Virus record (IMG/VR): IMGVR_UViG_3300030382_001832
Coordinates: 1 to 25,003 of that record
DNA length: 25,003 nucleotides
Source: a virus
Strand: one strand, 5' to 3'
This document shows positions 1 through 25,003 of this stretch, piece by piece (position 1 is the stretch's first letter; the number at the start of each line of letters is the position of its first letter). The notes below the pieces were generated by a model. That model had not been told where the DNA came from, searched no databases, and was given only the letters and a program-made list of their open reading frames with translations. Both the position numbers and the translations under genes were made by a program.

Positions 1-891
1 AATTGCTTCACTAGCAAGAGATGTACCAAGATCAAAGTTTGTATATTCAGAACTTTTAGATGCCATAACAGAAGCAGGTCTTGATAATACTCCACCAAAC
101 CAAAGTCTATTATGGTGAAAAGTTACTGCTTGAGGATAACCTCTTAAAGAAGATATTGTTTGTTCATCCCATTCAGTAGTAGCTGTTGTATTAGTTAAGG
201 TTTCATTACAAGTGGCTGTAACTTGAGTAGCACTTGTATAACCTGTAATGGTCATTGTTTTATAATTCGCACCTGCAGCATCAGATTTTCTTATTTTAAG
301 TCCTATCCAATCGGAAGTAAAAGTATCAGCACTTGCTGTAACTGTAACAGATCCTGTAGTGCCAGATGTTCCAATCGTAGTAGTAGTATCAGCATATTTA
401 TAATAAGGTTGATAAATTGGATATCCAGAAGAATGAGCATCAAAAGCAAAAGTAAGAACTGTAAAAACTGTTGCTGAAGATCTAAATATTTTTCTAATAG
501 CATTATTTCTATGAGTTACAAATACAGTATCTCCGAATTGAGCAAAGTTTAATTGAAATAATTGAGCAGTAGTCCAATTACAATTTGTTGTATAATTAGA
601 TGTTAGGACTGTTCCAGCTACATTATAAACATCCATTCTTCCATTTGATAAAGCTATGATAGCTACTTCATCATCAGAAAATATAAAAGGAATTAATCTA
701 CATTCCGCAGGTAATGTAGCCAAGTAAGTTGTACCTGGTCTTCTCATTAATCCACCTTCAGCTAATAAGGCAAAATTACGACAAGATTTTGCACCTTGAA
801 AATATGAGCTAACATCTGTTCGAGTAGCTAATAAAGGATTAAGTTCTCCTGAAGAAAAATTAGTAATTACTGATCTTATACTTCTTGTCAT
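1..891 (-). CDS. Podovirus tail nozzle / TTB-like structural protein (3' end cut by window)
   Basis: Virion tail protein, probably the nozzle or tubular-B-type component below the adaptor. The frame is open for 297 codons from ATG at 891 to the left edge without a stop, so only the N-terminal part is present. The N-terminus carries the pattern NFSSGELNPLLATRTD, then Y..G...C.NF......GG...RPGT (residues ~11-55), typical of a large podovirus tail protein family that begins with 'FS.GEL.P.L..R.D'. A hydrophobic strand and 'SDDEVAIIALSNGRMDVYN' (about 70-90) look like the first beta-propeller-like repeats of that family. A Thr/Ser/Gly-rich stretch lies near residues 175-200. The start overlaps the stop of the adaptor gene by one base (TAATG), indicating translational coupling. 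Family placement is from recalled motif patterns; the exact role (nozzle versus stabilisation protein) is inferred. Confidence 0.75.
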   Translation of the reverse strand, partial: MTRSIRSVITNFSSGELNPLLATRTDVSSYFQGAKSCRNFALLAEGGLMRRPGTTYLATLPAECRLIPFIFSDDEVAIIALSNGRMDVYNVAGTVLTSNYTTNCNWTTAQLFQLNFAQFGDTVFVTHRNNAIRKIFRSSATVFTVLTFAFDAHSSGYPIYQPYYKYADTTTTIGTSGTTGSVTVTASADTFTSDWIGLKIRKSDAAGANYKTMTITGYTSATQVTATCNETLTNTTATTEWDEQTISSLRGYPQAVTFHHNRLWFGGVLSRPASVMASKSSEYTNFDLGTSLASEAI

Positions 892-1490
892 TATACATCT
901 GTTCTTGTAGATCTTCTAAGATTTATAAATCTATTTGTATCTAACGCTTTAGATGTAGTTTCAGTAGAATCTATATTCTTAGCAACAAGAAACTGCCTTT
1001 CAGATAAGGTTTTAAATTGTTCGATCATTGCAGAATCTCTAGCAACAGAACCTGCAAATAAAGATGCTAATTCATATTCTACAGCTAATCTAAAATGAGG
1101 AGGAAAATATTCTTCGCCTACTTTATAAATATAATCCATAACTAATGTACTGGAAGAACCATAACCATTTACATAAATATAATTTTGATATCTTGCATAA
1201 GGAATAACGTAATCATTTACTGTTATCGAAATAATATTTAGGACTGCTGGATTAGTTGGTAATGCGTAAGCATAATCATATCTTCCTGTTGGTGTACTGC
1301 TATGTAATGATAATGCTGCTTGAGTTGTAGCGAATCTCCATCTATGTCTTGTTAGACAAGATTCTAATACATCGGTATATAAATTTGAGGCAACTAATGC
1401 TTCTGTGCTTCCATCACTAAATGAAGATATAGGTTGAGCACCTATCATCACTAAAGCTCTTGCACATATATCTATATCCGTTGTTGCCAT
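891..1490 (-). CDS. Tail tubular protein A-like head-tail adaptor
   Basis: A 199-residue protein expected to form the adaptor ring joining portal to tail nozzle. The N-terminus has the helical pattern ICARALVMIGAQPISSF, then 'EA..A...Y....ES.L..HRWRFAT.Q..L' (residues ~8-60), characteristic of T7 gp11-like tubular A proteins; a second conserved patch 'YDYAYALPTNPAVLNI' (about 70-86) resembles the family's 'Y.Y..P.D...' segment. Length matches the ~190-200 residue family. It lies between the capsid-side genes and the nozzle gene, the normal podovirus order. The start ATG at 1490 follows an A-rich leader without a strong Shine-Dalgarno. The gene overlaps the following tail gene by one base. Confidence 0.82.
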   Translation of the reverse strand: MATTDIDICARALVMIGAQPISSFSDGSTEALVASNLYTDVLESCLTRHRWRFATTQAALSLHSSTPTGRYDYAYALPTNPAVLNIISITVNDYVIPYARYQNYIYVNGYGSSSTLVMDYIYKVGEEYFPPHFRLAVEYELASLFAGSVARDSAMIEQFKTLSERQFLVAKNIDSTETTSKALDTNRFINLRRSTRTDV

Positions 1491-1511
1491 ATTTTTTTCT
1501 TACTAGTAACC

Positions 1512-1531
1512 TAGGGGGATTGCTCCCCCTA
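1512..1531 (-). other. Strong intercistronic hairpin downstream of capsid-region genes
   Basis: Perfect 8-bp stem (TAGGGGGA / TCCCCCTA) with a TTGC tetraloop between the 83-residue gene and the adaptor gene. On the minus strand it is followed by GGTTACTAG, with no U-run, so it is not a standard intrinsic terminator. Its place just after the capsid cluster recalls the partial terminator after the T7 capsid gene. A role in attenuating tail-gene expression or protecting the capsid mRNA 3' end is inference. Confidence 0.6.
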
Positions 1532-1542
1532 AGCTTCATAAA

Positions 1543-1794
1543 CTACGCTTGTAGTACTGTATTTAGATTTGATCCACCATCATTCATAGAAACCATTAAA
1601 GTGTCTATAACTCCGTTTGAACCTCCACTATTTACAAGTATAACATCACCAGCTTTTAGTTCGTTGTACGATAAGATGAAATAATCATCATTATCTATTG
1701 TGCCTATAGCATCTCCGTCAGTATAATACCAAAGAGAGTTAGAAGCACCCATTTGAGCAACCTTTTTTACAGGGTTGTCTATTGCGTATGCCAT
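1543..1794 (-). CDS. Small capsid-associated hypothetical protein
   Basis: An 83-residue protein of unknown function, just downstream of the major capsid gene and preceded by a good ribosome binding site (AAGGAG, 9-10 bases before ATG). It has no signal peptide or membrane segment; it is rich in Gly, Asn, Asp and beta-branched residues, with a central 'DDYFILSYNELKAGDVILVNSGG' giving a beta-strand-rich, compact look. Position and size suggest a capsid decoration or minor head protein, but no diagnostic motif is visible. Confidence 0.7.
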   Translation of the reverse strand: MAYAIDNPVKKVAQMGASNSLWYYTDGDAIGTIDNDDYFILSYNELKAGDVILVNSGGSNGVIDTLMVSMNDGGSNLNTVLQA

Positions 1795-1812
1795 ATTTAT
1801 ATTCTCCTTCTA

Positions 1813-2643
1813 TTATTCGTCACAGAGCTGAACTCTAGCTGCATTACCATCAATTTCAACACTACCTAAAGATAACATAGATGTTATCAAGTGTGATACT
1901 TTTTCTGGAATGTAGTTAACTTCAGTCCGAACGTCTGACCCAATACCTAAGCCAATTGCCGATTTGTGAAACGCTAATGTCTTTCTGTCATCGCCTGATA
2001 ACGATAATCCAGAGTGTACGAAGAACAAGAATCCCATCCATCTTTTGGCAGTTAAGCCAGAAGGGAATGGTAGGTCTTGAGGCCCTACGTATTCTACTCT
2101 AGAAAATTGATCAACAGATAATAGGTCAGACCATTGTTTCGGCCCTACTGCCCAATATCTTTGATTGTCATCTGGAACATCAAGGCCATTAAAGACCTCC
2201 ATCATGTTCTTTGCTTTGATTAAAGACAATGTTTCAACTGAATCAGAATTGACATCGACAGCAATAGACGTAGCCGCATCCAGAACCGCAATTAGCACTT
2301 CGTCAGTTTTTCTGCCGAGTGCGTAAGCTGCGGACTGAGCTACAACTTGTCGTTCATCAATATTAACCTTTAGCTCGTCAAGTTTGTCAACGTAATCTGC
2401 TGCATAGTAATCAGTTAAAGTCGCACTCACAGCTGTGTGAGCTAGATCCATTGCAACTACTTCAGCGTGTCTTGCTTTAGTATTTGCAGTACCTTTTGCA
2501 ACTTTTTGAAACTTAACAGTAGAACCATTAACACCATTAACTGTTCTAACTAAATTTTTCAATTTGCTTCCCATTCTTTGGTAAGCCATATGAACTTCAG
2601 CTTCGAACTGAGTAATAAAGGCATTTGTTATTGAACTTGCCAT
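1813..2643 (-). CDS. Major capsid protein
   Basis: A 276-residue protein placed directly after the scaffold region and before the adaptor, where podovirus major capsid genes lie. N-terminal residues ~1-60 form a helical arm (FEAEVHMAYQRMGSKLKNLVR) followed by 'VNGVNGSTVKFQKVAKGTA' and 'DYYAADYVDKLDELKVNIDERQVVAQSAAYALGRKTDEVL' (about 85-130), resembling the E-loop/spine segment of HK97-fold capsids of marine podoviruses. The end segment 'HKSAIGLGIGSDVRTEVNYIPEKVSHLITSMLSLGSVEID' is typical of this capsid family C-terminus. Base composition is less AT-biased than neighbours, as expected for a highly expressed gene. The start ATG at 2643 has AAAGGAC upstream, and a 139-bp gene-free leader precedes it with no convincing sigma-70 promoter. 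Confidence 0.85.
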   Translation of the reverse strand: MASSITNAFITQFEAEVHMAYQRMGSKLKNLVRTVNGVNGSTVKFQKVAKGTANTKARHAEVVAMDLAHTAVSATLTDYYAADYVDKLDELKVNIDERQVVAQSAAYALGRKTDEVLIAVLDAATSIAVDVNSDSVETLSLIKAKNMMEVFNGLDVPDDNQRYWAVGPKQWSDLLSVDQFSRVEYVGPQDLPFPSGLTAKRWMGFLFFVHSGLSLSGDDRKTLAFHKSAIGLGIGSDVRTEVNYIPEKVSHLITSMLSLGSVEIDGNAARVQLCDE

Positions 2644-2782
2644 TGTATTATGTCCTTTTGTTAGTTGTTAAACATTCGATTGTCTTGAAAATGTTTAGTA
2701 GTTGTCCAACTAAGGGCTAATATTGACACTTTTAAGGTCTGCTAATAGGAATATTATTTTTGATAATTATTGACAACGCACA

Positions 2783-3055
2783 TTACGTCCACTTTTTGGG
2801 GATAGTGATTACTTCTCCGAACTCTATTTCACCTTTATCATCATAAGAATATGTGCCAAATAAAGTGATATAATCTTTTGTATTTTTATAAATCCACATT
2901 GAACTTGATACAGCATTAGAAGGTTTAATCTTATCCATATCATTAACGGATAACCAACCTGTTTGACTAATTGCATCAAACCAATGCAAATCCTTTTTAA
3001 GTTTCTTATAATTAAACTTAACCTTGTTTGGGTGTGTCTTTATACGCCTTCTCAT
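2783..3055 (-). CDS. Hypothetical protein between scaffold and capsid genes
   Basis: A 90-residue basic protein of unknown function whose first 38 bases overlap the scaffold gene end. The N-terminus is strongly basic (MRRRIKTHPNKVKFNYKKLKK). The rest holds aromatic, alternating patterns such as 'HWFDAISQTGWLSVNDMD' and 'MWIYKNTKDYITLFGTYS' followed by 'EIEFGEVITIPKKW', suggesting a small beta-rich fold. No membrane segment. Position suggests a virion or assembly role, but no family is recognised with confidence. Confidence 0.65.
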   Translation of the reverse strand: MRRRIKTHPNKVKFNYKKLKKDLHWFDAISQTGWLSVNDMDKIKPSNAVSSSMWIYKNTKDYITLFGTYSYDDKGEIEFGEVITIPKKWT

Positions 3056-3773
3056 ATAGAGCTGTAACCCTTTTTACATATGCTGGATCTCGTTTATTAC
3101 TATCATAATAACGAGGATCATTTAACATAGATCTCAAGTCATCAGCAGATGCTGAAGCATCTATCTGTGTAGTTTGAGTTGGCATATTACTATCTTTGTT
3201 TAATTTCATTAGTTCTTCAATTACCTTAACACCTTCAGCACTTGAAGCTAATTTTGAAACAGCTGTATAACCTTCTGGAGATAAATGTTTTTTACTCCAC
3301 ATTTCAGCAGCCTCTACTCTATCTTTTCCATTATCACCTAATTTTTGAACTTCTAAATCCCTATTAGGTAAACTAGAAATGGCATTATCAACAAATGCTT
3401 TTACTCCAGAATCATATTGATCTTGAGATAATCCTGCACCTTTTGCAGTTTCATCCCACCATTTCACAAGTCCCATTTCTTTATCAACTTTTAAATTAAC
3501 ACTCTCAGGTACTTCTGGAACATTTAATTTATAAGACTCTGGAACTTTACCAAGTCTTTCTTTTTCTATATCACCTCTAATTTGTTTAGAGAGATCTTCT
3601 GTTCGAGTTCCTAATTTCTGTTCAAGCGTGTTATAGCTTGAAGATAGGTTCTCGATATTGACTTGCTTTGTATCAACATTCCAAAACTTATCCTGAACAT
3701 AGTCAGGTTTAGTTGCCTCAGAAGGTTTTTCTGTGGCGATTGGTGCTGTTGACTCAACATTATCATCGGCCAT
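3018..3773 (-). CDS. Capsid assembly scaffolding protein
   Basis: A 251-residue, acidic N-terminus, highly charged and mostly helical protein immediately upstream of the capsid region. It matches the scaffold style of T7-like and related marine phages: residues ~24-32 carry PDYVQDKFW, then 'VNIENLSSSYNTLEQKLG', and a C-terminal helical basic tail (about 225-251) ending 'DPAYVKRVTALYEKAYKDTPKQG', which would contact capsid. It contains no Cys and few aromatic residues outside the short motifs. The start ATG at 3773 has AAAGGAG upstream and overlaps the preceding gene by 11 bases. Confidence 0.8.
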   Translation of the reverse strand: MADDNVESTAPIATEKPSEATKPDYVQDKFWNVDTKQVNIENLSSSYNTLEQKLGTRTEDLSKQIRGDIEKERLGKVPESYKLNVPEVPESVNLKVDKEMGLVKWWDETAKGAGLSQDQYDSGVKAFVDNAISSLPNRDLEVQKLGDNGKDRVEAAEMWSKKHLSPEGYTAVSKLASSAEGVKVIEELMKLNKDSNMPTQTTQIDASASADDLRSMLNDPRYYDSNKRDPAYVKRVTALYEKAYKDTPKQG

Positions 3774-4050
3774 CTTGTTCTCCTTTTTTTATCCGTGTTG
3801 TAATAACACCTATTAAAAATCTCATTCCTTCTATATGGAATAAGGCGTTACTGGTGATGTTAGGCCCAGCAACAGCTTCTGTAGTAATAGACTTTAAGTA
3901 GTCTAAGACTTTCTTTCCTTCATCTCCTTTAAAGAGATTAGCAAAATGTTTATTTAATAACCTTTCATCTTCTTCGGTTCTTAAATAACCATCAATACTT
4001 TTTGTAGGAACTGGTTTATCTTTTTGATTTTTTAAAGCATCCCAAGACAT
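3763..4050 (-). CDS. Bbp19-like small phage head protein
   Basis: A 95-residue protein between portal and scaffold. The C-terminal half 'GKKVLDYLKSITTEAVAGPN' followed by 'ALFHIEGMRFLIGVITTRIKKG' (about 44-90) resembles the Bbp19-like phage domain found next to portal/scaffold genes in podoviruses, where a helix 'G..VL..L' is followed by 'EG.R.....I...'. Function in the family is not established. It starts at ATG 4050 overlapping the portal stop (TAATG) and overlaps scaffold by 11 bases, so the three genes are translationally coupled. Confidence 0.68.
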   Translation of the reverse strand: MSWDALKNQKDKPVPTKSIDGYLRTEEDERLLNKHFANLFKGDEGKKVLDYLKSITTEAVAGPNITSNALFHIEGMRFLIGVITTRIKKGEQDGR

Positions 4051-5633
4051 TATTCTGTAGGTATTTCTCCAGGTACTTCTGTAGCTGCACCATTAGGAGC
4101 TTGAGGTTGATTAGCTAGTTGACTAATCTGTTGAACAATTCTTTGTTGTTCTGATTCATCTCTTATCAACTTCTCAGGTAGATTCATTTTTTCTGCTAAA
4201 TATTTTGCTGTTGCACTTTGGTTCACAATTACGTTTATCATTTGTGGGCCAAAAGTACCAGCTATAATTTCATTGAATCTTGTAACATCAGCAACATCTT
4301 GTAAATGTTGAGCTTGTGCTAATGGTGATCTTGGAGCTATTTTTACTTCTCTACCATTAACTTTAGGTAGAGTAATTCTACCTTGTTTAGATAGTATTCT
4401 AATAATTCTTTTTAATAATGGATTAATAAATTCAGATTGAAGTCTACCAAAAGAGGAACCTATTTGTCTTGAAAGATCTGCCATTCTTTCAGAAACTTCT
4501 GTTGCTGTCATTGGAGTTCCTTCAGGTCTTCCTAGTGCTTCCATATAAAGAGCTTTTTTAATATTAGCTCTCATATCTTGAAGTACCAATTGGGCAACAT
4601 CAAAGTTTGATGCTGCCTGAATTGGAACCAAGCCTTTACTCCCAGGAGCTACAGGAATTAAAGAGCCTGGTACAAGGGAGATGTTATCTGGATTTATAAC
4701 ACCATCGTCTTCATAAGTATATACTCCACTTACAGACATTTGTGCATTTTGTAATATTAATTCTATGGTAAGATTGCAGGTTTTTATTGCACCCATTGCA
4801 TTAAATACTGGGCCTCTACCATAGACTTCTCCAGAAGCTTTATTCCATCTGAAAACTAAATAAGGATTAGAACCTTCTCCTTCATATATTTCTTCTAATA
4901 AAATTGCTTTTGGATCTTCCATAACAACGCAGAATTTATATTTTTCTACATTGTCTTCATAAATTTTGTAAATGGCTTCTATAATTTTAATTTGTTTTTT
5001 TCTTTTTAAAGGATCAAAGTTTTCAGGTAAAACTGCTTTAGGATAAAGTAATGTTACTTCATCAGGTTTAATAACTCTTGTTCTATAAATAGTATCTATT
5101 CTTCCATCAGGCCCATTCATTAAACAAACCCGTGGTAAAGGAACTGCTGTAAATTTAATAGGATTAACAGAGTCGCCTTCTTCCACTAGCATCACACCTG
5201 TACCTATAGCTAAATCCATAAAGGATTCGTGTACTTCTTGATTGAAGTTAGATTGTTGTAATGTTTCGAAAACGTAATTAGTAATCTTATCTAATTCTAA
5301 ATTGATAAATGATTTTTGTTGTTCAGGTATTTCTGTACCAGCTTGAAAATCTGCCCATCGAGCAAAGGTAGGAGTAATTCCTGCTTGTAGTCTTGATGCA
5401 AATTCTTGAACACCTACTACTGCTGTTTCATCAAAGATCTTATCTGTACGTCTTTGACCTGGACTTTCTGTATAGAAAGATTCTCTATTAGGTAAACAAT
5501 ACTCATAAGCTTCTTCAAATTTATCTTTCCAGAAATCTTTTACACTTTGAGCTTCCTTATATTTTTTAAGGATTGCTGTTACTCTATCTAGAGATCCATA
5601 TGATGGATCGTCTGTCATATCCATATATGCCAT
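4050..5633 (-). CDS. Portal protein (head-to-tail connecting, T7 gp8-like)
   Basis: A 527-residue portal forming the dodecameric DNA channel at the capsid vertex. The N-terminal region 'FWKDKFEEAYEYCLPNRESFY' with 'RRTDKIFDETAVVGVQEFASRLQAGITPTFARWADFQAG' (about 33-98) is the hallmark of the podovirus head-to-tail connecting protein family; 'GTGVMLVEEGD' and 'VFRWNKASGEVYGRGPVFNAM' (about 255-282) are further conserved stretches, as is 'TPMTATEVSERMADLSRQIGSSFGRLQSEFINPLLKRI' (about 372-410). Length is normal. The C-terminus is Gln/Pro/Asn-rich. It precedes the Bbp19-like and scaffold genes with a one-base overlap. Confidence 0.9.
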   Translation of the reverse strand: MAYMDMTDDPSYGSLDRVTAILKKYKEAQSVKDFWKDKFEEAYEYCLPNRESFYTESPGQRRTDKIFDETAVVGVQEFASRLQAGITPTFARWADFQAGTEIPEQQKSFINLELDKITNYVFETLQQSNFNQEVHESFMDLAIGTGVMLVEEGDSVNPIKFTAVPLPRVCLMNGPDGRIDTIYRTRVIKPDEVTLLYPKAVLPENFDPLKRKKQIKIIEAIYKIYEDNVEKYKFCVVMEDPKAILLEEIYEGEGSNPYLVFRWNKASGEVYGRGPVFNAMGAIKTCNLTIELILQNAQMSVSGVYTYEDDGVINPDNISLVPGSLIPVAPGSKGLVPIQAASNFDVAQLVLQDMRANIKKALYMEALGRPEGTPMTATEVSERMADLSRQIGSSFGRLQSEFINPLLKRIIRILSKQGRITLPKVNGREVKIAPRSPLAQAQHLQDVADVTRFNEIIAGTFGPQMINVIVNQSATAKYLAEKMNLPEKLIRDESEQQRIVQQISQLANQPQAPNGAATEVPGEIPTE

Positions 5634-5638
5634 AATAT

Positions 5639-5956
5639 CTAACTTTTTTTCTTAATCTTACGATCAGAATACGTACTAATTTTTTTAGCTCTTGGATATA
5701 AGAAAACATCTTTAGCTACACTCTTAATAGTTTTTTTAGTAGTAGCAGCTTCAGCTCCAGATACATCTGTATCAGTAACTGATTTATAAAAACTTTTAGC
5801 AGCTAAAGCTTCAGGAGAGTTTGATCCTAAAGGATCTGCTTTAAATTGTTTCCAAGTATTTTTAAGCTTGTCTTTTGTATCTGCAAGATCTGTATTAACA
5901 AATTCTTTTATTTTACCCTGTTTTAATAAAGTAAGCTTATCTTTTAATTTGCCCAT
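5639..5956 (-). CDS. Hypothetical protein with DKLKN-WKQFK / DVSGAEAATTK / YSDRKIKKK blocks (paralogue 1)
   Basis: A 105-residue, lysine-rich protein with a strong ribosome binding site (AAGGAGG before ATG at 5956). Three blocks recur in the 64-residue protein at 6194-6388: 'DKLKN.WKQFK' (about 28-39), 'D.DVSGAEAATTK' (about 62-74) and the C-terminal 'YSDRKIKKK'. This copy adds about 25 N-terminal residues and a longer linker. No membrane segment or enzyme motif is visible. It sits directly upstream of the portal gene (5 bases apart), so a minor virion or assembly role is possible; function unknown. Confidence 0.7.
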   Translation of the reverse strand: MGKLKDKLTLLKQGKIKEFVNTDLADTKDKLKNTWKQFKADPLGSNSPEALAAKSFYKSVTDTDVSGAEAATTKKTIKSVAKDVFLYPRAKKISTYSDRKIKKKS

Positions 5957-5970
5957 ATGTCCTCCTTCCT

Positions 5971-6192
5971 TTATATTGTATCAAAGTAGCCACGCCCACC
6001 AGCTCTACCAAATAATGATCGTGAACCATATAAACCTTTAGCTTGTTTGTAAGCTGTTTCAGCTTGTTGAGCTGCTAGTTCATCAGCCCTTCTACCTTCA
6101 GCAGCTCTCATTTCTGACATCTGCCTCTCTAATTCATAGTTTCTTTGAGGTTCTTGTTTTTTCCCTGTAAGCTTTCCTACTATTGCACCCAT
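5971..6192 (-). CDS. Small head-region protein with helical body and Gly/Arg-rich tail
   Basis: A 73-residue protein. Residues ~15-50 form a charged, Gln/Ala/Glu-rich amphipathic helix (NYELERQMSEMRAAEGRRADELAAQQAETAYKQ); the tail 'GLYGSRSLFGRAGGRGYFDTI' (about 53-73) is Gly/Arg-rich. Short proteins with a coil followed by a 'G..S...G..G.GY' tail near portal genes occur in other tailed phages, but I cannot name a family. It lies between the two paralogous genes (5639-5956 and 6194-6388), so it either separated a tandem duplication or moved with it. Confidence 0.65.
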   Translation of the reverse strand: MGAIVGKLTGKKQEPQRNYELERQMSEMRAAEGRRADELAAQQAETAYKQAKGLYGSRSLFGRAGGRGYFDTI

Positions 6193-6193
6193 A

Positions 6194-6388
6194 TTATTTC
6201 TTTTTTATTTTTCTATCAGAATATGCTTTAAGTGATTTATATTTAGTTGTGGCTGCTTCTGCCCCTGATACATCTCTATCCATTCTCATTTTTATTTTTC
6301 TTATTTTTTCTTTTTGCCATGGAAAGATAAGATGTTCTTCTGCCCCAGATTTAAATTGTTTCCAAACATTTTTAAGTTTATCACTCAT
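6194..6388 (-). CDS. Hypothetical protein sharing blocks with 5639-5956 (paralogue 2)
   Basis: A 64-residue basic protein. It repeats, in the same order, 'DKLKNVWKQFK' (about 3-13), 'DRDVSGAEAATTK' (about 37-49) and a C-terminal 'YSDRKIKKK', with different linkers, making it a short paralogue of the 105-residue neighbour. The start ATG at 6388 overlaps the stop of the upstream gene (TAATG). Its own 3' end, rich in A and G, lies where the ribosome binding site of the next gene must be. Function unknown. Confidence 0.65.
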   Translation of the reverse strand: MSDKLKNVWKQFKSGAEEHLIFPWQKEKIRKIKMRMDRDVSGAEAATTKYKSLKAYSDRKIKKK

Positions 6389-6591
6389 TATTTCTTCTTT
6401 TTTATTTTACTTAATCTTTCAAATTCTTTTTTAACAGATCCTGGAACTTTTGCTTCATATAAAAATCTTGCTTTATCTTCTGGACTATATTGTCCAGGTA
6501 ATTTAGGCGTTGGATATATTATATCTTTACCAGGTCTTAAAACTGGCATTTTATTAAGATATTCTTTATTTTTCTTAACTTTTGTAACCAT
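6388..6591 (-). CDS. Small basic hypothetical protein
   Basis: A 67-residue, Lys/Pro-rich protein. Residues ~14-40 contain the proline-punctuated stretch 'MPVLRPGKDIIYPTPKLPGQYSPEDKARFLYEAKVPGSVKKEFERL', suggesting an extended chain followed by a short helix; the C-terminus is poly-lysine. It is coupled by TAATG to the next gene. No family recognised; it belongs to a run of small proteins between TerL and portal. Confidence 0.6.
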   Translation of the reverse strand: MVTKVKKNKEYLNKMPVLRPGKDIIYPTPKLPGQYSPEDKARFLYEAKVPGSVKKEFERLSKIKKKK

Positions 6592-6624
6592 TTATTGTTC
6601 CCCTATGCCAAGATTCGTGTGCCA

Positions 6625-6774
6625 TTATTCATCCTCCAATCGTTTATTAAAAGCCTGATCCTCAACACTACAGCAAGTGTCTTCAAGTTCATCAAGTAAT
6701 TCATCTTCTTGATCGTGAAGTTCTCTGATTTCATCGATTATCTGTGGATGAGTTCTTTTCTTTTTTTTGGCCAT
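6625..6774 (-). CDS. Small charged coiled-coil protein
   Basis: A 49-residue protein starting at ATG 6774 (MAKKKKRTHPQ...). A basic N-terminus is followed by a strongly acidic helix 'IIDEIRELHDQEDELLDELEDTCCSVEDQ'. A longer reading from a GTG at 6816 exists, but it would lie wholly inside the upstream gene and its added residues look unlike a natural N-terminus. The gene overlaps the 3' end of the papain-fold-like gene by 44 bases in another frame. Function unknown. Confidence 0.5.
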   Translation of the reverse strand: MAKKKKRTHPQIIDEIRELHDQEDELLDELEDTCCSVEDQAFNKRLEDE

Positions 6775-7174
6775 TTGTCTTATAAAATGACGAATATCCA
6801 GCTTTACGCAACGCACAAAAGAGTTGATAAGGAGTAAGAATATACCATTTATAAAAACCTATTAATCTCATAATAAAAGTTACACAGGTAAAATCTTTGA
6901 CTCTAAATAAATGCCATTGATTACGAACTGGACATCGTAGAACTTGAAAATTTTTCATAAAGCCTAAAATATTATCTATTTCATCTCCCTCTAATAAAAT
7001 ATGACGTATTCCTGCGTGTGTCCATTCCAAATGAACCCATTGATGTGTTTTTGGAAGATAACCTAATACTCCACAATGTTTGAATCCTTTTTTAAGAAAC
7101 CTCAACCAATCTTGATAAGGATGGTCAGGAGCTTCATAAAAATAGACTAACCATTCTTCTTGAAGATATCCCAT
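6731..7174 (-). CDS. Papain-fold (permuted NlpC/P60, LRAT-like)-type protein next to terminase
   Basis: A 147-residue protein with no membrane segment. The order of likely active residues suggests a circularly permuted NlpC/P60 fold: 'FKHCGVLGYL' (H33) followed by 'HQWVHLEW' (45-51), then, much later, 'DFTCVTFIMRLIG' (C97) and 'LTPYQLFCALRKAGY'. In permuted papain-like hydrolases a His-x-Gly strand and a 'V.HL' strand precede a Cys at the start of a helix, as here. Catalysis is not proven; it could be an inactive or structural relative. It overlaps TerL by 28 bases, so it is made with the packaging genes; a virion-borne peptidase or amidase role is inference. Confidence 0.62.
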   Translation of the reverse strand: MGYLQEEWLVYFYEAPDHPYQDWLRFLKKGFKHCGVLGYLPKTHQWVHLEWTHAGIRHILLEGDEIDNILGFMKNFQVLRCPVRNQWHLFRVKDFTCVTFIMRLIGFYKWYILTPYQLFCALRKAGYSSFYKTNGQKKEKNSSTDNR

Positions 7175-8679
7175 ATCTTTTTAGTCTTTCTTTTTTGTTT
7201 AGCAAATACATCCCAATCTTTATTAACAATAGTAGGTTTATTTGTATTCTTACCTGCTAATAAAGTTCTACCTTCACCAGCTCCCATCATTAAATATTGG
7301 AGAGCATCGTGAACGTGGGAGTATCTATTCTTTAAAGGTTTCTCATCATAACGATCTCCCGAAGTTTGTATCCGTCTATAATGGTATCCACCATTAAATC
7401 CTTTTTTTAAATTAATACATTTAGTGTCTAGCAAGAAACCAGGCTTACCATCTAGTAATCTGGAAAGAGCTGTATCTACCGCTTCTATTCTTAAAGCAGG
7501 ATCATTAGATGGAGCTGGTCTAGCTTTTAAACCATAAGTTCTCATAATTTGAAATGGAGTTCTCTCATCAGTTTGAGATCTAAAATCTCCAGCAGGATCT
7601 CCATAAATCATAATTTCATAAGGTTTATAATTTTTAAATATTTCTCCTCTTAAGAGTTCTGAAAATCTTGATACTCCCATATCAAAACAAACAAGCTCAT
7701 CTAGAATTAACCATCTGCCTGTAACAAGTCTTTGAGCAAAGACAGCAGCAGGAGTTAATCCAAAGTCTACTCCTATCCATATCGGTTGAGATAGATTAGG
7801 TTCTAATTTTTCAGTAGATACGTGGAGTTCTTGTTTAAAGTTTGGATAGACAGGTTTACCTTCTTCAATAGTTCCTAATTTATTTAAAGCATAAACATCA
7901 ATCCATCCTTTAGTTTTACCTCTAATAATATTATCGTAATACTTAGGAGTTAGATTGCTTTTGTTTTCTGCTAGAATATTAGGATCATAAGCAGTTGTCA
8001 TTCCATCTGCACCTTTTTTTTCAAGGAGAGCTGGAGGTTGAGTATAGAAACTCCAGTTGTCAGGCTTGATTAACATCAAGACCTGATCTCTATTAAAGTG
8101 ATCGGGGACAGGAACATCCCCTGCCATTATGGGCCACCAATGATCTTCTTCAGGTGCATTTGAATCTGCGATAACTCCATACCAGGTTGCTCCACCATCA
8201 CGCATTGATGGATACCTGCCAACACGCATAGTACAAGCATCAATAATGCTCTTAGGTATCTCTCTGGCTTCATTAATCCAAACACCAGTGAGTTCAAGTG
8301 ATAGAAGTTTTTTAACATCTTCAGGCCTATCAAGAGCAAGGAATAGAACTTCAACTTCAATATCTCCTTTTCTAATTAAATGAGTATAAGGAACTGACCA
8401 GGCAAAATCTCCCCATTGATCTTCAGGAAACCAATCCAACCACGTTTTAATTGTTGTTGTTTTTAATTGAGGATTGGTATTACGAATAACTGCCCATCTT
8501 GATTTTCTTATCCCACTTCTATTTTTTTTCTGAAGGAGTGATCTTCTAAATACTTCTATACAGCAACTCACAGATTTACCACTTCCTACTGGGCCTCTGA
8601 TACCTCTAAAGAAGTCATTGGACTTCATAAAGGTCTTTAATGTATTGCCTTCTGGTTTATATTTGAAATTAATCGACAT
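7147..8679 (-). CDS. terL: Terminase large subunit (ATPase-nuclease)
   Basis: A 510-residue DNA-packaging motor and nuclease acting at the portal. The ATPase domain has Walker A GPVGSGKS (29-36) and a Walker B region 'TGVWINEARE' (131-140, catalytic E137); 'DSNAPEEDHWWP' follows as a motif-III/coupling-like segment. The RNase H-like nuclease domain shows the acidic triad positions 'IGVDFGLTPA' (D305), 'IYGDPAGDFR' (D361) and 'HVHDALQYL' (D458). Length is typical. It overlaps the small gene upstream by 11 bases. The Asn before the catalytic Glu in Walker B is common in this podovirus group. Confidence 0.95.
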   Translation of the reverse strand: MSINFKYKPEGNTLKTFMKSNDFFRGIRGPVGSGKSVSCCIEVFRRSLLQKKNRSGIRKSRWAVIRNTNPQLKTTTIKTWLDWFPEDQWGDFAWSVPYTHLIRKGDIEVEVLFLALDRPEDVKKLLSLELTGVWINEAREIPKSIIDACTMRVGRYPSMRDGGATWYGVIADSNAPEEDHWWPIMAGDVPVPDHFNRDQVLMLIKPDNWSFYTQPPALLEKKGADGMTTAYDPNILAENKSNLTPKYYDNIIRGKTKGWIDVYALNKLGTIEEGKPVYPNFKQELHVSTEKLEPNLSQPIWIGVDFGLTPAAVFAQRLVTGRWLILDELVCFDMGVSRFSELLRGEIFKNYKPYEIMIYGDPAGDFRSQTDERTPFQIMRTYGLKARPAPSNDPALRIEAVDTALSRLLDGKPGFLLDTKCINLKKGFNGGYHYRRIQTSGDRYDEKPLKNRYSHVHDALQYLMMGAGEGRTLLAGKNTNKPTIVNKDWDVFAKQKRKTKKIWDIFKKNG

Positions 8680-8857
8680 TAGTTCCTACGTTTGACTTCA
8701 GCATATTATAAACTGTTTCTTCGCCAAACGCTTCAACTAATTTGTCTGCCTCATAATCGGTAATCATATGAGTCGGATAATTTTTAAGGTGAACTCTTTT
8801 AACTATGATTCTTAATCTTCTTCTATCTTTTAAGGATAAGCTATTTAGAAAAGACAT
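8669..8857 (-). CDS. Small basic protein upstream of TerL
   Basis: A 62-residue protein with an AGGAAG ribosome binding site before ATG 8857. Basic helix 'LKDRRRLRIIVKRVHLKNYP' (about 9-28) then an acidic segment 'TDYEADKLVEAFGEETVYNMLK'. It overlaps the HNH gene by 17 bases and TerL by 11 bases, so it belongs to the packaging operon. No family name recognised; a DNA-binding or terminase-accessory role is only suggested by position and charge. Confidence 0.65.
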   Translation of the reverse strand: MSFLNSLSLKDRRRLRIIVKRVHLKNYPTHMITDYEADKLVEAFGEETVYNMLKSNVGTNVD

Positions 8858-9134
8858 CTTCCTGCTTTCTTAACAAGTCTACTTGTTCCAGAATTTGTTC
8901 TAGGATTTCTTTTTCTTTTCCATATATGGATTCGAATTTTCTTTTGGTTCTATGAATAGAGAATTGTCCCTGGTGATGTTCATAGCATAAAGGTATTACT
9001 TCGAAATGGCTTGACCTTCTGCCAATACCCGTACCCTTTGGTCGGATATGATGCAATGATGCAGGGGATCTGCATATCCAACATCCTAAAGACGCAACTC
9101 TACTCATATGTTCTCGTTCTCTTTTTGTAGCCAT
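8841..9134 (-). CDS. HNH-type nuclease, Ref/DUF968-like
   Basis: A 97-residue probable metal-dependent nuclease. 'LGCWICRSPASLHHIRPKGTG' (about 16-36) gives a CxxC pair followed by the HH of a beta-beta-alpha-metal fold; 'HFEVIPLCYEHHQGQFSIH' (about 43-61) supplies the downstream Cys and His ligands. The arrangement resembles the P1 Ref / DUF968 family of HNH proteins, and the ending 'FESIYGKEKEILEQI' fits that family. HNH proteins beside terminase genes often assist cos-type cleavage and packaging; here that is inference. Confidence 0.78.
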   Translation of the reverse strand: MATKREREHMSRVASLGCWICRSPASLHHIRPKGTGIGRRSSHFEVIPLCYEHHQGQFSIHRTKRKFESIYGKEKEILEQILEQVDLLRKQEDVFSK

Positions 9135-9163
9135 ATGAGTGAGAGTTACTTATTTAATATTTT

Positions 9164-9385
9164 CTACCCTTGGATTTCTTGCCAGGCTTCTTCTTCTTGT
9201 TTTTTTTCTTTTTCTTTTTTTTCATATTCCTCCTTGTTAATGACTTCATAAGTTGCTCTACAACCATCTGGAGTAGCAGCACTAGCTTGTTGCATAGCTT
9301 TAACATCGTCCGTTGAAGAATACAATATTTCTTTCTTAAGAGTATTACCCGTAGAGAGATCCCATATTTTAACTATATAATCCAT
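9164..9385 (-). CDS. Hypothetical protein with charged C-terminal helix
   Basis: A 73-residue protein of unknown function. The N-terminal ~45 residues (MDYIVKIWDLSTGNTLKKEI ... ATPDGCRATYEVI) look like a small beta-rich unit; the last 25 residues are an almost continuous Glu/Lys helix. No signal or membrane segment. It is transcribed with the terminase genes; the start ATG at 9385 has only a weak upstream AG-rich stretch (AAGAAAC). Confidence 0.6.
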   Translation of the reverse strand: MDYIVKIWDLSTGNTLKKEILYSSTDDVKAMQQASAATPDGCRATYEVINKEEYEKKEKEKKQEEEAWQEIQG

Positions 9386-9450
9386 ATTGTTTCTTATTTG
9401 TTTGAAAGGATGAACTTATATAACTAAAAAAAATACTAAACGCACACAAC

Positions 9451-9579
9451 CTATCTTCCTTGTCCACGATACTTCTTGTAACTGCTTTTCTCTGATTTAT
9501 TAAGACGTTTCTTGTGCCGACCTATTTTAGGTTTGGATCGTTTTACGTAATTATTTACGCCCCATTTTGCTTTTGCCAT
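9451..9579 (-). CDS. Very small basic protein (42 aa) with GRHKK...KKYRGQGR pattern
   Basis: ATG at 9579 opens a 42-residue frame: about 40% Lys+Arg, with 'KWGVNNYVKRSKPKIGRHKKR' and a C-terminal 'SYKKYRGQGR'. The conserved-looking 'GRHKK..NK....YKKYRGQGR' pattern resembles short basic proteins I recall in other marine phages, often near structural or packaging genes; the function is unknown to me. The charge suggests nucleic-acid or ribosome binding. It is the first gene after the structured stretch that follows TerS on the minus strand. Confidence 0.65.
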   Translation of the reverse strand: MAKAKWGVNNYVKRSKPKIGRHKKRLNKSEKSSYKKYRGQGR

Positions 9580-9581
9580 TT

Positions 9582-9801
9582 GCTGAAACTTAAGACGCAA
9601 CTATCAGCAAAACAACGCACTCTGTTTAATTTAAAGGATTATCAAAGATGTCTTCTGATGAACTTAAAATCAACCTTGTTGTGAGTGCAATACCACTAGT
9701 CATCTTACGATGGGTAGTTTTCGCCCCACCCCTAAAGGGTGGGTCGAAAGAGAATCGGTACCCTGTACCGATACTTTTAACTGTTAATCGAAACGATTAA
9801 C
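9582..9801 (-). ncRNA. Array of five hairpins between terS and the next gene (possible structured RNA)
   Basis: This 220-bp stretch without a convincing gene holds successive inverted repeats: 9582-9608 (GCTGA/TCAGC), 9702-9713 (CATC/GATG), 9719-9749 (TTTCG + CCCACCC paired with GGGTGGG + CGAAA, one mismatch), 9754-9772 (ATCGGTAC/GTACCGAT, 3-base loop) and 9783-9801 (GTTAATCG/CGATTAAC, AAA loop on plus) which spans the terS stop codon. The last three stand 4-10 bases apart. Read on the minus strand, none is followed by a U-run, so simple termination is not supported. Alternatives are an RNA-processing or stability region, a DNA packaging site next to terS, or a small RNA. Strand and role are inference. 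Confidence 0.5.
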
Positions 9802-10171
9802 TTAAATCGATATTAATTTTAATATCCCCTGTTAGATTATGAGCAACTCTATCTGGTGCTCTTAATCCAACACGATCGAGTATATCTCTACTAGCTTCGA
9901 GCTGAACATACTCTGATCTAGCTCCTGAAGATAGTTCGATCATCCTCTTACTCGCACTTACTGCACCAAGTCCTAGAGTTTGAGCAATCCGTGATTGCAT
10001 ATAACTCTGTACCTTTGGTAATCGTAGTGTGCGAGAACCACTTATTCTCCCTGCTTCAGCAGAACCTTTTGTAGAATAACCAGCCTTAATTGAAGCTTCC
10101 TTAATAGAACATCCTGTTGCTACGATGGTATCTACCAAAGCCTTTTGCTTATCTGTTAACTCGTCAGTCAT
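9797..10171 (-). CDS. terS: Terminase small subunit
   Basis: A 124-residue DNA-recognition subunit of the packaging terminase. The N-terminus MTDELTDKQKALVDTIVAT begins the helix-turn-helix region 'GCSIKEASIKAGYSTKGSAEAGRI' (about 19-42), the usual TerS 'A....GYS...A...G' pattern; 'LRLPKVQSYMQSRI' follows and the C-terminal half is helical, for oligomerisation. ATG at 10171 is preferred over an in-frame TTG at 10222 because the protein then starts at the conserved 'LT.KQ..LVD' segment. It is separated from TerL by four small genes and a structured spacer, more than in many phages. Its stop codon lies inside a perfect hairpin. Confidence 0.82.
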   Translation of the reverse strand: MTDELTDKQKALVDTIVATGCSIKEASIKAGYSTKGSAEAGRISGSRTLRLPKVQSYMQSRIAQTLGLGAVSASKRMIELSSGARSEYVQLEASRDILDRVGLRAPDRVAHNLTGDIKINIDLS

Positions 10172-10225
10172 TAATTCTATTCTGCCTCTTACGTTAGTGG
10201 ACTCAAAGATTCTTCTTGTCAAGCA

Positions 10226-10252
10226 TTATTATGACACTTTAGTGTAAAACAA
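10226..10252 (-). promoter_or_regulatory. Possible leftward promoter with operator-like dyad for terS
   Basis: On the minus strand a CATAAT (10228-10233) resembles a -10 box five of six bases. Directly upstream lies a perfect dyad ACACT-TT-AGTGT (10234-10245, plus-strand reading). A TTGTTT (10247-10252) is present but only 13 bases from CATAAT; spaced 15 from an alternative TAATAA. A dyad abutting a -10 box is where a repressor would act. The phage's two HTH proteins could bind it; this is inference. Confidence 0.3.
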
Positions 10253-10254
10253 TA

Positions 10255-10625
10255 CTCACAACACTACACGTTGTGGTGAGAACTGCAAATAGTTCTCACA
10301 CTCTCCTTGCAATTGAGTGTTCTCGCAAAGTTGATCCTCTTGCACAAAGAGTAAATCACTAAATTGACAAGCAATTTAGACGGACTCCCTGATAGGAGTG
10401 CGTCCTAGATTTTCTCTTTCTGCGTAAAGATAAGGAATCAACTTTGCTGTGAGCACAAGCTACACACGGATTATCTAGCATAACAAGGACTCCCCTTTCT
10501 CTGTCATATCAACAAAGTGTCACACCTAAGAAGGTGTGTCGCCTGGCCCAATAAGATTGGGCAGGACTACACTTTGTCGCAAGACAGAGAAGGAATCCCC
10601 TCGTTAATTGCACGATAATCGTGCG
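10255..10625 (+). ncRNA. Large multibranched structured element in the divergent intergenic region
   Basis: About 370 bp nearly filled with stems. Upstream hairpins: CACAAC/GTTGTG (10257-10275), GTGAGAACT/AGTTCTCAC (10276-10299), ACACTC/GAGTGT (10298-10320). Domain 1 is closed by GCAAAGTTGATCC (10325-10337) with GGAATCAACTTTGC (10434-10447), 13 bp with one bulged A, and encloses hairpins at 10338-10350, 10359-10379 (8 bp, perfect), 10384-10399 and 10415-10430. Domain 2 is closed by CCTTTCTCTGTC (10494-10505) with GACAGAGAAGG (10583-10593), then ACAAAGTGT (10512-10520) with ACACTTTGT (10569-10577), holding hairpins 10521-10538 (7 bp, AAGA loop) and 10542-10565 (10 bp, one bulge): a three-way junction. 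A last dyad GCACGAT/ATCGTGC is at 10610-10624. Extension of the first closing stem uses a G-U pair possible only on the plus strand. It could be an RNA leader, a separate ncRNA, a replication origin or a packaging site. Confidence 0.65.
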
Positions 10626-10662
10626 TTAGCACATTTGTTAAACATAACTGAAAGGATATATT

Positions 10663-10836
10663 ATGATGTTTGATGAGTTAAATAGATTCATTGATCTGAT
10701 GTTAAGTGACTCTGATAAAATGAGAGTTAAAGAACTTAACAGTTCGAGAAATGAAGATAATAAGAATGAAGTAGATGGTGAGATATTCATCATCTATAAT
10801 AAAGCTAATAAAATGAAAGGAGTTGTATATGGATAA
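10663..10836 (+). CDS. First early gene: 57-residue acidic hypothetical protein
   Basis: The ATG at 10663 has AAAGGA 7 bases upstream and opens a 57-codon frame: MMFDELNRFIDLMLSDSDK, a charged middle, then 'EVDGEIFIIYNKANKMKG'. It is mainly helical at the start and beta-like at the end; no membrane segment. It is the first gene rightward of the structured region and overlaps the next start by 8 bases (stop at 10834-10836, next ATG at 10829), so the two are coupled. First-expressed small phage proteins often modify host machinery, but nothing in the sequence shows this. Confidence 0.7.
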   Translation: MMFDELNRFIDLMLSDSDKMRVKELNSSRNEDNKNEVDGEIFIIYNKANKMKGVVYG

Positions 10837-11347
10837 TAGTGCAACAATTAGTGACGTTAGAGAGCCTGATTTTTCTAATGAAAGATTAGAGAAAATGGGC
10901 GACTGGTTAGAAGAAAGAAAACCAGCGATTAAAGAAGGAATTGAAAACTTCTTTAAGAATGTAATTGCTCCTGATTTTGAAGACGCAAATTGGAGCTGGT
11001 TAGCAAGTGCTAATGCCTCTACTGAAGTAGGTAAATGGCAGTATCACTTGGACAGATGTCAGCAATCTTTTGATAAAACAAAGGATAGAATTGCGACATT
11101 GTCAAGAGAAGATAATCAAGCTGAAATAAGTATTAATCAGATGAATAGGGTTATCTTTGCAAGTAAAGCTCAAGCGTTGAATATAGCTAGAGCTGAATAT
11201 TGTCTAGAAGTTGCAAAGGATTGGTATAAACAAATTCTTGGTAAGGACTGGACAAAGTCTTCTAAAGGCAAATTGAAATCAGTTGAAACTGATGGCAAAA
11301 GCCAAAAGTGGATTAAGGATAATCTTAAACAAGGTATTCTTATATAA
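10829..11347 (+). CDS. Early hypothetical protein, 172 aa
   Basis: Start chosen at ATG 10829, seven bases after AAAGGAG; an in-frame TTG two codons earlier is less likely. The product is helical and charged, with Trp-rich N-terminal half ('GDWLEERKPAIKEGIENFFKNVIAPDFEDANWSWLASANA') and a helical heptad-like middle 'YHLDRCQQSFDKTKDRIATLSREDNQAEISI'. The C-terminus is basic. No enzyme motif recognised. It is the last gene of the short first early unit, being followed within 10 bases by a strong terminator. Confidence 0.78.
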   Translation: MDNSATISDVREPDFSNERLEKMGDWLEERKPAIKEGIENFFKNVIAPDFEDANWSWLASANASTEVGKWQYHLDRCQQSFDKTKDRIATLSREDNQAEISINQMNRVIFASKAQALNIARAEYCLEVAKDWYKQILGKDWTKSSKGKLKSVETDGKSQKWIKDNLKQGILI

Positions 11348-11355
11348 TTAAATTA

Positions 11356-11391
11356 AGCCCTGTACTTCTTTGGAAGTATGGGGCTTTTTTT
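11356..11391 (+). terminator. Rho-independent terminator of the first early unit
   Basis: AGCCCTGTACTTC (11356-11368) pairs over all 13 positions, two of them G-T wobbles, with GAAGTATGGGGCT (11373-11385) around a TTTG loop, followed by seven T (11385-11391). The wobbles and T-run fix the plus strand as the active one. It isolates 10663-11347 as a short transcription unit. Confidence 0.93.
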
Positions 11392-11411
11392 ATCGTGGTA
11401 GGAAAAAAGTC

Positions 11412-11510
11412 GTGAAAGAACTAGTGTTCTCTCACACTCTCTCCCTCTACAAAGCGTGAGTTGATACCGAATAGTGTCTATGGATATTAACTACGTTTGA
11501 CATCGTAAAT
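11412..11510 (+). promoter_or_regulatory. Second structured leader, related to the 10255-10447 element
   Basis: A hairpin GTGA-a-AGAAC / GTTCT-c-TCAC with TAGT loop (11412-11435) is followed by TCACACTCTC (11432-11441), a CTCAC/GTGAG pair (11431-11435 with 11456-11460), then GTTGATACC (11460-11468) pairing with GGATATTAAC (11482-11491) with one bulged A and one G-T wobble, around ATAG/CTAT. The same order (GTGAGAAC hairpin, TCACACTCTC, AGTTGATxCC paired to GGA-containing partner with bulged A) is seen at 10276-10447. Here the interior is a single small hairpin. It precedes the second early unit, so it is likely a conserved early leader or operator region. Confidence 0.55.
11461..11490 (+). 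promoter_or_regulatory. Candidate sigma-70 promoter for the second early unit
   Basis: TTGATA (11461-11466, five of six to -35) and TATTAA (11485-11490, four of six to -10) are 18 bases apart, 43 bases before the first gene. A promoter is needed here because the terminator at 11356-11391 lies just upstream. It coincides with the stem of the structured leader, so the structure may act in DNA (operator) rather than RNA at this copy. Confidence 0.45.
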
Positions 11511-11532
11511 GACGTTAATAGAAAGGAAAGAT

Positions 11533-11739
11533 ATGTATATTAGAATAATACAATTATGTTTACTAATTGCTGTAGTGATAATGTTTATGTTTGTAGCAAT
11601 AATAGATCAAGACTATGTAAGATTTGGATTCTATGCCTCATTAAGTATGATTATAATAATCGGTTTATGGTTAATGAAAGGTAGCGAAGAATTTATCGAG
11701 CATATGAATGAACAATATAGAAATAGAAAGGATAGATAA
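11533..11739 (+). CDS. Early inner-membrane protein with two TM segments
   Basis: A 68-residue protein from ATG 11533 (GAAAGGAAAG upstream); an upstream in-frame ATG at 11509 has no ribosome binding site. Two hydrophobic helices, 'IQLCLLIAVVIMFMFVAII' (about 4-23) and 'FGFYASLSMIIIIGLWLM' (about 31-48), are followed by a charged cytoplasmic-like tail 'EEFIEHMNEQYRNRKDR'. Function unknown; early two-TM phage proteins can block superinfection or alter the membrane, which is only a possibility here. Its last codons form the ribosome binding site of the next gene. Confidence 0.68.
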   Translation: MYIRIIQLCLLIAVVIMFMFVAIIDQDYVRFGFYASLSMIIIIGLWLMKGSEEFIEHMNEQYRNRKDR

Positions 11740-11852
11740 TGAGTGCAATAATTCCATTGTTACAATTTTATTTAATTATGGTTTTAGTATTTGCACCAAT
11801 ATTTATCGCAATATATTTCATATTAAATAAACAAAATAGAAAGGATAGATAA
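11739..11852 (+). CDS. 37-residue single-pass membrane peptide
   Basis: The ATG at 11739 overlaps the previous stop (TAATG) and opens 37 codons: MSAIIPLLQFYLIMVLVFAP then more hydrophobic residues to about residue 28, ending NKQNRKDR. One TM helix, basic tail. The 3' end carries the same 'AATAGAAAGGATAGATAATG' string as the previous gene's end, so stop, ribosome binding site and next start were duplicated together. Function unknown. Confidence 0.62.
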   Translation: MSAIIPLLQFYLIMVLVFAPIFIAIYFILNKQNRKDR

Positions 11853-12025
11853 TGTTAAAGACAATACAAAATTGGCTAATGAATGTAGCAGCCAAATGGA
11901 TTTGGATAGCAATAATGTTTCCTATAAGAATAGTATTAGGATTATGTTTTGCAATTGCTAAATTTATGCCAGAAAAGGTAGATATACCTTATAAAATAAT
12001 TAAGAAAGAACCTAAAACAGAATAG
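11852..12025 (+). CDS. 57-residue membrane protein
   Basis: ATG at 11852 overlaps the previous stop. Amphipathic start 'MLKTIQNWLMNVAAKW', then a TM segment 'IWIAIMFPIRIVLGLCFAIA' (about 17-37), then a charged tail 'KFMPEKVDIPYKIIKKEPKTE'. Third in a row of coupled tiny membrane genes. No family recognised. Confidence 0.62.
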   Translation: MLKTIQNWLMNVAAKWIWIAIMFPIRIVLGLCFAIAKFMPEKVDIPYKIIKKEPKTE

Positions 12026-12033
12026 GAACTTTT

Positions 12034-12222
12034 ATGATTAAGATAACTGAACGTGGTAGCTATGATAATAATCCAATAGATACTACTGTACCAAAATGTA
12101 GTAATCCTGAAAAGGATTGTAATAAATTAGCATATAAAACACATCTATTATTAGATAAAGATAATCTTGAGAGAGAATATCCTATGTGTAATAAATGCTA
12201 TGAAACCTGGATAATAGGATAG
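12034..12222 (+). CDS. Small zinc-ribbon-like protein
   Basis: A 62-residue protein with four Cys in a C-x6-C ... C-x2-C arrangement (C22, C29, C52, C55; 'KCSNPEKDCNK' and 'MCNKCYETW'), suggesting a structural zinc site. It is soluble in appearance, with no membrane segment. The start ATG lacks a strong Shine-Dalgarno (TAGGAAC upstream). Possible nucleic-acid or protein binding; function unknown. Confidence 0.65.
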   Translation: MIKITERGSYDNNPIDTTVPKCSNPEKDCNKLAYKTHLLLDKDNLEREYPMCNKCYETWIIG

Positions 12223-12229
12223 AGGATAT

Positions 12230-12409
12230 ATGTGTTGGTTAATAATATTAACAATAGCCATAGGATATGTAGTTTACAAACGAAATAGGTTTTTCGAAAT
12301 TGTAAAGAAATCTAATCATATGGTTAAAGATGATGAAGGCAATGTAATTGATGCAAGAAAAACAATACTGCCTACAGATATGAAGATTTTTGATAAAGAC
12401 AAAAAGTAA
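12230..12409 (+). CDS. 59-residue N-terminally anchored membrane protein
   Basis: ATG at 12230, with AGAGGA 6 bases upstream, opens MCWLIILTIAIGYVVYKRNR: a short N-terminal TM helix (2-16) with a following basic patch, predicting N-out/C-in anchoring. The remainder 'MVKDDEGNVIDARKTILPTDMKIFDKDKK' is hydrophilic. Coupled by TAATG to the lipoprotein gene. Confidence 0.62.
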   Translation: MCWLIILTIAIGYVVYKRNRFFEIVKKSNHMVKDDEGNVIDARKTILPTDMKIFDKDKK

Positions 12410-12624
12410 TGAAGATAGCTATCGCATTAACAACAGTATTATGTTTACTTACTAGTTGTACAGAGTTTACATTTATTGCAAGTGGAACAAGTTTGGCAAT
12501 CAATCAAAATGTGTACAGTAAAGTGTATAATGAGGGGAATCTTTTAACAGTTATAGGAACTGAAAAAGATATTAAAACCCATATTATAGAAAAAATCAAA
12601 AAAGAAAAAGGAAAGGAAAAATAA
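12409..12624 (+). CDS. Small early lipoprotein
   Basis: A 71-residue protein with a clear lipoprotein signal: MKIAIALTTVLCLLTSC, lipobox LTSC with the lipidated Cys at residue 17. The mature part 'NQNVYSKVYNEGNLLTVIGTEKDIKTHIIEKIKKEKGKEK' has the 'YSK.YN..DLLT...T.KDIKTH' type pattern that I recall in small proteins of marine bacteria and their phages. Early-expressed phage lipoproteins in other systems shield receptors against superinfection; that role here is inference. An Rz1-like spanin is less likely given its early location and lack of Pro. Confidence 0.72.
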   Translation: MKIAIALTTVLCLLTSCTEFTFIASGTSLAINQNVYSKVYNEGNLLTVIGTEKDIKTHIIEKIKKEKGKEK

Positions 12625-12860
12625 TGGGACAACTAGTACCAGCATCGTCAGATGAGATATATTTTGACAAACTAAATGCCATTCGGGATGATTATGCCGA
12701 ATGTAAAATAGAAACAAAAGAACTCCGAACGAGATTACAATCTGAATGTGGAATTGTAAAAGAAGCTGATTTAGATTATGAACAATTATTAGCAGAAGAT
12801 TCTCGTTATGAGTATAAACTAGAACAAGCCAGAAAGGAAAAAACAAATGAAGATAAGTAA
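12624..12860 (+). CDS. Acidic helical hypothetical protein
   Basis: A 78-residue protein, coupled by TAATG to the lipoprotein gene. From residue ~12 it is a charged helix (KLNAIRDDYAECKIETKELRTRL ... YEYKLEQARKEKTNEDK), likely a coiled coil. It overlaps the ParB-like gene by 14 bases. Function unknown. Confidence 0.65.
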   Translation: MGQLVPASSDEIYFDKLNAIRDDYAECKIETKELRTRLQSECGIVKEADLDYEQLLAEDSRYEYKLEQARKEKTNEDK

Positions 12861-13593
12861 AGACGTAATTCATACTACCAAAAATTACAATGCTTTCAAT
12901 AGCTTACGTGGTAATCGAAATATTAGAGAAAGACACGTAAGAAATCTAGTAGAAGCAATTCGTAATAAAGATATGGAGTTACCAATTATAGTTGATGCAA
13001 AAATGAATATCATTGATGGTCAACATAGATTGGAAGCATATAAAATAGTAGGACATCCAATTAAGTACATCATAAGAGATGATCTTAAAATAAAAGATGT
13101 CCGAATGTTAAATTCTGTACAAGCTAAATGGTCAATGACTGAATTTTTAATGTCCTATTGTAAATTGGGCAATAAAGAATATACATTACTAGAATGGTTT
13201 GTAAGAACTTATAAATTTAATATCAAAGAAAGTATAGCAATGTTAAATGGTAAACATTATAGCGATGTTAGAATGTTGAATACTTTTAAAGATGGTAAGT
13301 TTACAATAACACATCTAGAACAAGCAAAGACTTGGGCTAGAAGATTAAGAGAGATAAATGAATATTTTGAATTTTCAAGAAGTCAAAAATTTATTTATGC
13401 AATGCTCTCTTGTTTTGTAAATAAATCTTTTAATTATAAACATTGGATAAAAAAGTTATCTATCAATAGTGTTAAATTAAGAGTTCAAGCAAGTAGAAAT
13501 GATTATATAATTAATATTGAAAGACTATATAATTATAATACAAATCCAAAAAATAGAATTAAATTAGAATTATATCAAAATAATCAAAACTAA
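12847..13593 (+). CDS. ParB/Srx-like N-terminal domain protein
   Basis: A 248-residue protein whose first ~80 residues form a ParB/sulfiredoxin-type domain: 'RERHVRNLVEAIRNKDMELPIIVDAK' then 'NIIDGQHRLEAYKIVGHPIKYII', with the nucleotide-binding GQHR signature at 58-61. The remaining ~165 residues are basic, helical and Tyr/Asn-rich without a recognised HTH. Family members include CTP-dependent partition proteins and phage nucleases; a free-standing phage copy without ParA is more likely a regulator or nuclease. ATG at 12847 follows AAAGGAAAAA. Confidence 0.8.
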   Translation: MKISKDVIHTTKNYNAFNSLRGNRNIRERHVRNLVEAIRNKDMELPIIVDAKMNIIDGQHRLEAYKIVGHPIKYIIRDDLKIKDVRMLNSVQAKWSMTEFLMSYCKLGNKEYTLLEWFVRTYKFNIKESIAMLNGKHYSDVRMLNTFKDGKFTITHLEQAKTWARRLREINEYFEFSRSQKFIYAMLSCFVNKSFNYKHWIKKLSINSVKLRVQASRNDYIINIERLYNYNTNPKNRIKLELYQNNQN

Positions 13594-13616
13594 TTTAATA
13601 TAGAAAGGAAAACAAA

Positions 13617-14534
13617 ATGAATACTTTACCAATAAGTAAAGATGTATATTTTGATTGTTCTAAAAAACAATTAAGTTATGCATCAAAAGCATTAGAAGAA
13701 TGTAATGCCGAAGATTTAGATGAAGCATATAAATCGGTAAATAGATATGTCATTGTAAGAGAAGATACAGGTAAAGAACTGGGTATTCATACTGATGACT
13801 ATATCATAAGACCTTATTCTACATTAGCTGAATCAGTTAATGAAGTAGTAAAGGAATGTGTTGATGTAGATAAATATCATATCGATACAAAGGATCAAAT
13901 ATATGAAGACGGAAAGAAATATAGACGAGATATTAATTTCTGGGATGATTCAATTGATCTTAATAATTATCAAAAGAATGGATTCCATATCAAAGGTACT
14001 GAAGAAAAAATCATACCTCAATTAAGAATTTATTCATCAATGGATGGTAGATGGGGGCAACAAATTATGTGGTCCTCAGTTTATGTAGTATGTCTGAATG
14101 GGATGGTAAGACCTGATTGGACATTTGTAGTTTACAATAAACATAATAAAAGAAAAGATATATCATTTGGAACATCTGATTTTAAATTAGGATTAGTAGC
14201 TCATAAAGAGCTAGGTGAAGATCTATTTAAAATGATGCAAAAGAAAGTAACAATTGATGTAGTAAGTCATTTATTTAAGAAAACATTAGCAAGTCAATAT
14301 GCTAGAAAAAGTCTTATTGATCATACAAGTGCTAATGTTATGAAAGACTTAAATAACGCATGGGAAAGATACGAACAAAAATATGGATCAACATTATTTG
14401 CAGTTTATCAAACAGCAACTCATTGGTCTAGTCATCCAGTTACAAAAGGTGCATTACATAATGTATCTAGAAAACGAGAAAAACAAGTAGCTGAAATGAT
14501 GACTTCAAGTGAATGGTTAGAATTAGCTGCTTAA
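13617..14534 (+). CDS. DUF932-like phage/plasmid protein
   Basis: A 305-residue protein with ribosome binding site GAAAGGAAAAC. The core 'RIYSSMDGRWGQQIMWSSVYVVCLNGMV' (about 141-169) followed by a helical C-terminal half with 'HKELGEDLFKMM' and 'TLFAVYQTATHWSSHPVTKG' fits the DUF932 / LGT-type phage-plasmid protein family, in which a beta-rich body contains '.N..DG.........RLVC.NGM'. The biochemical role of the family is not established; it is often linked to replication or recombination modules. A hairpin follows the stop. Confidence 0.72.
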   Translation: MNTLPISKDVYFDCSKKQLSYASKALEECNAEDLDEAYKSVNRYVIVREDTGKELGIHTDDYIIRPYSTLAESVNEVVKECVDVDKYHIDTKDQIYEDGKKYRRDINFWDDSIDLNNYQKNGFHIKGTEEKIIPQLRIYSSMDGRWGQQIMWSSVYVVCLNGMVRPDWTFVVYNKHNKRKDISFGTSDFKLGLVAHKELGEDLFKMMQKKVTIDVVSHLFKKTLASQYARKSLIDHTSANVMKDLNNAWERYEQKYGSTLFAVYQTATHWSSHPVTKGALHNVSRKREKQVAEMMTSSEWLELAA

Positions 14535-14536
14535 AA

Positions 14537-14568
14537 ACTGATGCTGCCGAAAGGAAGACAGCACCAGT
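14537..14568. other. Intergenic hairpin after the DUF932-like gene
   Basis: ACTG-A-TGCTG (14537-14546) pairs with CAGCA-C-CAGT (14559-14568), one A-C mismatch, around a loop that itself has CC-GAAA-GG. On the plus strand it is followed by AAAACAA, so it does not terminate early transcription; on the minus strand it is followed by TTTTT and could stop antisense transcripts entering from the right-hand late genes. Alternatively it protects the 3' end of the upstream mRNA segment. Confidence 0.5.
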
Positions 14569-14588
14569 AAAACAATAAGAAAGTTAAA

Positions 14589-14789
14589 ATGAAAGATGTT
14601 TCTAATTCCGCTAACATAAAAACCAAGCAAAACATACGCACATATATATTTAAGTCAATAATGCTGATATTAAAGTCAATTAAGCTAGGTTTTATAGGCT
14701 TTTTATCACTATTAGCGTGGGGATTACATTTCATTGGAAGTGGAATAGACATCTTTATAAAAATGATAACGAAAAAGAAGGAAAAATGA
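14589..14789 (+). CDS. Small membrane protein
   Basis: A 66-residue protein: a polar, basic N-terminus (MKDVSNSANIKTKQNIRTYIF), a TM-like segment 'LGFIGFLSLLAWGLHFIGSGIDIFI' (about 33-57) and a Lys-rich tail. Orientation by positive-inside is ambiguous because both ends are basic. It overlaps the next gene by four bases (ATGA). Function unknown. Confidence 0.6.
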   Translation: MKDVSNSANIKTKQNIRTYIFKSIMLILKSIKLGFIGFLSLLAWGLHFIGSGIDIFIKMITKKKEK

Positions 14790-14920
14790 ATACAAGTAAT
14801 ATGATGGATAAAATGTATTTGATGGGACAATTAAAATTTATTCTTGAAGCAATTACAAATCTTCAAGATAAAAAAACTAAAATTGAACAACAAATAGATA
14901 AATTAAAACAGAAAGAATAG
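14786..14920 (+). CDS. 44-residue coiled-coil protein
   Basis: ATG at 14786 (GAAGGAAAA upstream, ATGA overlap with the previous stop) is preferred over a longer frame from 14717, whose extra residues lie inside the previous gene. Product: MNTSNMMDKMYLMGQLKFIL followed by a charged heptad-like helix ending KQKE. Likely a helical oligomer; no family recognised. Confidence 0.55.
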   Translation: MNTSNMMDKMYLMGQLKFILEAITNLQDKKTKIEQQIDKLKQKE

Positions 14921-14925
14921 TTAGT

Positions 14926-15198
14926 ATGAAATTAATAAAACTATTACAAATTCAAAGCGTAATAGAAGGAAGAACTATACCTTCTGATATGCAAGAACAA
15001 TGTAATCAAACATACTTCTCCGAATCAAAAGCAGAACATATACCGATTGGTGATATGGATCTGATACATTTTATTCGTGCTTTTAATAAGAAAGAACGAA
15101 CATATAAAAATGATTATACTACAGGTTTATTAAAAGTATTAAAGCAATTAGATCCTAATAAACCAGGAACAATTTTTATAAAACAAGATAAGGATTAA
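14926..15198 (+). CDS. Hypothetical protein, 90 aa
   Basis: A soluble-looking protein without signal or membrane segment: helical N-terminus 'MKLIKLLQIQSVIEGRTIP', central 'PIGDMDLIHFIRAFNKKE', C-terminal 'LKVLKQLDPNKPGTIFIKQDKD'. Only a weak Shine-Dalgarno (AGAAAGAA before TAGTATG). It is 5 bases after the preceding gene and 5 bases before the next, consistent with one operon. Function unknown. Confidence 0.62.
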   Translation: MKLIKLLQIQSVIEGRTIPSDMQEQCNQTYFSESKAEHIPIGDMDLIHFIRAFNKKERTYKNDYTTGLLKVLKQLDPNKPGTIFIKQDKD

Positions 15199-15203
15199 CT
15201 ATT

Positions 15204-15425
15204 ATGAACCATAATTGGAAAAAGTTTGCTAGAGATAATCTAGTAGGCAAAACAATAGTAAAAGTTTCTCATAAACCACAAACCTTTTATTGGGATAAAA
15301 AAGAATATCCCGAAATATTTGCTATTCATTTAAATGATGGTCAAATATTAGTACCTTCAATAGATGAAGAAGGTAATGCTCCAGGAGTTCTATTTACTAA
15401 TATAGGTTTAGGAATGTATATATAA
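15204..15425 (+). CDS. Hypothetical protein, 73 aa
   Basis: A compact beta-rich-looking protein: 'LVGKTIVKVSHKPQTFYWDKKEYPEIFAIHLNDGQILVPSIDEEG'. The alternation of hydrophobic residues around 'IFAIHLNDGQILV' suggests a small barrel. AAGGAT upstream of the start. No family recognised. Confidence 0.62.
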   Translation: MNHNWKKFARDNLVGKTIVKVSHKPQTFYWDKKEYPEIFAIHLNDGQILVPSIDEEGNAPGVLFTNIGLGMYI

Positions 15426-15434
15426 TAAAATGAA

Positions 15435-15593
15435 ATGGATTATCAATTATTCAAGCTACTTCTTGAAATGTCATATGTTGACACTTTTGAGAAGGATGAA
15501 GAAATAAAAAAAAGATATGAAGAATATCTAAAGGAGAAAAAAAATGGACTACAAAACAGTAGAAGAAGACCTTCAGTACCTAGCAAAGACTGA
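15435..15593 (+). CDS. Small helical protein (52 aa), overlapping reading frame
   Basis: ATG at 15435 opens 52 codons: MDYQLFKLLLEMSYVDTFEKDEEIKKRYEEYLKEKK, then a basic tail read through the first 50 bases of the next gene in another frame. The N-terminal 36 residues look like a natural acidic/basic helix; the tail may be incidental. A competing frame from ATG 15430 gives only 25 residues. No good Shine-Dalgarno. Support is moderate. Confidence 0.4.
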   Translation: MDYQLFKLLLEMSYVDTFEKDEEIKKRYEEYLKEKKNGLQNSRRRPSVPSKD

Positions 15594-15864
15594 TGAAAGA
15601 TATGCCAAACTGAAAGCTGGAGTTGAACATATGAAAAATATGTTGAAATCTGCAAAGGGTTCGTTTGTAACTAATTCTAAAGAAGCTGTATCTAAAGCTA
15701 CCGAAGCTTTCTATGCAGGTAAAGATTACATTGATGTACGAGATCGAATGAAAACTGTATATCAAGAGTTCTTTACTTTAGAAACTAAACGTCAAACAGC
15801 TATATTAAGAATAGATGTTTGGAGAACACTAGAAGCAACAAGAAGGAAAGGAAATATACACTAA
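15544..15864 (+). CDS. Hypothetical protein, 106 aa, helical
   Basis: Good ribosome binding site AAAGGAG 8 bases before ATG. All-helical, charged: 'EEDLQYLAKTDERYAKLKAGVEHMKNMLKSAKGSFV' then 'SKEAVSKATEAFYAGKDYIDVRDRMKTVYQEFFTLETKRQTAILRIDVWRTLEA'. The pattern of a small helical bundle within a recombination/early block is shared with unnamed proteins I recall from marine phages; function unknown. Confidence 0.68.
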   Translation: MDYKTVEEDLQYLAKTDERYAKLKAGVEHMKNMLKSAKGSFVTNSKEAVSKATEAFYAGKDYIDVRDRMKTVYQEFFTLETKRQTAILRIDVWRTLEATRRKGNIH

Positions 15865-15879
15865 TGAAAGGAAAAAATA

Positions 15880-16191
15880 ATGAAAGATAATAGACAAAAG
15901 TTCTTTGATAACTTAGCAGCTTGGATGAAGTCATCAAGAGTAACAAGTGAACCAAAAGTTACACAAACAGACCTTGGTAATGAATTGAATGTAGCATTTC
16001 AACAAGTACAAAAATATGAAAAACCAAGTAATGAAATAAATCTTTGGAATTTTATTAAATGCTGTGATTACTTTGAGGAAGATTATTCAGCATTAATTAA
16101 TGCTTGTAAAGCTACTGGTGTGCCTATGATTAAAGATGAAAAGTATAGGAACGCTGGTATTACTGAAGATCAAGGGCAACCAAAGAAATAG
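15880..16191 (+). CDS. XRE/Cro-CI-type HTH regulator
   Basis: A 103-residue DNA-binding protein. 'VTQTDLGNELNVAFQQVQKYEKPSNEI' (about 27-53) is a classic XRE helix-turn-helix: T-Q-x-x-L-A/G at helix 2 and 'QQVQKYEK' as the recognition helix and its cap. The N-terminus is basic and the C-terminus polar. AAAGGAAAAAATA precedes ATG. Candidate regulator of the early leaders or of the dyad at 10234-10245. Confidence 0.78.
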   Translation: MKDNRQKFFDNLAAWMKSSRVTSEPKVTQTDLGNELNVAFQQVQKYEKPSNEINLWNFIKCCDYFEEDYSALINACKATGVPMIKDEKYRNAGITEDQGQPKK

Positions 16192-16202
16192 AAAGGAAAT
16201 TA

Positions 16203-16472
16203 ATGTTTAATTGGGATATGTTGTTTCAAAACAAAGAAAGAGAATCAAAAATCCATTATACTCAAGCTAATATTATAGATAATATTAAGCAAACAGTTGA
16301 GTTAATGGGTAAAATTACCGAAGGATTACAAAGGTTAACTGAATCCTATAAGGAAGATAAAGCAAGTAATGTGCTTTATTTTACAGAGAATAATGAAGCT
16401 TTGGAGTCCATACGAAATCGTTTAGATAAATTGGAAATCAAAACGAAAGTCAAAGAACCTGAACCATTTTAA
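16203..16472 (+). CDS. Coiled-coil hypothetical protein
   Basis: An 89-residue protein with GAAAGGAAAT before ATG. Two helical stretches, 'IIDNIKQTVELMGKITEGLQRLTESYKE' and 'NNEALESIRNRLDKLEIKTKVKE', show heptad hydrophobic spacing. Acidic/proline tail. No membrane segment; function unknown. It is followed by a 120-bp structured gap. Confidence 0.62.
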   Translation: MFNWDMLFQNKERESKIHYTQANIIDNIKQTVELMGKITEGLQRLTESYKEDKASNVLYFTENNEALESIRNRLDKLEIKTKVKEPEPF

Positions 16473-16494
16473 GAGATTCTGTGTAATGTTAGGA

Positions 16495-16592
16495 AGCATA
16501 TGCTATTGATGTTTAAAATCATACGAGCCGAAACATCCCTTATACAGATAGGGGTAACACCGAGAGGGGTTGCCCCGATTTAACGTAGCCTT
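16495..16592 (+). promoter_or_regulatory. Structured leader of the second HTH gene
   Basis: Contains a 10-base palindrome AGCATATGCT (16495-16504), a long-range pair GATGTTT (16508-16514) with AAACATC (16531-16537), and a very strong hairpin GGGGTAACACC / GGGGTTGCCCC (16551-16576; 10 of 11 paired, one G-T wobble) capped by a GAGA (GNRA-type) loop. A weaker CCCT/AGGG pair (16537-16540 with 16550-16553) overlaps the base of the strong hairpin, so alternative folds exist. No U-run follows. The next gene starts only 16 bases after the hairpin and lacks a Shine-Dalgarno, so this may control its translation. No known riboswitch class matched by eye. Confidence 0.45.
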
Positions 16593-16877
16593 GTGTTTAA
16601 AATAAAATCTGCTACTAAATATGGTATGTCTGCTCGTTATGCTTTAGGAAGAATATTTCACCAACAATTAATTCCACAATTTGTAGAAGCTAGAAAGAAG
16701 CTTGGTATCAGCCAATTAGAAATGGATGAGATACTAGGAGTTGCAAAAGGTCTTGTATCCAAATGGGAAGTTGGTATAAGAAAGCCTAGTGGATTTCTGT
16801 TTTGTTGTTGGGCGGATTCATTAAAAATGAAACTAAAATTAGTACCGAAAAGGAGTGAAAATGGCAGTAAATCCTGA
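16593..16877 (+). CDS. HTH (XRE-like) DNA-binding protein, uncertain start
   Basis: The region 'FVEARKKLGISQLEMDEILGVAKGLVSKWEVGIRKPSG' is a helix-turn-helix of the Cro/CI type (E-A-R-x-x-L-G-x-S-Q, then 'VSKWE.G.R.PSG'). The frame opens with GTG at 16593 (94 aa); an internal ATG at 16626 would give 83 aa. Neither has a recognisable Shine-Dalgarno. The C-terminus is unusual for carrying 'FLFCCWADSLKMKLKLVPK'. It overlaps the next gene by 17 bases. Likely a regulator; target unknown. Confidence 0.68.
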   Translation: MFKIKSATKYGMSARYALGRIFHQQLIPQFVEARKKLGISQLEMDEILGVAKGLVSKWEVGIRKPSGFLFCCWADSLKMKLKLVPKRSENGSKS

Positions 16878-17253
16878 TTTTAAAGGAGGAGTAACTGACG
16901 ATCCGATTGTTAATAAGGTAGTTGACCTTATTATTAAACGACATATGCAAGGTATGGAAAAGTTTGGTGTTACAATGGAAAAAAACACTAAACCTTTTGA
17001 CCATTGGATTGACGAAACAATAGAAGAACTATTAGATGCGATACATTATTTAACAAAATCTAAAAGTATCGTTGATAATTTTAAACAAAAAGAAAAACAA
17101 CTAGAAGCAATGTTAGCACAGTTTAAAGATGAAACATTTAAAGCTGTAACGAAACAAACATTACCGCCAGGTACACAACCAGGTGGTGCTGATTGGGTTG
17201 AACCTACAGAAGGTGAATTAAATGATAAGAATAAAGAGGAGAAATCGACCTGA
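16861..17253 (+). CDS. MazG-like (all-alpha NTP pyrophosphohydrolase-type) protein
   Basis: Start ATG 16861 follows AAAAGGAG by 6 bases; an in-frame GTG two codons earlier is rejected. In the 130-residue product, 'DLIIKRHMQGMEKFGVTM' and 'HWIDETIEELLDAIHYLTKSK' (about 48-67) match the pattern of small phage all-alpha NTP-PPase relatives, in which E-x-x-E-E-x-x-D metal ligands lie in such a helix. The second half is helical then a Gly/Pro-rich and acidic tail, not part of the catalytic fold. Family members hydrolyse NTPs or alarmones; substrate here unknown. Confidence 0.62.
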   Translation: MAVNPDFKGGVTDDPIVNKVVDLIIKRHMQGMEKFGVTMEKNTKPFDHWIDETIEELLDAIHYLTKSKSIVDNFKQKEKQLEAMLAQFKDETFKAVTKQTLPPGTQPGGADWVEPTEGELNDKNKEEKST

Positions 17254-17518
17254 TTTTTCAGCATACCACGTAAGAAAACAAGCGTGGCAAATGAAAATAT
17301 TAAAATTTTATGGACAAATTGAAGGTGATGATAAAGTCTATCAAGAATTTGCCACAAAATTATTTAATAATACTTTAGACAAAAAACAATTAGAACAAAT
17401 AAATGAATTGATGGTCAAAAATGAAAAAATTAGGAAAGCTAAATTTAACAAAAAAAGAGCTGAATTTCTTGGTATTAAAATTGGAAAAATTGTTAATAGC
17501 ACGAAAACTAAAAACTAA
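17222..17518 (+). CDS. Basic hypothetical protein, 98 aa
   Basis: Overlaps the MazG-like gene by 32 bases, with GAAGG upstream of ATG. Strongly basic (MIRIKRRNRPDFSAYHVRKQ ... KKRAEFLGIKIGKIVNSTKTKN), helical, no membrane segment. It is directly upstream of the exonuclease gene, so a nucleic-acid-binding accessory is possible, but no motif proves it. Confidence 0.62.
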   Translation: MIRIKRRNRPDFSAYHVRKQAWQMKILKFYGQIEGDDKVYQEFATKLFNNTLDKKQLEQINELMVKNEKIRKAKFNKKRAEFLGIKIGKIVNSTKTKN

Positions 17519-17551
17519 ACCCAAACATTTTTGGAAAACAGGAGGAACAAT

Positions 17552-18214
17552 ATGAAAATAGTAAGGAATAAAATGACTGAAATGAAACAAGAAGTTAAGT
17601 TCGACCGAAGACAAGGAATCGGTGGTAGTGATGCTACACGATTATATGAAGGAGATTGGTATCAAGTATGGAGTGAGAAAGTTGGAGAAACTCCATCCGC
17701 AGATCTATCAGATGTTCTCCCAGTTCAAATGGGTAAGCATACTGAATCATTTAATATAGATTGGTTTAAAAAACAAACTGGTAATACAGTTATAAGACAA
17801 CAAGAATTTATACAAATGAAAAAGTATCCATATGTCTATGCTCATATCGATGGTGTTGTTAAACAGTTAGATACAAAACTAGGATTATTAGAATGTAAGC
17901 ATACTAATGCTTTTAGTAATCCAACAAAAGTTACTGATAAATATATGGCACAAATACAACATTATTTAATGGTTGCTGAATTAGAGAAAGCATATTTATC
18001 TGTATTCTTTGGTAATTTAAAATATGAAGTTATTGAAATAGAACATAGCATAGACTTTCAAAGAAAGTTGATAGCTGCTGAAGTTCTATTTTGGCACTAT
18101 GTTAAAACTAAACAAGCCCCACCTGAAATGATCACTTGGGATACGTTCAAACCGATTGGACAAAAATTAGATGGAAAAAACAAAGAACTCGTACCCCTAC
18201 TATCCAGGATATAA
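17552..18214 (+). CDS. YqaJ-type (lambda exonuclease-like) recombination nuclease
   Basis: A 220-residue nuclease from ATG 17552, seven bases after AGGAGG; an in-frame upstream TTG is rejected. 'RRQGIGGSDATRLYEGDWYQVWSEKVGE' (about 19-46) is the YqaJ N-terminal signature, 'MGKHTESFNIDWF' follows, and the PD-(D/E)xK site is 'YAHIDGVV' (D100) with 'GLLECKHTN' (E114, K116), then 'YMAQIQHYLMVAE', the Q-x-x-x-Y motif. It would degrade one strand of double-stranded ends and hand the single strand to the annealing protein encoded two genes later. Its end overlaps the next gene by 44 bases. Confidence 0.88.
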   Translation: MKIVRNKMTEMKQEVKFDRRQGIGGSDATRLYEGDWYQVWSEKVGETPSADLSDVLPVQMGKHTESFNIDWFKKQTGNTVIRQQEFIQMKKYPYVYAHIDGVVKQLDTKLGLLECKHTNAFSNPTKVTDKYMAQIQHYLMVAELEKAYLSVFFGNLKYEVIEIEHSIDFQRKLIAAEVLFWHYVKTKQAPPEMITWDTFKPIGQKLDGKNKELVPLLSRI

Positions 18215-18515
18215 AGATAAAGAAGGTAAAACTTCTGTTGAAGCTGCTGAATTAATAGCAGCAGGTAGTATAACAATTAGAGAGAAAGTCTTTAATGTTG
18301 TAAAACAGAAAGGTAATTTTGGTGCAACAGCTGATGAAATTGCAGAGTTATTAAACTTAAGTAGTTTCACAGTTAGACCAAGAGTAACAGAACTATATAA
18401 AATGAATAAGATTGAAAGAACTGAAAAAAGAAAAAATGCAAGTTCAAGAAATGCTTATGTTTATGTAGTAAGTAAAGATCATATTAATAATCAATATATG
18501 GAGAAAGGAACATAA
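18171..18515 (+). CDS. Winged-helix DNA-binding protein
   Basis: A 114-residue protein. 'PYYPGYKDKEGKTSVEAAELI' then 'VKQKGNFGATADEIAELLNLSSFTVRPRVTELYKMNKIERTEKRKNASSRNAYVYV' (about 43-105) is a winged helix: 'T.DEIA..L......VRPR..EL...G.I' with a beta-wing rich in basic and small residues. The same protein type occurs in recombination modules of other phages. The ATG at 18171 has no obvious Shine-Dalgarno and lies inside the exonuclease gene, suggesting coupling. Probable regulator or replication accessory. Confidence 0.72.
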   Translation: MEKTKNSYPYYPGYKDKEGKTSVEAAELIAAGSITIREKVFNVVKQKGNFGATADEIAELLNLSSFTVRPRVTELYKMNKIERTEKRKNASSRNAYVYVVSKDHINNQYMEKGT

Positions 18516-18516
18516 T

Positions 18517-19083
18517 ATGAAAGAAGTAAATAATACAATACTATGGGATAAGTTTAAACATACTGATCCCAGTTATACCAAACCATTTCCAAAGTTTGGT
18601 AAGACTTTAACAACAATAGATCCAATGTATCAAGTTATGACAATGACTAGAGTGTTTGGCCCTGTTGGAAAGGGTTGGAGTTATGATGCAAAATATCATT
18701 ATACTGAAGCAAATGTATTTGCAGAAGTTAAGATAGTATATTGCCTAGACGATATTTGGTATCGTTATGGCCCAGTCAGTTCAGTTTGTGCTTTGTATAA
18801 AGCAAACTCAAAACTGGATGATGAAGCACCAAAGAAAGCATTAACTGATGCAATGACAAAAGGATTTAGTCATTTAGGCGTAAGTGCTGATGTATTTCTT
18901 GGTATGTTTGATAACAGTAAATATGTATCAGCAATGAAAGAAAAGTTTAATGGTACAGCATCTGCTGAAGGTATCAAAGTTAAAGTAGTTAACTTAAGAA
19001 AAGATATCAAGATTAACAAAAGTAAATTGTTAAAAGATGTCAAAGAAGTCATAAATAATAAGGAGGATAAAAATGATAAATAA
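18517..19083 (+). CDS. Single-strand annealing protein, Rad52/Sak-like
   Basis: A 188-residue protein between exonuclease and SSB genes. The core 'KTLTTIDPMYQVMTMTRVFGPVGKGWSYDAKYHYT' is followed by 'DDEAPKKALTDAMTKGFSHLGVSADVFLGMFDNSKYV' (about 102-138), resembling the helical 'K.A.TDA.K.....LG' signature of Rad52/Sak-type phage recombinases after a beta-sheet that carries 'GP.G.GW'. It would form rings that anneal complementary single strands. The C-terminus is lysine-rich. Strong ribosome binding site AGAAAGGA. Erf or RecT is less likely on motif grounds. Confidence 0.72.
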   Translation: MKEVNNTILWDKFKHTDPSYTKPFPKFGKTLTTIDPMYQVMTMTRVFGPVGKGWSYDAKYHYTEANVFAEVKIVYCLDDIWYRYGPVSSVCALYKANSKLDDEAPKKALTDAMTKGFSHLGVSADVFLGMFDNSKYVSAMKEKFNGTASAEGIKVKVVNLRKDIKINKSKLLKDVKEVINNKEDKNDK

Positions 19084-19468
19084 AGTAATCTTAATTGGAA
19101 GATTGGGAGCTGATCCAGAAATTGGAACAACTAAACAAGATTCCAAGTTTGCTAATTTATCTTTAGCTACGAACAAATCGTGGAAAGATAAAGAAGGCAA
19201 AAAAGCTGAAGTAACAACTTGGCATAAAGTCAAAGTGTTTGATCCTAGACTTGCAGAAAATATGGAAAAGTATGCAAAGACTGGTTCACAGCTTTATATA
19301 GAAGGTGAATTAGAAAATCGTTCATATAAAGATTCCAAAGGGGATCAAAGATATGTAACGGAAGTTCTAGTTCCTAGATTTTCTGGAGTTATCAGAATGG
19401 TTGGAAGTGCTAAACCGAAAACCGAAACTGATACTAAAGAAGAAGAACCTTTTCAAAAACAATTCTAG
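19073..19468 (+). CDS. ssb: Single-stranded DNA-binding protein
   Basis: A 131-residue SSB. OB-fold signature: 'MINKVILIGRLGADPEI' then 'KFANLSLATNKSWKDKEGKKAEVTTWHKVKVFDPRLAENMEKYAKTGSQLYIEGELENRSYKD' (about 24-85), with the aromatic W residues expected for DNA stacking. The acidic tail ends 'EEEPFQKQF', a degenerate version of the SSB C-terminal tip (DDDIPF), so recruitment of host partners may be weakened or changed. It overlaps the annealing-protein gene by 11 bases and has AAGGAGG upstream. Confidence 0.93.
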   Translation: MINKVILIGRLGADPEIGTTKQDSKFANLSLATNKSWKDKEGKKAEVTTWHKVKVFDPRLAENMEKYAKTGSQLYIEGELENRSYKDSKGDQRYVTEVLVPRFSGVIRMVGSAKPKTETDTKEEEPFQKQF

Positions 19469-19799
19469 AATTTGATAGTATCGGAATATAATATATTCTA
19501 GCATATGCAACCTGCGAAGTCCGATTAAATTTATTCCAGGTTAACCTGAATTTACAGGAGTAATGTATATTTAAGATCAAAGCTATTAGATAGGTTAATG
19601 TATGTCGCCTATATGGGTATAAGATCCCAAATAAGAATGTACACTAATTGTAAGAAAATTCGTTTAGGCGAATCTTTTACAACTTCGGAAGGCGTTCATA
19701 TTAGTGGCTGGAAGTTTAAAGACTTGAGTACTAATAAACTATTGGCTTGATAGGGAACGCCTTCTTTAAAAAGTGCGTTTCACTTCTTATATATATAAG
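19465..19799 (+). ncRNA. Structured, mostly non-coding stretch after ssb
   Basis: Successive inverted repeats: CTAGAAT/ATTCTAG (19465-19501, starting within the ssb stop region), CAGGTTAACCTG palindrome (19537-19548), TTGTAAGA..ATTCG / CGAAT..TTTTACAA (19648-19682, with a G-T pair), a three-way element closed by GAAGGCGTTC (19688-19697) with GAACGCCTTC (19755-19764) that encloses TATTAGT/ACTAATA (19699-19736) and a CTAT/ATAG arm with a 7-base loop (19739-19753), then AAGTG/CACTT (19771-19785) and palindrome CTTATATATATAAG (19786-19799). The G-T pair favours plus-strand RNA. The closing stem plus a 7-base-loop arm recalls a tRNA-like shape, but no tRNA consensus is present. Role unknown. Confidence 0.5.
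19598..19750 (+). CDS. Possible 50-residue protein inside the structured stretch
   Basis: ATG at 19598 opens 50 codons: MYVAYMGIRSQIRMYTNCKK, then '...LGESFTTSEGVHISGWKFKDLSTNKLLA', stop at 19748-19750. The residue mix is plausible, but there is only a weak TAGG upstream and the frame runs through long perfect inverted repeats, which is unusual for a coding sequence. The DNA may code, fold, or both; the non-coding reading is slightly preferred. Confidence 0.3.
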   Translation: MYVAYMGIRSQIRMYTNCKKIRLGESFTTSEGVHISGWKFKDLSTNKLLA

Positions 19800-19813
19800 A
19801 TTATTGTTACCGA

Positions 19814-20080
19814 ATGGACTATGATCTGAAAAAGATATTAGATAATAGAAATCTAGATATCCATAAATGTATTAAATCTACTGATGACATTATGCAACAA
19901 CTAGCTGCTGATGTATTTGCAGGTACGCATATAGATCAATTGCAGGTAGCTCTTATATCTTCTGTAATGAATGTGTCAGATCTTTATAGATGTAAGAAAT
20001 TTTCAATACTTTTACTTAAATCTGCATTAGTTCAACTAGAGTCCGAAAGTTTTGTTGAATCAGGTCGTAAGCTCAATTAG
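19814..20080 (+). CDS. Last rightward gene: hypothetical helical protein, 88 aa
   Basis: An all-helical protein: 'MDYDLKKILDNRNLDIHKCIKSTDDIMQQLAADVFAGTHIDQLQVALISSVMNVSDLYRC'. No membrane segment passes as a clear TM. No Shine-Dalgarno is evident (TTACCGA upstream). It stands apart from ssb by ~345 bp of structured DNA and may have its own transcript (TATATA at 19789-19796). Converges with leftward late genes 45 bp downstream; no intrinsic terminator seen between them. Confidence 0.55.
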   Translation: MDYDLKKILDNRNLDIHKCIKSTDDIMQQLAADVFAGTHIDQLQVALISSVMNVSDLYRCKKFSILLLKSALVQLESESFVESGRKLN

Positions 20081-20125
20081 AGCACTTTATAGAGCTATTC
20101 AAATCAATGGGTATCAATGTACCAA

Positions 20126-20323
20126 CTACCAGCGATATTGCTGTGTACGTGGCTCTATTGGCTTCTTAATAGCTAAATATTCATCGAAACAAGACTTTTC
20201 TAAAGAATGACAGAAATTTCTATGTTCTGCATTTATGATCCAACCACCTTCATTTGAAAAGTGTTCTTTACCGCATTGGTGACAGATACCGCACGTATAA
20301 ACTGTGTTCTTTTTTCTGTTCAT
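20126..20323 (-). CDS. Small Cys/His zinc-binding-like protein
   Basis: A 65-residue protein from ATG 20323, overlapping the previous stop (ATGA). 'YTCGICHQCGKEHFSNEGGWIINAEHRNFCHSLEKSCFDEY' holds five Cys and three His in CxxCxxC...H...H..C...C arrangement, suggesting one or two zinc sites. Last gene of the leftward lysis/tail block, converging on the early genes. Function unknown. Confidence 0.62.
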   Translation of the reverse strand: MNRKKNTVYTCGICHQCGKEHFSNEGGWIINAEHRNFCHSLEKSCFDEYLAIKKPIEPRTQQYRW

Positions 20324-20400
20324 AACCAATGAATAATTTTAAAAAGTAAATATAAAGTAATAAAGACAAACATCATAAAGAGAAAAGCATCGTCTTGCAT
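20320..20400 (-). CDS. 26-residue single-TM micro-protein
   Basis: ATG at 20400 overlaps the previous stop (TAATG) and the frame ends in ATGA overlap with the next gene. Product: short acidic N-terminus MQDD then one TM helix 'AFLFMMFVFITLYLLFKII'. Both junctions show tight coupling, which supports expression despite the size. Could be a lysis accessory; unproven. Confidence 0.5.
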   Translation of the reverse strand: MQDDAFLFMMFVFITLYLLFKIIHWL

Positions 20401-20579
20401 TATTTTTTACTATTTACATATCCGTAAATTCTATTTATGTTTTTTTCCACTCCTGTTAATTCGCCTTTTATTGTGTCCACATTGCTCTTTACGTCCATTA
20501 AGGTAATTAGAGACCATGTTAAAATAGCGAACAAGGAAGTTGTTATGAACACGATAATATATTTTAAATCTATCTTCAT
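20400..20579 (-). CDS. 59-residue membrane-anchored coil protein
   Basis: ATG at 20579 overlaps the previous stop (ATGA). 'MKIDLKYIIVFITTSLFAIL' plus a few residues form an N-terminal TM/signal anchor (about 6-28); the rest 'MDVKSNVDTIKGELTGVEKNINRIYGYVNSKK' is a short helix with heptad-like spacing. An N-terminal anchor with a small helical periplasmic or cytoplasmic part is compatible with an i-spanin or antiholin type protein, but no spanin partner is obvious. Confidence 0.55.
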   Translation of the reverse strand: MKIDLKYIIVFITTSLFAILTWSLITLMDVKSNVDTIKGELTGVEKNINRIYGYVNSKK

Positions 20580-20695
20580 TTTTTGAACTCATCTTTCCTA
20601 TTGCCTTTGTTCCATCTTTTATTCCATGCCCATACAGAAATTTGTGAACTAACTCTTTCTATAATTCCTAATAAGAAATCTTTTATTCTTTCCAT
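20576..20695 (-). CDS. 39-residue basic amphipathic peptide
   Basis: ATG at 20695 overlaps the previous stop (TAATG). 'MERIKDFLLGIIERVSSQIS' is amphipathic, followed by a Trp/Lys/Arg-rich 'VWAWNKRWNKGNRKDEFKK'. The look is of a membrane-surface peptide. Overlaps the following gene by four bases. Function unknown. Confidence 0.5.
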   Translation of the reverse strand: MERIKDFLLGIIERVSSQISVWAWNKRWNKGNRKDEFKK

Positions 20696-20805
20696 TAAAG
20701 ACTAAAAAGAATTACAGCTACTATTAAAATTACAACAAGTTTAGTTTTGTAACTCGCCTTATTCCAAAGTGTTTTTATTTTTTCCCACATATCAAGTAAT
20801 ATCAT
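20695..20805 (-). CDS. 36-residue C-terminally anchored micro-protein
   Basis: ATG at 20805 opens 36 codons: MILLDMWEKIKTLWNKASYK then a C-terminal TM 'TKLVVILIVAVILFSL'. It starts 4 bases after the stop of the preceding gene and is coupled to the next by TAATG. First of four consecutive micro-genes ahead of the Cys/His protein. Confidence 0.5.
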   Translation of the reverse strand: MILLDMWEKIKTLWNKASYKTKLVVILIVAVILFSL

Positions 20806-20808
20806 TTA

Positions 20809-20946
20809 TTAATTATTGCTTGGTGGAAAATTAATCCAAACGTCATTCCAGAAATCCTTATAAAATTTCTGTACTTGCCCAGTGTATTTTTCAATACTAG
20901 CTTTCCAGTCTTTATAAGTTGGTAGTTCTAATTTAAAATTAAACAT
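20809..20946 (-). CDS. 45-residue MFxFxLExPTYxxWK protein (copy 1)
   Basis: ATG at 20946 has AAGGAGATAACT upstream; the longer upstream reading lies inside the preceding gene. Product begins MFNFKLELPTYKDWKASIEK and ends with 'YKDFWNDVWINFPPSNN'. It aligns with the 51-residue protein at 23614-23769: MF.F.LE.PTY..WK...EK, then VQKF..DF..D....F. Amphipathic helices rich in Trp/Phe/Lys suggest surface or membrane binding; a phasin-like resemblance is only an impression. Confidence 0.6.
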   Translation of the reverse strand: MFNFKLELPTYKDWKASIEKYTGQVQKFYKDFWNDVWINFPPSNN

Positions 20947-21130
20947 AGTTATCTCCTTTCTTATTATTTTTATTAACTTCATTTTCATAAGTATCTGCAA
21001 CTACATCTTCTTCATAATTCCAGACATTGGCTTTAGGACAATTACACCCAACACATTTACAACCTTCGTGATCTGCCTCTATACAATGGCATAAGTGACC
21101 ACATCTTTTACAAGTTCTGTTGTCTGTCAT
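20939..21130 (-). CDS. Cysteine-rich zinc-binding-like protein
   Basis: A 63-residue protein from ATG 21130 (ATGA overlap with the upstream stop; an in-frame TTG at 21151 is rejected). 'CKRCGHLCHCIEADHEGCKC' followed by 'VGCNCP' has nine Cys and three His within ~30 residues, in CxxC, CxC and CxC pairs, consistent with two zinc sites. The acidic C-terminal half is probably flexible. Sits in the lysis block; role unknown. Confidence 0.65.
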   Translation of the reverse strand: MTDNRTCKRCGHLCHCIEADHEGCKCVGCNCPKANVWNYEEDVVADTYENEVNKNNKKGDNYV

Positions 21131-21348
21131 TTGATATAATTCCAACCCCAAATAAATACTCCTACGAAACCTGCTAAAAACATTAGAACTGAAACAGTTC
21201 CTTTAGATTTATTCATAAATTGTTTTAATTCTAAAATGTCTTTACGTTGCTGCCTGACTTCATAAAGAAGAATATCTATTTGTGCTTTGGTTGCTGTTGC
21301 ACATTTGCAATTTTTCTTATGAGTTTTTTTAGGCAGATGTTTACTCAT
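21127..21348 (-). CDS. Small coil protein with C-terminal TM (lysis-module candidate)
   Basis: A 73-residue protein: basic, Cys-containing N-terminus (MSKHLPKKTHKKNCKCATAT), a helix 'AQIDILLYEVRQQRKDILELKQFM' with heptads (about 22-45), and a C-terminal TM 'TVSVLMFLAGFVGVFIWGWNYI' (51-72). A coil plus tail anchor next to holin-like and amidase genes fits small holin/antiholin-type accessory proteins of other phages. Coupled by ATGA to the neighbours on both sides. Confidence 0.6.
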   Translation of the reverse strand: MSKHLPKKTHKKNCKCATATKAQIDILLYEVRQQRKDILELKQFMNKSKGTVSVLMFLAGFVGVFIWGWNYIK

Positions 21349-21740
21349 TTCTTTTTAATGCCTCCACCATTTCTAAAGACTTGAGTTCCTTTAATACCGA
21401 AAATGGAAGCTACCACTAACACCCATAGTGAAGTAAACCACGTAGGGAGTTGTTGAAAGTGTTCAAAAAATATTTTAACTTTTGTTAAAGCGTCTGGTGA
21501 ATCACTAAAGACTGCCCAGGCTAAAACTAAAATTGGAGCTGAAAGAATTACCAAAACAAATTCATCTTTATAATCTGCTTGTCTTGCTTCTAAAAGTTTA
21601 CCTTGATATTCTATTTCACCTCGAGCCATCTTCTCCGCAGTATGAAGTGCTGCTTGGGACATAGCTTCTTTTTGTCTTTGTTTATTTGCATAAACTTTAG
21701 CTCCTGTACTCATAGCCATTTTTGCTAAACTAAACCACAT
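21345..21740 (-). CDS. Holin-like membrane protein
   Basis: A 131-residue protein from ATG 21740. Residues ~6-57 form an Ala/Gln/Lys helix 'KQRQKEAMSQAALHTAEKMARGEIEYQGK'; then TM1 'FVLVILSAPILVLAWAVF' (61-78) and TM2 'WFTSLWVLVVASIFGIKG' (101-118), with a basic tail. The helical 'A.M..GEI..Q.......A..KDE' region before two TMs resembles the GTA/3TM holin-like family found beside amidases in alphaproteobacterial phages. It overlaps the amidase by 11 bases. Would form the inner-membrane lesion that releases or activates the amidase. Confidence 0.66.
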   Translation of the reverse strand: MWFSLAKMAMSTGAKVYANKQRQKEAMSQAALHTAEKMARGEIEYQGKLLEARQADYKDEFVLVILSAPILVLAWAVFSDSPDALTKVKIFFEHFQQLPTWFTSLWVLVVASIFGIKGTQVFRNGGGIKKK

Positions 21741-22167
21741 CAATTTTCTCCTGTTCTAACCATTCTTGAACATTAAAACTTGGACACTCTTTACGTTCTT
21801 CTATTTCATTATGACCAATAATGTATTGAATAATATATTTGTTTTGAAGATTTAAAATTAAAGCTTTCAAAGAAGTAAACTGTGCAGGTTTAAAATTGTT
21901 TTCCCAATTACCTGCTGCATCAGATCCTCCAATAAGACAAATACCGATTGAACGATGGTTCGCTTTAACTGCGTGAGCACCTTGCATCATTTCATCTCTT
22001 GCTGGTTCAAGTGTACCATCTCTACGAATTATGTGGTGGTATCCTACCGCTTCCCATTTGTTTTCACCAACGTGCCATTCTCGGATTTTGTCTACACCAA
22101 TATCCATATCGGCAGGTGTTGCTGAACAATGAATAACTAATGTATCTGTTTTCTCTCGTTCTATCAT
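21730..22167 (-). CDS. N-acetylmuramoyl-L-alanine amidase (T7 lysozyme type)
   Basis: A 145-residue zinc amidase that cleaves the peptide-sugar bond of peptidoglycan during lysis. All expected catalytic positions are present: 'LVIHCSAT' (H13), 'AVGYHHIIRRDGTLE' (Y43 equivalent), 'GHNEIEERKECPSFNV' (H119, K126, C128), matching the H/Y/H/K/C set of T7 lysozyme. No signal peptide, so export needs a holin, which fits the neighbouring gene. In T7 the homologue also inhibits the phage RNA polymerase; no polymerase is seen here. Confidence 0.92.
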   Translation of the reverse strand: MIEREKTDTLVIHCSATPADMDIGVDKIREWHVGENKWEAVGYHHIIRRDGTLEPARDEMMQGAHAVKANHRSIGICLIGGSDAAGNWENNFKPAQFTSLKALILNLQNKYIIQYIIGHNEIEERKECPSFNVQEWLEQEKIDVV

Positions 22168-22197
22168 TTTTTATAAAAGTCTTTCCAAAACCAATCA

Positions 22198-23001
22198 TTA
22201 AATTGTTTTTTCTTTTTTGCGATCCAGACTTTGAGTTTTGCTATCATATTGTTTCTCCAATCTATCCATAGAGATGAACTGACTCTCTTGGATATGTTGA
22301 TCCCATATACCTAGTTCTACAATTCCCCAACTCCATCCCGTTAGGTTAAGCTTTGCATACTCCTCAATATGGCCGAATGGCAACGCACAACCTACATTAA
22401 TAATTCTAACGAAGTTTTTATTGCCTATTTTAGGGGATTTCCAATCTCTATATTTATGGGTATGGCCAAAAACAATATCATTAGTTGCATCATTAGCAAT
22501 TTGAATCTCACAATTTTTGCCTCCATATTCTTTACCCATAATATTTAAAGGACAATGAGTGAAGGATACCCCTGCAATAATTTTGAAAGCACCATATTCC
22601 GAATAGTTCCAGTTCTTTAAAATAAAAGAATCGTATAATTCTTTACGCATCATACCCTGGATCTCTGGAATATTTTCTTCGAATTTATGAACTCGTTGTT
22701 CGTGATTGCCAAATGTACAATGTCTAAGAATGTTATCGTTATCAATATATTTGTCTAGCAAATCAATAGAAGATCTTAGAGAACTTATATCTACCATATA
22801 AGCATCTTTAAGTTTACCAGCTTGAGAAGAATTTTTTTGAAAATAACTTAAGCTATCGAAGGAAGCAAAGTCACCTATTTGAATAATGTAATCAGGTTGA
22901 TGTTCGTTAATGTATTGTCCAATCCATTTGAATCGGTCTTCAGGAATTTTAGGAGAGTCGTGAGTATCTCCAATGACTATAATTCTATGACCTTTAAACA
23001 T
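22198..23001 (-). CDS. Calcineurin-like metallophosphoesterase
   Basis: A 267-residue phosphoesterase with the full metal-binding set: 'VIGDTHDS' (D12, H14), 'QIGDFASF' (D44), 'FGNHEQR' (N99, H100), 'SFTHCPLN' (H149) and 'VFGHTHKY' (H180, H182). Two divalent metals are expected; substrate (cyclic nucleotide, nucleic acid end or protein phosphate) cannot be read from sequence. No signal peptide. The C-terminal ~20 residues are basic and Ser/Gln-rich. It sits between a small secreted protein and the amidase, in a late region. Confidence 0.9.
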   Translation of the reverse strand: MFKGHRIIVIGDTHDSPKIPEDRFKWIGQYINEHQPDYIIQIGDFASFDSLSYFQKNSSQAGKLKDAYMVDISSLRSSIDLLDKYIDNDNILRHCTFGNHEQRVHKFEENIPEIQGMMRKELYDSFILKNWNYSEYGAFKIIAGVSFTHCPLNIMGKEYGGKNCEIQIANDATNDIVFGHTHKYRDWKSPKIGNKNFVRIINVGCALPFGHIEEYAKLNLTGWSWGIVELGIWDQHIQESQFISMDRLEKQYDSKTQSLDRKKEKTI

Positions 23002-23004
23002 AAA

Positions 23005-23217
23005 TTAGGTTTCGTAAAGTGGCTTACAATGAAAACGAACCATTGCTTTCATTGAGTTCACTTTAGCATAACCTAAACTTTGTAACATTTTAATTGACAT
23101 TTGATAACCTGCAATACCACATTGATAATGAGAACTATAATAAGGCTTAATCTCCATAGATGGAAGACATTGTTGTGATATAGAAAAGCAAAGTTGGATT
23201 AATAAAGCGTACTTCAT
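23005..23217 (-). CDS. Small secreted protein with four Cys
   Basis: A 70-residue protein. N-terminal 'MKYALLIQLCFSISQQCLPSM' looks like a weak signal sequence or anchor; then 'IKPYYSSHYQCGIAGYQMSIKMLQSLGYAKVNSMKAMVRFHCKP'. Cys at 10, 17, 33 and 64 could make one or two disulphides outside the cytoplasm. The 'C......A...S...L...GY..VN......F.C.P' pattern is one I recall in small unnamed proteins of marine phages. Location in the lysis block suggests a periplasmic role. Confidence 0.62.
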   Translation of the reverse strand: MKYALLIQLCFSISQQCLPSMEIKPYYSSHYQCGIAGYQMSIKMLQSLGYAKVNSMKAMVRFHCKPLYET

Positions 23218-23233
23218 AGATACGTTTTATAAA

Positions 23234-23260
23234 ATGAAATGTGCGTTTTAAACGCACTTT
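23234..23260 (-). terminator. Hairpin between late small genes, weak terminator candidate
   Basis: GTGCGTT-TTA-AACGCAC (23241-23257), extendable by AAA/TTT with one bulge. On the minus strand it is followed by ATTTCATTTTAT, partly U-rich, so partial termination between the tail-side genes and the lysis genes is possible. Confidence 0.4.
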
Positions 23261-23296
23261 AAAATAAACCTTTAGTTTTGAATATTATGAGGTTCG

Positions 23297-23584
23297 TTAT
23301 ACATTTTTATCTTTAGCTATTTTAACTACTCTATTAATCTTTTCTAAATGCAATCTTTCTATCTGAGCATCTTCTCTAACTAAAGCTATTTCTTTTTGAT
23401 GTGTTTCTCTATCTATATGTAACTGTTGTTTGAGGGCTTTTATTTCAGCTTTATATCTTCCAGTATCTTTATCTTCTTCAATAGTTGTTGTTTTATTAGG
23501 TGGGTTGGTATCTATAATCTTTTCACAAATCATACCTGATTCATTCCTTTCTTTTGTTATTTGATAGCGTTTTTCTCTATTCAT
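23297..23584 (-). CDS. Charged coiled-coil hypothetical protein
   Basis: A 95-residue hydrophilic protein. Residues ~45-95 are a long charged helix ('YKAEIKALKQQLHIDRETHQKEIALVREDAQIERLHLEKINRVVKIAK') with heptad spacing; the first 40 residues are Thr/Pro/Asn-rich. No membrane segment. Preceded by only a weak Shine-Dalgarno. No family recognised; might be an internal virion or tail-assembly helper. Confidence 0.6.
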   Translation of the reverse strand: MNREKRYQITKERNESGMICEKIIDTNPPNKTTTIEEDKDTGRYKAEIKALKQQLHIDRETHQKEIALVREDAQIERLHLEKINRVVKIAKDKNV

Positions 23585-23613
23585 ACATTTGTGTCATCAA
23601 TTACTAATCCACA

Positions 23614-23769
23614 TTATTTTATTTTAAAATTATCAATCAAAAAATCTTGCCAAAACTTCTGAACTTGCTCTTGGTACTTCTTGGCTTGTTCAGGTTGGTC
23701 TTTCCAAAATTTTTCCACTTGTACTTTCCATTCAGCATAAGTTGGAATTTCTAAATTAAATTTAAACAT
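23614..23769 (-). CDS. 51-residue MFxFxLExPTYxxWK protein (copy 2)
   Basis: ATG at 23769 with AAAGGAAAAAAT upstream opens 51 codons: MFKFNLEIPTYAEWKVQVEK, a Gln/Lys/Glu helix, and 'VQKFWQDFLIDNFKIK'. Clear paralogue of the 45-residue protein at 20809-20946, with six extra residues in the middle. Both are amphipathic and aromatic-rich. Copies are separated by about 2.7 kb of lysis genes. Confidence 0.6.
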   Translation of the reverse strand: MFKFNLEIPTYAEWKVQVEKFWKDQPEQAKKYQEQVQKFWQDFLIDNFKIK

Positions 23770-23839
23770 ATTTTTTCCTTTCTATAATAACACTGCTTTT
23801 CTTTTTAGCCATAGTTAAATCCTTGTTGAAATTTAATTA

Positions 23840-24136
23840 TTACGGTTTTGGATATTTGTCTTTAGTAACTTTAATCGTAGCTTTCCAGCCATCAACGCCA
23901 TTATGGTAAATATCATCTAACTGGTCTACGATTGCTGGATATTCTTTTCTACGTTTATCAGCATAAGTTTCTACTGGTTGATGTTCAGCTTTAAATTCAT
24001 CTGTATAATCGTAACTGCCATCAGGTTGTAAAACCATATCAGCGAAAACATTATCAGCCACTTCAACAAATCCTTCTGCTGGTGGATAACTAATAACTTT
24101 AACTACATCATTTTCTATTTTTGCATATTTTGTCAT
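23840..24136 (-). CDS. Tail-fibre-assembly-chaperone-like protein
   Basis: A 98-residue acidic protein. N-terminal 'MTKYAKIENDVVKVISYPPAEGFVEV' resembles the 'YA.I.NG.V' start of tail fibre assembly proteins; the C-terminal 'YADKRRKEYPAIVDQLDDIYHNGVDGW' then 'KATIKVTKDKYPKP' is the 'R...YP...DQLD.....G...W...I...K..YPKP' pattern of phage tail assembly chaperone-like domains. It lies directly downstream of a fibre-like gene, the usual place. Would assist folding or assembly of the fibre. Confidence 0.7.
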   Translation of the reverse strand: MTKYAKIENDVVKVISYPPAEGFVEVADNVFADMVLQPDGSYDYTDEFKAEHQPVETYADKRRKEYPAIVDQLDDIYHNGVDGWKATIKVTKDKYPKP

Positions 24137-24148
24137 ATTATTTTATCC

Positions 24149-24742
24149 TTACATTTGCCATATCTGCACCCATGTATAATGTTCTACAAGTCCATACCAC
24201 ATTTCCAAACCCATTCCATTATTAACTTTAGCAGCGCCAAATCGCATTTGTATTTCAAATACTTTTGTATCAGCTATTGTGAATCTTCCATTTACAAAAG
24301 ACCAACCTCCTACTCCAATGCCACCAGCAGTTCCAGTTCCATGACCTATAAGTTCATCTGCAGTATCGGTGATGTTATATAATTTTGCGTGTATCGCGTA
24401 CCCCTCATAACCTGGAGCCGCAGCCTGAATATAATAAGTTCCTGCTGGTAAAGAAATTTGGTCTGAAGCTAAACTTGCACCAGTTATTTCATTCGTAACA
24501 ACTGTGTTTAAATCTCTTGTTAAATAAGAACCAGTTGTACTTGCACCACCAGCATTATTATCTGCTTTTTCATCTATAACATGAAGCAATTTACTTTCAA
24601 ATTTTCCACCACCAGCCGCAACTGTTTCAAAAACATTTGAAACACCAGGACCAGCACTTAACATGTGTTGTCCATCTGTTCCTAAACTTCCTACAAGTCC
24701 AGAACCTCTAATATTAAATTTACTTCCTACGATTCCACTCAT
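24149..24742 (-). CDS. Tail fibre / receptor-binding-like structural protein
   Basis: A 197-residue protein starting MSGIVGSKFNIRGSGLVGSLGTDGQ, a Gly/Ser-rich N-terminal tag seen in marine phage tail proteins, followed by a beta-rich jelly-roll-like domain: 'SLPAGTYYIQAAAPGYEGYAIHAKLYNIT' and 'GRFTIADTKVFEIQMRF' to 'LVEHYTWVQIWQM'. The 'ISLPAGTYYI.A..P' pattern matches C1q/TNF-like host-recognition domains. AAGGAG precedes ATG. Recognition of the host surface is inferred. Confidence 0.7.
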   Translation of the reverse strand: MSGIVGSKFNIRGSGLVGSLGTDGQHMLSAGPGVSNVFETVAAGGGKFESKLLHVIDEKADNNAGGASTTGSYLTRDLNTVVTNEITGASLASDQISLPAGTYYIQAAAPGYEGYAIHAKLYNITDTADELIGHGTGTAGGIGVGGWSFVNGRFTIADTKVFEIQMRFGAAKVNNGMGLEMWYGLVEHYTWVQIWQM

Positions 24743-24751
24743 TTATTCTCC

Positions 24752-25003
24752 TTATAATGTTTGTTCTAAATAGCTAACAACAACATCAATATCTGATGTG
24801 TCTGCTGTTTGTATTGATAAATGACTAGCCGCTTCCAAAACTATTCTGCCTGTATGCTCGAAAGTTTCTTTAGCACCGAGAGCCTGATTATAATAAATAT
24901 AAGTATCAGAACCTCCACCACCATGATCAACTAACAAATCAAAAGTTTCTGCCGCATTTCCAGTTTCGCAAATCGTAACCGATAAAACGGTACAAGTTGT
25001 TCC
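24752..25003 (-). CDS. Virion structural protein, C-terminal part (5' end beyond window)
   Basis: The frame is open from the right edge, so the start lies outside. The visible 83 residues run 'GTTCTVLSVTICETGNAAETFDLLVD', 'YIYYNQALGAKETFEHTGRIVLEA' and 'LSIQTADTSDIDVVVSYLEQTL'. This 'C....V.ICNT....TF.......YIYYN..L.....F......L...D.L.V......V.......E' beta-sandwich pattern is common in small phage virion/tail proteins. It ends 9 bases before the fibre-like gene. Exact position in the particle unknown. Confidence 0.7.
   Translation of the reverse strand, partial: GTTCTVLSVTICETGNAAETFDLLVDHGGGGSDTYIYYNQALGAKETFEHTGRIVLEAASHLSIQTADTSDIDVVVSYLEQTL

Follow-up and report, generated by a model that had tools for sequence, protein, structure and literature searches.

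A folded, exchangeable cassette beside terS in a marine phage as a possible single-strand DNA initiation region

Both filamentous phages and conjugating plasmids go through a stage of single-stranded DNA, from which synthesis of the second strand has to be started. The complementary-strand origins of G4, alpha3, phiX174 and M13 are intergenic stretches of folded single-stranded DNA at which synthesis is started by host primase, primosome or RNA polymerase. Single-strand promoters are known from the F plasmid region, where a folded single strand (Frpo) mimics a duplex promoter; Frpo sites precede SSB and anti-defence genes and yield both primers and transcripts (PMC11541004; PMC7736820).

The locus described here lies in a 25,003-nucleotide stretch of viral DNA, the window (positions 1 to 25,003 of IMG/VR record IMGVR_UViG_3300030382_001832), which comes from a marine phage; the locus is a block of about 370 bases that separates the packaging genes from the early genes. 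The leftward genes include terS, terL, a head-tail adaptor and the major head protein. The terminase small subunit gene terS occupies 9797-10222 on the bottom strand (PHROG 51, E 3e-11) and probably starts at an internal ATG (10171-10169); in most relatives the alignment of homologues begins at residue 11-21. The gene-free span is 10172-10662 with this conserved start and 10223-10662 with the TTG start. Between terS and the leftward gene that follows it (9724-9800) stand three consecutive short hairpins, perfect or nearly so, one of which (9754-9772) is terminator-like on both strands. The early genes, on the top strand, begin with a 57-aa gene (10663-10836) that is homologous in close relatives, and they encode a ParB-like protein (12847-13593; PHROG 12305, E 4e-31), a DUF932 protein (13617-14534; PF06067, E 1e-7), a YqaJ-like exonuclease (17531-18214; PF09588, E 3e-17) and the single-strand DNA-binding protein SSB (19073-19468; PF00436, E 3e-31). 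The early region has SSB and exonucleases, while no helicase or polymerase family was found; DnaB and Pol A had no match in 11 related phage records, some of which are fragments. By TerL, the isolate closest to this phage is Pelagibacter phage EXVC031P Hodr (65.6%), which makes a SAR11 host likely.

The F region examined has SSB, ParB-like and DUF932 genes, as does the early region of the window. The locus would resemble the Frpo and ssi sites of F and ColIb-P9 in that a folded strand of mobile DNA, usually the template strand, lies before genes of the SSB, ParB and anti-defence types. It differs from them in that no -35/-10 pair was recognised by eye in the folded bottom strand (the promoter scan covered linear DNA only), in that its carriers are double-stranded DNA phages and in that several modules lie side by side.

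The gene-free structured element that an earlier note had described beside terS is real, and the stems named there are present at their positions. The block was observed to fold far more stably than shuffled controls on both strands. With RNA parameters the top strand reaches -156.3 (shuffles -97.2) and the bottom strand -177.2 (shuffles -111.4), both with z -10.9 and with none of 100 shuffles as stable, and DNA parameters give z -11.5 (bottom) and -12.5 (top) for 10255-10625, again with no shuffle equally stable. Chance AT-rich sequence is therefore insufficient to account for the element, as the earlier note had held. From left to right the block contains hairpin H1 (10276-10299, with 9-bp perfect arms 10276-10284/10291-10299), a small hairpin H2 (10299-10319, CACTC..GAGTG), domain 1 (10320-10453) and domain 2 (10460-10629), the latter also termed module D'. 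Domain 1 has the 13-bp stem with a bulged A that had been proposed for it (10325-10337/10434-10447), made of 11-bp arms (10325-10335/10437-10447) with CC/GG added across the bulge, and a multibranched head; 8-bp arms were found at 10359-10366/10372-10379. The three-way junction proposed for domain 2 is present, and the computed fold departs slightly from the earlier one in its outer stem, which is 10460-10475/10614-10629, so that the GCACGATAATCGTGC hairpin (10610-10624), which is not conserved as a hairpin, competes with it. Inside the outer stem are a conserved stem (AACAAGG 10482-10488/CCTCGTT 10599-10605) adjoining a conserved internal loop, a stem with 9-bp perfect arms (10497-10505/10583-10591) and the junction itself, closed by another such stem (10512-10520/10569-10577). 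The first junction hairpin lies at 10521-10538 (7-bp arms 10521-10527/10532-10538) and the second, CCTGGCCCAAT..ATTGGGCAGG, at 10542-10565 with a recurrent TCGC directly before it.

A promoter-like sequence, TTAGTG-17-CACTAC, was read by eye from relatives on the top strand at 10239-10267 and was not picked up by the promoter scan. It is clearer in the relatives (TTAGTG or TTGTGT, 16-17 nt, TACTAT, by eye), of which 49 of 69 have a CTCACA..TA-type motif. The ribosome-binding site of the first early gene (10651-10656) lies about 22 nt past the outer stem, and the scan placed no top-strand terminator-like site between the two; the terminator-like sites on the bottom strand fall within the folded block. 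Rfam covariance models, run at gathering and relaxed thresholds on the window and 14 related loci, gave nothing credible, GOLLD and ROOL included, in keeping with the earlier note, which could name no phage RNA class of this shape. ARAGORN found no tRNA or tmRNA, and a nucleotide search of the block in named phages returned one 28-base match at chance level.

Relatives were collected as 80 TerL relatives, five found via the second early gene and pattern matches, and 69 distinct upstream regions with a TerS identity of at least 70% were kept; module counts come from patterns and are approximate. The order of elements on the top strand is promoter-like sequence, module A, hairpins, module C, module D or D', and ribosome-binding site, and the version in the window consists of H1, H2, domain 1 and D'. 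By pattern, D' occurs in 28 of the 69 relatives, D in 32, neither in nine and both in none; D and D' are mutually exclusive. The window, whose D' has the AACAAGG/CCTYGTT stem, internal loop and three-way junction with TCGC, aligns with one relative (L014) at 83% over 10463-10655. The matches listed in a DNA pattern scan for D' were mostly due to chance and only those beside terS were used, while a 17-base contig scan was rejected as module evidence with 26 matches, about the chance expectation by estimate. By nucleotide search, D', C and D were found in no plasmid or named phage.

The folded block is an exchangeable cassette among these relatives. Loci L030 and L047 share 99.6% identity across the 8066 bases that lead up to the block and 98.4% across the 3175 bases beyond it, but the blocks themselves, of 245 and 287 bases, cannot be aligned, one containing D' and the other D. 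Similarly, L084 and L083 match at 99.7% identity for the 3840 bases before the block and diverge from there. In three relatives (L082, L083 and L084) the CUCGC/GCUGUGRG base of domain 1 bears nothing more than a short hairpin; the window has an enlarged head on this common base motif and differs from L082 mainly in that head.

The block is under selection to fold. To treat the two strands alike, G-U pairs were left out of the helix prediction, and the search for covarying pairs proposed in the earlier note found strong compensatory change among the relatives. Double changes restored Watson-Crick pairs in 74% of cases for D' (795/1070), 76% for D (750/982) and 91% for C (901/995), compared with 46-53% in terL coding sequence and 79% in RNase P RNA, the RNase P controls being taken from the genome-contig scan with the 17-base pattern. 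An alignment of all 16 D' sequences with MAFFT and RNAalifold was misaligned, retaining only 16 pairs, and was replaced by the pairwise counts and a closer set of 13 sequences. In this set 22 of 43 pairs have changed on both sides and 93.2% of cells are paired; no shuffle equals the observed pairing, and sliding the partner lowers it to 54% or less. The D' covariation score is 0.375, against 0.179 when shuffled and at most 0.103 when slid.

The strand that folds was examined through wobble pairs, a test that tells the folding strand and does not separate RNA from DNA. When all helices were used the test was weak even for RNase P (67:50 distinct events), and it was therefore redone on compensation-confirmed helices only, where RNase P gave sense 50 to antisense 17 (distinct events 25:11). 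The bottom strand is favoured in two of the three modules: single changes to wobble numbered 49 on the top and 98 on the bottom strand in D' (distinct events 15:32) and 14 and 91 in C (4:18). Module D leans the other way, with 116 on the top and 63 on the bottom strand (16:12).

Module A is an 80-nt element at the terS end of the block, present by pattern in 50 of the 69 relatives. Its core on the bottom strand reads GATCGTYACC..GGG..GAGAC..GGC..TAGAGC, with closing ends of the GCGAC/GTCGC type. The module A model found no copy in the window, where H1 occupies the place that module A has in most relatives; the link between the window and module A therefore runs via relatives such as L055, L041 and L122 that have both module A and D'. 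The 337-base gap before terS in Hodr likewise folds strongly (-101 kcal/mol) but has no recognisable module A. In two members of a more distant TerL clade, a weak module-A-like fold with CCAGATCG..GAGAGCTGG-type ends was seen upstream of terS (L068 2744-2811 and L070 1156-1223; 14.5 bits, E 0.29).

Outside the tailed phages, module A was found in inoviruses, identified by Zot, integrase and a phrog_1159 protein, on the strand carrying the phage genes. The copy in Pf1 lies on the gene-sense strand between PA0719 and the single-stranded DNA-binding gene 5 (40 bits), a region with no origin annotation in the record. Pf1 and related Pseudomonas inoviruses have this placement in common, but Pf1 shares with the tailed phages module A only and not C, D or D', and the cassette of the window itself lacks A. 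A Synechococcus inovirus also has the module. Extra long hairpins are inserted in the second arm of module A in four inovirus loci (L287, L288, L291 and L303) and likewise in a pelagiphage-type locus (L033). A 4.3-kb contig (L293), which may be a small replicon or a fragment, has two different copies about 4 kb apart (30-48 and 4119-4137).

Plasmids, most of them alphaproteobacterial, also have the module (model scores 22-44 bits), near genes for SSB (two cases), ParB, zincin-like metallopeptidases, MobF relaxase and rep. Across replicons the stem beside the ends is AGG/CCT, GGG/CCC, GTG/CAC or GCG/CGC with a constant A-G mismatch, and an A/T to G/C change was seen in 9 of 23 sequences. The left neighbour uses the module A strand as template in seven of the 11 plasmids that could be judged (Skermanella pSR-4, Sphingobium, Methylocystis, Bradyrhizobium, Lichenicola, Rhizobium and Methylobacterium) and lies on the same strand in the other four (Roseomonas, Sphingomonas, Aminobacter and Sinorhizobium). 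Stutzerimonas, with its left side cut, and Skermanella pSR-2, where the module overlaps an opposite-strand gene, were left out of this count; the latter plasmid has a second weak match (L325 5693-5769, 19.4 bits). In the tailed phages, module A is sense to terS and on the strand opposite the early genes. Unlike these replicons, G4, alpha3, phiX174, M13, ColE1, F (45-70 kb) and R100 (1-50 kb) gave no match to the module A model, and a literature search with the core sequence returned no relevant paper.

The inoviruses and plasmids that share module A pass through single-stranded DNA, and the block is therefore probably not an RNA gene but a signal at which the copying of single-stranded DNA is started or primed. 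A fold on the strand that these replicons share, close to genes of the SSB type, suits a single-strand initiation site or a single-strand promoter. Use of the module A strand as template by the left neighbour is the geometry expected of the latter, and in the tailed phages the folding strand would likewise be the template of the early genes. From this anatomy and distribution, with the selected pairing, the bottom-strand bias of D' and C and the lack of a DnaB or Pol A match in the related records also in favour, we consider there to be about an even chance that the block is a cis-acting, bottom-strand single-strand DNA initiation region of the ssi/Frpo kind. Once replication had exposed this stretch as a single strand, its bottom strand, the template for the early genes, would fold into hairpin and junction modules. 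The fold would be recognised by a host enzyme, possibly primase with the primosome or RNA polymerase as on Frpo promoters, which would make RNA on the folded strand. This RNA would act as primer for the complementary or lagging strand and could, with rightward extension, serve the early genes as well. The phages would carry interchangeable sets of modules (A, C, D or D'), and the version in the window may do the job of the module A versions, as suggested by its position, by the D' it has in common with A-bearing relatives and by the interchangeability of the cassettes. Against an initiation region stand the missing module A of the window, the negative nucleotide search for D', C and D in plasmids and named phages, the lack of a visible -35/-10 pair in the fold, the top-strand lean of module D and the four plasmid neighbours that point the other way; moreover, the sequence does not explain why a phage with double-stranded DNA would need a site of this kind. 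With slightly less confidence than for the block, and still short of an even chance, we propose that module A defines a family of folded single-strand initiation elements, unnamed in the sources searched, in filamentous phages, in plasmids that are mainly alphaproteobacterial and in tailed double-stranded DNA phages of the Pelagibacter-phage type, lying in the last within a hypervariable cassette of which the window has a version without A.

Other readings take the fold to be RNA. A structured leader of the terS or late transcript, or an independent RNA like GOLLD or ROOL, made leftward from the bottom strand, would agree with the strand bias of D' and C and with a module A that is sense to terS in the tailed phages and to the genes of inoviruses. 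The size and ornate multibranched form of the block recall large phage RNAs, and GOLLD and ROOL are likewise nested, phage-encoded and built of variable modules. However, such an RNA would place module A antisense to the left neighbour in seven of the 11 plasmids, bottom-strand terminator-like sites lie within the block, no Rfam family matched, and what unites the mobile elements with module A is a single-stranded DNA stage rather than any known function that uses RNA. The strand bias and the spread of module A across replicons point instead to single-stranded DNA, and a leftward RNA appears unlikely. Doubtful to a greater degree is the 5' leader of the rightward early transcript, an RNA that would control the first early genes or be freed as a non-coding RNA. 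The conserved upstream promoter-like sequence, the end of the block just short of the ribosome-binding site with no intervening terminator and the lean of module D all suit a top-strand leader, but the confirmed helices of D' and C have their wobbles mainly on the bottom strand, and module A is gene-sense in inoviruses and opposite the early genes in tailed phages, which argues that the common strand is not early mRNA.

The readings that concern double-stranded DNA are more improbable. The block lies beside terS in nearly all tailed-phage relatives, as would suit a packaging site (pac or cos) or a cruciform bound by terminase. Yet inoviruses and plasmids, which lack a terminase, also have module A, and cassettes have been swapped where the flanks, terS included, are 99.6% identical, an exchange that a terminase-specific site would hardly tolerate; we regard this role as very improbable. 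A structured double-stranded or R-loop origin, its pairing read by an initiator protein with no single-strand initiation, would suit an early region with SSB and exonucleases and no recognised helicase or polymerase, and a GC-skew minimum near 10-11 kb that is confounded by gene orientation. As it explains neither the strand bias nor why inoviruses and plasmids whose initiators are unrelated have module A, we rate it lowest among these readings. Among the roles listed in the earlier note, the evidence comes nearest to the replication origin or primer RNA, and it does not support the top-strand leader or the packaging site.

That near-identical phages have exchanged cassettes suggests functional equivalence among the folded modules and some pressure on them to change. 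If the block is a single-strand initiation region, tailed double-stranded DNA phages of abundant ocean bacteria would share their kind of start signal with plasmids and filamentous phages. This would link replicons whose modes of replication are thought to differ and would offer a way to study how replication starts in phages with no evident helicase or polymerase of their own. Module A would then serve as a searchable marker of single-stranded stages in mobile DNA.
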